Of a stretch of DNA of 64,000 bases, positions 1 to 64,000 are shown piece after piece. Numbering within the stretch: the first letter of the stretch is position 1; the number at the start of each line of letters is the position of its first letter. Where the stretch lies: the NCBI GenBank assembly GCA_025059995.1, contig JANXCF010000002.1:372001-436000 (forward strand), read 5' to 3'. The notes beneath the pieces are model-generated. The model was not told the origin of the DNA. It saw only the letters and a list, made by a program, of their open reading frames with translations, and searched no databases. The DNA is from Leptospiraceae bacterium (GTDB taxonomy: Bacteria; Spirochaetota; Leptospiria; Leptospirales; Leptonemataceae). The position numbers were made by a program, and so were the translations under genes.

Positions 1-218
1 GCTAGCAATTCTTCTTCAGTAAAATACTTTTTTGCTTTTTCCTCTAAGATTTCTTTATCAATCCAGCCCCCCACTTGGCATCCAAATTTGAGTTCTTCTA
101 ATTCTTTTCGAAATCGAATACCACTTTTTCCTTGCTTCAATGCTTGAGAAAACTCTTCTTTCCCATGACCATTGGATGTGATAACGCCGATTCCTGTAAT
201 AACAACTCTTCTTTCCAT
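1..218 (-). CDS. fabB: Beta-ketoacyl-ACP synthase, FabB-like (N-terminal 72 residues only)
   Basis: This is the start of a condensing enzyme of fatty-acid elongation; the rest lies beyond the left edge, including the catalytic Cys-His-His. The visible N-terminus begins MERRVVITGIGV and continues with an SGIRF-KEL segment and a QVGG strand. That arrangement resembles FabB (KAS I, with its SGITF-EL stretch) more than FabF. The ATG at 216-218 follows a GAGAGGTGG ribosome site 16 bases after the stop of the preceding dehydratase, so it is the last visible gene of the fab operon. A FabB-type enzyme fits with fabA three genes upstream. A FabF identity cannot be excluded from 72 residues. Confidence 0.78.
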   Translation of the reverse strand, partial: MERRVVITGIGVITSNGHGKEEFSQALKQGKSGIRFRKELEELKFGCQVGGWIDKEILEEKAKKYFTEEELL

Positions 219-234
219 GATCCACCTCTCTATT

Positions 235-684
235 TTATGATATTGCTACTCCTGCAAGTTCACCTACAGCAACAAGGGTTCCTTCGGTTTTTTTTACTTC
301 GACTTTTGATTTGATTTTATTTTTTCTGTGATAAATCAAATCCCCTCTGATAAAGATAGTCTCTTCGGGTAAAACCATGTTGATGAATTCCACAGTTGCT
401 TCGGTGAACAAAGTTATTTTATCGACCGGTCGATTCTTTAACATTTCTAAGTAAATCCCTAAAGCAACGACTCCAGTTTGAGCCATAGTCTCAAGAATAA
501 TTACACCAGGAGTGATGGGATTGTTCGGAAAATGACCATCGTAAAAATATTCATTTTTTTTGAAGGTGTATTTCCCTACAATATGCTTATCTGAAAGTTC
601 TATGATGTCTTCTATGAAACGAAAGGGTGGTTTTTGAGGGATAGACTCTAGAATCTTTTTTTTGATTTCGAAATCAACCACCAT
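235..684 (-). CDS. fabZ: 3-hydroxyacyl-ACP dehydratase, FabZ-like hotdog protein
   Basis: A 149-residue single-hotdog dehydratase that removes water from 3-hydroxyacyl-ACP during chain elongation in the cytoplasm. The FabZ signature is clear: GHFPNNPITPG with His51, followed by ILETMAQT with Glu65, matching the His/Glu catalytic pair of FabZ. Length is normal for the family. The start ATG lies inside the last codons of fabG, giving an 11-base overlap, and its GGAGGT ribosome site is within fabG, so translation is probably coupled. The operon also holds FabA, so this organism appears to have two dehydratases, one general and one able to make the cis double bond. The FabZ label follows from the motifs; a specialised acyl substrate is possible. 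Confidence 0.85.
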   Translation of the reverse strand: MVVDFEIKKKILESIPQKPPFRFIEDIIELSDKHIVGKYTFKKNEYFYDGHFPNNPITPGVIILETMAQTGVVALGIYLEMLKNRPVDKITLFTEATVEFINMVLPEETIFIRGDLIYHRKNKIKSKVEVKKTEGTLVAVGELAGVAIS

Positions 685-1402
685 ACATACCTCCGTTCAC
701 GTGAATTACCGTTCCTGTGATATAACTACCTGATGTTGCTAAAAATCCCACAACTTCTGCGATTTCTTCTGGTTTTCCCATGCGTCCTAGAGGGATCTTT
801 TCCAAGATTTTTTTCTTGTGCTCTTCTGGTAAATCTTTGGTCATATCAGTATCGATAAATCCTGGAGCTATAGAATTTACTAAAATTCCGTATTCTGCAA
901 ATTCCATTGCTGCTGTTTTGGTGAAGTTATCAATTGCCGCTTTGGTCATGCCATAAATGGACTGGGTGGGATTTCCAGTGCTTCCGATGATGGATGAGAT
1001 GTTGATGATTCTTCCCGAACGATTGCGTATCATGAATCGAACAAGTCTTTTAGTTAAATACCAGACTGATCTCATATTCGTTGAAATGATTTTATCAAAT
1101 TCTTCCAATGATGCATTAAATATAGGATTATCTTTTACAAATCCTGCATTATTGACTAATACTTCCAGTGTCAATTTTGAATTTTTAATTTCGTCATAAA
1201 TTTTATCACAGCCTTCAATCGTAGAGATGTCTGCTTGAATGAGTAGTCCTTCACCTAATTCTTCTTTTAGGGTTTCAGCTTCCTTTTGAGAGGTGTGATA
1301 ATGAATTCCCACGAGAAAACCTTTTTTATAGAGCTCACGTGCAATCGCACGACCAATCCCTCTACTCGCTCCTGTTACTAAAGCTAATTTTTTTTCTGAC
1401 AT
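674..1402 (-). CDS. fabG: 3-oxoacyl-ACP reductase FabG
   Basis: NADPH-dependent reductase of 3-ketoacyl-ACP, 242 residues, of the classical short-chain dehydrogenase/reductase type. The Rossmann glycine motif TGASRGIG is at residues 10-17 and NNAG at 84-87. The catalytic set is Ser137, Tyr150 and Lys154 (YGMTK), equivalent to Ser138/Tyr151/Lys155 of E. coli FabG. The C-terminal IHVNGGMYGG is the usual FabG ending. An AGGAGG ribosome site stands just before the ATG, the strongest in this operon. It lies 11 bases after fabA and overlaps the start of the FabZ-like gene. Placement between two dehydratases and beside fabD supports a role in fatty-acid synthesis rather than in some other SDR pathway. 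Confidence 0.93.
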   Translation of the reverse strand: MSEKKLALVTGASRGIGRAIARELYKKGFLVGIHYHTSQKEAETLKEELGEGLLIQADISTIEGCDKIYDEIKNSKLTLEVLVNNAGFVKDNPIFNASLEEFDKIISTNMRSVWYLTKRLVRFMIRNRSGRIINISSIIGSTGNPTQSIYGMTKAAIDNFTKTAAMEFAEYGILVNSIAPGFIDTDMTKDLPEEHKKKILEKIPLGRMGKPEEIAEVVGFLATSGSYITGTVIHVNGGMYGG

Positions 1403-1413
1403 AAAACCTCCTG

Positions 1414-2001
1414 TTATTTTTTCAGTATCCCACCAATAGAATGTTGGGTAGGGAAGGGGTAATCTTTGTAAGATATGTTTTTAAAAATACCTACTCTAGC
1501 TTTTTCTATGCTATAAATGGGAGTTCCATCCACAAATAACTTTCCATCTGCGATGGCGATGGCGACCCCTTGTTCTCGTAATTCACTGTAACGAAGAATT
1601 TCAATCTCATAGCGTATGATTTTATTCCATGGACGAACTTGACCCTCGAATTCAATCTTCTCAGCTCCTAATGCTCTTCCAACTCCAATTGCACCATTGG
1701 TGCAAGAGTAAAAACCGATCAATTGCCAAATGGCATCTATTCCAAAAGAACCCGGCATAACTGGATCATCTCGGAAATGAAACTGAAAAAACCACTCATC
1801 AAGAAGAATATCTTTTTCAGCTATGATTTTTCCTTTTTTTCCCATTTTTTCAATCGATACGATTCTGTCTACTAACAAAAACGGCGGAGCTGGGAGCTTT
1901 GCTAATTCTCCTGGGGGATCTTCTATCAATTTCCCTAAAGAAAAAGCAATTAACTCCACTTTATCAAAATAAGTTCTTTGCAAAAATTCGTGATATTTCA
2001 T
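1414..2001 (-). CDS. fabA: FabA-type 3-hydroxydecanoyl-ACP dehydratase/isomerase
   Basis: A 195-residue hotdog protein of the FabA family, which dehydrates 3-hydroxydecanoyl-ACP and, in bifunctional members, isomerises trans-2 to cis-3-decenoyl-ACP. Family landmarks are LPAPPFLLVDR, FHFRDDPVMPG, IDAIWQLIGFY and GRALG. The catalytic pair is His75 and Asp89, matching His70 and Asp84 of E. coli FabA with a constant offset of five. Asp rather than Glu at the second position separates FabA from FabZ. It is two bases downstream of the enoyl reductase gene. With the FabB-like synthase in the same operon, it suggests anaerobic synthesis of unsaturated fatty acids. Isomerase activity itself cannot be read from the sequence. 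Confidence 0.9.
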   Translation of the reverse strand: MKYHEFLQRTYFDKVELIAFSLGKLIEDPPGELAKLPAPPFLLVDRIVSIEKMGKKGKIIAEKDILLDEWFFQFHFRDDPVMPGSFGIDAIWQLIGFYSCTNGAIGVGRALGAEKIEFEGQVRPWNKIIRYEIEILRYSELREQGVAIAIADGKLFVDGTPIYSIEKARVGIFKNISYKDYPFPTQHSIGGILKK

Positions 2002-2003
2002 TG

Positions 2004-2948
2004 CTAACTTCCTATCCTTTCTCCACCATCAACTCTTATGATAGCTCCATTAATCCATGAAGTTTCATCTAAACTCATAACATAAACCACGTTTGCCACA
2101 TCCTCAGGAGTGGTCAAACGTCCCAAGGGGTTTCTCAATCTTGAGTGCGCAGACATTTGAGCGCTTCCGGGAATAAGACGTAATGCAGGAGTGTCTGTAA
2201 CACCAGGTTGCAAAATATTACTTCTGATTCCATAGGGACCGAACTCAAAAGCAATAGAACGTGAAACTGATTCTAAAGCTAATTTGGCGGCACTTACCGC
2301 TGCATATCCACGCCATGCCACTTCATTTCCTTCACTGGTAAGTCCTAATACCCTTGCATCATCAGCAAAAAGATTCCTTTCGAAAATTTCTTTCGTCCAA
2401 GTATACAGACTAGTGCCCATTGCATAGATAGTGTTGGCGAAGTCTTCATCTGTTAAAAAGATTTCTTGGTTATATTCCGGTTCTTTAGCTAGATACATCA
2501 ATTCATCAATATTTTCTTCGAGAAAAAGTTTGGTTGCTACTTCTCTGAGTTTTTCTTTTTCAATTCCTAAAGCATTCGCTAACTTTTCTACGGGATCGTA
2601 ATTGTGATGTTTTTTCAAACGAACCATTAACTTGAGATTTCCAAAGGCAATTGAATGAAGTAGGGTTCTGATTTTTCCGTTGGTAGCTTCCAGTTCTTTT
2701 TCGAGTTCATCTAATACTGTTTTTCTTCCTTCTTCACTCAAAGCATCGAGATTAAAAGTCAAAAGTTTTACGTTTTCTTTACGGATTTGATCAAACTCAG
2801 GTTCAATGCGGTGCATTGCCCCTTTGCGATCTCGATGAACTATGCAGATATGCATTCCTGCTTTTGCCAGACGTTTCGCACTCGCTAAACCAAAACCACT
2901 TGAACCACCTAAAATTAATGCCCAGTAATTTTTACCTAAAAATGACAT
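2004..2948 (-). CDS. Enoyl-ACP reductase-like SDR, divergent FabI/FabL type with an internal insertion
   Basis: A 314-residue SDR protein, probably the NAD(P)H-dependent enoyl-ACP reductase of this operon. The glycine-rich turn GGSSGFG is at 14-20 and HSIAF at 98-102, a stretch typical of FabI. Tyr215 and Lys222 form the Tyr-x6-Lys spacing used by FabI and FabL instead of the Tyr-x3-Lys of ordinary SDRs. Between the HSIAF strand and the helix before the active site there are about 50 extra residues (roughly 106-165, rich in Lys and Glu) not seen in classical FabI, which accounts for the length above 260. A TAAGGAG ribosome site precedes the ATG. Enoyl reduction is the only elongation activity otherwise missing from this cluster. 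Substrate and cofactor are inferred. Confidence 0.72.
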   Translation of the reverse strand: MSFLGKNYWALILGGSSGFGLASAKRLAKAGMHICIVHRDRKGAMHRIEPEFDQIRKENVKLLTFNLDALSEEGRKTVLDELEKELEATNGKIRTLLHSIAFGNLKLMVRLKKHHNYDPVEKLANALGIEKEKLREVATKLFLEENIDELMYLAKEPEYNQEIFLTDEDFANTIYAMGTSLYTWTKEIFERNLFADDARVLGLTSEGNEVAWRGYAAVSAAKLALESVSRSIAFEFGPYGIRSNILQPGVTDTPALRLIPGSAQMSAHSRLRNPLGRLTTPEDVANVVYVMSLDETSWINGAIIRVDGGERIGS

Positions 2949-2957
2949 AACAACTCC

Positions 2958-3875
2958 TTAATTTTTTTCTATGTCAGGAAAAACTTTATACATACTACGA
3001 ACGTTGATGATGGATGGAACCTCATGATTGAGTGTTAGGAAGAATTTTCCTAAGGGTCTGTTCGGTCCAATCTCAATGATGGGCAGACCTTGTTGGATGA
3101 GAACCTTCATGTTTTGTATCCAATCAACAGAGCCACTGATTTGCCGAACCAAATTTTCTATCAGAGTCTCGGGTTGATGGAAAGTACCTGTAAAGTTTGA
3201 TAAAACATTGACGCAAAGTTCTTTTCTGGCAGTAAACTGCGAGATATAATCACGAAATTCTTCTTCGATTTCCTTCATCAAACGAGAATGAAAGGGTGCA
3301 CTAACATTCAAAAATACAGCATCAATATTAGGAAACTGAGTTTTAATTTCTTTTACAGCGTTCTCAACTTTGTCTTTATAACCACTGATCACTACTTGAT
3401 CTTTAGAATTTATGTTCGCTAAATCAACATCATGCTTTTTTAGGATTTCTTTGTAATTATATTGCTCAATATCCGTAGAAATCAAGGCTGCCATAGAACC
3501 CACACCCTCTGGCACAGCTTTCTGCATCAACTGTCCACGCTTTTTGACAATTTTAACTGCATCTTTGAGTTGAAAAACACCAGCCGCTGCTAAAGCAGAA
3601 TATTCTCCTAAGCTATGTCCTGCAAAATATTTACCATGTTTTTGGTATTTTTTTAAAACTTCATAGACAGCCATTTCCATGGTTAAGATACTTGGCTGAG
3701 TATATTCTGTAAGATTCAATTTTGGGTTTTCTTCAAAACAGATGGCTTTTAGATCTTCCCCTAATGACTCTGATGCTTCATCAAAAACCCTTTTGGATTC
3801 TTCGAATTCTTGATAAAAATCTGAACCCATGCCTGGTCTTTGAGAACCTTGTCCCGCAAATACATAAGAATACAT
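2958..3875 (-). CDS. fabD: Malonyl-CoA:ACP transacylase FabD
   Basis: Loads malonyl groups from CoA onto ACP. The protein is 305 residues from the chosen start. GQGSQ lies at 8-12, the nucleophile elbow GHSLG at 86-90 with Ser88, Arg113 in the KKRGQLMQ helix binds the malonyl carboxylate, and the catalytic His196 lies in SAPFHSRLM. An upstream ATG at 3900-3902 would add nine residues, but it has no ribosome site and gives an atypical N-terminus. The ATG at 3873-3875 follows AAGAGG and starts directly with the conserved first strand. It is the first gene of the minus-strand fab operon, with a 153-base gap to the upstream GGDEF gene. No acpP or fabH is visible in the window. Confidence 0.93.
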   Translation of the reverse strand: MYSYVFAGQGSQRPGMGSDFYQEFEESKRVFDEASESLGEDLKAICFEENPKLNLTEYTQPSILTMEMAVYEVLKKYQKHGKYFAGHSLGEYSALAAAGVFQLKDAVKIVKKRGQLMQKAVPEGVGSMAALISTDIEQYNYKEILKKHDVDLANINSKDQVVISGYKDKVENAVKEIKTQFPNIDAVFLNVSAPFHSRLMKEIEEEFRDYISQFTARKELCVNVLSNFTGTFHQPETLIENLVRQISGSVDWIQNMKVLIQQGLPIIEIGPNRPLGKFFLTLNHEVPSIINVRSMYKVFPDIEKN

Positions 3876-3899
3876 AAAAAACCTCTTTTGGATACATAA

Positions 3900-3954
3900 C
3901 AAGTATTTATGACGCTAATATGTGTCAACTAATCTAAGTTTTAGTTTGATTATA
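3900..3954 (-). promoter_or_regulatory. Possible fab operon promoter region
   Basis: In the 153 bases upstream of fabD the minus strand has a perfect TTGACA (3923-3928) with a 17-base spacer to a poor TACTTG (3900-3905). It also has a perfect TATAAT (3949-3954) with no good partner at the usual distance. Either could drive fabD. The assignment rests only on resemblance to the sigma-70 consensus in AT-rich DNA, where chance matches are common. Confidence 0.3.
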
Positions 3955-4028
3955 AAGAAAATTGACTAAATGAATTTTGTTCACTCAACTAATTGGAATT
4001 TGATAAAGCAAAAGTATGTTCAATTTGA

Positions 4029-5114
4029 TTACGTATCCAAATCTTTAGAATAAATAATAACTTGATTTCTCCCTCTCCTTTTGCATTCATATAAAGCTTT
4101 GTCAGCTCTTTCAATTAAATTTTTATTGGTTTTTGCATCAAGATTTGGTTCAAAACGTGCAATCCCAGCTGATACGGTTACTTTTAGTATTTTATTTTCA
4201 TAAGGGATTTCTAATGCTTCTACACTTTTTCGATATTCTTCTCCAATCGCATACGCTTCTTGATCGCTTGTTAATCCCGGCATAACCAAACAAAATTCTT
4301 CACCTCCATAGCGAGCGGCAAAAAAAGGAGATTTTGCAATCTTTTGAAGTTGTTTTGCAACTGCCTTTAAGACTTCATCTCCAGCTTGGTGTCCATGGGT
4401 ATCATTAAAACTCTTGAATTTATCAACATCACTCATCATTAGATATAGAGGAGTTCCGCGTTTTAGTGCTTTTTCTCTTTCATCTTTAAGCCTTGATTGA
4501 AAGTATGCGTGGTTTTTTAGTCCTGTCATTAAGTCATTCGTTGCCCTTTCGTATAACCATGCATTGTCAACAGCAATAGCACCTAGAGATGCCAGATCGA
4601 CAAGAAATTCTTTTTCTGAATGGGTATATTCGGTTCCCACAATCTTTTCACCTAATACAATAAGACCGATTATATTCCCTTTGGCTTTCATGGGGATCAC
4701 TAAGTGAGCACCTAATTCTTTTAGAATTTGAATTTCTTTTTCATTGTGTAGCTGTTCCTTTGCCATCAACTCCAGTAAAGTATAAGCTTTGTTTGTTCCT
4801 TTTAGAAATTCAATTAGCCGAGACTCTAATTTAAGCCTATAATAACTTATAGGATGAATTAAATCAAATCCTTTTAAATCAGGATTCAAATCTAAATAAT
4901 CAGAATCCATATCATGAATTAGAAATAATGCCGCTGAAAATGTTTGCATTTGAGCCAAACAAACGTCAATGACAGCATTGATAAGATACTTATAGTCCAA
5001 CGTTGAATTTAGTGCTCTTGAAATTTCGATCAACTGACGCTGATCGTAAATTTTCTTTTCATAATTTAAAATCTCTTGAGGAAATGTAAATATTTTGTCC
5101 TCAGAATCAGCCAT
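4029..5114 (-). CDS. GAF-domain diguanylate cyclase (GGEEF)
   Basis: A cytoplasmic 361-residue protein with an N-terminal GAF sensor domain (about 30-185) and a C-terminal GGDEF domain (about 193-358) that makes cyclic di-GMP. The active-site motif is GGEEF at 270-274. The metal-binding Asp229 lies in SDVDKF, and GHQAGDEVL is the conserved nucleotide-binding helix. The RxxD inhibitory site normally found five residues before the motif is absent, so product inhibition through that site is unlikely. The ATG at 5112-5114 is preceded by AAGGAG. A longer frame begins with TTG twelve codons upstream without a ribosome site and is rejected. No transmembrane segment is visible, so the signal is probably a cytoplasmic ligand. 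It stands alone between the fab operon and a divergent gene. Confidence 0.9.
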   Translation of the reverse strand: MADSEDKIFTFPQEILNYEKKIYDQRQLIEISRALNSTLDYKYLINAVIDVCLAQMQTFSAALFLIHDMDSDYLDLNPDLKGFDLIHPISYYRLKLESRLIEFLKGTNKAYTLLELMAKEQLHNEKEIQILKELGAHLVIPMKAKGNIIGLIVLGEKIVGTEYTHSEKEFLVDLASLGAIAVDNAWLYERATNDLMTGLKNHAYFQSRLKDEREKALKRGTPLYLMMSDVDKFKSFNDTHGHQAGDEVLKAVAKQLQKIAKSPFFAARYGGEEFCLVMPGLTSDQEAYAIGEEYRKSVEALEIPYENKILKVTVSAGIARFEPNLDAKTNKNLIERADKALYECKRRGRNQVIIYSKDLDT

Positions 5115-5306
5115 ATATGACTCCTTTAGGAGAAATTTTTTGTTTTTCAATCATAAATAAGACAATCATAAATAAACCTATTATCATAATTTCGGTTTTT
5201 GTTTTTATCATCTTCAAAACATCAGTATTATTTGTTTTTTTCTAATAAAAATTTAAAAAATTCAGAATACTAACAATAATTTTTTGTTTTTTCCGATGGC
5301 ATTAAT

Positions 5307-5942
5307 ATGATAATCAAGCATTTAAAAGAACATATCGTCAATCCCATTTCTATTGGAACTTTGGCACTCGGTGTGGCTATCGGGGCGATAACTACTAATC
5401 TAAAGCAAAAAGAATGTAATTTACAAAAACCCTCTTTAGTCATTCTTAAAGATCAGCAACAAAAACAAGGTAACCTAATAGCCATAACCTCGAATGAGGT
5501 CATTTTATCAATAGACGAAAAAAAAGAAGTCATTCCTTTTTCTTCCATTCTGCGAGTCATTTTGTATGAGAACGAAATGAATTTGGAAAGGGAATCTTTT
5601 CTAAATTCTCATGAACCATTCATTGGCACTTACAAACTTTGGGTTGGAGGACATGAAGGCTTTTTGACAATTTATAAAACATCTCAAGGTTCATTTGGAG
5701 GGTATGTAGAATTTCCCAACTGGGGAAAGGGAAAAAAGGAAATTCTTTCGTTCGTCCAAATAGCAGGAAATCAAATCCAATTTATGCGTTCTTGTTATAA
5801 AGAAAGTTGCAAAGAGATCGGTTCTCCTTACGAATTTCGACAATCCTATATTGGTTATATCAATTCCAAAAGAGAAATTGAAGGTAGATACACAGGAACA
5901 CATAGCTCAGGAACCTGGAAGGCCATTCCCCTAAAAAATTAA
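5307..5942 (+). CDS. Hypothetical membrane-anchored protein
   Basis: A 211-residue protein not recognised as any known family. Residues about 11-30 form one hydrophobic stretch (TLALGVAIGAITT), suggesting a single N-terminal membrane anchor or uncleaved signal. The rest is hydrophilic and predicted beta-rich, with paired motifs such as GTYKLW and GRYTGTHSSGTW that look like repeated strands of a small barrel or sandwich. Two cysteines (SCYKESC) could form a disulfide if the domain is periplasmic. It is transcribed divergently from the diguanylate cyclase across about 190 very AT-rich bases, and it ends one base short of the convergent giant lipoprotein gene. No clear ribosome site precedes the ATG. 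Confidence 0.62.
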   Translation: MIIKHLKEHIVNPISIGTLALGVAIGAITTNLKQKECNLQKPSLVILKDQQQKQGNLIAITSNEVILSIDEKKEVIPFSSILRVILYENEMNLERESFLNSHEPFIGTYKLWVGGHEGFLTIYKTSQGSFGGYVEFPNWGKGKKEILSFVQIAGNQIQFMRSCYKESCKEIGSPYEFRQSYIGYINSKREIEGRYTGTHSSGTWKAIPLKN

Positions 5943-5943
5943 A

Positions 5944-8900
5944 TTACTCTACTAAAGAATGAACAAAAGGTTTCACAAAATAAGGTTCATAGTTATTCTT
6001 TAGAGCAAATTCTCTATAAGTCATGGTTAGCCTTTGGCTTAAATTGGCAGATGGAATTTCAAAAATCTTTTGAAAAATCCTGATCCCTGTACTTTCACTC
6101 CATGTTGGAATGAGGATACCATTCCCCTTGTGAGGTATTACCGGGAAATCTGGTTTTGAGAAGAGTTCATATTCTTTCTTCTTGTTTTTGAGTAGAAAAT
6201 ACAACACATTTTCGTTGGATTGCTTGGGAAAGAACGAAACTAGAAGTAATCCCTTCCCTTTGTGAGCATTGTTTTTAAAACTTGCAATCAATTCCAGATC
6301 GTTGAACCTTTTTTGTTTTGATTCAGTAATGACTTCGAACTTAGGGATTTCGTTTTTGATAAAAGGCTTTCGTTTTTCCTCAAAATCCAAAGGATAAAAT
6401 ACAAAATAGAGATTTTCTCTGTAGGGAATCGGAGCTTCTTTATGGGATCCACTAAGCCATAAATAAGTTTTTCTTGTTTGAGGATGAGAATAAGGGATTT
6501 TGGAATAGAAATCTACTAATAGTTCAGTTTTTTCGTATTCACTTTGAAAATACGTTTTTTCATAAAAATATCTTTGTAATTGCAAACGAAAATCAAGGCT
6601 TTGTATGTTTAGTTTTTTACATTCTTGTTGCTTTATAGAGCAAAAGTAAGTGTCCCCATCAAGTTCAATGATACTTACAAAATCTTCTTCTTGATTGAGA
6701 ACTTTTTGAATTCTACTAAATTTGTCAGTGTAGTTTTTATCTTCAGTGTCCTTCATAAATGCAATGTTCTGAAAGTCTCTTATCTGGTTTTTCTTTAAGA
6801 GATTTTTCAAAAGAATATCGTAGATATTTTTGTGGTAATTTTCGTCTATTTCTGACCATGGGAATTTTTCAAGATTGGCTTTTAGATTTTCTGGGGGTTC
6901 AAAAAGAAGCTTGATGATGTTTTCTGCAATCCCTTTTGTTTTGGGGAATCGCTCAACTACTTTCAAAATAAATGAATCGTCGATTTTATATTGCATAGCT
7001 CTCAAGATAAGCAGAGGATTTAGAATTTCCTGAACGTATTTTTCGCTTTCTTTGTGGAAGATACATTGATATTGATTTTGATACTTTTGATAAAATGAAA
7101 ATGCTGTTTGATACTCAAAATTTTGGATGTATCTCGACAAAATCCGGGATAAAAATAAAACACCACGGAAGCATGATTTTTCAAAAATCAAAGGAAGTAA
7201 TGAATTCCAGTTCTGATGAATTACTTTATAAGTATCAAAAGGTATGTTTTGTAATGAAAATTGAAGATAAACGAATTCGTCGATTTCAGTAAAATCTTGG
7301 CATTGATTTCGCTTTCCATTTTGGCACAAGAACTTTTCTAAATTCAAGTTCTTATCTTGGTAGATGTTTTTGAGGTATTCATAAAAGGCAATTCGAGTAG
7401 GATAACGTTTGTCCTGAAAGTTTTCGATGTATTCCTCCCTCAGAGTTTGAACAATCAGATCAAATTTATTTTGATAAAGATTATTAAGAAGTTTTAGATT
7501 GGGATCCTCAAAATTAGAATTGAGTTCTTTAAAACTTCCCTTAAGTTTTAAAAAGTTAATATAGATTTCATTTTTGATGTAGTCTTCTTTGTAGACTTCG
7601 TATTTGCCTGCAATGTGATTTGCCATGTGGTATAAAGCATGATGTTGGAGCTTCTCGATTAAAATGTCGGTAAATGAAGTATCGTATTGTTTATTGTATA
7701 TAACTTCTTCTACTTTTTGGTAGTTTGGAGTTGGCTTTGATAATTCCATCAAGATGTCAATTGTATTCTGGTAAATTTGAAGTTTTTCTTTATGGGGATA
7801 GATCTGGTTTAATTCTTTTAGTGTTTCTTGGATTTGCTGATAGTCTTGGGTATAAGAAAAAGCATTCAAAACCATCACATAGTAACGCAACTCTTCTAAT
7901 CTTGAGCCCTTTTCTTTGATTTTTTGTTTTAGCATTTCTTGATAAGTTTTATATAGTGGATTCTTAGTTCGAATCAAAGCTCCTAAAATATAATTCTTTG
8001 TTTTGAGGTCTTCTTCGTAAGAATCTGATAAAGAAAAATAAAAGAGAGCTTCTTGGGGAGAGGTCTTATATAATTTTAATCCCTTTTCGAGGGTTTTTTT
8101 TGCTAATTCTTTTTTGTAGTTTTTCAAGTTATCTTGATGGTAACCCAAGATTCCCCAGGTAAGGTTTTGAGGATCCATGATTGTTGATGCACCAAGCTTA
8201 TGAAAGAACTCATAAGAAATCCATAGACTATCAAAAGAAAAATGAGGATTTTTATTGGAGTGGATTTTTACTATTGAGGCGGTAAAATGAGATCGAAAGG
8301 AAGCTCCGATTCCGTTCGAACGAGTATTCATCAAAAATGCCAAGGGGGATAATGTAAATTCTTTATAGTCTTGTTCTGGGATTACTGTGTTTGGATTATG
8401 ATTAAAAAGGTTTTTAAAGGCAATGGTTTTAAGATCATCAGGTTGAGTTATATGAACTGGATAGGTCTCAAAAATAGAGCTTCGTAAAACAACATTCGAT
8501 TGACCTTTTAAAAAATCATAATAGGGCTTAATGCGAAAATAAGAATACTTATCAGGTATCAAAACTACATTTTTTTCTTTAGCGCACTTTTGTATGTCTG
8601 AAGGCAAAAAAAGTTCTTCATACAAGAATTTGTTTTTGTAATAACTCAAACAAGAGTCTCTTTCATAAGAAAAAAAGAAGATTATTTGTGGATTATTGTT
8701 TTGATTAAAATTGATTCTTTGAGGGAAAAGAAAATCCTGAAATTGTGGATAATAACTAACAAATTTTTCTTTTAGGATTTGATAGATTTTGTAGTGCTTT
8801 TGTATCTGTTCTTTAAGTATTTTTACGTTTTTTTCTTGAAGTCGTTCTTGTATTTCAAGTTGCTTTAAGTTTCGTATGATTTCTATCACCCTTATCCATG

Positions 8901-11900
8901 AAGAAAAGATACTTGTTATGTTTTTATCTGGAAATTGAAGTTTTGAACTTAAAAAATAATTATGCAATAGATAAAACCGATATTTTTCTCTAAAAACAAC
9001 AATCTTTTGATAATCTTTTAACTGAAGTAAGCAATAGGTGTATTTATAATAAAAATCATCCAAAATCCACGGATTTTCTATGTATAGTAAATTAAGGTTA
9101 GAATCAAGATAAGCAATGATTCGCTCATAGTAATTGGCGGCTTGTTTACAATTTTTTTGGTAGTAAAATACATCCCCGTAGATTTTTAAAATTTCAATAG
9201 TTTCTGTAGGTAAATCCAATCCTGTGATTTCTATGTAAAGTGCATTGATTTTTTCCAAGAATTCATTAGGTATGGGTTGGTTTTTTATGTTTGTATATTG
9301 AACATAGGTCTTGAAGTAGTTGACGTGAATTCTAAAATAGAGTCGATCCATCTCTAATTTTTTGTAGCTTTGGATCAATCGCTCAAATTCTTGTAGAGAC
9401 GCAAAGAAGATATTTTCGTCTTTTTTGGTGAGTCCTTCATAGTAAAGTAGCAGAGCTCGGATGTGATAGAATTCCAAGAGCTCTATTTCTACTTGTTCTT
9501 TGATGATTTCGTCATCTCTTTCTGTGAATTCGTAGTCTGGATTTTCAATTCTTCTTGCTTTTTCATATTCTGCTTTTCGGATTTGATAGTAGTCGCTTTT
9601 GAATTTATCTAATTTTTCTTTTAGTTGTTCGATTTTTCTTATAGCTTCTTTTCTTGCAGATTCTTCATTTAAATCTTGATGTTCTAATTCTTCAAAGATT
9701 ACATAAAAAGAATTCTTAAAGTTTTTATAATAATCAGTTGTGAATTGAAATTTATATGCTAATTCATAAGCTTCTTGAAATGCTTTGTAGGAACGTTCGT
9801 AATCCAAGAGTTGTTTATAAATGTAGCCTTCTTGATTTAACAAAGCTATGTATGCTTCCTTACCTAAACGAACATCGTAATCATACTTTTTGATGGTTTC
9901 TTTTTTCTCTTGTATGACTTTTAATAAAGAATCGACATCTTTTAGTTCCGAATAGGAATTCCTTTGAATCCCTAAAGAAATCAAATAACTACGTAGGCTG
10001 GGGATTTCATAAGGCATTCGGCTATCCCCGATAATGGCAAAATCTTCTCCAAATTTCATAAATAAACTAATTAACCTACCTCCCACGGTTTGAGGGATGA
10101 AGATTTCATCATTCCTTTTGAGTCCTACTTTGAGAGTTTCTTTCATGGCTTCTTCGGAAAACCTTAGAGCTCCCGAAAGATCAAGATTGTTCAAAGAATT
10201 CAAAGCAAGGAGATTGTAAATATTATAAACTTTAACTGCATCTTCTGTCTGGATATCTTCGATGATTTGCTGTAGTTCGTCAATGGCGTTGGTATAGTCT
10301 TTGCCATAGAAATAAATCAGGGTTTTGTAAGTTTTTAATACCAATAAAATATCTCTCCAGTATTGAATTTCCTGATCAAACTTAGTTTTCAGGTTATTTC
10401 TAAGTAAGGGAAGGGTTACTTTTTGGGGTTCTAATTTCGATATAGTGGCATTGTAGTTTTTTAGCTTCTCTTGATAGATAGAATCAAATAATGTGTATGA
10501 TTTGTCTAAATAAGAAATTGCTTTTAAGTATTCGTCTTCAAAAAAATACGCTTTGGCGAAGTAAAAGTAAAACAAAGCTTTCGTTTGAAAGTCTTGGTAA
10601 TCCCATATGGTTTCTTGAACCTTCTCGAAGTTTTCAATGGCTTTTTTATAATTTCGAACAATATAGTAATTCAAGCCCAAGTTCAAAAAAACCTCAGGTG
10701 AGGTCTTTTTGTTGGATAAATTTTGTATCTCAATTAGGCTTTCTAACAGAGTGATGTTTTTTTCAAAGAGCCTTTCAGGAAACGTGTTGGCATATAAATC
10801 CTGATAAAAAATGCCATCTGTTTGTTTTTTCGGTCGAATACCCGTTAAATAGCGAAATACCCGATCCACATAACCAGGGGGATTGAGTATAGAAGCTTCT
10901 TTTCGATAGTCGATATACGAATACAAATACGAAAGTAACAATGTTGCATCTTCGTTGGTTGGATCTAAAATCATAATGTATTGCAAGATGTACTCTGCTT
11001 CTTTGAGTTCGAGTAGAATTTCTCTTTTTCTACGGATCATTTCTTCATTCGAAATAGAATATCCTTTTCTGAAGAGATAATCATAATAGTTTTCTCTTTC
11101 GATGGACTTTCGGATTAAAGTATAAGCATGACCATATAAAACAGAGTAATCAAAGTTCTGCAAAGAACCTTTAAAAGCAATCTCTCGATAACCATAAAGT
11201 AAATCATTGAAAATTGTTCCTGCGAAAGGATCTTTTTCTACAAGTAAATTGGTGATTTCTTTTTGAGTTAAAAACAGAGCTCTTTTTTCTTCCCAATCAA
11301 TCAGATAACGAAAACGTTCTACAGAAAGATCAATCTTTAAGCGATGATAAAAGACCGACCATTTTTGGTAATAATCACGAAAAGAACCCGAAAGATGAAC
11401 ACTTATGAACAAAAGATTAATCATGTTTGCATAAGCATAGCTTGATAGATACATTAACTGGTTGGTTTCAAAAGCAAGTTCTATAGGGATTTGATTTTGA
11501 TTTTGGTATTCATTTCGATAAGTTCTGCAGAGGTTTTCATATCTACGTTCATATTCAACATAGTCATAAGAATCAATCAATTGTCCTGCTAAAGAATCAG
11601 GAGCACAAAATTCATCCAAATTGTCTTTATCAATCGCAGTTAAAGATACAAGGGGTGTTTGTAATAACTGAAATCCTTTTATGAATTCGTTTTCAATGGC
11701 TTCATAAATAAGTTTTGCCGCTTTTCTATATTTCATCACGTATTCATAGGATGATGAAATCAAACCTTCAATCTCATCTTCTCCTAGTTCTATGTTTAAG
11801 TTTTTGTCATAGGCATTGATAAAAGAATACCTTGCCTCTAAAAGTTCTTTTTCTAACCCTAATTTCTTATAGATTAGAATCTTCTGCCTCAAAATCAAAA

Positions 11901-13776
11901 GGTTTAAGTATTTATAATGAGGTTTTTGTAGATTGGTAAGGAGTTTGAGGGTTTCCAGTGCCTTAGTATATTCATTTTGCAGAAAATACTTTTGAGCAAT
12001 GGAATAGGAAATATAGTATTTGAGTTCTTCTGTTGGGGCTTTTTGTTGGAGATCTAGTAGCTGCGATAAGCTTTTTTTATCGAGTTCATCCAGCAAAGCC
12101 TCAGAATATGAAACCAACAAAGAAGGAAACTTCGATAAAGTCTCTAAGTAGCTTTCATTTGAGTTTAAATACTTTTGGGTTTGTAGGTTTTCTTTGATGA
12201 CTTCGAATTGTACAAAAGGGAACTTCACAAAAGAAGGTTCTACTTTTTGAAAGTAAGAAAATGCTAAGTTTTTGTTTTGACGAAGGTAAATATTTCCTAA
12301 ACGAAAGTAAAAATAGTTTTTAGTAAAAGAGTCTGGATTTTTCTTAAGAAATTCTTCTTCTAAATTTTGGAGTTTCCCAAGAGCCTTCTGGGTTTCATAA
12401 CTTCGTAATTGGTAAAAGATTTCAATCAAAGGGTTTTGAGAGATTCTGTTTTTGAAGTATTGTTCGAAATATTCAAGTTTTTGTTTGTCTTTTTGTTTTG
12501 AGTAAAATTCCATCAAATCAAAGATGACTTCTCCTTCAATCACAAGAAATTCAGGATGGTTTGTATCATAGTTTAATACAGATTGAAGGATTAGGGGATA
12601 GCTATGATGGTTTTGATTTTGTAAAGCAAAATCATATTGTAAAAAGGGCGATGATAGTTTTGGAATATTTCCTTCAGAAAAAGTCAGAAAAATATCTTTT
12701 TGGCGATAGTGATTAGAAATATAAAAAATGCTATCTTGTATGTAGCTTGAGATTTGGAGCTCTGTAATGTTTTTATCATCAGGAAGCACTTGGGAAATCA
12801 CAAGTCCATCAAAACTCATTTTGAGTATAGTAGAGTTGTCATAAGGATCAAAGCTTTGGTTTAAGTTTGTATCTCGGGGAATGTGAATAAAATAGATTTG
12901 ATTCTTTTGGGGATGGAGAGAAGGTTTGATGGCTAATCCATCAATCGGTTTTTCGAAAAATCTCGGAGTAATAGAAAGGATTTGATTCGTTGAGACATCC
13001 CAAATGCCAAATTCCGAAAGGATTTGTTGTCCTTGCATTTTATTGAATAAAATTTTTCCCTTTTGGTGGGTGGGATAGTACAAGGGTATGGGAAGGGCTT
13101 TCTCGGGTTTTTGTCTGACTTTACCATCTTCTAAATCAAAAGAAATACGCCAAAGGTAATAACCATCCGAGCACCGATTCGATAGGAAATAAATATAATC
13201 CTGATTTTCTACAACGAACGGAAAATCCTCAACGTATTTGCCCTTACACTTCGAATCAGAAGAAAAGTAATCATCGATAAATTTTGATAAGTTTTGGGAA
13301 TATTGCCAGTAGTTCAAACGTATACGTCTTGTAATATAAGCCTCAAAAATTTCTTTGGGGTTAATGTAGGTGAAGTATATATCACCGTTAATATCATCAT
13401 TATACGACACAAAGAGAAGAAGATACAAATCTTCGTGGATTTTTTTTAGATAGGGTCTTGTTTGTTTCGCAGGATGCTCAATAATTTTTAGTTGCAAGAC
13501 AGTATTTAAATCCCTCAACCAGAGATCCAGATTGCCTGCATCGTTTGATGCAAAAATCAAGTATCCATCATCAGAAACGAAAAAAGTTTCTTCTTCAAAA
13601 GGCTGAACAACAATGGGAAATGGCTCGTGGAATTTTTCTTTATAGTGTTTTTGCAGAAGCGGTTGGTAATAAAACTCAGGGATTTTACGTATGGGCGGAG
13701 TATAACAAGCAGCTCCAATAAAAATCAGTAGTAAAAATAAAACTTTATCTTTTATACCAACCAATTTTTGGATCAT
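5944..13776 (-). CDS. Giant TPR lipoprotein with N-terminal beta-propeller (2610 residues)
   Basis: The largest gene of the window. A signal peptide ends in IGAAC with Cys24, a lipobox acceptable for spirochaetes, so it is probably lipid-anchored in the envelope. Residues about 60-360 carry PD40/WD40-like strands (YLIFASND-GNLDLW near 73-86, and an IYFLSNRC-DGYYLW repeat), suggesting a TolB-like propeller. Most of the rest is helical with many TPR-like units (for example NLGLNYYIVRNYKKAIENF). A mixed alpha/beta segment near 1690-1890 and the extreme C-terminus (about 2350-2610, ending PYFVKPFVHSLVE) resemble CHAT caspase-like domains, but I see no convincing catalytic His/Cys pair. The start overlaps the upstream lipoprotein gene by 32 bases, behind GGGTGGA. 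Function unknown; a periplasmic or surface scaffold is inferred. Confidence 0.82.
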   Translation of the reverse strand: MIQKLVGIKDKVLFLLLIFIGAACYTPPIRKIPEFYYQPLLQKHYKEKFHEPFPIVVQPFEEETFFVSDDGYLIFASNDAGNLDLWLRDLNTVLQLKIIEHPAKQTRPYLKKIHEDLYLLLFVSYNDDINGDIYFTYINPKEIFEAYITRRIRLNYWQYSQNLSKFIDDYFSSDSKCKGKYVEDFPFVVENQDYIYFLSNRCSDGYYLWRISFDLEDGKVRQKPEKALPIPLYYPTHQKGKILFNKMQGQQILSEFGIWDVSTNQILSITPRFFEKPIDGLAIKPSLHPQKNQIYFIHIPRDTNLNQSFDPYDNSTILKMSFDGLVISQVLPDDKNITELQISSYIQDSIFYISNHYRQKDIFLTFSEGNIPKLSSPFLQYDFALQNQNHHSYPLILQSVLNYDTNHPEFLVIEGEVIFDLMEFYSKQKDKQKLEYFEQYFKNRISQNPLIEIFYQLRSYETQKALGKLQNLEEEFLKKNPDSFTKNYFYFRLGNIYLRQNKNLAFSYFQKVEPSFVKFPFVQFEVIKENLQTQKYLNSNESYLETLSKFPSLLVSYSEALLDELDKKSLSQLLDLQQKAPTEELKYYISYSIAQKYFLQNEYTKALETLKLLTNLQKPHYKYLNLLILRQKILIYKKLGLEKELLEARYSFINAYDKNLNIELGEDEIEGLISSSYEYVMKYRKAAKLIYEAIENEFIKGFQLLQTPLVSLTAIDKDNLDEFCAPDSLAGQLIDSYDYVEYERRYENLCRTYRNEYQNQNQIPIELAFETNQLMYLSSYAYANMINLLFISVHLSGSFRDYYQKWSVFYHRLKIDLSVERFRYLIDWEEKRALFLTQKEITNLLVEKDPFAGTIFNDLLYGYREIAFKGSLQNFDYSVLYGHAYTLIRKSIERENYYDYLFRKGYSISNEEMIRRKREILLELKEAEYILQYIMILDPTNEDATLLLSYLYSYIDYRKEASILNPPGYVDRVFRYLTGIRPKKQTDGIFYQDLYANTFPERLFEKNITLLESLIEIQNLSNKKTSPEVFLNLGLNYYIVRNYKKAIENFEKVQETIWDYQDFQTKALFYFYFAKAYFFEDEYLKAISYLDKSYTLFDSIYQEKLKNYNATISKLEPQKVTLPLLRNNLKTKFDQEIQYWRDILLVLKTYKTLIYFYGKDYTNAIDELQQIIEDIQTEDAVKVYNIYNLLALNSLNNLDLSGALRFSEEAMKETLKVGLKRNDEIFIPQTVGGRLISLFMKFGEDFAIIGDSRMPYEIPSLRSYLISLGIQRNSYSELKDVDSLLKVIQEKKETIKKYDYDVRLGKEAYIALLNQEGYIYKQLLDYERSYKAFQEAYELAYKFQFTTDYYKNFKNSFYVIFEELEHQDLNEESARKEAIRKIEQLKEKLDKFKSDYYQIRKAEYEKARRIENPDYEFTERDDEIIKEQVEIELLEFYHIRALLLYYEGLTKKDENIFFASLQEFERLIQSYKKLEMDRLYFRIHVNYFKTYVQYTNIKNQPIPNEFLEKINALYIEITGLDLPTETIEILKIYGDVFYYQKNCKQAANYYERIIAYLDSNLNLLYIENPWILDDFYYKYTYCLLQLKDYQKIVVFREKYRFYLLHNYFLSSKLQFPDKNITSIFSSWIRVIEIIRNLKQLEIQERLQEKNVKILKEQIQKHYKIYQILKEKFVSYYPQFQDFLFPQRINFNQNNNPQIIFFFSYERDSCLSYYKNKFLYEELFLPSDIQKCAKEKNVVLIPDKYSYFRIKPYYDFLKGQSNVVLRSSIFETYPVHITQPDDLKTIAFKNLFNHNPNTVIPEQDYKEFTLSPLAFLMNTRSNGIGASFRSHFTASIVKIHSNKNPHFSFDSLWISYEFFHKLGASTIMDPQNLTWGILGYHQDNLKNYKKELAKKTLEKGLKLYKTSPQEALFYFSLSDSYEEDLKTKNYILGALIRTKNPLYKTYQEMLKQKIKEKGSRLEELRYYVMVLNAFSYTQDYQQIQETLKELNQIYPHKEKLQIYQNTIDILMELSKPTPNYQKVEEVIYNKQYDTSFTDILIEKLQHHALYHMANHIAGKYEVYKEDYIKNEIYINFLKLKGSFKELNSNFEDPNLKLLNNLYQNKFDLIVQTLREEYIENFQDKRYPTRIAFYEYLKNIYQDKNLNLEKFLCQNGKRNQCQDFTEIDEFVYLQFSLQNIPFDTYKVIHQNWNSLLPLIFEKSCFRGVLFLSRILSRYIQNFEYQTAFSFYQKYQNQYQCIFHKESEKYVQEILNPLLILRAMQYKIDDSFILKVVERFPKTKGIAENIIKLLFEPPENLKANLEKFPWSEIDENYHKNIYDILLKNLLKKNQIRDFQNIAFMKDTEDKNYTDKFSRIQKVLNQEEDFVSIIELDGDTYFCSIKQQECKKLNIQSLDFRLQLQRYFYEKTYFQSEYEKTELLVDFYSKIPYSHPQTRKTYLWLSGSHKEAPIPYRENLYFVFYPLDFEEKRKPFIKNEIPKFEVITESKQKRFNDLELIASFKNNAHKGKGLLLVSFFPKQSNENVLYFLLKNKKKEYELFSKPDFPVIPHKGNGILIPTWSESTGIRIFQKIFEIPSANLSQRLTMTYREFALKNNYEPYFVKPFVHSLVE

Positions 13777-14350
13777 AGTTCCACCCTAAATGACGAAAAG
13801 ATTTTTTATAACTTTCTAAAAAGCTCTGAGCGAGTTGTTGGTCTTTTTTCTGTAAGAACAAAACAACCTTTTCTTTGTTTTGGTTCATTATCAAAATGCC
13901 TTGCTGAGCTAATTCAAGATGTTTGAAATCTGTGGTTTTTCGATAAGTTTCGGGAACCAAAAGAAAATTCCCAAAGCCATCGATTCCAATATAATCCCGA
14001 AGCATGTAGTATTCCATCATGCTTTTGTAGAGCTCTAACTTTTCTAAGGGTTCGCGGATTTCCTCGTAGATGGTAAGTTGCTTCTCTCTTATGGGATTAA
14101 CAAAGTTGGATGAGGTAATTATCCATCCTTCCGGAACCAATTCTGTTTTTTCTCCCAAAATTTGTTTCTCTATGGCTGTTTTTTCTGATGTCAACGTGAT
14201 GGGAGGAACATCAACGGAAATGCAACTTTTATCAAAAATCCAGCTGGTTAAAGGATTTTGTAAGGGATTTACAACTTCATTCACTGTGGCACAATAGGAA
14301 AAATAAGAAAAAAAAGAAACCAATAAAATTATCCATCTGAATTTAATCAT
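13745..14350 (-). CDS. Small predicted lipoprotein
   Basis: A 201-residue protein with a hydrophobic signal peptide followed by FSYC, Cys20 being the probable lipidation site (a relaxed spirochaetal lipobox). The mature part is hydrophilic. It includes a segment around EKTAIEKQILGEKTELVPEGW that recalls DUF1318-type lipoproteins, though I hold that comparison only weakly. It ends in GWYKR. The gene begins four bases after the AsmA-like gene, behind a GGAG site in that gene's last codons, and runs 32 bases into the giant lipoprotein gene, so the three are almost certainly co-transcribed and co-translated. It may be the outer-membrane or periplasmic partner of the AsmA-like protein, as YnbE is for YdbH in E. 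coli. That is an analogy, not shown homology. Confidence 0.75.
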   Translation of the reverse strand: MIKFRWIILLVSFFSYFSYCATVNEVVNPLQNPLTSWIFDKSCISVDVPPITLTSEKTAIEKQILGEKTELVPEGWIITSSNFVNPIREKQLTIYEEIREPLEKLELYKSMMEYYMLRDYIGIDGFGNFLLVPETYRKTTDFKHLELAQQGILIMNQNKEKVVLFLQKKDQQLAQSFLESYKKSFRHLGWNYDPKIGWYKR

Positions 14351-14354
14351 AGCT

Positions 14355-17345
14355 TTACTCCAATTCCATCTGGATTTCTTTTTCGCTACGTTTGATAAAC
14401 TCAGCTAAGGGGATTCTTTCTTGGCGGATTTCTTCTTCCCTTGGACGTATGAGCCGGGATAACGAGAAAAACCCAGGACTCGAAACTCGAATAGAAGTAT
14501 ATACCAATCCGTTTTTTAATTCTAAATCGATGGAATTGATCCGTAAAGTGTTATTCACTACCGAAGCTACAATCGTAGGAGCAATGATTCGAACCAAAAA
14601 GCCTCCAAAATCCTTGCTGATTTGATAGACGGAAACCGACATTTCGGTGGTTGTAAAAAAATCTTGAAGGTTAAAAGTTCTTATCTTTGCATAACCACTC
14701 AAAATACCTTTAAATACATTTTCTGCTTTTGGAAAAAGGGAGTTCAAATCGAAATTCACGATATATAGATCACCTTGTAATTCCATATGATTGGGTTGCA
14801 AGTTTGAAAGGTTGAAATAAAAATTTTTCAACTCAATATCTCCGTTTTTTTGATCCTTCAAAAAAGAAGAAAATCTCAAATAGGGAATCCACAAAATATT
14901 TTTTTGATAACTGAGATATCCTTCAATCGCTTTGTTGTTTTTACTACCTAAATAATAAAACCCTTCTTTGAAATAGGCATTATCGATACTATAATTCGAA
15001 CGAATGCTTTGAACAACGAAATTAGGCTGAGGCAAAGAAAAAAATTCTTCTTTCTGAAAAGAAACAGGGAATTTTTCTTCTAACTGATGTTCAAACGGCA
15101 AAGTTAGGTTGACATTCTGAACCTCATAGAACCGACACAACTCTTTGTTGGGAGAATCACAAGGTAGAATATATTTTACATCAAAGTTTCGGATGAACAA
15201 ATTACCTTGGATTTGCTTTCCTAAGATGTCTACTTCTAACAAAAGGTTTCCTCGAAGAAAAAGATTTTTATATACCTCAGCAGTCTTATAATTTTGGTAT
15301 TGGAACAATATTTCCAATCGTGGTTCCCACTCTCGTTTTTTTACTAACGCTCCTTTGGTTTTGAGAATCAAGTTTTGATCCCAACCTTGTAAAAAAAGTT
15401 CATCAAAAGAAATCTTCGATGGATTTTGTTTGATATCTGTTTTGATTAAAATTTCTGTTGGATGTAGTGAAGGAAGAAGCAAAGATAAATTCCCTCGATA
15501 TTGACTCTCTTGAGAAAAAGTCAGCTCTGCTTTTCCTTTTAAGAAGATGCCTTCTTTTAAGATTCCTTTTAAGGGTTGGATTTGAGGTTTTAAACTTAGT
15601 GGGATGTTGTCTTCAAAAACTCCAAATTGAAAGCTCAAATCTTTTAGATCAATCAAAATGTTTTGATAAGAAGAAAACTCCATTTGGGAGTTTCCTTTCA
15701 AAGTTAAGATTGATTGTTTTGCTGAGTCAGAAATTAAAAGTCTTTCTACATCAACAAAGATCTTTGTTAAATCTAAAAGATGGATCATCCCCGAAGCCAA
15801 AAGTTCTAAGTGGTGTTTTTTTGAGTATGAATTTTCAAAAAGGTATTGTAATTCCTTTCCTGTAAGTTTTGCTTGTAGAGTTATGTTTTGAATTGTTTTG
15901 TCTATAATTCCATTCAATTCTAAAGAAGCGTTCCCCAAAAGAAAGGGTTTTGTGAAGGTATCCAAAAGAAAATTTTCGATGATAAGTTTTGTATTAATGT
16001 TATCGTAAATATTTCCCGTGAGGGTGATGTTGGATGTAAGAAATTGGGATTTCAAAACTAAGTAATGGATTTCTTTGATAAAACCTAAAACTAAATTCGA
16101 TGGGGTTTCTTGTTGATTAGCCGGCGGGGAATAAAAAAAAGAAGAAATATCAAACTTTCCTTCTATTCCAAAAAACAGATTCTTCACAGAATAATCTTCG
16201 AAGTAAAAATAATCTGATCGTAGCTTGAGCTTTCCAAATATATCTTTAATATGTCCTTGAAGGTTGATTTCTTCGAAAGAGAGATTTCCTCCTAACCGAA
16301 TGGGTTTATCTAAGATGAACGAAAGGATCTTGCTATAATTTTCAAAAGAAAATTTACTATGAGGGTTTGCTTTTTGAGAAATTTCTATAAAACTATTGTC
16401 TTGGTCATATTGGAATTTACCAATCAGAAATAAAAGATAATTTTGGTTTTCTTGTAAAGAGACTTGTTCAATGATATATAAATTTTCTTTGGGTTGGTAT
16501 TGGATTTTGATGAGGAATTCTGTGTTTGTTGAAATCTTTTGCTTTTCGATCTGTAGATCCTTTACTTGTAGCTGGGTATTTAGATGAAAAGTATAGGGTT
16601 CTTCTTTTTTGTAAAGCTTTAAGTTGATAATAGGATTAGAAGAGAATGCATAACTTTTTTGATATTCAAGAGAAAATTCTTTTTGAGGATTCAATTCTAT
16701 GAGGACATCATCAATGAGATCTAAAAGCTTAAGATTTAGCGGAATTTCTGAGAATCTTTTCGATACAAGTCCTGTGATTAACGTCAGGTTTTGGATTTGT
16801 AGGGATTCTATGGTTTTTTTGGTTTTTTGGATGGTTTGATCTTTTTTGTAGAGAAAGCTGAGGTTTTGAATTTTTATAAGAAAATACAATTTAATGGGTA
16901 AGTAGAGAGAAATTTTTTCTGGGAGCGGTTCTTCTTGTGGTGGGGACTCTTCTTCCGGTAGTTTTCCAATCAGACTTTCGAAATTCCAGCGGTCATCAAG
17001 TTGGTATAAGAAAATATTCGGTTCTACGAGAGAAATTTCTCGAATTCCTATGTCTCCAATCAGAATTCCCAAAAGAAAATAATCAATCTTGATTTTTTTC
17101 ACTTCAATAAATGAAGTGTTTGTGATTTTATCAAAAATCTTTAGGTTATCCACGTCAATACCCGTAAAAAGCCCAACTTTGTTAACGTGATATTCAATCA
17201 CCGCATCAGGGAAAAGTTCAGCAAGGTAAGGCTTCAAAAATCGGTTGAGAAAAAACGCAGAAACTATGAAATTGTATAGGAAGATCAAAAGAACAAACAA
17301 ACTTCCCAAAAGAATTTTAAAAGCATTCGCTTTTAACCACTTCAT
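14355..17345 (-). CDS. AsmA-like (YdbH/TamB-type) envelope protein
   Basis: A 996-residue protein with one N-terminal transmembrane helix (about 10-32) followed by a long, beta-strand-rich periplasmic region. The opening after the helix, with a YHVNKVGLFTGIDVDNLKIF segment, is the chorein-like N-terminal pattern of AsmA-superfamily proteins. Repeated phrases of the type LQGDLYIVNF and IELKNFYFNL fit a long beta-groove. Bacterial relatives (TamB, YhdP, YdbH) bridge inner and outer membranes and carry phospholipids. It is the first gene of the operon with the small and giant lipoproteins. Its last codons provide the ribosome site for the next gene. Family level is well supported; the transport role here is inferred. 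Confidence 0.75.
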   Translation of the reverse strand: MKWLKANAFKILLGSLFVLLIFLYNFIVSAFFLNRFLKPYLAELFPDAVIEYHVNKVGLFTGIDVDNLKIFDKITNTSFIEVKKIKIDYFLLGILIGDIGIREISLVEPNIFLYQLDDRWNFESLIGKLPEEESPPQEEPLPEKISLYLPIKLYFLIKIQNLSFLYKKDQTIQKTKKTIESLQIQNLTLITGLVSKRFSEIPLNLKLLDLIDDVLIELNPQKEFSLEYQKSYAFSSNPIINLKLYKKEEPYTFHLNTQLQVKDLQIEKQKISTNTEFLIKIQYQPKENLYIIEQVSLQENQNYLLFLIGKFQYDQDNSFIEISQKANPHSKFSFENYSKILSFILDKPIRLGGNLSFEEINLQGHIKDIFGKLKLRSDYFYFEDYSVKNLFFGIEGKFDISSFFYSPPANQQETPSNLVLGFIKEIHYLVLKSQFLTSNITLTGNIYDNINTKLIIENFLLDTFTKPFLLGNASLELNGIIDKTIQNITLQAKLTGKELQYLFENSYSKKHHLELLASGMIHLLDLTKIFVDVERLLISDSAKQSILTLKGNSQMEFSSYQNILIDLKDLSFQFGVFEDNIPLSLKPQIQPLKGILKEGIFLKGKAELTFSQESQYRGNLSLLLPSLHPTEILIKTDIKQNPSKISFDELFLQGWDQNLILKTKGALVKKREWEPRLEILFQYQNYKTAEVYKNLFLRGNLLLEVDILGKQIQGNLFIRNFDVKYILPCDSPNKELCRFYEVQNVNLTLPFEHQLEEKFPVSFQKEEFFSLPQPNFVVQSIRSNYSIDNAYFKEGFYYLGSKNNKAIEGYLSYQKNILWIPYLRFSSFLKDQKNGDIELKNFYFNLSNLQPNHMELQGDLYIVNFDLNSLFPKAENVFKGILSGYAKIRTFNLQDFFTTTEMSVSVYQISKDFGGFLVRIIAPTIVASVVNNTLRINSIDLELKNGLVYTSIRVSSPGFFSLSRLIRPREEEIRQERIPLAEFIKRSEKEIQMELE

Positions 17346-17374
17346 TTTTTCGGGAATCCTTTTAATTTCTGAGA

Positions 17375-18580
17375 TTACTCTTTGTCAATTTGTTTATTAA
17401 ACAAAAAAATTAAGAACAAAAGACCATGATTCAACAAAGAAAGTAGGAATAGAGTGGAATAATCAAAATGGCTCAAAAGAAATCCATAGGTAAAGTTTCC
17501 AACGATAGCTCCCATGGATAGGGATGCCACCATGAAAAGCCCAAAGGCGGTGCCGTTGTATTCTTCGGGATACTTTTTGTGGAAGAAGTAAATGACTCCT
17601 GCCATGTATCCGGTAAAGTGAATGCCATGGAGTAGCTGAGAAAATAAAATCCAATTTCCTCCATAATAAGTGTTATGAAGTAAAAGCAAAAGAAAACGTA
17701 TTATGCCACTAAATAAAGAAATCAAAAATAAAAAATTCAATCCATAGCGATAAATCAAGCGTTGAGTCAAAGGAAAAAAGGGAATTTCTAAAATGACCCC
17801 TAAAATCCAGCCCCCATAGACAAATTTCATTCCACCTAATTGATAAAAATATGCACCCAAATAGAAATCTATCATTTGGTAAGAGAAATAATAAAAAAAC
17901 GACAAAACAAAAAAAATCCAGTACTGGTATCTAAAAGTGATATAAAAAACTTCTTTGAAATAATAAGGATTGTTGGATTTTCGATTTTCGGGTAAAGTAA
18001 TCAAAATCAAAACGAACGTAAGAATATGAAGCCAGGCGCCGATTTGTCCTCCTCTCGAGGTTTGTGAGGTCTGTAGATTTGTTGGTAAGAAAACAAAACT
18101 TTCTAATAAAAACATGGTAATTTGCATCAAGAAAAAGCCAAATGTTCCGCCAGCTCTACTGATAGAAAAACCTTTATAAGAAAGGGTTTCCAAGGTTGCT
18201 ATCTGAGTGATTTGAATCAAAGCAGCAAACAAAAACCGAACAAGAAAAGAAAAAAACAAAACTACTTCAAAATCCAACGATGGCAAAAAAAGGAGATACT
18301 GTGATGGCACAAGTAAAGCCGCAAATATCCAACCCCATAATCTTAATTTTTTGGTTTTATCCGATAACCAACCGGTAAAGAAATAACCTATAGGATAACC
18401 CACTTGACCTGCGAAAAACAAGTATTTCGCTTGTTCTTGAAACCTCTCGATGAAATAAGGGCTCAAGGAAACAAAATACGAACCCAACCCAAAATAAGAA
18501 ATCAAATACAACAAAAAGTAAAGTATCATTTGCTTTTTTTGTATCAAAGTTTGTAGATACGTGATCTTTGAGAGATTCAT
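17375..18580 (-). CDS. MFS transporter
   Basis: A 401-residue integral membrane protein with about twelve predicted helices. It has the major-facilitator layout: GYPIGYFFTGWLSDKTKK forms the signature loop between helices 2 and 3, and a second half opens near residue 210. The overall pattern resembles the MFS_1-like/nucleoside-symporter branch, but no substrate can be named. The annotated ATG directly abuts an 18-base near-palindrome (18581-18598) and has no ribosome site. The next internal Met (residue 18) also lacks one, so the exact start is uncertain. It is divergent from the nitronate monooxygenase-type gene across 66 bases, and the shared element may control both. Confidence 0.8.
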   Translation of the reverse strand: MNLSKITYLQTLIQKKQMILYFLLYLISYFGLGSYFVSLSPYFIERFQEQAKYLFFAGQVGYPIGYFFTGWLSDKTKKLRLWGWIFAALLVPSQYLLFLPSLDFEVVLFFSFLVRFLFAALIQITQIATLETLSYKGFSISRAGGTFGFFLMQITMFLLESFVFLPTNLQTSQTSRGGQIGAWLHILTFVLILITLPENRKSNNPYYFKEVFYITFRYQYWIFFVLSFFYYFSYQMIDFYLGAYFYQLGGMKFVYGGWILGVILEIPFFPLTQRLIYRYGLNFLFLISLFSGIIRFLLLLLHNTYYGGNWILFSQLLHGIHFTGYMAGVIYFFHKKYPEEYNGTAFGLFMVASLSMGAIVGNFTYGFLLSHFDYSTLFLLSLLNHGLLFLIFLFNKQIDKE

Positions 18581-18598
18581 ATTGACTTTAAAATCAAT
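18581..18598. promoter_or_regulatory. Near-palindrome ATTGACTTTAAAATCAAT, candidate operator
   Basis: An 18-base inverted repeat with one mismatched pair in the 66-base divergent region between the MFS transporter and the flavoprotein gene. On the plus strand it contains TTGACT (18582-18587), followed 15 bases later by TAAAAT (18603-18608), a possible but short-spaced promoter for the flavoprotein. Nearly the same 18-mer stands in front of the aldehyde dehydrogenase gene (49379-49396), and a looser copy precedes the SQR-like gene (53925-53942). Confidence 0.45.
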
Positions 18599-18646
18599 TT
18601 CTTAAAATAGGACATGTCCAAATTCTTGAATCATTGAGAAAATACG

Positions 18647-19594
18647 ATGAAAATTCCAACGAAAATTACAGAGATGCTTCGAATTGATTATCCCATTATT
18701 GGAGCTCCGATGTTTTTGGTTTCATATCCTGATCTGGTGGTTTCGGTTTCTGAAGCGGGAGGGATTGGATGCTTTCCTGCTTTGAATTATCGAACCATTG
18801 AAGACCTAAAACATGGGTTGGAAGAAATTCGTTCTCGAACCAAAAAACCAATTGGAGTAAACATTATTTTACATAAAGATCACAATCCCTATTGGAGAAA
18901 GCAATTTGATGTATGCTTGGAATACAAAGTAGAACTAATCATTACCAGTTTGGGTTCACCGAGAAGCATTGTGAATGAAGCAAAATCCGTAGGGGCAAAG
19001 GTTTTTTGTGATGTTACTACGTTACGTCATGCACAATTAGTGGCAAAAGCAGGAGCTGATGCTTTGATTGCTGTTTGTTGGGGTGCTGGTGGTCATGGGG
19101 GAACCATCTCTCCTTTTGTGTTGATACCTCAGTTGAAAGAAGAAACGGGATTACCTGTGGTTGCTGCTGGTGCCATCACTACGGGAAGGCAAATGGCAGC
19201 GGCATTGGCGTTGGGAGCTGATGCCGTTTATGTGGGGACTCGCTTCATTGCAACTCCAGAATCCAAAGCAAGCGAAGAATACAAACAAATGATCTTAGAA
19301 TCCACAGCAGAAGAATTGGTGTATACTGATGAGGTAAGTGGGATTCCAGCAAACTGGTTAAAAAAAAGTTTAGAAAAGGCAAAAATTACCAAGCCAGCAA
19401 CAATTGTAGGCAAAAACCCTACAGAAGAAGAAATCGAAAAAGAATACAAGCGTTGGAGGGATATTTGGTCAGCAGGTCAAGGGATTTCTTTGATCAAAGA
19501 CATTCAACCGGCAAAAGACATAATTGCCAGCATGGTCGATGAATATTTGAATATCATAAAGACTCTTCCTCAAGCCGTCTATGCCTTAGATTGA
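18647..19594 (+). CDS. NAD(P)H-dependent flavin oxidoreductase / nitronate monooxygenase family
   Basis: A 315-residue FMN-binding TIM-barrel protein of the 2-nitropropane dioxygenase/nitronate monooxygenase family. Recognisable parts are the N-terminal [13 protein letters not shown], the active-site strand WGAGGHGG and the phosphate-binding region [28 protein letters not shown] (quoted in part: [19 protein letters not shown]). Some members detoxify alkyl nitronates; others, such as FabK, reduce enoyl-ACP. Here the HGG motif and overall length fit the nitronate/quinone-reductase group better, but the substrate is not determined. It is followed 37 bases later by msrB in the same direction. The candidate operator at 18581-18598 lies about 50 bases upstream. 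Confidence 0.85.
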
Positions 19595-19631
19595 TAATGG
19601 ATTAAAAATAAAACTGTATTATTTTATATGT

Positions 19632-20150
19632 ATGCTGTTTTATCCACCTAAACAGAGAGAAGAAGTGAACCCAAAACTTCTTCAACAAGAATTCTTCATT
19701 AAAGGGAATTACGAAGAACTCAAGGATTTTGTTTATAACGGAGAACAACTCAAGCTAGAGGAAGATCAATGGAAAGAACTGCTCACAGAATGGCAGTTCT
19801 ACATCTTACGAGAAAAGGGAACGGAACGAGCTTTTACTGGAAAATACTATCTCAACAAAGAAGAAGGTGTGTATGTTTGTTCTGGGTGTGGGCTTCCTTT
19901 GTTTTTGTCAGAAACAAAGTATCCTTCGGGGAGTGGATGGCCATCGTTTTTTGCTCCCATCCAAAAAGAAAACGAACCCCCAAGAATTCGAGAAGCACTT
20001 GATACATCCTATGGGATGTTTCGGATGGAAATTTTGTGTTCTCGTTGTGGTGGTCATTTGGGACATGTTTTTCCTGATGGTCCAAAACCCACAGGACTTC
20101 GTTATTGTGTGAATTCGGCTTCTATCTTTTTCATTCCTAAGAAAAAATAA
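19632..20150 (+). CDS. msrB: Peptide-methionine (R)-S-oxide reductase MsrB
   Basis: Repairs oxidised methionine (R-sulfoxide) in proteins. The domain starts near residue 43 ([20 protein letters not shown]). Four zinc cysteines are present in two CxxC pairs (CSGCG and [12 protein letters not shown]), with [10 protein letters not shown] between them and the catalytic cysteine in [11 protein letters not shown]. There are about 40 residues before the domain that MsrB proteins usually lack. They show no signal peptide, so either the extension is real or translation begins later; an in-frame GTG at codon 12 has a purine-rich upstream stretch. The neighbouring flavoprotein gene suggests an oxidative-damage pair. 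The gene ends four bases from a convergent gene. Confidence 0.92.
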
Positions 20151-20153
20151 ACC

Positions 20154-20768
20154 TTATCGGCGGAAAAGTTTACTTCTTCCTTCTTCTATCCAATAAATCG
20201 ATTGGATATCGGGATAATGATCAAAGATGGTCATCAAAAAAGCTTTTTGGTATTTCGTTAATAAATCCATGAGTTCGTCTTCTTTCATTTTTTTCTGATA
20301 GGGATATTTTTTGAGTTTGTTTATATCAAAGTAAATGAATAGCCTCTGATCGTCTCGATGAACATGCAAAATTCCTAAGCTAAAATTTGGAAAATAAAAG
20401 GTTTCTTCGGTTTCTTGGAGATTTCCACGCAAGAAAAACTTTGGCTGTTGGACCAATTGGGCTAAAAACAAAACATCGTTTTCAATCTGAGATGTTAGAA
20501 CTACCTCTGTTTTGAGAGACAATAAAGCAAAGTCGTCTTTACGATAGCTATAGTAGGTGATTTCTTCAGGTTGATTCCACAAAGAAACAGGATAGATTCG
20601 ATGGGGAGATAAGAACTTCCAAGGATTGCTATCGGATAGATACAAAAAAAAAGCTAAGTTCAAAAAAACAACCCCAGCGAAAAACAGGAGCTTTCTTTGG
20701 GATGGAGTATAGTATTCGTTGAACTTGTTTTTAATCAGTAGGATTTTGCTTTGTAGAAAACTTTTCAT
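20154..20768 (-). CDS. GerMN-like membrane-anchored protein
   Basis: A 204-residue protein with a cytoplasmic N-terminal segment of about 25 residues, one transmembrane helix (LLFFAGVVFLNLAFFLYL) and an exported domain. Its order of strands and helices (an FYFP-LGILHVH strand pair, FIYFDINKLKK, then a long helix with TIFDHYPDIQSIYWIEEG) resembles the GerMN fold of germination and lipoprotein families. That match is tentative. The longest open frame starts 40 codons earlier, but that part overlaps the upstream gene in another frame and is rejected. The ATG at 20766-20768 comes four bases after the stop of the 86-residue membrane protein, which suggests coupling. Confidence 0.55.
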   Translation of the reverse strand: MKSFLQSKILLIKNKFNEYYTPSQRKLLFFAGVVFLNLAFFLYLSDSNPWKFLSPHRIYPVSLWNQPEEITYYSYRKDDFALLSLKTEVVLTSQIENDVLFLAQLVQQPKFFLRGNLQETEETFYFPNFSLGILHVHRDDQRLFIYFDINKLKKYPYQKKMKEDELMDLLTKYQKAFLMTIFDHYPDIQSIYWIEEGRSKLFRR

Positions 20769-20772
20769 TTTT

Positions 20773-21033
20773 TTATTGTGGATTACTAAGGGATTTGATG
20801 TATTCTCTGTGGAGTTGTTTTTGGAGTTCTTGTATGGCTTTTCCTTCGGGAGTTGACATGAAGTAGTAAAACCAAGCATAATAACCACCCAACACTAAAA
20901 ATCCTACTGCCATAATTCTTAGTGCCAAAATCCTACGTTTGCTCCATGTCTTCATATAGTTTTTGTGCAATATTCCAAAAGACATCAAAAGAAAGTAAAT
21001 CCCAACTCCCAAATACACAATAATATAAAACAT
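20773..21033 (-). CDS. Small two-helix membrane protein, unknown
   Basis: An 86-residue hydrophobic protein with two predicted transmembrane helices (about 2-20 and 37-58) separated by a basic loop (KNYMKTWSKRR). It has a charged C-terminal tail (residues 60-86). The basic loop between the helices argues that both ends face outward under the positive-inside rule. It lies directly upstream of the GerMN-like gene with a four-base gap, so the two probably form one operon. No ribosome site is apparent before the ATG. I do not recognise the family. Confidence 0.6.
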   Translation of the reverse strand: MFYIIVYLGVGIYFLLMSFGILHKNYMKTWSKRRILALRIMAVGFLVLGGYYAWFYYFMSTPEGKAIQELQKQLHREYIKSLSNPQ

Positions 21034-21177
21034 AGAGATTAATTAAATTCTAAGCTTTAGTCAAGTCAAGAAAATCCTAAGATTAAGTATCCTCAAGTCC
21101 AAAAAAGAAACGAAATCCATTTTCTTTGTAAAAATTCTAAAAAATAAATTCGATAGTTTGATTATAGTTGAAAATTG

Positions 21178-21220
21178 GTTTACAAAACAATCGATATACA
21201 CTAATTATAATTTAGTAAAC
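21178..21220 (+). promoter_or_regulatory. Candidate nrdJ promoter bracketed by GTTTAC/GTAAAC inverted repeat
   Basis: Upstream of nrdJ a perfect TATAAT (21206-21211) lies between the arms of an inverted repeat, GTTTAC at 21178-21183 and GTAAAC at 21215-21220. The match extends to 9 of 10 bases per arm. No good -35 hexamer stands at 16-18 bases. The repeat could be a repressor site, but it does not resemble the NrdR box, and I see no cobalamin riboswitch in the 220-base leader. Confidence 0.35.
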
Positions 21221-21253
21221 ATTTGTTATGCTTTTCATCAAAAGGAGTGAAAA

Positions 21254-24200
21254 ATGAAAATCAATCGTTTTTACACTAACTCAATCCAAAGTGAAGCCTT
21301 CTTCAATGAAAACATGCCGTGGGAAAGTCGAGTGTGGGATTTATTTGAATGGGAGGTTCGAAGTTCGAAGATTGTAAATCCTGATGGAACCGTGGTTTTT
21401 TCGATGGAAAATGTGGAAGTTCCCGAACATTGGTCTCAAGTTGCCGTTGATATCCTTGCTCAAAAGTATTTCCGAAAGGCAGGAGTTCCCAAATATACAA
21501 AACCCATAGAAGAAGAAAACGTCCCCAGATGGTTGCAACGTAGGGTCCCAGATTATGAAAAACTATCACATTTACCTAAGGAAGAACAGTTTAAAGGTGA
21601 GTTTTCAGCAAAACAAGTATTTCATCGAATGGCAGGAACATGGACCTACTGGGGATGGAAATATAAATACTTCACAACAGAAGAAGATGCATTAGCATAT
21701 TACGAAGAAATGCTTTATATTTTAGCAAATCAGATTGGAGCCCCGAATTCACCTCAGTGGTTTAATACTGGGCTTTTCTGGGCTTATGGGATTGAAGGAA
21801 GAAGTCAAGGTCATTATTTTGTGGATCCAGAAACCGAGACCATACAGCGTTCGAATTATGCCTATGTGCGTCCTCAACCCCATGCATGTTTTATTCAGTC
21901 TGTAAAAGATGATCTTGTAAACGAAGGTGGAATCATGGATTTATGGATAAAAGAAGCAAGGCTGTTCAAATATGGTTCTGGAACAGGAACGAATTTTTCC
22001 TCTATCAGAGGAGAAGGTGAACCTCTATCAGGTGGTGGAAAGAGCTCAGGACTGATGAGTTTTTTGAAGATCGGTGATCGTTCTGCGGGTGCCATCAAAT
22101 CGGGCGGAACTACAAGAAGAGCAGCCAAAATGGTCATTCTTGATGTAGATCATCCTGACATAGAAGCCTTCATCGATTGGAAAGTCAAAGAAGAATACAA
22201 AGTTTTGGATTTAGTGGTTGGATCAAGAATCGTAAAACAACACATCAAAACAATTTGGGATGCAATCCAGTCAGAACCCAACAAAGAAATCAAATTTGAT
22301 TACAATAAAAACCAAGCTTTAAAGAAAGCTGTTTTTGAAGCAAAAAGGTCTCATGTTCCTGATTCTTTTATCATGAAGCTGATTGATTTAGCAAAGCAAG
22401 GAAGATCTATTCATGATTTTGAAGAGTTCAATACAGACTGGGAGTCAGAAGCCTATAACACAGTTTCAGGGCAGAATTCAAATAATTCTGTGAGAGTTAC
22501 AAATGAATTCATGAATGCAGTTTTTCAAGGAAGAGAATGGAATCTTTATTGGAGAACAGAGTTAGATAAGGCAAAAGCGGAAAGACGTTCTCCAAAACCT
22601 CACAAGAAAGTTTCCGCACGAGATCTTTGGGACAAAATTGCCTACGCAGCATGGAGTTGTGCAGACCCTGGAATTCAGTATCATACTACGATTAATGAGT
22701 GGCATACATGTCCTGCGGGTGGGGAAATTACTGCTTCTAATCCGTGTTCAGAGTACATGTTTTTGGATGATACTGCTTGTAACTTGGCATCCATCAATTT
22801 GATTAAGTTTTTAGATCGAAAAATCAATGAATTTGATGATATTTCGTTTCGGTATGTAGTCAGGCTTTGGACAATCACCTTGGAAATTTCTGTCACAATG
22901 GCGCAATTTCCTTCAAAAGAGATTGCTTTGCGTTCTTATGAGTATCGAACCATTGGATTGGGTTATGCAAATGTTGGAGCTCTTCTAATGCAAATGGGGA
23001 TACCTTATGATTCAGAGAAAGGTCGATCTATCATAGGTGCAATAACGGCAATCATGCATCATACGGCAGCAGCAACGAGCGCTGAGATGGCAAAAGAACT
23101 TGGGGCTTTCAAACGGTATGAAGAAAACAAACAACATTTTCTACGAGTGATGAGGAATCATCGTAGAGCTGTATATAATGCTCAGCCTGAGGAATACGAA
23201 GGATTAAGTATCACACCATTAGGACTAAATCCTGAGTATGTTCCAGAAAATCTTCTCAAAGCAGCAAAAGAAGAAGCAGACAGATCCTTGGAGTTAGGAG
23301 AGAAGTATGGTTATCGGAATGCTCAGTTTACAGCGATTGCTCCTACTGGAACGATTGGTCTTGTGATGGATTGTGATACCACAGGGATTGAACCGGATTT
23401 TGCGTTAGTTAAATACAAGAAACTTTCTGGTGGCGGATACTTCAAGATTATCAATCAATCTGTGCCACATGCTTTGCGGGTTTTAGGGTATTCGAATGAA
23501 CAAATCGAAGATATTGTGAAGTACACCATCGGTCATGGAACTCTACGAAATGCACCATACATCAACCATCAGACTCTGAGACAAAAGGGATTCGATGAAG
23601 AAACCATACAGAAAATTGAATCGTTAATACCCACTGCCTATGATATTCGTTTTATTTTCAATCGGTTTACTTTAGGAGATGAACTAATCGAAAGACTCAC
23701 TCGAAGAAAACCTTCTGAGCTCCCTACAAATTTCGATCTTCTCAAGCACTTGGGATTTACGGAAGAAGAAATTCGACATGCAAATGACTACGTCACAGGA
23801 ACAGGGACTATTGAGGGAGCACCACACTTAAAAGAAGAACATTATCCTGTTTTTGATTGTGCAAATCGTAATGGTAAATACGGTAAACGGTATTTGTCAT
23901 GGAAAGCCCACGTGCTCATGATGGCATCTGTTCAACCCTTTGTTTCGGGTGCCATTTCGAAAACTGTAAATCTTCCCTCAGATGCTACCATTGATGATGT
24001 AAAAGAAGTGTATGAGTTTTCATGGAGGATGGGATTAAAGGCAATCGCTCTCTATCGTGATGGAAGCAAATTATCTCAACCGTTGAGTATCGTTCTTGAA
24101 GATGAAAACTTTATCAAAGAATATCAAGAAACAACATCAACAGCAGAGAAAGTAGAAAAAGTAGCTCAAAGAATGGAAAGGATTGTGTCTAAACGTCAAA

Positions 24201-24862
24201 GACTTCCCTCAAGAAGGACAGGATATACCCAAAAAGCGATTGTAGGTGGACACAAAATTTATCTTCGAACAGGTGAATACGAAGACGGAAGGTTAGGGGA
24301 AATCTTCTTAGATATGCACAAAGAAGGAGCAGCTTTCCGATCATTGATGAACTCATTTGCCATAGCAGTATCGTTGGGTTTGCAATATGGTGTTCCGTTA
24401 GAAGAGTATGTTGATGCTTTTATTTTCACGAAGTTTGAACCAAATGGAGTCGTTCAAGGGAATCCGCACATCAAAATGGCAACTTCTGTAATAGACTATA
24501 TTTTTAGAGAATTAGCTATTACGTATTTGGGACGTTATGATTTGGCTCACGTTGAACCAGAATCAATCTCACCCGATGCTGTTTATAAACACAAAATAGA
24601 AGTAAAAACATCTCCACCACAGCAACCAGAACGGGATTTACCTTCTTGGATAGTATCAAAACCAATCGAAACCAAACAAAGATCCGTAGAAACTCGCTCG
24701 CAAACCAATCTAGAGTTCGAAAGAAAACTCACTTTAAGCACATTAGCAAAAATGCAAGGCTATGAAGGGGATCCTTGCCCTGAATGTGGTCAGTTCACAT
24801 TAGTTCGAAATGGCAATTGTCTTAAGTGCGTAAGTTGTGGAGCTACTACGGGATGTAGTTAA
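21254..24862 (+). CDS. nrdJ: Class II (adenosylcobalamin-dependent) ribonucleoside-diphosphate reductase NrdJ
   Basis: Converts ribonucleotides to deoxyribonucleotides using a thiyl radical generated from adenosylcobalamin, so it needs no oxygen-dependent partner subunit. The protein is 1202 residues. Active-site cysteines are Cys212 (HACFIQS), Cys498 in NPCSEY and Cys509 ([11 protein letters not shown]); the 11-residue spacing between the last two matches Thermotoga Nrd[14 protein letters not shown] and the [12 protein letters not shown] stretch are typical class II motifs. There is no N-terminal ATP-cone. The C-terminus carries a CPECG and CxxCVSCG zinc-ribbon-like tail ending in GCS, as in long class II enzymes. 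AAAGGAGTG precedes the ATG. It is the only ribonucleotide reductase in the window. Confidence 0.96.
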
Positions 24863-24883
24863 AAGAAAGATTGTGCCTTTCTT
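24862..24883. terminator. Putative bidirectional terminator hairpin
   Basis: A stem AAGAAAG / CTTTCTT with a seven-base loop lies immediately after nrdJ and overlaps the stop codon of the convergent exported-protein gene. The U-tract is weak on both sides, so efficiency is doubtful, but position between convergent genes fits. Confidence 0.4.
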
Positions 24884-25361
24884 AAGATTTTGTTTTGATG
24901 ATAAATTTGCCAAATTCCAAAATCAAAATGATGTAATGTTTTTCAATATCCATCTGCAGAAATTTCTTTCTCCCTTCATCTTGGTAATAATAGATAAGCC
25001 TTTTTTTGTGAGAAAAGGTTCTGTCTTTTGTAAGTTGAAAATTTTTTTCAATATTGAATTCTGAATTTTTAATATATAAAAGAATACTTGATTGACCGTA
25101 AGGGCGAATTTCAAGGAAAGAATTTCGGGCTACTTCTCTTACAATGATTTTTTTTACTTTTAGTTCTAACACACAATTTCGTTTTTTACTCTGATTTTGG
25201 ATTTTATATTCGATTTCGCAATCAAGTTGTGAGTCTTTGAAAAAAGAATGCAAAAGGGAGTTTTTCAGCTCTTCCCACTCGTTGGCGTATAACCACACTG
25301 AGTTTAGAAATATTAGAAATAAAAAACTAAAAGTTAACTTGTTCTTCTGGATAAAGCTCAT
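24882..25361 (-). CDS. Predicted exported protein, unknown
   Basis: A 159-residue protein beginning with a positively charged n-region and a hydrophobic core (LTFSFLFLIFLNSVWLYA) that looks like a cleavable signal peptide ending near ANE at residue 27. The mature part is predicted as alternating strands (CEIEYKIQ, CVLELKVKKIIV, SILLYIKNSEFNI, LIYYYQDEGRKKF), a pattern seen in LolA/LolB-like or outer-membrane lipoprotein-sorting-type beta folds. The match is too weak to name. Two cysteines could pair. The start overlaps the end of the upstream OmpA-like gene by 35 bases, so the two are likely one operon. Confidence 0.6.
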   Translation of the reverse strand: MSFIQKNKLTFSFLFLIFLNSVWLYANEWEELKNSLLHSFFKDSQLDCEIEYKIQNQSKKRNCVLELKVKKIIVREVARNSFLEIRPYGQSSILLYIKNSEFNIEKNFQLTKDRTFSHKKRLIYYYQDEGRKKFLQMDIEKHYIILILEFGKFIIKTKS

Positions 25362-27183
25362 TGGTAAAGATCAATTCAATTCGCTCATTTCTGTAGGAGG
25401 AAAATAAGGTTTTTTCTTGGTAGTCTGGTCGAATCTCTCCCCAACCACGAAAAAAGATTTGTTTATAGGGAATTTCTTTTTTCAAAAGCAGGTATAGCAT
25501 CTTGGCAATTTCTTCAGTTTCTTTGAGGTTTTCTTCCTCTTCCCCATAAGCATCAGAATGAACGTAAATATAGAAATACTTTTTTTGTGAACTTTGGAAT
25601 TCTTCTTGGATGTTTTTAGCGTATTGGCTTAGGTAGTTTTTGATGGTTTCTTTGTTTCTTGTTGGATCCAAGTTAGATAATGGGATTTTCGAAAGATAAG
25701 TTTGCTGGTGTTTTCGAAAATATAAATCTGTTGTGAAAGTTTTTGTTATTTTAGTTTTTTGTTGGGTAATGTCGATGACTTCTACCTCCAGAAGAAAGTT
25801 TTCGAAACTTTCTAAAGGCAGGTTCAAAATATTATCACCGAACCAAAAGATTTCTTTTTCCCAGAAGTCTTGTTTTTTGATGAGTTGTTTTGCTGGGAGC
25901 TTCCATGATTTTAAAAAGACTTTTTCTTGTTTTGCAAGTAGATACAAAGAAAGATTAACTTCTTGAAGAAAAGTGTTCTCTTTTATCGTTATTTGAAAGC
26001 TCTGATAGAAATCGGGATAATATGGATTGGGTCTGAATTTCGAAGATTTAAGTTCAACTGAAACAATAGGTGCCGTATCATCAATGAAAAGAAGGAGATT
26101 TGCAATCACTGGGATTGAATGCAGTTTTTCGAAATCAAAAATTTGGTGAGCTTCACGAAAGAAAATGATCTGACAATATTGATTTTTGGGTAGGGTTTGA
26201 AGGAGTCTTTCTATTCCTTGTTCTGAGAGTTCTTCTTTTCCATCCCTAAAAAATTCCCATTTGGTTTTGAAAAGTTTTTCTTTTAGGCAATAGATTTGAT
26301 GGTAGTTTGATGAGACAGCTTTAGCTTGATAGGGTTTCCATTGTTTTTGGGTGTAAATTAAGATTTCGAACTTTCGGTATTCTTGTCGAACATAGCCATA
26401 ACCATTCGAATTGAGAAACATAGGAGAAATTCTTAGCAAAAGCTCAGGTTCAAAAGGCAAAACTAAAATCCCATGCAAAATTTCTTGGTATTGTTGCTTT
26501 TCTTTGGTAGTATAATTGAGTCCCATTAGATAAACAGAAAAATCCGAAACTTGCTTTTTTCTTTCTCCGTTCCATGTAATAAAATTGTTTTTTGGGCTCA
26601 TGTTTTCGTAATAAATTTGATGATTGTGATTAAGCAAAAAGCCCCTGATTTCTCTGAAAGAAGTTTGATGAAAATAAATCTCGGCAGTATTCTTTGGTGG
26701 TAAGAATTCTTTGTTTTTTTCATCCCACAAACGGAAAATATATGTTTGACGTAACTCCCATTGGATTTCTTCGTTTGGTGTGAGGATTTCTATGGGGATT
26801 ACAAAATCCTTTCGTATGTTTCCATAATCATAAAAGACAGATAAGACTACTTCGTATCGTCCTTCTTTTTGAATTTGACCTTTTTCGTCTTTCCCATTCC
26901 ATACAATTACGTGTTCTTTTTGAAGTTTTTGTCGATCCTCAGGCTGGTGGATAAACACGATTTGACTTTCAGGATTGTAGATTTTTATTTCCCAATCTTT
27001 TACTTTGATGGGAAGGTTTTGATGTAAGATCACGTAAAAAAGAACTTCATCATTATAACCATCTTGGTTGGGGGAAAGAAAGCTCGAGCTTGCCTTGAAA
27101 TCAATATATGAGAGTTGATTTCCAAATACATTTGATGCGAATGCGAAAAAGAGAAATAAGAATTTGAAATGACGAAATCTCAT
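25327..27183 (-). CDS. Exported protein with FlgD-like repeat region and C-terminal OmpA-like domain
   Basis: About 618 residues from the preferred start: MRFRHFK, a hydrophobic signal segment and a probable cleavage near FGNQ. The N-terminal region opens with SPNQDGYNDE followed by an Ig-like segment containing WNGKDEKGQ, as in FlgD-type and gliding-associated C-terminal domains. The last about 90 residues resemble an OmpA peptidoglycan-binding domain (YVHSDAYGE, FFRGWGEIRPDY, SSYRNERIEL). The arginine expected in the NxxLxxxR helix is replaced by Glu, so binding of diaminopimelate may be altered. An upstream ATG at 27217-27219 would add 12 residues before the signal and is less likely. The start is only 23 bases from divergent mnmA. 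Confidence 0.72.
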   Translation of the reverse strand: MRFRHFKFLFLFFAFASNVFGNQLSYIDFKASSSFLSPNQDGYNDEVLFYVILHQNLPIKVKDWEIKIYNPESQIVFIHQPEDRQKLQKEHVIVWNGKDEKGQIQKEGRYEVVLSVFYDYGNIRKDFVIPIEILTPNEEIQWELRQTYIFRLWDEKNKEFLPPKNTAEIYFHQTSFREIRGFLLNHNHQIYYENMSPKNNFITWNGERKKQVSDFSVYLMGLNYTTKEKQQYQEILHGILVLPFEPELLLRISPMFLNSNGYGYVRQEYRKFEILIYTQKQWKPYQAKAVSSNYHQIYCLKEKLFKTKWEFFRDGKEELSEQGIERLLQTLPKNQYCQIIFFREAHQIFDFEKLHSIPVIANLLLFIDDTAPIVSVELKSSKFRPNPYYPDFYQSFQITIKENTFLQEVNLSLYLLAKQEKVFLKSWKLPAKQLIKKQDFWEKEIFWFGDNILNLPLESFENFLLEVEVIDITQQKTKITKTFTTDLYFRKHQQTYLSKIPLSNLDPTRNKETIKNYLSQYAKNIQEEFQSSQKKYFYIYVHSDAYGEEEENLKETEEIAKMLYLLLKKEIPYKQIFFRGWGEIRPDYQEKTLFSSYRNERIELIFTNELYPEEQVNF

Positions 27184-27206
27184 AATTGGATTTTCTTTAC
27201 CAAGAT

Positions 27207-28442
27207 ATGATAAGCACATTTCCCATCAATAAGTTTCAGGACATCCCACTACCAGAGAAAGGTTCGAAGGTTATAGTTGCTATGTCGGGTGGGGTTGATA
27301 GTGCTGTTTCTGCCTTACTTTTGAAGGAATTAGGTTTTGATGTGATTGGTGTGAATTTACGAGTTTGGGAATATGAAGAAGAAACTTGTCATTCGCACAA
27401 AAAGTCATGTTGCACTCCTAAAGATGTTTACGATGCAAAAGAAGTCGGTATGATTTTAGGTATTCCCTTCTATGTCATCAAAATGGAAAAAGTCTTCAAA
27501 GAAAAAGTGATAGATCGATTTGTATTGGACTATCAAAAAGCAAGGACACCGAATCCTTGTGTAGATTGCAATTCTTTTGTTAAGTTTGGAGCTCTTTGGG
27601 AAAAAGCCAAATCCTTGGGGATTTCCTACATAGCAACAGGGCACTATGCAAAAGTCTATCAAACACCTCATGGGCGTTTTACCATACAAGATGCCGTAGA
27701 TAAAAATAAGAATCAGGCTTATTATCTATATGGTGTTTCCCAAGACTCACTGAAGCACACGATCTTTCCTCTGGGGAATTTTACCAAAAGTGAAGTTCGA
27801 GAGATTGCAAAAAAATACCGATTACCGGTTGCACAAAAATCAGAATCTCAAGAAATCTGCTTCATACCAGAAAATGACTATCGAAAATTTTTAGAAAAGC
27901 AGGGTATTGAATGGACTCCTGGGTTTTTTCGTGATGTTCACGGACGGATTTTAGGAAAGCACAAAGGAAAAGAACACTTCACCATCGGGCAAAGGAAAGG
28001 TTTAGGTATTTCTTGGAAAGAACCATTATATGTGATAGATATCTTAGAAAACGGAGATGTCATTTTGGGCTCAAGAAGGGAGCTCTATTTTCGCTCCTTT
28101 GAAGTAGAACAAGTGAATTTTCTTTATTACTCTGAACGTGAGTTTTCTAAGAGTTTTAGCGAAAAAGAACTACTTTGCAGGGTTCAAATTCGTTATCGAA
28201 GTAGCCCTCAAAGAGCTTATGTTCGATACTTGGGGTTTGATGAAACCATTTCTTGGAATGGAAAACCTAAAGGACATAAGCTCAAGGTAGAGTTAGAAAC
28301 ACCTATCCCTGCGGTAACTCCCGGACAAAGTGCCGTTTTTTATCCTCACGAAACGATACAACCTTCCGACATCCTTCTTATGGGAGGTGTGATTTCTAAA
28401 GAAAACTTAATACATGAATATAAACAAGATATAAATTTATAA
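27207..28442 (+). CDS. mnmA: tRNA-specific 2-thiouridylase MnmA
   Basis: Installs sulfur on the wobble uridine (s2U34) of tRNAs for Lys, Glu and Gln. The protein is 411 residues from the ATG at 27207. The ATP-pyrophosphatase loop SGGVDS is at 27-32. The catalytic cysteines are Cys121 (NPCVDCNSFVKF) and Cys218 (SQEICF), matching the two essential cysteines of E. coli MnmA; Cys118 is extra. A SCCTPKDVYDA segment near 67-77 is typical of one branch of the family. Later conserved parts are TIGQRKGLG and the C-terminal TPGQSAVFY. The open frame extends seven codons upstream to a TTG, with no ribosome site. It is divergent from the OmpA-like gene. Confidence 0.95.
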   Translation: MISTFPINKFQDIPLPEKGSKVIVAMSGGVDSAVSALLLKELGFDVIGVNLRVWEYEEETCHSHKKSCCTPKDVYDAKEVGMILGIPFYVIKMEKVFKEKVIDRFVLDYQKARTPNPCVDCNSFVKFGALWEKAKSLGISYIATGHYAKVYQTPHGRFTIQDAVDKNKNQAYYLYGVSQDSLKHTIFPLGNFTKSEVREIAKKYRLPVAQKSESQEICFIPENDYRKFLEKQGIEWTPGFFRDVHGRILGKHKGKEHFTIGQRKGLGISWKEPLYVIDILENGDVILGSRRELYFRSFEVEQVNFLYYSEREFSKSFSEKELLCRVQIRYRSSPQRAYVRYLGFDETISWNGKPKGHKLKVELETPIPAVTPGQSAVFYPHETIQPSDILLMGGVISKENLIHEYKQDINL

Positions 28443-28590
28443 ATTTTTTTTATAAAGTTTCTAAAATGTACAAAACATTGTTTAAATTTTCGAAACATGG
28501 AAAATTATACTCAAACTTATATTTCCATGGTCCTCAAATATCAAATCAAAATTCTCATAAAAGCGAACAAAACATTATAAATTCTTGCCA

Positions 28591-28621
28591 TTAAAAAAAG
28601 CTCAAATTACAAATTGAGCTT
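28591..28621 (-). terminator. Rho-independent terminator overlapping the GH31 stop codon
   Basis: On the minus strand an 8-base perfect stem AAGCTCAA / TTGAGCTT with an 8-base loop is followed by seven Ts (28593-28599). The hairpin is built from the last codons of the glucosidase gene, and its TGA stop (28602-28604) sits in the 3' arm, so terminator and coding sequence share bases. Confidence 0.75.
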
Positions 28622-30932
28622 CCCAGTTTTCCAAAAGAGGTAATTCGAATTCCGAAACAGAGAAATTGCGATCTTCGTTCTCTAAATGTCGGACAACACA
28701 GCTCTTTTTCTTTTTGTTGTAGATCATGGTCGTATAAGAGAGAGGCAAGCGCAGCTTGAGAACTTCACCTTGAGGTTGATGTGTGGAGTTCAAGATTTCG
28801 TATTTCAGTAGGATGTTGTTGTTATTTTCTCTTTTTCCCTCAATCTTTGCTAAAAAGTGCTTAGATTTGTATTGATTGGAAATTCCGTCATCTATGTAAA
28901 CAAAACCTTCGATTTTAGCATCAGGATAGATTTCAAAAATCAAATTGCTTTGTAGAGTTTCTTCGGTATTTTTTCTGGGTATAGCCATCGGAATGGCACT
29001 TCCAGCTCGAATGAACAAGGGATAATATCCTCTCTGAACGGGGAAATTTAACCAACGATTTCCGTGGTAGATCTTAGCACTTTCAAACTCAAACCAATTG
29101 CCAGGAGGCAAATAAACATTGATATTTGATATACTTGGTAACAAAACTGGACATGCTAAAAGATTATTTCCCAAGAAAAATTGGTTTTTTAGGTTTTCGT
29201 CTTCTTCTGAAAGTTCTCCATGTTCGTAAAAAATAGGTCTTACGATAGGTTTTCCTTTTTGGTGGGCTTCATAAAAAAGATAGTATAGATAAAACAAGAG
29301 CTGGTATCTTCTTCGAATGTGCTTTTTGACTCGTTGTAGTGTTGCGTTCGGAAACTTCCACGGTTCTTGGGAATAAGAAAATAAAACCGTGTGATTTCGA
29401 AAAAAAGGAAGCAAAGAGCCTAATTCCACCCAGCGTTCAAAAAGTTCAGGATTTCGAAAGAATTTAAAGATTGAAAGGACTCCTTTTCGTGGAGCTCCAA
29501 ACCCTCCAATATCAGCTCCAACATAATAAACCCCTGACAAAGTAAGATTCATCACCATGTATAAGTTTTCTCTGAGATGTTCCCAGGAAGTGTGGTTGTC
29601 TCCAGTCCACAAAAAAGCCCATTTGTGAATTCCTATAGTTCCTGATCTAGTCAAAATAAAAGGACGATTTTCGGGGTTATGTTCTTCGAAAGCCTTGAAT
29701 GTCGTTTCTGCCTCGAAGTTTGCGTATTGATTTCGGTATCGCAAGTGGGATCCAAGTTTATGGGAAAGGGATTCTTTTAATGGTTCAATCGTAGTACCTA
29801 ATTTCAGGACAGGTTCGTTCATATCATTCCAAATGCCTGCCATCCCGAGTTCTAAATGATCTTTGAGTCGTTGTTTCCACCATTCTCTTGCTTTCTCGTC
29901 AGTAAAATCCACCAGGTGAACATTCCCAGCCCATAGCTTTGCTTGATAATAAGATTGTTCTGATTTACAGAAATAATCATTTTTTGTGCTTTCTTGATAT
30001 AATGGATTTTGAGGATCAATGGCAATTCCGGGATTAGTGATGGCAACAAGCCTGATTCCTTTTTGTTTTAAAGTCTCGATCATAGTTTTTGGATCAGGGA
30101 AGCGTTTTTTATTCCATGTAAACACTCGATATCGATCCATATGATGGATATCTAAATAAATGGCATCTAAGGGAACCTCATGTTTTTGAGCTTCTTGGGC
30201 AACTTCGAGAACCTTCTTTTGGGTTTTGTAGGACCATCGAGATTGATGATACCCTAATGCCCATATGGGTGGCAAGAATGGCTGACCCAAGAGCTTCATC
30301 ATGTTCGTGAGGATTTCTTCAGGTGTTCCAATCAGAATCAAAAAGTCTATGATTTCTGTTTCTCGTTTGTGGTAGTAGGAAACTAAGATCTCGTATTTTA
30401 TAGGATGATGCTGTTGAGAATTGATGACAATTTCTAAAGGATATGGTGTGTAGAATAAAACCGCAAAATGCTTTTGGGAAAACTTTCTACGAAAAAAAAG
30501 AACAGGAAAAGATGCATAAGGTTGATTCTTGAGTAAATAAAACATTGTATCGATGTTTCTTAAAATGTATCTTCCATTTTTGTGGATGTAATTTCCGTTG
30601 ATAGCCCCCATTCCGTAAATATTTACTTCGTCATATAGCGAAAATTGAAGAAATTGTTCTTCTTCATTTTTGATTATCCCCATTAAAAGGGTTTTATTTT
30701 CAATATCGATTCGAATGTTTCTTGTAGGAGGATCATACATAAACAAAAAAGATTTCTTTTTTGCTGTGATTTTTCCTTCAGCGTCCTTAAAAACAGGGAT
30801 TTCAGTTTCTTTACTCAAGATGGGGGTTGACTCTAAGTTTTCTCTTCCAAAAAAAGAGAATCGATAGACTTGTTTTTCGTAGTTGTGTATCTGTATGATT
30901 TTTTTGAAATTCTCTTGATGCTCCCTATTCAT
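28602..30932 (-). CDS. Glycoside hydrolase family 31 (alpha-glucosidase-like)
   Basis: A 776-residue cytoplasmic-type GH31 enzyme that probably releases glucose or a related sugar from alpha-glycosides. The catalytic nucleophile is Asp370 in GIWNDMNEP. The acid/base is Asp445 in WTGDN, preceded by RPFILTRSG. PPIWALGYHQSRWSY (222-236) opens the barrel, and ADIGGF follows the active site. Beta-sandwich domains flank the barrel, as usual. No signal peptide is visible. Substrate range (maltose, isomaltose, sulfoquinovoside, xyloside) cannot be settled; the QQRW signature of sulfoquinovosidases is not seen. It ends inside its own terminator and is divergent from a hypothetical gene 20 bases away. 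Confidence 0.9.
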   Translation of the reverse strand: MNREHQENFKKIIQIHNYEKQVYRFSFFGRENLESTPILSKETEIPVFKDAEGKITAKKKSFLFMYDPPTRNIRIDIENKTLLMGIIKNEEEQFLQFSLYDEVNIYGMGAINGNYIHKNGRYILRNIDTMFYLLKNQPYASFPVLFFRRKFSQKHFAVLFYTPYPLEIVINSQQHHPIKYEILVSYYHKRETEIIDFLILIGTPEEILTNMMKLLGQPFLPPIWALGYHQSRWSYKTQKKVLEVAQEAQKHEVPLDAIYLDIHHMDRYRVFTWNKKRFPDPKTMIETLKQKGIRLVAITNPGIAIDPQNPLYQESTKNDYFCKSEQSYYQAKLWAGNVHLVDFTDEKAREWWKQRLKDHLELGMAGIWNDMNEPVLKLGTTIEPLKESLSHKLGSHLRYRNQYANFEAETTFKAFEEHNPENRPFILTRSGTIGIHKWAFLWTGDNHTSWEHLRENLYMVMNLTLSGVYYVGADIGGFGAPRKGVLSIFKFFRNPELFERWVELGSLLPFFRNHTVLFSYSQEPWKFPNATLQRVKKHIRRRYQLLFYLYYLFYEAHQKGKPIVRPIFYEHGELSEEDENLKNQFFLGNNLLACPVLLPSISNINVYLPPGNWFEFESAKIYHGNRWLNFPVQRGYYPLFIRAGSAIPMAIPRKNTEETLQSNLIFEIYPDAKIEGFVYIDDGISNQYKSKHFLAKIEGKRENNNNILLKYEILNSTHQPQGEVLKLRLPLSYTTMIYNKKKKSCVVRHLENEDRNFSVSEFELPLLENWEAQFVI

Positions 30933-30952
30933 AAAAAAAATTTCGAACCATC

Positions 30953-31705
30953 ATGTTTTTTGTAAATCGAATTCTATTGATAGCTCTCGGTTTTTTTTTG
31001 TTGTATATAAACTTTTTCCCCATTCACTATTTTAAGCCAAAAGAAAGAGTATATCATCACCTCAGTGAAGTAATTCAAGACTTTTCTTTAGAGAGTTTGC
31101 CTGTCTTTCGAATTCATCAAGATTCTGATTATTGTTTGATGGTATTTTCTTTTTCTTCTGAGTTCCCAGATTTTCCCTGTGTGATTTATTTTCGAAGTGA
31201 GATTTGGTCAAAAGATTTTAAAAAAAACTTAGACTTTTTGTATTGGATTTCGGATTTTTTGGTAAAACAAAAAAAAAGAGTTATTCTCTATACAGAAAAT
31301 GACTTCCACCATTATGGTTTTTTCGTTGCAGGTTTTTTCCCAGAGGTTGAAGTCCTTATCATCAATGGCAGTTTTTATCAAGAATTACCTTGGATTTGGA
31401 AAGTTTTTGAACCAAGGATTTGTCAGGTCATAAACCCTGATCGTTGTATAAAATACAAGTTGTATAAATTTGTATTCAGAGAAGAATTCTTAAAACAAAT
31501 ACGCTCTCCGGTCTTTTGGTATTTATCAAAAGAAGAACTTCTACATTCTAATGAGAACATTAAAAAATCACTTGATGTTTTCCATCAATTAGGTGAAACT
31601 CCCTCTTTTAAGACAAAAAAACGAATTTTTATGTCAAACTCGAGTAAAAAAGAAGAAATTTTTGATTTGATTCAAAATCAACTCGCAATTTATATAGTTC
31701 ATTAG
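30953..31705 (+). CDS. Hypothetical membrane-anchored protein
   Basis: A 250-residue protein with an N-terminal transmembrane or signal-anchor helix (ILLIALGFFLLYINFF) followed by a mixed alpha/beta domain of about 220 residues. Strands such as YCLMVFSF, FPCVIYF, RVILYTEN and EVLIINGSFY alternate with helices, suggesting a Rossmann-like or alpha/beta-hydrolase-like core. No nucleophile elbow (GxSxG) or other catalytic motif is visible, so I give no function. Transcription is divergent from the GH31 gene across 20 bases, so the promoters must overlap coding sequence. A weak hairpin with a T-rich tail follows the gene. Confidence 0.55.
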   Translation: MFFVNRILLIALGFFLLYINFFPIHYFKPKERVYHHLSEVIQDFSLESLPVFRIHQDSDYCLMVFSFSSEFPDFPCVIYFRSEIWSKDFKKNLDFLYWISDFLVKQKKRVILYTENDFHHYGFFVAGFFPEVEVLIINGSFYQELPWIWKVFEPRICQVINPDRCIKYKLYKFVFREEFLKQIRSPVFWYLSKEELLHSNENIKKSLDVFHQLGETPSFKTKKRIFMSNSSKKEEIFDLIQNQLAIYIVH

Positions 31706-31737
31706 AGAAGAATATAATATCAAATTTATCATAAAAA

Positions 31738-31800
31738 AAGAGTAGAAAAAAGAAAGGATTTCGTTTATATGTTTTTTGGCAAAACTCTTGTTTTTTATTT
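31738..31800 (+). terminator. Weak candidate terminator
   Basis: AAGAGT (31738-31743) can pair with ACTCTT (31784-31789), with an inner A6/T6 pairing, followed by GTTTTTTATTT. The loop is long and the stem AT-rich. It would separate the hypothetical gene from the receiver/DUF1577 pair. Confidence 0.28.
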
Positions 31801-31824
31801 CTATAAAATCTATGAGGGTAAAAA

Positions 31825-32175
31825 ATGCAGTGCCATAATAAGGTACTTATTGTTTCCAACGATTATGACATCATCCAGATTTTAAGAGAAATTCTTTTGA
31901 CAAAAAACCTTCATATAGACATATCATCAACGTTGACAAAAATTTCCAATGATTATTGTTTGATCATCATAGGTCCGGATATGGCTCAGGATGAAGTTAT
32001 TGAGTATTTGAGGGGTTTGAGAGGGATACTACCGAACTTTTTATTCTTAGAAAATGAAAATTCCTTCAATTTAGAATATGTTTCTTGCAAATGCAAACGA
32101 TTGGCACTTCCTATGGAAATTTTTTACCTCGAAGATTATGTGGATTCCCTATTAGCATTGCATCATTATAGCTAA
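31825..32175 (+). CDS. Degenerate response-regulator receiver-like protein
   Basis: A 116-residue protein with the alternating beta/alpha layout of a CheY-like receiver: KVLIVSNDYDIIQILREIL at the N-terminus supplies the first strand and acidic pocket (Asp13, Asp15). The third strand ends CLIIIGPDM, where Gly50 stands in the usual phosphoacceptor position and the nearest Asp is 52. The usual KP before the last helix is LP (LALP). It therefore probably cannot be phosphorylated in the normal way, and may bind a partner constitutively. GAGGGT precedes the ATG. The next gene starts directly after its stop (TAAATG), so the two are coupled. Confidence 0.6.
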   Translation: MQCHNKVLIVSNDYDIIQILREILLTKNLHIDISSTLTKISNDYCLIIIGPDMAQDEVIEYLRGLRGILPNFLFLENENSFNLEYVSCKCKRLALPMEIFYLEDYVDSLLALHHYS

Positions 32176-33318
32176 ATGGCAATCAAGTCTGATAGAAAAT
32201 TAGAATGGTTTCGTAATCCAAAAAAAATTCAACTTATCATAGAAAAACATTTACTGAATAAAAATATTTTTCTTAGAGTTTTAGATCAACCACCTGAATT
32301 AAAAATCTTAGAGATTTTACCTAATTCATTTAAACTCCATTCTGAGGTTGTTTTAGACAAAGAAAAAGAATACATTGCTTATAAAGTTTTGGGTAGATAC
32401 GTAGAGATACATTTTGAAGTTTTATCTCCTTATGCTGAAAAAGGGTTTTATGAAATCAATATCAAAGCCATCGGAATTTCCCTTACAGAAAGAGAAAATG
32501 TTCGTATCCCTATTAAAAATAATGAAATTTATTTAACCAATTTTTTGGCAAGTAAGCATATCATTGACTCAAATACAAAGGTTATTCCCACGACCATCAA
32601 AATTGGTTTTTCGGAATTGGAAAACCAAATCAAACAATTATATGATTTTGTTAAAGTAGAGTCGTTTGAAAACTATGATTACCTTTTGGATTTGGTAAAA
32701 AAAACAGGAAAAATCATTTTTATTCCCAATACTAACAATAACAACTCTTTCTCTTTGGAGCATCAAGAGGTTCTGAATTTAAAAGAAATCTTTCATTCGG
32801 AATTAAACGAAGTAATTTATCGTTATCGAAAGGAGCAAGTGAAAAGTGAAATCGTAGCTCCTTTTTATTACCAAACTCATGATCGAAATTACATACCCAT
32901 AGGTTATATACAAATTCGTAGCAAGCAAAAAGAACTAACTTGGGATGATGTAGAAAAAATCAAGTCTTGGAATCAGGAGCTGATAAGTCGATTACAACAA
33001 ATCAACACCATACCTATTCAAGAAAAAGAAGAAGTATTGAATATCTCTCGAAACGGTTTTCGAACAAAAATAAAACACTTAAAGCTCATAAACTACCTTT
33101 TAAGACAGTCCGGTTTTTCTTGTGATATTGTTTTTAAAGGTCACAATCCTATTAGCATATACTCTGAAATTCGCTCCAGCGTTCGAGATGATAATGGCAT
33201 CTTGTATATTGGTGCAAAGATCATAGAGTTCAAAAATAAAGAGCAGAAAGAACTTTACGAACAAATCCTAAAAGCATATGAAAAACGATATGCTATTTCT
33301 CAATCCAAAGAAAGTTAA
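32176..33318 (+). CDS. DUF1577/PilZ-like protein, possible cyclic di-GMP effector
   Basis: A 380-residue soluble protein resembling the Leptospira-restricted DUF1577 family, recognised from memory and not searched. Arg106-x3-Arg110 (RENVR) precedes a strand-rich segment, and Asn289 begins NISRNG, the (D/N)xSxxG motif of PilZ domains, followed by a PilZ-like strand series ending ILYIGAKIIEF. In ordinary PilZ domains these two motifs sit 20-30 residues apart; here about 180 separate them, so any cyclic di-GMP site would be split or from two domains. The middle (140-280) is mixed and unassigned. It follows the degenerate receiver with no gap and overlaps the endonuclease gene by 41 bases. Confidence 0.62.
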   Translation: MAIKSDRKLEWFRNPKKIQLIIEKHLLNKNIFLRVLDQPPELKILEILPNSFKLHSEVVLDKEKEYIAYKVLGRYVEIHFEVLSPYAEKGFYEINIKAIGISLTERENVRIPIKNNEIYLTNFLASKHIIDSNTKVIPTTIKIGFSELENQIKQLYDFVKVESFENYDYLLDLVKKTGKIIFIPNTNNNNSFSLEHQEVLNLKEIFHSELNEVIYRYRKEQVKSEIVAPFYYQTHDRNYIPIGYIQIRSKQKELTWDDVEKIKSWNQELISRLQQINTIPIQEKEEVLNISRNGFRTKIKHLKLINYLLRQSGFSCDIVFKGHNPISIYSEIRSSVRDDNGILYIGAKIIEFKNKEQKELYEQILKAYEKRYAISQSKES

Positions 33319-34135
33319 AATTGTGTTTCTTTTTGCGATTTTATGGGCATTGTATCCGATTTATCCAGATACAGATGAAATTCTTTTTTTTCAACGCTTT
33401 GTTTTAGAAAAATATGACTTAAAACAAAACTACGGAAAAGGCTGTGAACTAAAGGATCCCAATGAGCAAAACTTTCGAGAGATGAAAAAGAAATTAAGAA
33501 TTCTATACATCAACCATTATCCTTATTCGTTTTATTGTCAGTGTAAAATTTTTTGGGATCCTCTGTCGAATAAACTTTATCCTGATCCTTCAAGTTGTGG
33601 ATATAGAAAAAAATCTCCCAAGGCTAAGGTTTTCATCAATTGGGAGCATGTTATGCCAGCATCGAGGATTGGTGGAAAACTTCCTTGTTGGAAGGAGCGC
33701 TTGTGCTTTGATAAAGACAAAGGTAAACCCTTTCGCGGACGAAAATGCTGCAATGAAATCGATCCTTGTTTTAATATCATGGAAGGGGATGTCCATAATT
33801 TGGTTCCAGAAATCTTTGAACTCAACAATGATCGAAAAAACTTTCGATTTGGATTGATACATGGCGAAAAAAGAGAATATGGTGAATGTGATTTTGAAGT
33901 GGATACAATTTATGATGTTGCTGAACCAATGGAGTCAATTCGTGGTGATATTGCGAGAGCATATCTATATATGTCTTGGTTTTATGGCATTCCATTAACA
34001 AACGAGGAGAAAAAACTCTTTTCTGAGTGGAATCTTCTTGATCCTCCTTCCGAAACAGAAATCAAGCTAAATAAACTAAAAGCAAGAATCCAAGGAAACG
34101 AAAACCCTTTTATTTCTTATTATAAAAAGCCCTAA
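33278..34135 (+). CDS. Endonuclease I family nuclease, secreted
   Basis: A nonspecific DNA/RNA endonuclease of the EndA/Vvn/Dns family, 285 residues. It has a signal peptide (hydrophobic core IVFLFAILWALYPIY), then the beta-beta-alpha-metal core: WEHVMPAS with the general base His124, DVHNLVPEIFELNNDR carrying the metal ligands, and a C-terminal RGDIARAYLYMSWFYG. Eight or more cysteines (CQC, CGYR, PCWKERLC, KCC, DPC) suit the disulfide-rich periplasmic fold. Two in-frame ATGs (33278, 33290) are possible. It overlaps the end of the DUF1577-like gene by 41 bases. Likely role: nutrient DNA scavenging or degradation of extracellular DNA. Confidence 0.9.
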   Translation: MKNDMLFLNPKKVKIVFLFAILWALYPIYPDTDEILFFQRFVLEKYDLKQNYGKGCELKDPNEQNFREMKKKLRILYINHYPYSFYCQCKIFWDPLSNKLYPDPSSCGYRKKSPKAKVFINWEHVMPASRIGGKLPCWKERLCFDKDKGKPFRGRKCCNEIDPCFNIMEGDVHNLVPEIFELNNDRKNFRFGLIHGEKREYGECDFEVDTIYDVAEPMESIRGDIARAYLYMSWFYGIPLTNEEKKLFSEWNLLDPPSETEIKLNKLKARIQGNENPFISYYKKP

Positions 34136-34203
34136 ATTGCATATTCAATCCAAACTACAAATCAGTTGACGTAGGTTTTTCTGTTTTTTTCGTAAAATTT
34201 AAG

Positions 34204-35688
34204 ATGCTCAAACCTTTTCTTTCTTTTTTAGGGAAACAGGAATTAAAGAAGATAATTTTGTTCGTTATTGTCTTGGGAATTTTTATTAGAGCTTTGTTAG
34301 TAGAAAATTCCTTTGGTCCTTTTGCTATTGATGATTACAACCATAATGTTATCCCTGCTTATGCAATGGCTTTGGGTATCCCTGAGCAAATTCCGAATTA
34401 CCGATCTCCCCTTTTTGTTTGGATATTGTCGAAGGTCTTTGATCTCGGTATGATGATAGGGATACAAGAGAAAGTTTCTTTATTGAAATTTATGCATTTT
34501 AGTTTAGGAGTCTTTTTTTTATTTTCTAATTTGGGTTTGTATTTGTATCTAAAAAGCAAAACAGCAGATCATAGTTTGATTTCTTTAACTTTGGTTATAT
34601 ATAATTTCCACTTCTTGTTGGTCTATATATCTACAAAAGCTTTCGGTGAGTTTTTTTCTATTGTTTTTTTTATGGCTGGTTTGGGAATGATAGAAATCTT
34701 TCATAAGAAAAATAAGTTTCTTTTTTTGCTCGGTATTTTTGTTTTGGGATTTTCTTCGTTTTTTCGTTATCAAAATGGAATTCTTTATATAAGCTATTTG
34801 GTTTATTGGTTTCTCTTTCGAGGAAAAGATAAAGTTTTGTACTTCATTAGTATGGGGCTTCTTTTGGTGGGACTTCAAGCTCTGATAGACATTCTTTTCG
34901 GACGATACCCTTTATCTACACTTCTAAATTATCTTGTAGTAAATCAAAATGTAAGTGAAGTTTACGGAAGAACAGGGTATCATACTTATGTGGTTTTGTT
35001 TTTGGGGCTCAGCTTATTTCCTTTGTCCTTGTTATTTTTGAGAAGCAAAGAAAAACTATTAATCCTCACGAAAGAACACGAAGTGATTTTATTTCTTTTT
35101 TTTGTTTTTTTATTCATACATAGTCTGATTCCTCATCAAGAAGAACGTTTCATGGCACCTATTATTCCTTTGTTCTTGATTTTACTTTCTCATCTTCTGT
35201 ATCTATATCAAGATGACGTTTGGGTGAATAAAATTTACTTTCCTTTTTTTGGTATTCTACACGGAGTACTTCTATTCATCGTGATAACAAACAATAATCA
35301 AGTTGGGTCATTTGTTCCTATTGCAAAAATATCAGATCAATTCCCATCAGCGAGAATTTATTATAAAGACGCTACTTTCGTTCGAAATCTCTACTTAACT
35401 CATTTCTTCGCTTTCCAAAAAGATATTGAGTTTATAGAAATAAAAAATTCAAATCAGACCCTTTCTGAATTAGTAAAAATCTCTCCGAAAACTCACGTAG
35501 TATTTTTAACGAATAATGAAGAACTAAAAAACGAATGGAATTTAGAAAAAGCTAACATACCTTATGATTGTAGTGATTGGATCAAAGAAACCTCATTGGT
35601 TGATGAAGTTTTATTTCGGCTCAATCCAAAGATAAACTTCAAAAGAGCTCCTTCTTTTTATTTTTATTGTGAGAAAAAATTACATTGA
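34204..35688 (+). CDS. GT-C glycosyltransferase, GT22/PIG-B-like mannosyltransferase family
   Basis: A 494-residue polytopic membrane protein with around ten hydrophobic helices. The GT-C pattern is visible: an acidic motif in the first lumenal or periplasmic loop (FAIDDYNHN), NYRSPLF at about 65-71, FRYQNG, and HQEERFMAPIIP near 315. That set resembles GT22 (ALG/PIG-type) enzymes, which use a polyprenyl-phosphate sugar. The donor and acceptor are unknown; a role in envelope polysaccharide or glycolipid assembly is inferred. The soluble C-terminal part (from about 395) is periplasmic by topology. The stop lies inside the convergent pth gene (9-base overlap). Confidence 0.68.
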   Translation: MLKPFLSFLGKQELKKIILFVIVLGIFIRALLVENSFGPFAIDDYNHNVIPAYAMALGIPEQIPNYRSPLFVWILSKVFDLGMMIGIQEKVSLLKFMHFSLGVFFLFSNLGLYLYLKSKTADHSLISLTLVIYNFHFLLVYISTKAFGEFFSIVFFMAGLGMIEIFHKKNKFLFLLGIFVLGFSSFFRYQNGILYISYLVYWFLFRGKDKVLYFISMGLLLVGLQALIDILFGRYPLSTLLNYLVVNQNVSEVYGRTGYHTYVVLFLGLSLFPLSLLFLRSKEKLLILTKEHEVILFLFFVFLFIHSLIPHQEERFMAPIIPLFLILLSHLLYLYQDDVWVNKIYFPFFGILHGVLLFIVITNNNQVGSFVPIAKISDQFPSARIYYKDATFVRNLYLTHFFAFQKDIEFIEIKNSNQTLSELVKISPKTHVVFLTNNEELKNEWNLEKANIPYDCSDWIKETSLVDEVLFRLNPKINFKRAPSFYFYCEKKLH

Positions 35689-36234
35689 AGAAATGCTGAT
35701 TTTTTTTATAAATTTTTCTAATAATTCCTTTACTTTTTGATAGATGATTGGGAAATCCTTTTGTTCGTCTGTAGTGAAGGGAGATAGTAAATAATCAGCA
35801 ACGGAAATACTTGGATCATGAGGTCTTCCAACACCAATCCGAATACGATTAAATTTATCACCACATTTTTGGATGATGTCCCTTAAACCGTTGTGTCCTC
35901 TGTGTCCGCCGCCTTCCTTCCATCGAACTTCTCGAAAAGGAAGTTCAATCTCATCATGAAGCACCAGCACTCTATCCAAAGGAAGGTTTTCTTCTTTGAT
36001 ACATTTACAGACGGCATTGCCAGATAAGTTCATATAGGTTTGGGGTTTTAGGAATTGGATTTGGGCCTCATGAAGATTTGCCTCAAAGTAGTGTCCAAGG
36101 TATTTTTCTTTCCATACGGCATGAGGGAAGAGCTCGTTTATCCACATGTCTAAGAAAATAAATCCTGCGTTGTGCCTTGTGAGTTTGTATTGAATGCCTG
36201 GGTTTCCTAAGCCAACAATCAAAAATTGATTCAT
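35680..36234 (-). CDS. pth: Peptidyl-tRNA hydrolase
   Basis: Frees tRNA from prematurely released peptidyl-tRNA. The protein is 184 residues, the normal length. GLGNPG is at 8-13, the catalytic His21 is in TRHNAGF, KPQTYMNLSG supplies the conserved Asn, VLHDEIELP the Asp, and GGGHRGHNGLRDI binds the tRNA end. The start ATG has no obvious ribosome site. The gene stands alone, converging on the glycosyltransferase gene with which it shares nine bases. A divergent hypothetical gene lies 60 bases upstream. Confidence 0.96.
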   Translation of the reverse strand: MNQFLIVGLGNPGIQYKLTRHNAGFIFLDMWINELFPHAVWKEKYLGHYFEANLHEAQIQFLKPQTYMNLSGNAVCKCIKEENLPLDRVLVLHDEIELPFREVRWKEGGGHRGHNGLRDIIQKCGDKFNRIRIGVGRPHDPSISVADYLLSPFTTDEQKDFPIIYQKVKELLEKFIKKISISSM

Positions 36235-36294
36235 GATAGAAATCAGAATTCTTGGTTGTAATTAACTGAAAAGACAAAATTATCGACGGTTTGT

Positions 36295-36975
36295 ATGATA
36301 AAGGACTCAGAGCTTTTGGTTTTGTTTGATTTTGATACCCTGATATACAACAAGAACAATGTTTGGAGGGTGGTTCATCCTTCGTTGGGGAGGGTTGGTG
36401 GGGCAGTGGACGTTTTGGTGGTATTGAATTTTTTTTTGCAGAATTTCGAAAAACCTCGCTTTGATCTTTTGGAGTATTACATTCCGTCAATATCGGATTT
36501 TCCTGTTTTTTCGGTTAAGGAAATACAAAATACTGAATGGAATTTGTTTCCCATTGGAAAATTACAAGAAGGTATTCTTCAACATAAAATCCGTGGAAGA
36601 AAAATGTATTTTATAACTTTGCTTAAAAATCCAAAAATCCAAGAAATTCTCTTTCATAAACTTTCTCATGTTTTAGAAGAAAATTTGTTTTGGCAAATTC
36701 CGTGGAAAGAATACTGGGTAAAACCCAGTATCAATCAAATCAAAAGCTACGAATTCCCTCAGTTTTTAAAATTGATTTTTATCAAGAAGTTGATCAAAAG
36801 ACTCAATCGCTACGAAAAAGAACAGCTTGATTTCGAAGTCAAATACAAAAGGATTTTTTACTATACGACCGATATAGAGATACTTCATTTGTTAAGGCAA
36901 TATTTTTTTGAACATTTAGAAGAATATGAATTCAAACATAAAACCGTAATTTCTTACTTAATTACAAAGACTTAG
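36295..36975 (+). CDS. Hypothetical protein
   Basis: A 226-residue soluble protein I do not recognise. It starts LLVLFDFDTLIY, then an HPSLGRVGGAVDVLVVLNFF segment, and ends in a basic, aromatic helical region (IKKLIKRLNRYEKEQ). The FDFDT start recalls the first motif of HAD phosphatases, but none of the later HAD motifs can be placed, so this is not claimed. No transmembrane segments. It is divergent from pth and abuts the convergent PEBP-family gene (stop codons adjacent). The antisense frame at 36083-36490 is unlikely to be real. Confidence 0.5.
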   Translation: MIKDSELLVLFDFDTLIYNKNNVWRVVHPSLGRVGGAVDVLVVLNFFLQNFEKPRFDLLEYYIPSISDFPVFSVKEIQNTEWNLFPIGKLQEGILQHKIRGRKMYFITLLKNPKIQEILFHKLSHVLEENLFWQIPWKEYWVKPSINQIKSYEFPQFLKLIFIKKLIKRLNRYEKEQLDFEVKYKRIFYYTTDIEILHLLRQYFFEHLEEYEFKHKTVISYLITKT

Positions 36976-37605
36976 TTATTTCTTTAGAAACTTTGGATTC
37001 AATGTGTAAGTTCCCATGATTTCGGAATAATCAAGCACATGACCTTCCATTGCGTTGAGGACATCATTTCCAAAGAACCTTCCACTCAAATTCAAAGAAG
37101 GAACATCCAATGCATAAACTTTAAAATAATAATGATGTATCAACTCATCATTCCAAGGTGGGCAAGGACCATCATAACCATAATAATCACCACCCAACTC
37201 AGCATGGTTGCCAAAAAAGTTTGTATAGTCATTGATACCGCGAATACCAAAAGAAGTTTTTTGCTCCCTCTTGCCTTTTGTTACTACGGCATCAGAGTCA
37301 GCACCTTCGGGGAGCTCCGTGATGGAAGGAGGAATATCAATCAATATCCAATGGAAAAAGTCAACCCTCTTTAACGAAATAGGAATGACTTTTCCTTCTT
37401 GGTTAACATCATCTGCCTTTGAGGGAACATCTTTATCAATACACAAAACTACAAAGGACTTTGTCTCTTTTGGGAAATCTATCCACTTTAGATGGGGACT
37501 TACATTTTTTCCAAAAACTACTTTTTCTTTTTCTGAGGGCACGCAAAAGGCATATTTTTCTGGAATACTATCTCCATGATTGAAGGAATAACTAATGAGC
37601 TTCAT
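36976..37605 (-). CDS. YbhB/YbcL-type PEBP (Raf kinase inhibitor-like) protein
   Basis: A 209-residue phosphatidylethanolamine-binding-protein family member. Conserved parts are ISPHLKW-like VSPHLKW, CIDKDVPS, the DFFHWILIDIP strand, YDGPCPPWND and HHYYFKVYALDV, which together form the anion-binding pocket. Bacterial members are cytoplasmic or periplasmic and mostly of unknown function; no signal peptide is present here. A GGAGGTGAT site precedes the ATG, the best ribosome site in this part of the window. It is slightly longer than typical YbhB because of a charged insertion near residues 65-75 (ADDVNQEGK). Confidence 0.9.
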   Translation of the reverse strand: MKLISYSFNHGDSIPEKYAFCVPSEKEKVVFGKNVSPHLKWIDFPKETKSFVVLCIDKDVPSKADDVNQEGKVIPISLKRVDFFHWILIDIPPSITELPEGADSDAVVTKGKREQKTSFGIRGINDYTNFFGNHAELGGDYYGYDGPCPPWNDELIHHYYFKVYALDVPSLNLSGRFFGNDVLNAMEGHVLDYSEIMGTYTLNPKFLKK

Positions 37606-37743
37606 ATCACCTCCATATAAAGTTTGTAAAGTTTGATTTTCCTAAAGCTTTTAAAGTAGCAAGTAGATTTTTTGATCTATGGCGTTAGCTAGTTTGGTAA
37701 AAAAGATTGTCTCAAGAATCTGGTGTCATTTACTTTATATAGA

Positions 37744-39510
37744 ATGAGAGATATTAAAAAAAGCATAATAATTCTTTTCGTTTTTGTTTATGGGATTCTT
37801 GTAATCTTTACTTTAGTTTCCGACCAGCAGTTTCGCTATTTTACTACAAAAGAAATCTCCCTTAACGACATGCAGATGTATTTACGTCTTTTTTCGGATG
37901 ATTCTAAAAAAGGACGTTATCCTGGAAGCAAAGAAATGGCAGATTTACAAACATGGTTGGTTTCAAAATACCAAGCTTTAGCAATCTATCCCATTTTTGA
38001 TGGGAAATACACAATGGAATTTTCTTTTCCAGGTAGGTATCAAAAGGTTCAAAATAGTTATATAAAAATCAAAGGTTGTGATGATTGTGTGCTTGAAGTA
38101 GAACCTATGCCTTTGGGGGCTAATGGTTCTTATGAAGGGAAGATTATTTACGGTGATTATTGTATCGAAGAAAACTTTGATTTGAGTCGTGCAATTAGAG
38201 AAAAAAACATCACCAAAACCAATGAATATATCGTGATTTGCAAACGATATGCTCCGGAAGAAGTGAAACAAAAATTCTCGAACGAAGCACAAAAACTCAT
38301 GTCTTTTGAACACAAATACAGCAACATCCAAAGATTGGGCTTTAAAGGAGTGATCTTTCTTAAAGAGGAGGGAGATCCCTTCCGATTGGAGCATGCCTTC
38401 TTTACAAAAAAAGGGTCTGCTTTTTCTGTATTCTTGGATGAAAAAAAATATAGCGAAATGATGCGAAAGATTACTACCCATTCTGAAATTGAAGTAAGTG
38501 TTCGTTTTGATAAAGAAACCCTTTTGGGGAAAAATATTGCTGCTTCCCTCAAGCCCCTACAAGAGAATCAAAAAATCATCATCATTGGAGCTCATTATGA
38601 TCATTTGGGTTTTGGTGTGCCTCAGTTTTCGATGGGACCAATGAATGAAATTTACAATGGTGCTGATGACAATGCTTCTGGAAATGTAGCCGTTTTGGAA
38701 TTGGCAGAGTATTTCTCAAAAGAATATGAAGAAAATCCTAAGATCATTCCTGAAGATTGGAATTTGGTTTTTATTCACTTTGATGGGGAAGAGTGGGGAT
38801 TGATTGGTTCAGATAAATTTGTGAATTCAAACTACCTTCCCAAAAAGACAGTGGCTATGTTTAATTTTGATATGGTTGGACGATATCGTGATTCTCTACA
38901 AATTCAGGGAAAAGATACAGGCGATACGATTTGGCAGAACTGGCTTGAGAAAACCATAGAAAACTTTACACAAAAAAATCCCCTCAAAGTAGTATATCTG
39001 AAAGGTGGAATAGGACCAAGTGATCATACCTCATTTTATAAAAAGAATATTTCTATCTTGTATTTTTTCACTGGGATTCATGAAGACTATCATAAGCCCA
39101 CAGATGACTTTCAAAAAATTAACTACGAAAAAATGGGGCTCATCGTTAATTTAGCAAAAGAGCTAATTTTGAATTTAGTAAACTTAGAGACTACACCTAC
39201 TTTTCAAAAGGCAAAGGATGAATCAGACACAAGAAGACATCAATATCGAGTTCGTTTAGGAATCATTCCAAAAAATTATTTCAATGGAGAAGGAATAGAG
39301 GTGGGTGGTTTCGTAGAAGGAGCTCCCATCCAAAAATCAGGAATCAAAGAAGGGGACATCATCATCCAAATTGAAGATAAAAAACTACAATCGATTTATG
39401 ATTTAATGGAGTTTCTCTCCCAAGCCGAACTAAAGAAAAAATACAAAATCTATTACAAACGAAATGGAGTAGTTTATCAAACCTACGCAGAACTCATGGG
39501 AAAAGACTAA
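37744..39510 (+). CDS. M28 family metallopeptidase with C-terminal PDZ domain
   Basis: A 588-residue zinc aminopeptidase-like protein. An N-terminal signal anchor (IIILFVFVYGILVIFTLV) places it in the periplasm. The M28 core runs from about 265 to 480, with zinc-ligand motifs in order: GAHYDHLG, NGADDNASG, FDGEEWG (catalytic Glu), NFDMVGR and the final His in HEDYHKPTDD. A PDZ domain follows at about 495-585 (LGIIPKNY, VGGFVEGAPIQKSGIKEGD), probably for substrate recognition or complex formation. An in-frame GTG seven codons upstream gives a longer form without a better ribosome site. It is divergent from the PEBP gene and abuts the AEC transporter gene end to end. Confidence 0.9.
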   Translation: MRDIKKSIIILFVFVYGILVIFTLVSDQQFRYFTTKEISLNDMQMYLRLFSDDSKKGRYPGSKEMADLQTWLVSKYQALAIYPIFDGKYTMEFSFPGRYQKVQNSYIKIKGCDDCVLEVEPMPLGANGSYEGKIIYGDYCIEENFDLSRAIREKNITKTNEYIVICKRYAPEEVKQKFSNEAQKLMSFEHKYSNIQRLGFKGVIFLKEEGDPFRLEHAFFTKKGSAFSVFLDEKKYSEMMRKITTHSEIEVSVRFDKETLLGKNIAASLKPLQENQKIIIIGAHYDHLGFGVPQFSMGPMNEIYNGADDNASGNVAVLELAEYFSKEYEENPKIIPEDWNLVFIHFDGEEWGLIGSDKFVNSNYLPKKTVAMFNFDMVGRYRDSLQIQGKDTGDTIWQNWLEKTIENFTQKNPLKVVYLKGGIGPSDHTSFYKKNISILYFFTGIHEDYHKPTDDFQKINYEKMGLIVNLAKELILNLVNLETTPTFQKAKDESDTRRHQYRVRLGIIPKNYFNGEGIEVGGFVEGAPIQKSGIKEGDIIIQIEDKKLQSIYDLMEFLSQAELKKKYKIYYKRNGVVYQTYAELMGKD

Positions 39511-40452
39511 TCAATGAAAAAAATACCAAAAAATTGGTGCTGTAAAAAATGACAAAGGAATTCCTAATGCGAGCATTAGAGCTACTAAAGACGGACGGAG
39601 TTGATAAGAAATAGCAACGATACCTCCCGTAATCATGGGACCCATAGCTGCTTCAAAAATCGCAATGTGATAGACTTCTTTGGAAATATCAAGTGGGGCA
39701 TACAAAATCACAATCAAAATGGGAGCTATCAGAAGTTTATAGAGAAGCCCAAAGATTAGATAGATTCCATCGTTTTTGATTTCGCTTAGTTTTAGCTGAA
39801 ATCCAACGGAAAATAATGCCAAAGGTGGCAGGGTACTACCGAGTTGAAGAAGTACATTTTTCAACCAATCAGGATAAGGGAAGGGACGTAAAATCAAAGT
39901 AATCATCAACACAAAAAACGGTGGGAAAAACAAAATCCGTTTGGTGATGCTTATGAAGTCTTGGGTTTGATGTTCTGTATGAATGGGGGTATACTTCATA
40001 GCAATCCATAGTCCCAAAGTAGATAGCATGAAGAATGTTCCTCCTTGATCGGCGATGAGCCCATAACCAAGAAATTCCTTTCCGTAAAAAGCTTCGATCA
40101 TGGGAAGTCCTACGAAAGAAGTATTCCCCAAGCCAGAAGTTAAGATAAGTCCACCAGTTGTAGGTTTATCCCAACGAAAAAGTTTCGCAAAAGTATTCAT
40201 GGTCAAAATACCAAAAGCGAAAACAATCCAAGGCATAAAAATCAAAGCAATCAAAGAAAACTGAAATGGAACCTCATGAATATGATATAGTATCAATGAA
40301 GGAAGGGAAATATAAATAATAAAGGCATTCAAAACCTTTGGGGTTTCTATGGGGAATGTGATTTGGGATTTCTTCGAATAAGAAGATTCACTCCATCTTC
40401 GAAATAGAATTCCTAATAAAAAGCTTACGATAATCAAAATGATGTTGGACAT
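39511..40452 (-). CDS. AEC family transporter
   Basis: A 313-residue inner-membrane protein with about ten helices and the auxin-efflux-carrier layout: two five-helix halves, the first with GLGNTSFVGLP and YGLIADQGG, the second with LFSVGFQL and a late GPMITGG segment. Bacterial AEC proteins export or take up dicarboxylates, amino acids or similar anions; the substrate here is unknown. AAGGTAG precedes the ATG. It is divergent from fmt across 51 bases and convergent with the M28 peptidase, where the two stop codons abut. Confidence 0.88.
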   Translation of the reverse strand: MSNIILIIVSFLLGILFRRWSESSYSKKSQITFPIETPKVLNAFIIYISLPSLILYHIHEVPFQFSLIALIFMPWIVFAFGILTMNTFAKLFRWDKPTTGGLILTSGLGNTSFVGLPMIEAFYGKEFLGYGLIADQGGTFFMLSTLGLWIAMKYTPIHTEHQTQDFISITKRILFFPPFFVLMITLILRPFPYPDWLKNVLLQLGSTLPPLALFSVGFQLKLSEIKNDGIYLIFGLLYKLLIAPILIVILYAPLDISKEVYHIAIFEAAMGPMITGGIVAISYQLRPSLVALMLALGIPLSFFTAPIFWYFFH

Positions 40453-40503
40453 GTTTCTACCTTTTTCGGTTTTCTATCGTCGAAAAGAAAAAAATTTGGC
40501 AAT

Positions 40504-41484
40504 GTGGATGTTTGTTATTTTGGAACACCTGATTATTCTCGAGCTCTGCTTTGGGAATTATCAAAACACCATCGAATCGTTTGTGTGATTTCAAATCCTG
40601 ATTCTATATCCGACCGAAGTCGAAAGTGGAAACCTTCTCCGGTTTCAGAATTAGCATTAGAACAAGGATGGAAATTACTTCGACCTCAAAAACTCAAGGA
40701 CCCAGAATTTTTAGAAGAATTTTTCTCCAACAAATATGATATTGGGATTGTATTCTCTTATGGAAAGATTTTACCAAAAGAACTTTTAGAGATCCCCAAA
40801 TATGGGATTTTGAATCTCCATGGTTCTTTGTTGCCGGATCTTCGTGGAGCTTCGCCTTTACAAACTGCCATCATGAAAGGTTATACAAAAAGTGGATGGA
40901 CCTTACAAAAGGTTTCAGAAAAAATGGATGAGGGGGATATTGTAGCTCAAGTGGCTTTCGAAATCCAAGAAGAAGAAACCACGGGCGAACTCTTACAAAG
41001 GGTCCTTCCATTGGGGATTGAATTGGTTTTGGAGGTTTTAGGAGATTTGGAACGCTATCTTCTTAAATCCAGAAAGCAGGATCCAAGCTTAGCAACTTAT
41101 TGTTATAAAATCACAGATGAAGTAAGTCGAATTGATTGGAAGAAATCTTCTCAAGAAATCCATAATTTGATTCGAGCTCTCAATCCAAACCCAATCGCCC
41201 ATACAACACTAAAAAAGCATGATTCTCAAGAAATCTTTCCCATAAAGATTTATCGTTCTCGATGGAAGATGGAACCAGAAATCCAAAGACTTTTAGAACC
41301 CCATTCTCATGACGAAGAAGGAAAAATTGTTTTTTTGAAGTATCAAAAAAAGAATCGAATTTTTGTGAAGACAAGTGATGGATGGATAGAAATATTGGAA
41401 TTACAATATCCTAATAAAAAAATTCTTAATGCCCATGATTTCGTGAATGGAAAATTCATCCAAGAAGGAGAAAAATTTATATGA
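40504..41484 (+). CDS. fmt: Methionyl-tRNA formyltransferase
   Basis: Formylates initiator Met-tRNA. The protein is 326 residues and starts at GTG. That start is required because the conserved first strand begins at once (DVCYFGTPDYS), and the nearby ATG at 40502 is in another frame. The catalytic residues are Asn104 and His106 in NLHGSLLPDLRGASP and Asp142 in MDEGDI, matching Asn108, His110 and Asp146 of E. coli. A C-terminal OB-like domain begins near residue 205. The stop overlaps the next ATG by four bases (ATGA), coupling it to the PASTA-domain gene. I recall this gene order from Leptospira genomes. Confidence 0.95.
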   Translation: MDVCYFGTPDYSRALLWELSKHHRIVCVISNPDSISDRSRKWKPSPVSELALEQGWKLLRPQKLKDPEFLEEFFSNKYDIGIVFSYGKILPKELLEIPKYGILNLHGSLLPDLRGASPLQTAIMKGYTKSGWTLQKVSEKMDEGDIVAQVAFEIQEEETTGELLQRVLPLGIELVLEVLGDLERYLLKSRKQDPSLATYCYKITDEVSRIDWKKSSQEIHNLIRALNPNPIAHTTLKKHDSQEIFPIKIYRSRWKMEPEIQRLLEPHSHDEEGKIVFLKYQKKNRIFVKTSDGWIEILELQYPNKKILNAHDFVNGKFIQEGEKFI

Positions 41485-42479
41485 AAGAAATACTCAAAAA
41501 CTTTATCAAACAATACTTAGTGTTGTATTTGGTGTTGTTTCTTTTGTTTTTTGTAGTGGTTTATTTGATTTTGTTTTTTAAGATGTTTTCTATTGAAAGC
41601 TACATCATGCCAAGTTTGGTAGGGAAGTATTATATTGATGTTCACAACGAAGTCTCGAAGTACCAGCTCAATGTGGAATTAAGAAAGGTTTACATTCAAG
41701 AAAAGCCAGAAGGAATCATCCTACAACAAAACATCATGCCAGGGGAAAACATCAAACCCAAAGATAAATTGGTTTTAGTAGTGAATTCTTATGAAGCTTT
41801 GCTAACTATGCCTCATGTAGAAGAACTTACTTTGAATAATGCTATGGAAGTTTTATCCACAATCCCTTATGATGAAGATGTTTATCAATTGGAAGTAGCA
41901 AAGATACTTTATGTTTATACCGAAGATAAATCCGACAATATAGTTTTGTATCAATATCCAGCACCTGGAACAAAAGTCAAAATCAACACTAAAGTGTTTT
42001 TGATTGTATCCTCAAAAGAACAAACTGAAACCGTTCCCCTCGAAGAACTAAAAAAATTAGATTTAGGGATTGTATCCCAGTATTTGGTTTTAAAGCAAAT
42101 TCCGTATTTAGTCAAAGAAATCATAACTCCAAAAACAAGCAAAGAGAATGGCAGAATTCATGAGATTCGTGTAGTGAACGATATTTATGAAGTCGAAGTG
42201 TATTATCGAAAGAAGAAACATAGTTTTTTCTCGGATTATGAATTGGTCTCTTTTCGTTTTCCTCGAGAAGAAACATGTGATTTGTATCATTCCCCACAGA
42301 GTTTAGAAAATATAGAAGATATAGAGAGAACCAGAAAAATTTGGTTTTCTCGTCCTAACATCTTTCGAGAAAGAAAATTGGATTTGTTATTCTATCGAAG
42401 TGGAAATTCGCATCTCTATCTGATTTGCAACGAAAAGATCGTTTGGAAAAAAGTTAAAAAGCCTGATTATTCTATTTAA
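41481..42479 (+). CDS. PASTA-domain membrane protein
   Basis: A 332-residue protein with one N-terminal transmembrane helix (VLYLVLFLLFFVVVYLILFF) and a periplasmic part with two clear PASTA repeats (about 43-102 and 108-177) and a probable third (180-243). Landmarks are MPSLVGKYY, IMPGENIKPKDKLVLVV and PAPGTKVKINTKVFLIV. PASTA domains bind muropeptides or lipid II in kinases and penicillin-binding proteins, but neither a kinase nor a transpeptidase domain is present. It overlaps fmt by four bases and converges with the DUF2231 gene, sharing TTAA at the stops. A cell-wall sensing or adaptor role is inferred. Confidence 0.85.
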   Translation: MKEILKNFIKQYLVLYLVLFLLFFVVVYLILFFKMFSIESYIMPSLVGKYYIDVHNEVSKYQLNVELRKVYIQEKPEGIILQQNIMPGENIKPKDKLVLVVNSYEALLTMPHVEELTLNNAMEVLSTIPYDEDVYQLEVAKILYVYTEDKSDNIVLYQYPAPGTKVKINTKVFLIVSSKEQTETVPLEELKKLDLGIVSQYLVLKQIPYLVKEIITPKTSKENGRIHEIRVVNDIYEVEVYYRKKKHSFFSDYELVSFRFPREETCDLYHSPQSLENIEDIERTRKIWFSRPNIFRERKLDLLFYRSGNSHLYLICNEKIVWKKVKKPDYSI

Positions 42480-43132
42480 TCTTTATCTTTTTTTTCATGC
42501 TTTTCGTGCTTTTCATGTTTATCATGTGAATCTTCTTTATGAGGTATATTCTCCTGTTTTTCTTTTGTTGATTCGTTGGTTTTGAACTGCGAATGATATT
42601 CTTCTATCAGGACCTTTCGAAAGTAGGGTGCATCTAATTCATAAACAATTTTTCCACCTAAGTATCCTGTAATCAAGACCAGTCCCACTGCTATAAAAGA
42701 CATCACGAGGGATAAGATTCTCATTAAGAAGTGAAATCCAATTTTGCTGTGTCCAAGAAAAATTATTGCTAAAAGAAAAATAGAAAACACAAACAAACTT
42801 TCGGCAAAGACTTCGTGTTGTTCAATCGTTTGCTTTAAGTAAGGACTATGTTGAAGAAGTTCATTCTCAATATCTCCTGAATAAAGTGAAAAATAAAGAA
42901 AGATCAAGTTGATAACTTGCAGAATTATGATGAAGTTCCAAAGGAGCTGGGACTTATCCCCGAAGACATTTTTTTTCACAAGGATAAGTATAGCTAAAAT
43001 AAAAAATGGCAAAAGCAAAGTCAATACAATAGGAAAATGAACAATTACAGGATGAAAGGGAGTATCGCTTGGGATATTTTTGAGCTTAATATAGGCTTCT
43101 TGGGCTTGGAGAAATATAAACAAAGTATTCAT
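42476..43132 (-). CDS. DUF2231-type membrane protein with His/Lys-rich tail
   Basis: A 218-residue integral membrane protein with four predicted helices. HPVIVHFPIVL in the first helix and TGYLGGKIVYE after the fourth are the paired signatures of DUF2231, a family often found beside haem or cytochrome genes and carrying histidines in the membrane. The last about 35 residues are a soluble tail rich in His, Lys, Glu and Asp (HKEDSHDKHEKHEKHEKK), encoded by a short 9-base tandem repeat, which could bind divalent metals. Function unknown. No ribosome site is clear. It lies 40 bases downstream of purA on the same strand. Confidence 0.72.
   Translation of the reverse strand: MNTLFIFLQAQEAYIKLKNIPSDTPFHPVIVHFPIVLTLLLPFFILAILILVKKNVFGDKSQLLWNFIIILQVINLIFLYFSLYSGDIENELLQHSPYLKQTIEQHEVFAESLFVFSIFLLAIIFLGHSKIGFHFLMRILSLVMSFIAVGLVLITGYLGGKIVYELDAPYFRKVLIEEYHSQFKTNESTKEKQENIPHKEDSHDKHEKHEKHEKKDKD
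42496..42526. repeat. 9-base imperfect tandem repeat
   Basis: About 3.4 copies of a 9-base unit (catgctttt, cgtgctttt, catgtttat, catg) inside the DUF2231 gene. They encode repeated His-Glu-Lys triplets in the C-terminal tail, and repeat number could vary without shifting the frame. Confidence 0.7.
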
Positions 43133-43172
43133 AATAGCATGGTTTTTATTTGTTTATTTCAATGCAAGGATT

Positions 43173-45421
<2,249 letters not shown>

Positions 45422-45504
45422 TCGCTCTCAATTTTTTGAGCATTAGAAAAAAATCAATAGAATTTCTCTTGATAGGTTTTGACTTTCCGATAATACAAAT
45501 AATT

Positions 45505-46518
45505 ATGAAAAAGTTTCTTTTGTTTTTGGTTATTGGTATTGTCGTGATTTTGTTTCTTCTATTGGGAGTTCTTCTTCCGGTTTATTTTATATACCAAAAT
45601 GGGAAAGGATTTATTGCTGAAATCCAAGAGCAAACCAAACAAAGGGCTTATGAAATCGCTATTGCTTTGGATACCATGAGTGGGGAGAGTTTTTACTATG
45701 ATAACTTTATTTCTCTTAGTAATGTGATGGCAAAAGTAATTGAGTACAGCAATCAAAGGGATGATCCTTTTAGAATTAAAGAAATCTTCTTGTTGGATAA
45801 TCAAGGAAATCTAATAGCCCATAATAATATTGTCAAAGTTGCGAAGTCCTTTCAGCCGAAATACGAAAAAGAAACCTTTCGATGGGATGAAGTTCGCTTT
45901 CAGGGTAATCCCGTAGAGCTCAAAATCACGGGCTTTGCAAAGTTGGAATTACCCGAAGAATTCGCTCTTTACGAAAAGATACTCTTTTTTGTTCCAGTCA
46001 GAAAGATAGTTGAAAATAGTTTAAAAAAGCATCTTCCTGAACTTTTGGCAAATGAATATCACATCATTACCTCTGTTTATCCACCGGATGAAGTATTACC
46101 CAAAGCAACGTTGCATATTTTGATACAAAATCAAGGGATACAAAAAGTAACATCTTACTGGTTCGGGGAATTGTTGAAAAACTTTATGATCTTTTTGGGG
46201 ATTTTTGTCATAGTTTTATTGAGTATGATAACTTTTTTTATTTTGAAAATGGTACCTAAGCCCACAGATGATGATACAAAACAAAATCAAGCCAAAAAAG
46301 AACCAACTTACGAAGAAGAGGAATTGCCATTAGAACCCATTAAAGTAGAAGACATCGATACTGACAAAGATTTAGAAAAAGAAAAAAAAGAAGTCAGTAT
46401 GAGCTCTAAAGTCATTCCTTTTGAAGAAGCCCAAAAACTAAAAATAGAAAAAGAAAAAAAAGAAGAAAAATTTCCAACAATAAACGAAAATATAATGGAT
46501 GCAGTACCCTTAGAGTAG
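45505..46518 (+). CDS. Two-helix membrane protein with periplasmic sensor-like domain
   Basis: A 337-residue protein with a transmembrane helix at 4-30, a periplasmic domain of about 190 residues, a second helix at 226-248 and a highly charged cytoplasmic tail (250-337, rich in Lys, Glu and Asp). The periplasmic part includes a strand pair of the type IKEIFLLDNQGNLIAHNN, like Cache-family sensors. No kinase, HAMP or cyclase domain follows, so the tail must act by protein contact if it signals at all. The frame continues upstream to a TTG without a ribosome site; the ATG at 45505 fits the membrane signal. The next gene starts seven bases later. Confidence 0.68.
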   Translation: MKKFLLFLVIGIVVILFLLLGVLLPVYFIYQNGKGFIAEIQEQTKQRAYEIAIALDTMSGESFYYDNFISLSNVMAKVIEYSNQRDDPFRIKEIFLLDNQGNLIAHNNIVKVAKSFQPKYEKETFRWDEVRFQGNPVELKITGFAKLELPEEFALYEKILFFVPVRKIVENSLKKHLPELLANEYHIITSVYPPDEVLPKATLHILIQNQGIQKVTSYWFGELLKNFMIFLGIFVIVLLSMITFFILKMVPKPTDDDTKQNQAKKEPTYEEEELPLEPIKVEDIDTDKDLEKEKKEVSMSSKVIPFEEAQKLKIEKEKKEEKFPTINENIMDAVPLE

Positions 46519-46525
46519 GAGAACT

Positions 46526-47674
46526 ATGGGAAATCAAACCATTCAAGATATTCTCGCAAATCGAGTGGCGTTTTTGACTCTTAAAGGGGATCTACGAAAT
46601 GGCAATGCCTTGTCTTTTAAAAAAAGCATCTTTCATCTACCGGAAAATAAAGATTTTTTGATTTTGGATTTGACGAATTTAAATTCTATCTCAGGAGAAG
46701 GCATTAAGGTTTTTGTTGAGAGCATTAAGTATTTCAAAAAAAAAAATGGAACCATTGTAGGGATACAACCCAAAGAGGAAGTTTATCTACTCCTGAGATT
46801 TTTACAGCTACTGCCTTATATTAAACTGGTTGGTAGCTACGAAGAAGCGAAAGAATATATCGTATCGCAACTACAAACCACAAAAACTCAAACCTTCAAC
46901 ATTGAAGAAAAACATTGGGATGAGATTTTTCAAAAAATTGAGGATTTAAAGACCAATCTCACCAATGCCATAGCCATACAAGAAGAAACTTCGAATTCCC
47001 CATCAAACCCAAAATCTCAAGAGACCAACAAGCAACAAGAAGATCATTACGTTGAAGTCAAAATCTTAAATGAATTTACAAAAAGGCAGGAAGAGTCCAT
47101 AAAACAGCTCGAAGGTTTAAAAGAAAACATTCACAATATCAAAGATCAGCTTCAGAAAATCACTCAACGTTTGGACAAACAAGAATCACCAAACCAACAA
47201 AAAGAATTGATCAATCACATAAACAGTAAAATCCAAGAAATCAAATCCTACAATGAATTTCATTTTCGGGAATTCCAAATTCAGTTAAACCAACTCAAGG
47301 AAAATCAGAAGAACTTCGACGAAACCCTCACTTCGATTAAAAACGAACTACAAGAAGTCAAACAAGCAATCCAATCAGTCAAAGTAGAAAAAGTAGAAAA
47401 ACTTGAATCCAATGTAAAAACAGACCTGCAAAAAGAATTCAAAGAACTACAGAAAACCAATAAAGAAGAACCCAAAGTACAAGGCGAAACCCCCAAAACC
47501 GAAACCCCTCCGAAAAAAGAAATCAAAAGAATTGATGGTTATATCATAATTCGGTGTCAAAACTGTGGTCAATTACTACGAGTCTATCAAGAAGGAAAAC
47601 ACCTTTGTCCCAAATGTAAGTCCGAGTTTATGGTTTTACCAAAAGGTGAGGTAAAATTTTTTGAACCTTTGTGA
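46526..47674 (+). CDS. STAS domain, coiled-coil and zinc-ribbon protein
   Basis: A 382-residue cytoplasmic protein of three parts. Residues 1-115 form a STAS (anti-anti-sigma-like) domain (FLILDLTNLNSISGEGIKVF). In the usual D-S-S-G phosphosite the residues are Ser54-Ile55-Ser56-Gly57, so the phosphorylatable serine is replaced by Ile. Residues about 120-330 are a long, charged, partly Gln-rich coiled coil. Residues about 340-375 form a zinc ribbon with two CxxC pairs (CQNCG and CPKCK). TAGGAG precedes the ATG. Its stop overlaps the murJ GTG start by four bases. I know no named family with this combination; a scaffold linking the upstream membrane protein to MurJ is inferred. Confidence 0.72.
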   Translation: MGNQTIQDILANRVAFLTLKGDLRNGNALSFKKSIFHLPENKDFLILDLTNLNSISGEGIKVFVESIKYFKKKNGTIVGIQPKEEVYLLLRFLQLLPYIKLVGSYEEAKEYIVSQLQTTKTQTFNIEEKHWDEIFQKIEDLKTNLTNAIAIQEETSNSPSNPKSQETNKQQEDHYVEVKILNEFTKRQEESIKQLEGLKENIHNIKDQLQKITQRLDKQESPNQQKELINHINSKIQEIKSYNEFHFREFQIQLNQLKENQKNFDETLTSIKNELQEVKQAIQSVKVEKVEKLESNVKTDLQKEFKELQKTNKEEPKVQGETPKTETPPKKEIKRIDGYIIIRCQNCGQLLRVYQEGKHLCPKCKSEFMVLPKGEVKFFEPL

Positions 47675-49332
47675 GTTCTAGTGCTAAAGCTTCTGTAAAA
47701 CTGACTTTTTTGACTTTCATTTCTCGGATATTGGGGCTAATTCGAGATCATTTGTTAGCAAGATCCTTTGGAACGGGAATTTATTCTACTTACTGGGAAA
47801 TAGCCTATATGTTTCCCAACATGCTAAGAAACTTATTGGCAGAAGGAGTTCTTTCTCAATCCTTTGTTCCCTTGTATTCTTCTTCGCTAAAAGAATCTGA
47901 AGAGAAAGCAAAACGAGATTTTGGGATAATCGTGGTGGTAGTTGGGATATTCGTTGGGTTCGTGGTGCTTTTTGGGATTTTTCTTTTTCCGATTGTGTTG
48001 CCTTACTATGTAGGCAAGCCCAAAGAGGAGATCGAACTTTTGATTTTGGTTTCTCAAATAGTGTTTCCTTTTATTTTTTTTATTAGCCTTTCTTCCGTTT
48101 ATGCGGGGGTTCTGAATACCCATCAAAAATATGTGGTCCCAACTTTGTCGCCAATCCTACTTAATATTGATTTTATTATTACTTTACTTCTTGTAGGGGT
48201 TTTATCGCATTTTTATTTTTTCCCGAAAGATAAGGTTTTGATTCTTTTGGGGGTGATGGTAGTAGTAGGAGCTGTCTTTGTTTTAGGAATGCATGTTTAT
48301 TTTGTTCATAAGTATCAATGGAGTCCTAAGTTCTTTTTTACAAAGGATTTTGGGAATGAACCCGTCATAAAGGATTTGCTTCGATTGGTGGTGCCTGCGA
48401 TTTTGGGAGCAAGCATTTTTCAGTTAAATCAACTCATAGATATTTTTTTAGCAAGCTATTTGGTTTCGATTGAAGGGGCTATCCCAGCTTTGAGGTTCGC
48501 CCATCGTTTGATTCAATTACCCACTGGTTTGATTGGGGTTGCCATATCTACTACGATTTTACCTACGATTGCTTTGTTTATTCGTAAGGACGTATCCCTC
48601 GAGAAAATAGGACAAGAAGTGATTTTTGCTTTGAGGTTTTCTTTCTTCTTGACCATTCCCGCCTCCTTAGGACTTTTTTTGATGGGTCCTTGGATTGTTC
48701 ATTTTTTGTTCTCTGGTGGACTTTGGGATTTAGGTTCTACTTTCATTACTTTGTGGACCTTACAGTTTTATTCATTGGGGATTCCTTTTTATAGTGCGAA
48801 TAAAATATTGACTTCGGTTTATTATGCATATCAAGATACAAAAACTCCCATTCGGATTTTACTTTTTGTGGTTGTTTCGAACTTGATTTTGAACTTACTT
48901 TTGATACCGTTTTTACAACATGGTGGTTTGGCTTTGAGCACTTCCTTGAGCTCTCTTTTGAATTTTATTTTGCTAATTTATTTTCTGCGATTTAAAGCCA
49001 TAAAATTGCCTTTTGACCTCCTCAAAGACTTTTTGAAAAAACAAGCCATTTTGATGATTCTAATGTTTTTGTTTTTGAGTGTTGTTTTATTCTGGTTTCC
49101 TTTTCCGTTTCAAGAAAATCGTTTTGATGTTGATTTTCTTTTCCAGTTGAATCAGCTAGATCATGAAACCCTAAAAGCTCCAGAAGAAATCCCCAGTCGC
49201 TGGGTCTCGCTATGGGTTTTGGTTCTCGCTATTGGCGGAAGTATCCTTCTATATTTTTCTCTTTCTAAGGTGTATCTCAAAGAAGAAATGAATATCATCC
49301 TTAGCTACTTACAAAGAAAAAAAATGGCATAA
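47671..49332 (+). CDS. murJ: Lipid II flippase MurJ
   Basis: Moves lipid-linked peptidoglycan precursor across the inner membrane. The 553-residue protein has about fourteen predicted helices in the MATE/MOP fold. N-terminal landmarks are FISRILGLIRDHLLARSFG and MFPNMLRNLLAEGVLSQSFVPLY (quoted in part: RILGLIRD, NLLAEGVLSQ); LRFAHRLIQLPTGLIGVAIST follows in the middle. Start is GTG within GTGA, overlapping the stop of the STAS gene, so expression is coupled. A soluble linker between the late helices near residues 480-510 is longer than usual. It is third in the sensor-STAS-murJ operon. Confidence 0.93.
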   Translation: MSSSAKASVKLTFLTFISRILGLIRDHLLARSFGTGIYSTYWEIAYMFPNMLRNLLAEGVLSQSFVPLYSSSLKESEEKAKRDFGIIVVVVGIFVGFVVLFGIFLFPIVLPYYVGKPKEEIELLILVSQIVFPFIFFISLSSVYAGVLNTHQKYVVPTLSPILLNIDFIITLLLVGVLSHFYFFPKDKVLILLGVMVVVGAVFVLGMHVYFVHKYQWSPKFFFTKDFGNEPVIKDLLRLVVPAILGASIFQLNQLIDIFLASYLVSIEGAIPALRFAHRLIQLPTGLIGVAISTTILPTIALFIRKDVSLEKIGQEVIFALRFSFFLTIPASLGLFLMGPWIVHFLFSGGLWDLGSTFITLWTLQFYSLGIPFYSANKILTSVYYAYQDTKTPIRILLFVVVSNLILNLLLIPFLQHGGLALSTSLSSLLNFILLIYFLRFKAIKLPFDLLKDFLKKQAILMILMFLFLSVVLFWFPFPFQENRFDVDFLFQLNQLDHETLKAPEEIPSRWVSLWVLVLAIGGSILLYFSLSKVYLKEEMNIILSYLQRKKMA

Positions 49333-49353
49333 TCCTTTTGAAATTCTTTTTAC

Positions 49354-49396
49354 TTTACTTTATTCCAAAAATCTTTATATTGATTTTAAAATCAAT
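49354..49396 (+). promoter_or_regulatory. Candidate aldehyde dehydrogenase promoter with perfect 18-base palindrome
   Basis: TTTACT (49354-49359), 16 bases, TATATT (49376-49381) forms a plausible promoter. A perfect 18-base palindrome ATTGATTTTAAAATCAAT (49379-49396) starts within the -10 element and covers the expected transcription start, ending 14 bases before the ATG. This placement is typical of a repressor operator. A near-identical 18-mer lies at 18581-18598. Confidence 0.5.
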
Positions 49397-49410
49397 TTTG
49401 GTGAGAAAAA

Positions 49411-50898
49411 ATGAGCGTTATCATACAAAATAATGAAATCATCAATATCAACCCGGCAACAGGAGAAGAAATCAATCGACTTCCCATCATGAACAAAGAA
49501 GAAGTCGAAACGATTATAATCAAAGCAAAAGAATACTTTTCTATTTGGAGCAAGTATTCTTTGAGCGAAAGAGCTGAATTCTTAAAGCGACTTCAAAAAC
49601 AAATCACAAAAGACATGGATGAATTAGTAAAAACCATCTGCGAAGAGACAGGAAAAACCGAAATGGACGGTGTAGTCGAGGTTTTTACTGTTTTAGAACA
49701 TTTGAATTATGTCATCAAAAAAGGTCCGAAATTTCTAAAAGATGAAAAACGTTCAACAGGGATATTCTTTCACAAAAAGGCTTATGTTTCTTTCATTCCT
49801 AAAGGGGTAGTAGGGATTATTAGTCCATGGAATTATCCATTCATTTTAACGGCAGGACCTTTAGTTCAAGCATTGATGGCAGGAAATACCGTAATCATCA
49901 AGCCATCAGAAGTCACACCTAACACATCCCTCAAGCTAAGAGAAATAGCCATCAAAGCTGGCATACCCGAAAATGCCATTTTTGTTGTCACTGGTGATGG
50001 AAGAACCGGTTCTTATTTAGTGGAGTCTCCTCATACGGATTTGATTTGCTTTACGGGGTCAACAGCCACTGGGCGAAAAATTGCAGAAATTTGTGGGAAA
50101 ATGCTAAAACCAGTGATTTTGGAGTTAGGTGGCAAGGACCCTATGATCATTTTTGAAGATGCTAACCTAAAGAGAGCAGCCAAAGCAGCAATATGGGGTG
50201 GGTTTTCTAACTCTGGTCAAACTTGCATTGCTGTTGAAAGAGTAATAGTTCAAGAAACCATATACGAAAAGTTCATAGAAATCCTTAAAAAAGAACTTTC
50301 TCAAATCAAACAAGGGATGCCTCATGAAGATGTAAGTATGGGTTCCATGGCTTTTGAAAAACAATATCAAATTGTTTCTGAACATATCCAAGAGGCGATG
50401 AACTCTGGAGCAAAATTAATTACTTCAGAAATAAAGACTCCAAAAAAAGGTTTCTTTCTTTCCCCCGTGATTTTGACGGATGTTAAAGATGATATGAAAG
50501 TTTGGAAGGAAGAAACTTTTGGTCCTGTAATAGCCATAAGAACTTTTCGAACCGAAGAGGAAGCCATACAAATGGCTAACCAAACGAACTATGGATTGAA
50601 TGCATCAGTTTGGACCAAAGATATCCAACGTGCTAAAAGAGTAACAAGAGCTATCCAAAGTGGTGCTTTGTGTATCAATGATGTGATGGTAAATTACATT
50701 ATTTCTGATCTTCCTTTTGGAGGTGTTAAAGAAAGTGGCTTGGGACGTGTATATGGAAAAGAAGGTTTGAGAGCTTTTACCAACATGCAGTCGGTTTTAG
50801 TGGATGGTTGGAATCTACCTTTTGAGTTGTGGTGGTTTCCTTATACGAAAAGAATAAAAAATTTATTTAAAAAATTTATAAAAATTTACTTTGGTTAG
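49411..50898 (+). CDS. Aldehyde dehydrogenase with membrane-active C-terminal tail
   Basis: A 495-residue NAD(P)-dependent aldehyde dehydrogenase. Recognisable residues are the Asn and Rossmann region PWNYPF, GNTVIIKPSE, FTGSTATGRK, the general base Glu in LELGGKDP and the catalytic Cys in NSGQTCIA. EETFGPV and PFGGVKESG close the fold. The last about 28 residues after the usual end are aromatic and basic (ELWWFPYTKRIKNLFKKF), an amphipathic helix likely to lie on the membrane, as in fatty-aldehyde dehydrogenases. This suggests long-chain aldehydes as substrate, by inference only. GGTGAG precedes the ATG. The palindrome upstream suggests repression lifted by an aldehyde or lipid signal. Confidence 0.9.
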   Translation: MSVIIQNNEIININPATGEEINRLPIMNKEEVETIIIKAKEYFSIWSKYSLSERAEFLKRLQKQITKDMDELVKTICEETGKTEMDGVVEVFTVLEHLNYVIKKGPKFLKDEKRSTGIFFHKKAYVSFIPKGVVGIISPWNYPFILTAGPLVQALMAGNTVIIKPSEVTPNTSLKLREIAIKAGIPENAIFVVTGDGRTGSYLVESPHTDLICFTGSTATGRKIAEICGKMLKPVILELGGKDPMIIFEDANLKRAAKAAIWGGFSNSGQTCIAVERVIVQETIYEKFIEILKKELSQIKQGMPHEDVSMGSMAFEKQYQIVSEHIQEAMNSGAKLITSEIKTPKKGFFLSPVILTDVKDDMKVWKEETFGPVIAIRTFRTEEEAIQMANQTNYGLNASVWTKDIQRAKRVTRAIQSGALCINDVMVNYIISDLPFGGVKESGLGRVYGKEGLRAFTNMQSVLVDGWNLPFELWWFPYTKRIKNLFKKFIKIYFG

Positions 50899-50959
50899 AA
50901 TGAAAAGAATAAGCATTTTAAATGATTGCCACTATTAAGAGAATATTAAACTATGTTCA

Positions 50960-52030
50960 ATGATTGATGTTAAAGAATACATACCAAATCATATTCAAAA
51001 AATGAAAGGTTATGTTCCCGGTCTTCAACTAAATTATAAAGTTATCAAGCTTAATACAAACGAAAACCCTTATCCTTTACCAGATTTTTTGATCAAAGCC
51101 ATTCAAGACTTTGTAAAAGAAAACATTTTTCATTTATATCCTGATCCAGAGTCAAAAATACTTCGAGAAAAATTAGCAAAAATTTATAAAAAAAACAAAG
51201 AAAATATACTGATTGGGAATGGTTCGGATGAAATCCTTTCTATAGTATTTCGAGGGTTTCTCCAAAAAGGAGATCGGATTTTGATTCTTGATCCTTCTTA
51301 TAGTTTATATCCTGTATTAGCGGAAGCTCTCCAAGTAGACGTAATTTCGGTTCCTCTAAAGTCAGATTTTACAGTTGACTTGGATTTAGTAATACATCAC
51401 GCAAAATTATATCAACCCAAATTACTTGTGATTACCAATCCCAATGCCCCCACTGGAATTGCCATGAGTAGAAACGAAATCCTTTTTTTGTATAATGAAA
51501 CTCAGCTTCCAATGTTAGTAGATGAAGCTTATGTATTTTTTGGTGGAGAAACCATCATGTATGAGGCAGGTTCAGAAGACTATCCTTTATTGATGGCATG
51601 TAGCACATTTTCGAAGGCTTTTTCTTCAGCAGGTTTGAGATTAGGTTGGCTAATAGCAAATCCAGTTTGGATCAAACAATTCGATAAAATCCGAGATTCT
51701 TACAATATCAATATTTTTACTCAAAAAGTGGGAGAAATGATTTTAAATGAATGGGACTATTTCCATTCAAGAATTCAAGAAATCATACAAACGAGGGAGT
51801 GGTTTATAGAAAAGTTAAAAGATCTGAATTTTTTTACTCTACCTTCAAAAACGAATTTTGTATTTACAAGTCCACCAGATCAAAATGCTCAAAAATTATA
51901 CGAGAAATTACTAACAAAAAATATTTTGGTTCGTTACTTTTCGCAAATTCCTGCATTTTTGAGAATCACCATTGGAACAAAAGAACAAATGGAAGTCGTT
52001 TATGAGGAAATATATAAAATTCATTCTTAG
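50960..52030 (+). CDS. hisC: Histidinol-phosphate aminotransferase
   Basis: A PLP-dependent fold-type I aminotransferase, 356 residues. It converts imidazole-acetol phosphate to histidinol phosphate in histidine synthesis. LNTNENPYPLP near 31-41 is the HisC N-terminal signature, GNGSDEIL the phosphate loop, NPNAPTG at 160-166, Asp188 in VDEAYVFF pairs with the cofactor nitrogen, and Lys219 in STFSKAFSSAGLRLGW binds PLP. Related enzymes include CobD and aromatic aminotransferases, so HisC is the likeliest but not the only reading. It follows the aldehyde dehydrogenase by 61 bases, and the next gene begins inside it. Confidence 0.88.
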   Translation: MIDVKEYIPNHIQKMKGYVPGLQLNYKVIKLNTNENPYPLPDFLIKAIQDFVKENIFHLYPDPESKILREKLAKIYKKNKENILIGNGSDEILSIVFRGFLQKGDRILILDPSYSLYPVLAEALQVDVISVPLKSDFTVDLDLVIHHAKLYQPKLLVITNPNAPTGIAMSRNEILFLYNETQLPMLVDEAYVFFGGETIMYEAGSEDYPLLMACSTFSKAFSSAGLRLGWLIANPVWIKQFDKIRDSYNINIFTQKVGEMILNEWDYFHSRIQEIIQTREWFIEKLKDLNFFTLPSKTNFVFTSPPDQNAQKLYEKLLTKNILVRYFSQIPAFLRITIGTKEQMEVVYEEIYKIHS

Positions 52031-52622
52031 TTTTCTATTCATTTGTTGGAATTCTTTTTTACTGGGGATTTCTTACGAAGAAATTCAATATTCTCAGTTT
52101 CAAAGTTTGATTTTGATGATTGGGAAAGATAAAATCTACACCCATTTAGAAAAGAAATCTCAATCTTTAGGAATTGTAACCGTAGTTGGAGTCATTCGAG
52201 CTCCTATCGATGTGGTTTGGAGAACCATCAATAGTGATGATAAAAAACTCTATCCAGAATTTCTCTATAAAGAAGTTAAAAAAATTAGTGAAAATATATT
52301 AGTCAAAAAGGCGCTTCTGGATTTCCCATGGCCCTTTGAAAATCGATGGACCATTTACAGAGAGAAGCTTGATCCTAAAATTTATGCCAAGGAGTGGTAC
52401 GAAATTGGTGGAGATATAAAAGTCAATCGGGGAGCTGTTCGTTTATTTTCTCTCAATCCAGAAGAAACTGTGATGGTGTTCAAAAGCCAGTTCGATCCTG
52501 GTATAGGTATTGTTCCAATTTGGGCTATTGAAATGGGAATGAAATACAAAGCTCCCTCAATTATCCAAAAAATTCGAGATTATCTAAAAAATAATCCCCA
52601 TAAGGGGGAGGGTAAGAATTAA
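52002..52622 (+). CDS. Exported START/SRPBCC-like protein
   Basis: A 206-residue protein with a signal peptide (KYIKFILSFLFICWNSFLLG) and a lipid-binding START-type domain: VVGVIRAPIDVVWRTINSDD is the usual first strand-helix pair, and FPWPFENRWTIY and the closing helix MGMKYKAPSIIQKIRDYL complete it. Such domains bind hydrophobic ligands in a helix-grip cavity; exported ones may move or sense lipids. The frame extends upstream to a TTG, but the ATG at 52002 follows GGAAG and begins the signal. The start overlaps hisC by 29 bases, and the stop shares four bases (TTAA) with the convergent SQR-like gene. Confidence 0.78.
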   Translation: MRKYIKFILSFLFICWNSFLLGISYEEIQYSQFQSLILMIGKDKIYTHLEKKSQSLGIVTVVGVIRAPIDVVWRTINSDDKKLYPEFLYKEVKKISENILVKKALLDFPWPFENRWTIYREKLDPKIYAKEWYEIGGDIKVNRGAVRLFSLNPEETVMVFKSQFDPGIGIVPIWAIEMGMKYKAPSIIQKIRDYLKNNPHKGEGKN

Positions 52623-53884
52623 TCTGCTAATATAGACGACATAGCATGTAAGCCAATTTCCATTGTTTTCCAAGCAGTTCCTGCGTGGAATGGATCCGCA
52701 TTACGGAATCTTGTAGGTAAATATAATCCTAAAAACTTCTTCCCAACTCTCCACATGGGAGAAACACCAACTTTATACAAATCAATTCGGCTTTGATCGA
52801 CTTCTACAGGTTTGTTCTTATCACCAGTTAATTTCAAAGGAACTTGAGCGAAGGTTGCTTTGTCAAACTGTTCCATTATACACATGGAGACGGGATCAAA
52901 AAGGTTATTAACTGGATTATTCGTAATATCAGCAAAGATTTTATTTGCAACAGCATCAGCTTGTAAAAATGCTAAGAAGGCTTGCTTAACAGGGAAATCA
53001 CCTGCATCGCCGGGAGCAAAAATGTTATTGAATCCTTTAACAGAACGATCTTCAAAATTGGTTTCAATGAAGCCTCGATCGTCAGAAGGAAGATTCTTAT
53101 AAAAAACACTGGCAATATAAGGTGGGAATGAAATCAAAACATCATAAGGGATTTCTTCTCCATTTTGATAAATCACTTTATTTGATAGTATTTCTTTCAC
53201 TACATACATTTTATGTCCTTTTATGTTTCTTTCTATAAATTCTTGGATGACTACTTCATCTAATCTCGGACCAAAAGCTTGGATATAGCTTTCTTCGTAA
53301 GTTGTCCATGTCATTTCTATTTTATTGCGAACCTTCTCCCTTCTTAGATGAGTGTCGATCATCATCACCATTTCGTAAAGCGGACCGGAACATTTGTTAT
53401 TAGGCGGAACTAAAAACAAAATATGAGTGTTTTGATTGTTTTTTGCACGTTCTATCGCTTGATTTAAAGATTTCCCTAAATTTAACATATCTTGTGAGGT
53501 CCATATGGTATTTGCATATTCTTTTAAACCGGGAACCTCTTCTGGTCTCATTGCAGCTCCTGTTGCTATTACGAGATAATCAAAATCTATCTTATGATTT
53601 TTTGTATAGAGTTTACTTTCTTTTGGTTCAACACCTTCAACAGGATCAACAATAAAATCAATGTTGTGTTTAGGAAGAACTTCTTTTAGAGGGATTTCTA
53701 ATTCTTTTGGATCAGTGCCAAAAGGGATATAGATTGTGTTTGGACGAAAAAGAAAATTTTCTTCATTAGAAACAATGGTGATTTTAATTTTGTCTTTGTT
53801 GTGCCTAAAAAGATACCTGATTACGAAAGCACTTTCTAAACCAGCAAATCCACTACCAGCAACAACGATGTGTTTTTTATCCAT
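52619..53884 (-). CDS. FAD-dependent pyridine nucleotide-disulfide oxidoreductase, sulfide:quinone reductase-like
   Basis: A 421-residue flavoprotein. The N-terminal FAD motif GSGFAG is at 10-15, ATGAAMRPEEVPG near 107-119, and the second FAD motif FAPGDAGDFPVK near 289-300. Two cysteines sit where sulfide:quinone reductases have redox cysteines: Cys165 (NNKCSGPLYE) and Cys335 (SMCIMEQF); the third SQR cysteine is absent, as in some SQR types and flavocytochrome c-like relatives. A membrane-attaching C-terminal helix pair is plausible. CAAAGGAG precedes the ATG. Oxidation of sulfide or a similar sulfur compound to the quinone pool is the likeliest role. Confidence 0.78.
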   Translation of the reverse strand: MDKKHIVVAGSGFAGLESAFVIRYLFRHNKDKIKITIVSNEENFLFRPNTIYIPFGTDPKELEIPLKEVLPKHNIDFIVDPVEGVEPKESKLYTKNHKIDFDYLVIATGAAMRPEEVPGLKEYANTIWTSQDMLNLGKSLNQAIERAKNNQNTHILFLVPPNNKCSGPLYEMVMMIDTHLRREKVRNKIEMTWTTYEESYIQAFGPRLDEVVIQEFIERNIKGHKMYVVKEILSNKVIYQNGEEIPYDVLISFPPYIASVFYKNLPSDDRGFIETNFEDRSVKGFNNIFAPGDAGDFPVKQAFLAFLQADAVANKIFADITNNPVNNLFDPVSMCIMEQFDKATFAQVPLKLTGDKNKPVEVDQSRIDLYKVGVSPMWRVGKKFLGLYLPTRFRNADPFHAGTAWKTMEIGLHAMSSILAD

Positions 53885-53912
53885 AAAGAATCTCCTTTGA
53901 AAATGAATGCAT

Positions 53913-53942
53913 TTAATCTAATGGATTGATTTTTTTGTCAAT
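53913..53942 (-). promoter_or_regulatory. Candidate SQR-like gene promoter with ATTGA-N8-TCAAT site
   Basis: On the minus strand a perfect TTGACA (53936-53941) with a 17-base spacer to GATTAA (53913-53918). The 18-base ATTGA-N8-TCAAT element (53925-53942) covers the -35 hexamer and part of the spacer. It shares the half-sites and length of the elements at 18581 and 49379 but not the perfect centre. Confidence 0.45.
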
Positions 53943-53960
53943 TCAATTTTTTTGAATTGA
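53938..53960. repeat. Perfect inverted repeat, 9-base arms
   Basis: TCAATTCAA and TTGAATTGA separated by five Ts, immediately upstream of the SQR-like promoter in the 160-base gap after the heptose adenylyltransferase gene. No U-tract follows on either strand in the right place, so an operator is more likely than a terminator. Confidence 0.55.
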
Positions 53961-54044
53961 TAATTTTATTTTATAATTGTAATTCAAATTTAAATAAGCA
54001 TAAATTTATCTTTAAGCTTGTAAGCTGAATGTTTTCTTTTTGTT

Positions 54045-54533
54045 TTATTTCATTCTTGTGATGATGTTTGTTGTTGAATATCCCTTTACATATGGAATGA
54101 TTTTTACGTTTCCACCGTATTGTTCTACGATGGGTGTTTCGGGGAGTTGTTCTTTTTGATAATCTCCTCCTTTTACGTGTATATGGGGTTGGATAACTTT
54201 GATTAGCTCAATCGGAGTTTCTTCTGAAAAAAAAGTCACATAATCCACAAATTCAAGAGAGGCAAGTAAAAACATACGATCTTGTAAAGTGTTAATAGGT
54301 CGATTTTGACCTTTCAGACGTCTAACAGATTCATCACTATTGATACCTATAATCAAAATGTCTCCTAATTCTTTTGCTTTCGCTAAATAGTAAACATGTC
54401 CTCTATGAAGAATATCAAAACATCCATTAGTAAAAACAATCCTTTGGTTTTGATTTTTGAGGGAAGAAACAATCTCTTGCAGGTGATCTCTTTGAAAGAT
54501 CAATTTTGATTCGATTCTTTCGAGATAGTTCAT
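54045..54533 (-). CDS. rfaE2: D-glycero-beta-D-manno-heptose 1-phosphate adenylyltransferase (HldE C-terminal type)
   Basis: A 162-residue nucleotidyltransferase that makes ADP-heptose from heptose 1-phosphate for the LPS inner core. TNGCFDILHRGHVYYLAKAK carries the HxGH nucleotide-binding motif, INSDESVRRLKG binds the sugar phosphate, and VKGGDY and GYSTTNII close the active site. In many bacteria this domain is fused to the kinase as HldE; here they are separate genes six bases apart, with the kinase first. It supports a Gram-negative outer membrane with heptose-containing LPS. Other cytidylyltransferase-fold enzymes are less likely given the neighbour. Confidence 0.93.
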   Translation of the reverse strand: MNYLERIESKLIFQRDHLQEIVSSLKNQNQRIVFTNGCFDILHRGHVYYLAKAKELGDILIIGINSDESVRRLKGQNRPINTLQDRMFLLASLEFVDYVTFFSEETPIELIKVIQPHIHVKGGDYQKEQLPETPIVEQYGGNVKIIPYVKGYSTTNIITRMK

Positions 54534-54538
54534 GATTT

Positions 54539-55513
54539 CTATATCAACAATTCTTCGGGTTTTACGGTTGCCGCTCCTAATCTTCCTACAACTATCCCAG
54601 CTGCATGATTACTCAAGAATGTTGAATACAATAAATCTTTACTTGCGCAATAAGATGCCATAAGAACTGAAATCACCGTGTCTCCTGCTCCTGTTACGTC
54701 ATAAACTTCTTTTGCTACTGAGGGAATATGATAGGTTTCATATTTTGTGATTAACGTCATTCCTTTTTCTCCTCGAGTGATAAGTACATTCTCACAATTT
54801 AGTTTTTCTAGAATTTCCTTTCCACCTTGCTCAATCTCTTGATCGTTGTAGATTTTTCTATTTAAAAATCTACCTGCTTCGATATGATTTGGAGTTACGA
54901 TGAAAACTTCTTGATAAGAAGAAAAATGACCTATTTGGGGATCTACCGCAATTGGAATCTGGTGCCTTTTCCCCAGAATCACCAGCTCCTCTATCAATTC
55001 ACGAACAATCACCCCTTTGTCGTAATCAGAGATAATGATGCCATCGATTTTTGATGCAATGGAAGTGATTTTTTTTAATAATTCATCAAGTATTTCTTTC
55101 GATATTGGAGTTCGATCTTCTCGATCTAATCTGCATATTTGTTGATGAGTTGCTATAATTCTTGATTTTCTCGTTGTAGGTTTGGAAATAGGTATTAGCA
55201 AGTTTTCTTCTGAATGGAGCTGAAATTCTTTCATTTTTTGTAGTAGAATCTCACCTTCTAAATCTTTTCCATAAGTTCCAGCACAATAGGTGGTTATATG
55301 TAAAGATTTTAGATTACAAAATACATTTCCTGCACCTCCGGGAATGTGTTTTCTATGAGTTTCTTCAACGATGGGAACGGGAGCTTCGGGAGAAATCCTT
55401 TCGGCTTTCCCGAAAATGTATTCATCCAACATGAAGTCTCCAACCACAAGTATCTTTATATCTTTGAACTTTTCGATGATTTGCTTTGTCTTTTGGTTAT
55501 TCAGGCTCATCAT
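54539..55513 (-). CDS. rfaE1: D-glycero-beta-D-manno-heptose-7-phosphate kinase (HldE N-terminal type)
   Basis: A 324-residue PfkB-family kinase that phosphorylates heptose 7-phosphate to the 1,7-bisphosphate. VGDFMLDEYIFGKAERISPEAPVPI is the sugar-binding start (landmark GDFMLDEY), HIPGGAGNV the glycine loop, AVDPQIGHF and TPNHIEA the middle, and DVTGAGDTV carries the catalytic Asp and anion hole. Two adjacent ATGs are possible; GGTGGTGA precedes the first. It overlaps the end of the exported-protein gene by 17 bases. With the adenylyltransferase gene it forms a split HldE; the phosphatase GmhB and isomerase GmhA are not in the window. Confidence 0.93.
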   Translation of the reverse strand: MMSLNNQKTKQIIEKFKDIKILVVGDFMLDEYIFGKAERISPEAPVPIVEETHRKHIPGGAGNVFCNLKSLHITTYCAGTYGKDLEGEILLQKMKEFQLHSEENLLIPISKPTTRKSRIIATHQQICRLDREDRTPISKEILDELLKKITSIASKIDGIIISDYDKGVIVRELIEELVILGKRHQIPIAVDPQIGHFSSYQEVFIVTPNHIEAGRFLNRKIYNDQEIEQGGKEILEKLNCENVLITRGEKGMTLITKYETYHIPSVAKEVYDVTGAGDTVISVLMASYCASKDLLYSTFLSNHAAGIVVGRLGAATVKPEELLI

Positions 55514-56258
55514 AGATCACCACCAAAATATTATCAGGATGTAAAAGTTTTATTCCCAGTAGAAATTGGATTTCTTCTTGGGGTAATACAATGTGATTTT
55601 GATAAATCTGATTGGCATAAACAATATAGGGCTTTATTTGATCATTCTTAACAATAAAATCAGCTTTTTTAAAATATAAATTTTCTTTCGATAAAAAAGA
55701 CAAAATTCTTTTCCCATTGGTAGAGTAAAGATGGAAAATCAACGTAGGAGAAAAATCTTTTTGGGAAACATAGATTATCACTTTGTTAAATTCTTTTTCT
55801 TTTTTTACTGGCAGAGAAAAATCACCTTCAAGAATGGGTTGTATAAAAAAATATCTTTTTAAGAACTCATAAAAATACAAAGTTAATCGGTATTCTATTC
55901 TATTTTGATAAATGTTCTTTTTTTCTGTTTGAATGTAATCTTTAATAGAATGAAAGTTTTTTTGTAGGAAGGGATTTTGGGCTATAATTTCTTTGATCGG
56001 AGTTTCACCTTCAAATGGGATTTGAAGAAAGTTTTGGATCAATTCAAAATATGCTTGTTTGTAAGCTTCTTTTTCCTGTTCTTGTCTTGGCGTTTGCTCA
56101 AAGTTTTGCGAATATTCAATAGAAAGAGTCCCTTTGGTCCAATTGATTATGACATTTTTTTCTTTTTGAAGAAAATCTTTGTTATTAGAATAAATCTCAT
56201 AAACAAAGAAAATATAAAAAAATATTATAAATTTACCAATATATTTTCCTGATAGCAT
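55497..56258 (-). CDS. Predicted exported protein, unknown
   Basis: A 253-residue protein with an N-terminal hydrophobic segment (FIIFFYIFFVYEIY) that could be a signal peptide or anchor. The first part of the mature chain (a TKGTLSIEYS strand, then a helix ARGUED by KEAYKQAYFELIQNFLQI) recalls the opening of LPP20/FlgT-N-like domains, in which a strand is followed by an Ala-rich helix. The match is weak because the Ala pattern is poor. The C-terminal half is strand-rich. The start lies 34 bases inside dinG and its stop 17 bases inside the heptose kinase gene, so it is locked in the operon by overlaps at both ends. Confidence 0.58.
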   Translation of the reverse strand: MLSGKYIGKFIIFFYIFFVYEIYSNNKDFLQKEKNVIINWTKGTLSIEYSQNFEQTPRQEQEKEAYKQAYFELIQNFLQIPFEGETPIKEIIAQNPFLQKNFHSIKDYIQTEKKNIYQNRIEYRLTLYFYEFLKRYFFIQPILEGDFSLPVKKEKEFNKVIIYVSQKDFSPTLIFHLYSTNGKRILSFLSKENLYFKKADFIVKNDQIKPYIVYANQIYQNHIVLPQEEIQFLLGIKLLHPDNILVVIYDEPE

Positions 56259-58201
56259 TTTTTAAGTTCTTCAAAATCATTGACTATGTGATAGTCTGAT
56301 AGTGCATTGAGGATGAATTTTCCGTATTGTTTCTGATAAATTCTTGAGTCCAAAATTGAGATGATCCCTTTATCGGTTTCTGTTCGGATTAACCTTCCCA
56401 TCCCTTGTTTTAGTTTGATGATCATTTCGGGGATTTGAACTGAAAGAAAATAATCACGTTCTTTTTCTTTTTCCATTTCACTTTGGGCTTCTTGTATAGG
56501 ATCAGTTGGCACCAAGAAAGGAAGTTTTACTAAAATCACGCCTTTCAACTTATCGCCTGCTATATCAATTCCTTGACGAAAAGTATCAAGCCCAAACAAA
56601 ACAGAATTTTTATTTTCCAAATAGTTTTTCAATGCCATAGGAGCTCCCAAGATTTCTTGAGAGAAAATCTTTATGTTTCTGGACAGAAGATAATTCTTGT
56701 ATTCATCAAGTATGGTTAACTTTTTATAAACATCATTGAGGGTTTTTTTTGATGTAAAAATTACTAAGATGTTTCCTTGTAGCAACTCCAAGTGACGAAA
56801 AATTTCTTTAGTTATGTTTTCTACATATTGAGGTGAATCAGGGTTTAAATTTTTGGGAATATAAACTAAGGCTTGTTTTTTATACACAAAAGGAGATGGA
56901 ACTAAAATGCTATTATATCTAAATTGATCTTTTGCATAATCATCTAATCCGACTTTTTCATTGAAATAATTGAACTTTTGATTTACAGAAAGGGTAGCGG
57001 AAGTAAAGATCACACAATTTAATACTTGCAGAAATTTTTCTTTAATGTCAGAACCAACTTCAACAGGGGTAATGCAGATTCTTCCATCTAATCCCGAAGG
57101 ATCAGACTCAAAATAATGAACGTAATTGTATTTCGGTCCTTCATATAAGGTGTTCAGGATATTCTCAATCTGGTTTAAGTATGCTTTTGATTGTTCTAAC
57201 TCCAATTCTTTTTTATTTCTCTCTTCAGTTTTAGATTCTGGGAACAACTCTAATATGTGATTTTGTTTGTTTTCTAATTCGCCTTTTATATCAATTAATT
57301 GATTAAGCAAGCTCAACAAAGAAGGATGATGAATACGATTCTTGATTCTGATTTTTAATTCTTGATTTTGGTGATTCGAAAAAATTTGTTTTTTGATTTC
57401 ATTGAAAAACTCATCGATCAATCCCACGTTCGGGATTTGATGTTTTTTAAAAAAAGATTTTAGTTCTTGTGATGACAAACATTGAAGGCTTTGTTCCCGA
57501 AAAATCTGGGGGAATGAATGAGCCTCGTCGATAATTGCTATTTCGAATTTTGGAAGTAACGTAAAGTTACTTATGATATGGGAAGCAAGAAGATGGTGAT
57601 TCACAATGAGAATTTTGGCTTTTTCCCATTTTTTCTTTTCAAGAAAGTAGTATGATATATTGAAATTAGGACATTGATTTTTTAAGCATAAATCGGGAAT
57701 TCTCACAACTTCATCGATAAAATTTTTTGGTAATTCTTTGGGATATTCAAAAATCAACCCTCTTTGGGTTTGCTTTTCCCATTCTTTAAAGTCCTCAATC
57801 TCTACTTTATCCGAAAACTTGGATACTTGTTCAGAATTTAAAAATTCCTGAAGCCTTCTTTTACATATATAATTCATGGAACCAAAGGCAATTTCTGCAT
57901 GGATTTTGGTTTGTAGAACCTTTTCAACTATAGGTAAGTCTTTGTATAGGATTTGATTTTGGAGAGTTTTGGTTTCGGTACTGATTAAGATTTTTTCATT
58001 TTGAGTAGCAAGGATACTTGCAATAAGGTAAGCAAGGGTTTTTCCCGTTCCTGTTCCAGCTTCTGCTACTAAAAAAGATTCTTCTTGGATTGCTTGATAA
58101 ATGGCTTCTGCTAATCGAACTTGACTTTCTCGGATTTGGTAATTAGGAAAGATTTGTTTCCATAAATTAGCATTTTCAAATATCGGTCTCACTTTGTCCA
58201 T
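56225..58201 (-). CDS. dinG: DinG/XPD-family ATP-dependent helicase
   Basis: A 658-residue superfamily 2 helicase. Walker A AGTGTGKT is at 48-55, DEAH at 225-228 (IIDEAHSF), and later motifs include FTSATLSV, QGIDIAGDK and QGMGRLIRT. In DinG four cysteines bind a 4Fe-4S cluster with C-x4-C-x5-C spacing in the last three. Here Cys113, Cys172 and Cys177 are present, but the fourth position is Ser183. The cluster may be absent, three-coordinate or use serine. DinG relatives unwind R-loops, forks or G-quadruplexes. The start overlaps the TPR gene by 26 bases and the end overlaps the next gene by 34. Confidence 0.9.
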   Translation of the reverse strand: MDKVRPIFENANLWKQIFPNYQIRESQVRLAEAIYQAIQEESFLVAEAGTGTGKTLAYLIASILATQNEKILISTETKTLQNQILYKDLPIVEKVLQTKIHAEIAFGSMNYICKRRLQEFLNSEQVSKFSDKVEIEDFKEWEKQTQRGLIFEYPKELPKNFIDEVVRIPDLCLKNQCPNFNISYYFLEKKKWEKAKILIVNHHLLASHIISNFTLLPKFEIAIIDEAHSFPQIFREQSLQCLSSQELKSFFKKHQIPNVGLIDEFFNEIKKQIFSNHQNQELKIRIKNRIHHPSLLSLLNQLIDIKGELENKQNHILELFPESKTEERNKKELELEQSKAYLNQIENILNTLYEGPKYNYVHYFESDPSGLDGRICITPVEVGSDIKEKFLQVLNCVIFTSATLSVNQKFNYFNEKVGLDDYAKDQFRYNSILVPSPFVYKKQALVYIPKNLNPDSPQYVENITKEIFRHLELLQGNILVIFTSKKTLNDVYKKLTILDEYKNYLLSRNIKIFSQEILGAPMALKNYLENKNSVLFGLDTFRQGIDIAGDKLKGVILVKLPFLVPTDPIQEAQSEMEKEKERDYFLSVQIPEMIIKLKQGMGRLIRTETDKGIISILDSRIYQKQYGKFILNALSDYHIVNDFEELKKCYQENILVNL

Positions 58202-58652
58202 ATTTTTGATGAATGATTTCTCTCAAATAGATTGCAGGTAAATAATTACTAGCAATTCGTAAACAAAAGTTTATACATTGTATACTTCTTTCTGGTTTGT
58301 TTTGTAGAAAGTAAATCCAAGACAATATATAATAAACATGGGATTTTGTTTGTTTGTCGAGATAGGGTAGATATCTTTGTAACCACTTCAAAGCCTTTGG
58401 ATATTCTTGGTTGAGAAATAGTAATTGCAAATAATGGATTTTTAAGTGATAATCTTTTTTATTTTTCCAGATCAACTTAAAAAGATGCTTTTTTGCCTTT
58501 TCTAAATCTTTTCGAAAATATGTGTAGTATTCACTCATTAGGTAATTTCCATAATTTGGTTCTACTTCTAGAATGTGATGTAACAAATATTCAATTTGAT
58601 CCCTTTGTTGAGAGGATAATGCTTTTTGGATATAATCCAAATAATAATTCAT
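58176..58652 (-). CDS. TPR-like protein
   Basis: A 158-residue all-helical protein with about three to four TPR-type repeats, for example LMSEYYTYFRKDLEKAKKHL, LLFLNQEYPKALKWLQRYL and LSWIYFLQNKPERSIQCINF (each about 34 residues apart). No signal peptide or other domain. It lies between dxs (72 bases upstream) and the DinG-like helicase, overlapping the helicase start by 26 bases, so both are probably translated from one message. TPR proteins bind other proteins; the partner is unknown. Confidence 0.68.
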   Translation of the reverse strand: MNYYLDYIQKALSSQQRDQIEYLLHHILEVEPNYGNYLMSEYYTYFRKDLEKAKKHLFKLIWKNKKDYHLKIHYLQLLFLNQEYPKALKWLQRYLPYLDKQTKSHVYYILSWIYFLQNKPERSIQCINFCLRIASNYLPAIYLREIIHQKYGQSETDI

Positions 58653-58724
58653 AAGTTCAATTTTAGATAAATAAATAAAATTTAAAGCAAATTTATAAAT
58701 TAATTTAAAAAATGAATTTAAAAC

Positions 58725-60650
58725 CTAAAATGAAATCGCACTTTTTACTTCTTTTTCAAAGACTTCGAACAAGTATTGGCTGATATTTTTGCTACTTATA
58801 CCATATTTATCAAAAATTTCATTTCTTGTTCCATGTTCTATAGGTAATGATGGGAAGGCAAAGGTTTTTAAGTGTTTGCCTTTTGCTTCAGGAGAGAGTT
58901 GTTCTAGGATTGCCATTGAGGCACTGGCAAATTCGTATGAATCTTCAATGAATATCAAAAATTGGGCATTTTTGATGGTATTTTCTAAAGCATTTTTATC
59001 AAAGGGTTTGACCCACCTCATGGCAATCAATACCGATTGATAACTTTCTTTTCTCAAGATTTGTTGTAGTTCTAACCCAACACTTCTCATTACTCCAATA
59101 GTGACTATTGCCACTGTGACTTTTGTAGGATGATTTGTGCTGTATAAAATTTCTGGAGTTAGATTTGATACATCTACTTCTTGAGATAAATTGTCTATGT
59201 TTTCTTCTGCTTTTGGGAAACGAATGGCAATGGGGCCGAGTTCATCTTTTTCAACGAATTTCAATATGGCTTGTAACTCAGCTCCTGTTGCTGGTGCATA
59301 TAATCTCAAATTGGGGATAGCATATAAATACCCTAAGTCATAAAGTCCTTGATGAGTCTCTCCATCAGGTCCTACACATCCTCCACGATCGATCACCAGT
59401 TTAACAGGTAAATTCATCAGAGCTACGTCTTGAATAAGTTGATCAATGCCACGATTCAAAAAAGTAGAGTAGATACACATATAAGGAACTAAACCGCCTG
59501 ATGCTAGAGCTCCCGAAAAAGCAATAGAATGTTGCTCAGCAATACCCACATCAAAAACACGATTAGGGAAGGTTTCGTGAAGTTTCCTCAAGCCTGAACC
59601 TTCAATCATAGCAGGAGTGATAGCTACAGCTCTTGGATTTTTTTTGAAAATTTCTATCAAAGTTTTTCCAACAATATTACTAAAACTAATAGAATTGGGG
59701 TTCTCTTTTGTGAGAATACCATCATTTCGGTTGAACTTTGTCACACTATGAAATTCTACGGGATTTTTCTCAGCAGGTTGGTATCCTTTTCCTTTTTGGG
59801 TGATTACATGCAAGAGAATGGGACCTTTCATGATTTTTACTTTTTTGAGGGCTTCAATCAGCTCTTTCAAGTTATGACCGTCGATAGGACCAAAATATCG
59901 AAAACCAAAATCTTCAAAAAGACTTCCTGGAAGTAAAAAGTCTTTGATAGCACGCTCAAACTTCTCAGAAAAAAATTTCAAAGCAGGTCCTATGATTGGA
60001 AGCCAATAGAGAAACTTATACCACAATACACGGGATTTGTTATAGAAATTCGACATGACAATTTTATTCAAGTATTGGTTCAAAGCACCAACGTTCTTTG
60101 AAATGGACATGTCATTATCGTTCAATATAACTAAGCAATCGGTTTGGATGTGCCCAGCGTGATTAAGAGCTTCAAAAGCCATGCCACTAGCAATTGAAGC
60201 ATCACCAATAACAGCAATACACTTATAGTCCTCGCCCTTGAGATCACGTGCTATGGCTTCTCCTACAACTTGAGAAATCGATGTTCCCGCATGCCCAGTA
60301 TTGAATAAGTCATATTCTGATTCTTCCCGCTTGGGAAAACCTGAGATTCCTTTGAATTTTCTAACGCTTTTCAGTTGATGTTTTCGTCCTGTGAGAATTT
60401 TGTGAGGATACGTTTGATGACCAGTGTCCCAAATCAATTTATCTTTTGGGGTGTTAAAGACATAGTGTAATGCCACAGTGAGTTCTACTACCCCCAAATT
60501 TGAGGCAAAATGACCTCCTGTTTCTGAGACTGTTTCGATCAGATATTCTCGTATATCCTGACAAAGGAAATTTAACTCTTTGAGAGAAAAGTTTCTGAAG
60601 TCTTCTGGATAATCGACTTTGCTTAAATATGGATATTTACTAGGATTCAT
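58725..60650 (-). CDS. dxs: 1-deoxy-D-xylulose-5-phosphate synthase
   Basis: First enzyme of the MEP route to isoprenoids; joins pyruvate and glyceraldehyde 3-phosphate with thiamine diphosphate. The protein is 641 residues, full length. HFASNLGVVELT and DTGHQTYPHK lie at the N-terminus. The ThDP/Mg motif is GDASIASGM through NDNDMSIS. The second, transketolase-like domain carries FDVGIAEQHSIAFSGALA with the catalytic Glu, and YSTFLNRGIDQLIQDVAL. TGAGGTT precedes the ATG. It starts 14 bases after the adenylate cyclase gene on the same strand. Its presence implies MEP rather than mevalonate synthesis, at least in part, feeding undecaprenyl phosphate and quinones. Confidence 0.96.
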   Translation of the reverse strand: MNPSKYPYLSKVDYPEDFRNFSLKELNFLCQDIREYLIETVSETGGHFASNLGVVELTVALHYVFNTPKDKLIWDTGHQTYPHKILTGRKHQLKSVRKFKGISGFPKREESEYDLFNTGHAGTSISQVVGEAIARDLKGEDYKCIAVIGDASIASGMAFEALNHAGHIQTDCLVILNDNDMSISKNVGALNQYLNKIVMSNFYNKSRVLWYKFLYWLPIIGPALKFFSEKFERAIKDFLLPGSLFEDFGFRYFGPIDGHNLKELIEALKKVKIMKGPILLHVITQKGKGYQPAEKNPVEFHSVTKFNRNDGILTKENPNSISFSNIVGKTLIEIFKKNPRAVAITPAMIEGSGLRKLHETFPNRVFDVGIAEQHSIAFSGALASGGLVPYMCIYSTFLNRGIDQLIQDVALMNLPVKLVIDRGGCVGPDGETHQGLYDLGYLYAIPNLRLYAPATGAELQAILKFVEKDELGPIAIRFPKAEENIDNLSQEVDVSNLTPEILYSTNHPTKVTVAIVTIGVMRSVGLELQQILRKESYQSVLIAMRWVKPFDKNALENTIKNAQFLIFIEDSYEFASASMAILEQLSPEAKGKHLKTFAFPSLPIEHGTRNEIFDKYGISSKNISQYLFEVFEKEVKSAISF

Positions 60651-60664
60651 ATTTTAACCTCATC

Positions 60665-63364
60665 TTAAGTTTTTTTAGTGGAAATTTTTAGTTTTTCGAA
60701 GTCTTCTTCGTTTACAAGTCCCATGAGTTCATAAATTCTTACGGGTTCTAATTTGCCTTTTACCCGAACCAAATCGAGTTCTCGTGCGTATACTCTATCT
60801 TTCACTCTTTCATAAGTAAATTCAGAAATACATATTTGGACACCATAAGTTTTTGTAGTTCCTTCTAATCGTGAACCCAAATTTACAGTATCTCCCATCA
60901 CCGTATAATCCATTCTACGACTTGATCCCATATTACCTACAACTGCAGGACCCGTGTTGATTCCAATACCAATATCAAGCACTGGAATGTTTCTTTCTTT
61001 CCATCGTTGTTGCAATTCCTTGAGCTTTTTAGCTTGAGCTAATGCAGCAACGCATGCATAATAGGCGTGATCATCGTTGGGTGTTGGTGCACCCCAAAAT
61101 GCCATAATGGCATCCCCCATGTATTTATCAATCGTTCCTCGGTAATCTATAATCAGTTCAGTCATTTCTGATAAATATTCATTAATCAAATTAACCAAAT
61201 CTTCTGGTGTGAGTCTTTCTGAAACAGTTGTAAAACCACGAACATCAGAGAAAAATACTGTGATTTCTCTTTTTGAACCTCCTAAGGTGATTGCATCCGG
61301 ATTGTTTAATAATTCTTCAACCACATCTTGAGACACAAACTTAGAGAATGTAGTTCGAATGAATTTTACGTTTTCTTCTTCTGTAAGGACGCGGAAACCG
61401 ACAAAAGCAATTAATTGTGTGAATTGGAGAATAATTACAGTTGGGTAAATATGAAGTAGACTAAACTGATTAAAGGTAATGAAAAATGTTATAAAACTAT
61501 AGGCAAGTGCAATTATCACAAATAAGATATAATTATAAGTGGTTTTAACGAAGGGATGATAAGTTCCCATGATAAGGCTTACTATCAATAAAATCAAAAA
61601 ATTTATAGAATCTGGCACTGTATAAGCAAAATCTTGATTCAAAATCGTATTGATGGCATAAGCATGATGTTCTATACCTGCCATATCACCATAAGGAGAT
61701 AAATGAATATCTTGAGCTGTTCCCACGCCAGTGGCATAATACATGGCTATGAGGGTAATTTTATTTGAGTAATATGCACTAGCATCATCTTGAGACAATT
61801 CAGTGACTTCTAGAATTTCTCTTGATTTAAAGCAATACCTTCCTCCGCGGAAATTGATGTTCATTCGTCCAGCTAGGTCTATAGGAATGATAATTTCTCT
61901 TTGAGGATTGGGTTTTGCCATGATGTCGTAAGTAATTTCTTTTAAGGTTTTGAAATCAAACTTTGTGAAGGTTTTTTCAGGAATATTTTTAAGTTTTACA
62001 TATCCCTCTAAAAAGTCGACTTCAATGTCTTTTTTGATGTCAATACCATAATACTTGGCTACTGCAATCAAATCTATCCCAGGATAAAAATAGTCATCTT
62101 TATTGGGGTCATAATCAGGACTGGTAGCTCTTTCTGAGTTCACTATCCTCGCTACTAAAGGAACTTGACGATTGATACCTGTTTCAGGCTTTAGAATGTT
62201 TGCATAACCCATGCCATCTAAGTATATTGCAATTTTTTCTATTGGTGGGACAGGAAGTTTTCCCCATACAATGGCATATTCTCCGTTTTTAATGTTTGTA
62301 AGACGTTCTTTTTCATTAAGAATTGCTAAACGTTTCTCGTAATTGACAATTTTAGGTCTTGATTCATCTGTAGTTTCGATGGGATAGTCAGCTAAAATAA
62401 TATTTTTGTTTTTTTGTAGAGCTTCTGATAAAATATCCACCTGACTCTTTAAGATTTGATTTTTGTTCAAGGGTCTACACTCAAATAAGACACCGCAATG
62501 GGAACCACCGTAAATTCCTTTATTGTCCAAAAAGCTAATATCGAAAAGAAGGATATTATTTTCTGCTTTGTTTAATTTGTTGATAACTTCTGCATAAATC
62601 CCCCAATCGATTGGCCAATTTCCTTGTAGCTTTTCAAGCGTTACATTTGTGATTCCTAAAATTTCGATGTCTTCTCTAACTAAGGGAGGGTTAGGAGCAA
62701 AGACTGTGAGTTTTTTCCCCGTTGCATCGTAGGGAGCTTGGCAATAAGGCAACCCTGATTCGAGATGAATGCTTCTTCCTGGATTTCTTAACCAGTTGTA
62801 TTTTAATGAATGAAAGGTTTCTTCTAAGTAATGCAAAAAAGGAACTTTCAAAAGTAAAATCCCAAATAAAAACCCAATTACTAAACTAAGAAGAATACTT
62901 CCTATGATTTCTTTGAATTGTTTTTTTTCAGATACTATTCTATACAGAAACCATGCTGATATCAAAATTAAAAAGAAATTCCACCAAAGCAAAAAAGTAA
63001 ACAAATCAGGAGAAACAAAATCAATCAAGGGAAAAATTGCTTTAATTTGGTGAACCCAACTGTCTGGTTCTAAAAAATACAAATAGAAAAAAAACAAAAC
63101 AGAAATCCCAAATACAATAAGCGAAAAGAGTTCATTGAGATTCCATTTCTTTTCTTTGGTCCTTTTTAAAATCTTTGGCTCAAAGTAAAAAACAACCCCC
63201 AAAAACAAAAGCCCAAGTCCAATAGTAAAATATACATCTTGAAAGAAATGAACATAGTTTATGAGATAACTACTTTTGATTTCAATCAAAATAAATAGAA
63301 AAATTGGCATGAGAATAAGTATAGAAAGGGATGTAATGAATAAATACTTTGCTATTCTTTTCAT
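60665..63364 (-). CDS. CHASE2-domain class III adenylate cyclase
   Basis: An 899-residue membrane signalling enzyme. Several N-terminal helices (within residues 1-180) precede an extracytoplasmic CHASE2 sensor domain (about 225-585). Two to three further helices (about 588-660) lead to a cytoplasmic cyclase domain (about 695-885). The cyclase has both metal aspartates (FFSDVRGF and GDAIMAFW), the adenine-specifying Lys in DKYMGD and Asp in RMDYTVMGD, and the transition-state Arg in NLGSRLE, so it should be active and make cAMP. AAAGGAATT precedes the ATG. It sits between trpA and dxs on the same strand. The CHASE2 ligand is unknown. Confidence 0.93.
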   Translation of the reverse strand: MKRIAKYLFITSLSILILMPIFLFILIEIKSSYLINYVHFFQDVYFTIGLGLLFLGVVFYFEPKILKRTKEKKWNLNELFSLIVFGISVLFFFYLYFLEPDSWVHQIKAIFPLIDFVSPDLFTFLLWWNFFLILISAWFLYRIVSEKKQFKEIIGSILLSLVIGFLFGILLLKVPFLHYLEETFHSLKYNWLRNPGRSIHLESGLPYCQAPYDATGKKLTVFAPNPPLVREDIEILGITNVTLEKLQGNWPIDWGIYAEVINKLNKAENNILLFDISFLDNKGIYGGSHCGVLFECRPLNKNQILKSQVDILSEALQKNKNIILADYPIETTDESRPKIVNYEKRLAILNEKERLTNIKNGEYAIVWGKLPVPPIEKIAIYLDGMGYANILKPETGINRQVPLVARIVNSERATSPDYDPNKDDYFYPGIDLIAVAKYYGIDIKKDIEVDFLEGYVKLKNIPEKTFTKFDFKTLKEITYDIMAKPNPQREIIIPIDLAGRMNINFRGGRYCFKSREILEVTELSQDDASAYYSNKITLIAMYYATGVGTAQDIHLSPYGDMAGIEHHAYAINTILNQDFAYTVPDSINFLILLIVSLIMGTYHPFVKTTYNYILFVIIALAYSFITFFITFNQFSLLHIYPTVIILQFTQLIAFVGFRVLTEEENVKFIRTTFSKFVSQDVVEELLNNPDAITLGGSKREITVFFSDVRGFTTVSERLTPEDLVNLINEYLSEMTELIIDYRGTIDKYMGDAIMAFWGAPTPNDDHAYYACVAALAQAKKLKELQQRWKERNIPVLDIGIGINTGPAVVGNMGSSRRMDYTVMGDTVNLGSRLEGTTKTYGVQICISEFTYERVKDRVYARELDLVRVKGKLEPVRIYELMGLVNEEDFEKLKISTKKT

Positions 63365-63400
63365 ATTAATTCCTTTTATTTATTGTCTGCTAAATGTGGT

Positions 63401-64000
63401 TTAAATATTTCCATTTAAAGATAAATGATCAACGAAATTTTTTGTGATTTGGAAGATTTGCTGGTACAACATATCAAGCCTTTGGCTTTCAATGAGTTCT
63501 TCTATGATTTTGTGATTTAAACTACCAACGATGATTCCATCGAATAAATTTTTGAGTTTTTCAACTTGTTCTGTCTTACTGATACCAAAACCCGCAAAAA
63601 TAGGGAGATTTGTTAGTGATTGTAAAAGCGATATTCTTTCAATAAAATCATCAGGTAATTCTTCTCGGATACCTGTGACCCCCAAGCTGGTGATGTAATA
63701 CACAAATCCTGAACCTTTCTCTAAAATTTTCTTTGCTCTTTTGAACTTCGTATTGGGAGCTATCATTGGAATAAGGGCAATGTCAATTTCTAATGAGTGA
63801 ATATTTTTTTGTAATTCTTCGGCTTCGGGTGAATCTAAGGGAAGGTCTGGGATTACCAAAGCTCGAATACCTAATTCGTAGGCTTTTTTTAAAAAAGCTT
63901 CACCCAAAAAGGCATTTTGTGATTTTTTGTATTGAAAGATGGGATTGAAATACGTTAAGTAAACTAAAGGGATTTCTGGTGCATAATTGTGGATCTTTTG
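63401..64000 (-). CDS. trpA: Tryptophan synthase alpha subunit (C-terminal 199 residues, start beyond window)
   Basis: Cleaves indole-3-glycerol phosphate to indole. The frame is open to the right edge: KIHNYAPEIPLVYLTYFNPIFQYKK precedes the part normally quoted, with the TrpA landmarks TYFNPIFQY, VIPDLPLDS, MIAPNTKFKRAKKI, GFVYYITSLGVTG and IFAGFGISK followed by the phosphate-binding GIIVGS. The N-terminal catalytic Glu and Asp lie outside. An internal ATG at about 63905 is not the start, because conserved sequence continues upstream of it. It is followed 36 bases later by the cyclase gene; other trp genes would be expected to the right. Confidence 0.93.
   Translation of the reverse strand, partial: QKIHNYAPEIPLVYLTYFNPIFQYKKSQNAFLGEAFLKKAYELGIRALVIPDLPLDSPEAEELQKNIHSLEIDIALIPMIAPNTKFKRAKKILEKGSGFVYYITSLGVTGIREELPDDFIERISLLQSLTNLPIFAGFGISKTEQVEKLKNLFDGIIVGSLNHKIIEELIESQRLDMLYQQIFQITKNFVDHLSLNGNI

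Follow-up and report, generated by a model that had tools for sequence, protein, structure and literature searches.

A gene for a membrane sensor-like protein (gene 1) and the gene for a STAS–zinc-ribbon protein that follows it formed a conserved unit, found throughout the class Leptospirae and in six further families of Spirochaetota. The sensor-like protein ended in a conserved peptide that is a candidate docking site for its partner. In the window, i.e., the whole stretch of 64,000 nucleotides analysed here (Leptospiraceae bacterium, assembly GCA_025059995.1, contig JANXCF010000002.1, positions 372,001 to 436,000), the pair was followed by murJ, a lineage-specific operon partner and not the general target of the pair. 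The features of the locus were as follows:

45505..46518, + strand: gene 1, membrane sensor-like protein of 337 aa
46492..46515, + strand: end peptide at the C-terminus of gene 1, here IMDAVPLE, conserved across the family in a DAIP[VIL]-like form; candidate docking motif
46526..47674, + strand: STAS–zinc-ribbon gene, 382 aa
Residues 12-108 of the 382-aa protein, + strand: STAS domain (PF01740)
46685..46699, + strand: STAS loop Ser54-Ile55-Ser56-Gly57-Glu58 (Gly57 codon, 46694-46696)
47555..47617, + strand: C-terminal zinc ribbon CxxC...LCPxC (Cys344, 347, 361 and 364)
47671..49332, + strand: murJ, lipid II flippase, 553 aa, GTG start, order-specific operon partner

These coordinates bore out the first-pass annotation as to the three open reading frames, the 7 bases between gene 1 and the STAS–zinc-ribbon gene (46518 to 46526), and the GTGA overlap of the STAS–zinc-ribbon stop codon with the GTG start of murJ (47671-47674). 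The third gene matched PF03023 (E 2.4e-87) and scored above the curated cut-off of TIGR01695 (296.4 vs 235.55 bits); judged by its sequence it is an ordinary member of the MurJ family, unusual only in its operon context. An RNA family search of the window found none, and promoter and terminator scans gave nothing above chance level.

Each of the three genes was located independently of the others in 61 genomes, namely the window's own and 60 relatives. In 35 Leptospirae genomes the STAS–zinc-ribbon gene came directly after gene 1 and in the same orientation, the gap between them ranging from -20 to +36 bases. Across the Spirochaetota, within which the spread of the pair was established, a gene-1 profile found relatives in 98 of 296 genomes, phosphatase-fused sensors included. 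The 33 additional gene-1 loci retrieved, 32 of which belong to six families outside the Leptospirae, all had the STAS–zinc-ribbon gene adjoining gene 1 (in five, one partner was hidden by overlapping antisense ORFs and was then resolved). The pair matters because its two genes stayed together in many spirochaete families, Leptospira-related groups included.

Gene 1 was comprised of a transmembrane helix, a periplasmic domain of about 190 residues, another transmembrane helix (two apparent helices in total), and a long low-complexity cytoplasmic tail. The tail contained no catalytic domain and no PP2C (SpoIIE) domain, consistent with the earlier description of a sensor lacking an output domain. 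No Pfam family matched gene 1 above its cut-off. The protein scored 45.5 bits against NCBIfam NF047550 (LIC_12071 family), far under the cut-off of 350, and is a homologue of this family and not an equivalog. NF047550 is a family without assigned function whose members resemble gene 1; in family f2 gene 1 proteins reached up to 315 bits, and their genes were likewise followed by the STAS–zinc-ribbon gene. Outside Spirochaetota, no match to NF047550 was found in 14 named control genomes. LIC12071 has been tabulated as a hypothetical protein that was 2.08-fold up in host-adapted cells (PMC3953431); this expression table was its sole mention in the open-licence papers searched, among which no paper on its function was found.

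The periplasmic domain carried the family motif "AHN/AHSD" (H106). The dCache_1 profile matched one of 36 gene-1 family members (E 0.0044), and an AlphaFold model of gene 1 from two sequences was of low confidence (pLDDT 46.7). Fold matches of the domain included the sensor domains of PhoQ, WalK, TlpC and chlamydial RsbU, all at E 0.05 or worse. Given the motif, the order of secondary structure elements and these non-significant fold matches, a Cache-like domain is plausible.

All 69 gene-1 homologues examined carried a DAIP-like peptide at their C-terminus. In an alignment of 36 gene-1 proteins sharing 14-46% identity with the window protein, Ala333 was the sole invariant column and Asp332 was one of two nearly invariant columns. 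Both residues sit within the last six of gene 1, past a tail that varied in length and sequence across homologues. Other Leptospirae proteins ended in ILDAIPL, ALDAIYLD or ILDAILIE, and non-Leptospirae proteins in IKDAIPV, IRDAIPI and similar peptides. A relaxed form of the motif, [DE]A[IVYQ] within the final 25 residues, was found in 35/37 and 30/32 gene-1 sequences, where shuffled tails would give 1.8 and 2.1. The sequences outside the pattern, four in all, contained DAL or NAI variants instead. A search of six genomes for proteins ending in DAIP[VILM] gave seven matches, of which one was the gene-1 locus of G131 and the other six did not end plausible proteins. With no other DAIP-ending protein in these six genomes, the peptide appears to be restricted to gene 1.

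Docking sites typically show up in this way, as an end peptide that is conserved while the tail before it varies. Because the two genes were constantly linked, the co-encoded STAS–zinc-ribbon protein may be the receptor of the peptide. Docking of the peptide was absent from a low-confidence AlphaFold model of a read-through gene 1–STAS fusion from locus L004 (three sequences; TAA read as Gly), in which pLDDT at the end peptide was about 24-31; the structure predictions covered sequences of the window and of L004. The end peptide had been overlooked in the first-pass annotation.

The STAS domain described earlier for the middle gene was confirmed by PF01740 (39.8 bits, cut-off 22.6), and the domain scored below the curated cut-off of TIGR00377 (32.8 vs 53.45 bits). 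The best matches of the STAS family profile were anti-sigma antagonists, namely 4hyl (E 8e-15) and SpoIIAA (E 4e-14). The CxxC/CxxC zinc ribbon proposed earlier also held, its four Cys being invariant in 72/72 homologues. The loss of the phosphorylatable Ser was likewise upheld, although at a different position: the first-pass annotation had placed it at Ile55, a column ruled out by a profile alignment to SpoIIAA, in which the phospho-Ser column corresponded to Gly57. This column was a Ser in 67 of 72 homologues (35/35 in the second set and 32/37 in Leptospirae), whereas each of the four species in the window's genus had a Gly there and G008 an Asn. The window protein thus has a STAS domain significantly similar to SpoIIAA/RsbV and no phosphorylatable Ser in its DSSG/ISSxG loop. 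Its coiled coil of about 200 residues, also part of the earlier description, was present in the window's genus, which had the longest coiled-coil-like linkers, but most relatives contained a shorter, low-complexity linker, and the coiled coil was therefore rejected as a defining feature. A link between Ser loss and the long coiled coil is suggestive only, because two species of another genus (L038 and L045) kept the Ser alongside a coiled-coil-like stretch. No paper on STAS–zinc-ribbon proteins was found in the open-licence literature.

In some spirochaetes a SpoIIE gene lay beside the STAS–zinc-ribbon gene, and in five loci an RsbW-type kinase was present as well; the first-pass annotation had overlooked this neighbourhood. 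Locus L120 (G058) contained, in order, a gene-1-like sensor-HAMP-SpoIIE protein, the STAS–zinc-ribbon protein and a HATPase_c_2 kinase, an order that matches the classical Rsb/SpoIIA set. L124 contained a sensor-SpoIIE gene and a STAS–zinc-ribbon gene with no kinase, and in L122 the STAS gene that followed a sensor-SpoIIE gene was truncated at the end of the contig. At L120, L124 and L122 the periplasmic part by itself was significantly similar to gene 1 (profile E 1e-6 to 5e-9). The order in L125-L128 was SpoIIE, STAS–zinc ribbon and RsbW-type kinase, and the similarity of these sensors to gene 1 was weak, and not significant when the periplasmic part was compared by itself (E 0.02-0.3). Phosphatase fusions of the gene-1-like sensor were mostly without the DAIP peptide. 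Beside the pair in the window there was no SpoIIE/PP2C phosphatase and no HATPase_c_2 kinase, and at loci with a PP2C-less gene 1 neither enzyme adjoined the pair. The window's genome contained 13 SpoIIE and six HATPase_c_2 matches, none of them beside the pair; such proteins could act on the pair in trans.

The pair thus shares a sensor and a STAS antagonist with Rsb/SpoIIA partner switching that uses the sensor phosphatase RsbU (chlamydial RsbU-RsbV-RsbW, PMC11619594), and an ISSxG/DSSG-type STAS loop is common to the pair's family and these systems. Unlike in Rsb/SpoIIA systems, gene 1 of the window and of most spirochaetes lacks a phosphatase and carries a conserved peptide at the end of its tail; the STAS partner bears a zinc ribbon at its C-terminus, a linked kinase is absent, and the phospho-Ser is lost in the window's genus.

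We lean, at somewhat better than even odds, towards the pair being a spirochaete receptor-adaptor module derived from partner switching, in which a docking tail replaces the phosphatase. The reading draws on the conservation of the pair, its peptide and architecture, the SpoIIE/RsbW neighbours of some relatives and the loss of the Ser; docking, switching, output and the direction of evolution are what we infer beyond these. The ancestor would have been a system of sensor phosphatase, STAS antagonist and RsbW-type kinase, from which gene 1 would have retained the periplasmic sensor and the membrane helices without the PP2C (SpoIIE) domain. Through its DAIP-like end peptide, the flexible tail of gene 1 most likely anchors its STAS–zinc-ribbon partner at the membrane. 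As the STAS Ser was kept in most lineages, an RsbW-type kinase and, in trans, a SpoIIE phosphatase would phosphorylate and dephosphorylate it, setting the state of the adaptor. In the window's genus, Gly57 and the long coiled coil suggest that the adaptor is probably phosphorylation-blind and would be a constitutive membrane-tethered binder or scaffold. Co-translation of the pair with MurJ in Leptospirales would fit co-expression with envelope synthesis.

A more specific version is held more tentatively, and we would put it at less than an even chance. It describes a phosphatase-free form of partner switching, kept across many spirochaete families, in which the receptor tail holds the STAS–zinc-ribbon partner via the DAIP peptide, with the partner in the window's genus having further become a coiled-coil scaffold that is phosphorylation-dead and is translated together with the lipid II flippase. 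If the peptide does dock the STAS–zinc-ribbon protein, the pair would represent a receptor-adaptor architecture akin to partner switching, and would offer a way into how spirochaetes sense the periplasm.

Alternatively, the STAS–zinc-ribbon protein could serve a lipid transporter as an MlaB-like STAS subunit, gene 1 being its membrane partner. A membrane partner gene is present, and the protein gave a weak profile match (E 1.9e-4) to the STAS protein of 7ch8/7ch9/7cha, entries that we take to be an Mla-type transporter. The matches to the anti-sigma antagonists were far stronger, however, and together with the ISSxG loop and the SpoIIE and RsbW neighbours of some relatives they disfavour MlaB-like transport; no MlaE or MlaF gene was found among the annotated neighbours. 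We regard this explanation as highly improbable.

Two other explanations concern murJ, and the receptor-adaptor reading of the pair has to be weighed against them. The first-pass annotation had proposed that the two proteins could monitor the state of the envelope and act directly on MurJ, controlling or localising it and hence the flipping of lipid II, possibly in a growth zone. The trio extended well beyond the window's genome, and so survived the earlier proposal's own test, by which a trio confined to this genome would have refuted it: murJ adjoined the pair in 18 genomes, all of the order Leptospirales, 15 in family f1 and three in family f2 (three genera), and the 4-base stop/start overlap with murJ was found at nine loci in several genera. 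The adjacency also outlasted the wider synteny, as the three f2 genera had murJ beside the pair without purA and the HisS/HisZ-like gene. Against such control, murJ was not near the pair in f2 genus g15 (G023, G026 and G029), where it lay on another contig as it did in G015, nor in families f3-f6 and the 32 non-Leptospirae loci, where it was elsewhere. In G008 murJ was 5 kb from the pair, and G013, a 91%-complete family member, encoded MurJ without gene 1. The positions of murJ in the 61 genomes rule out the pair as MurJ-specific in general: as the pair is conserved widely and murJ is adjacent only in Leptospirales, murJ is a lineage-specific partner. The sensor and STAS adaptor of the earlier proposal are supported, and MurJ as their constant partner is not. 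The case for regulation of MurJ by the pair comes down to lineage-specific operon structure, and we consider direct control of MurJ unlikely. No paper on STAS control of MurJ was found in the open-licence literature.

The linkage could also be a neutral or expression-level operon arrangement in Leptospirales, with the pair unrelated to the cell wall. In family f1 the conserved block held purA and the HisS/HisZ-like gene before the pair and an aldehyde dehydrogenase gene after murJ, so the block is also simply syntenic, and the location of the pair varied in other lineages. Since the aldehyde dehydrogenase gene, which lies on the far side of murJ in the window as well, is also syntenic, co-expression is enough to explain the murJ linkage. 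Against this explanation, the tight overlap persisted in two families, which points to selection for co-expression, and an LpoB-like gene (PF13036) three genes from the pair in L102 (family f12) is a weak envelope hint. A neutral linkage is thus a real possibility, though one that we rate below an even chance. The murJ overlap specific to Leptospirales makes a possible link of the pair to cell-wall synthesis directly testable.

Upstream of the membrane sensor-like gene (gene 1), purA and a HisS/HisZ-like gene keep their placement throughout family f1, one of two Leptospirales families with murJ beside the pair (gene 1 and the STAS–zinc-ribbon gene). In genome G008, about 5.3 kb (L041:7873-13226) separates the STAS–zinc-ribbon gene from murJ, with part of the intervening genes on the opposite strand; its STAS–zinc-ribbon protein also lacks the phosphorylatable serine, having Asn there.

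Outside Leptospirae, a conserved gene set often adjoins the pair. The set was read from locus L102, and genes at L106, L116 and L117 resemble it in placement and size. The locus L120 (genome G058) contained a full partner-switching set of three components, and its SpoIIE phosphatase ended C-terminally in EEIPVARKV, similar to the end peptide of gene 1. In many relatives HATPase_c_2 recurs in frames roughly 900 residues long, the length also of the last feature below.

window:43173-45421, divergent to gene 1: purA and HisS/HisZ-like gene
L102:746-11018: class-I adenylate cyclase, rhodanese-domain protein, LpoB-like protein (PF13036) and PDZ protein, beside the pair
L120:96-3135: gene-1-like sensor fused to SpoIIE, STAS–zinc-ribbon protein and RsbW-type kinase
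G000:C2:349169-350164, outside the window: open frame of about 900 residues joining SpoIIE phosphatase and HATPase_c_2 kinase domains
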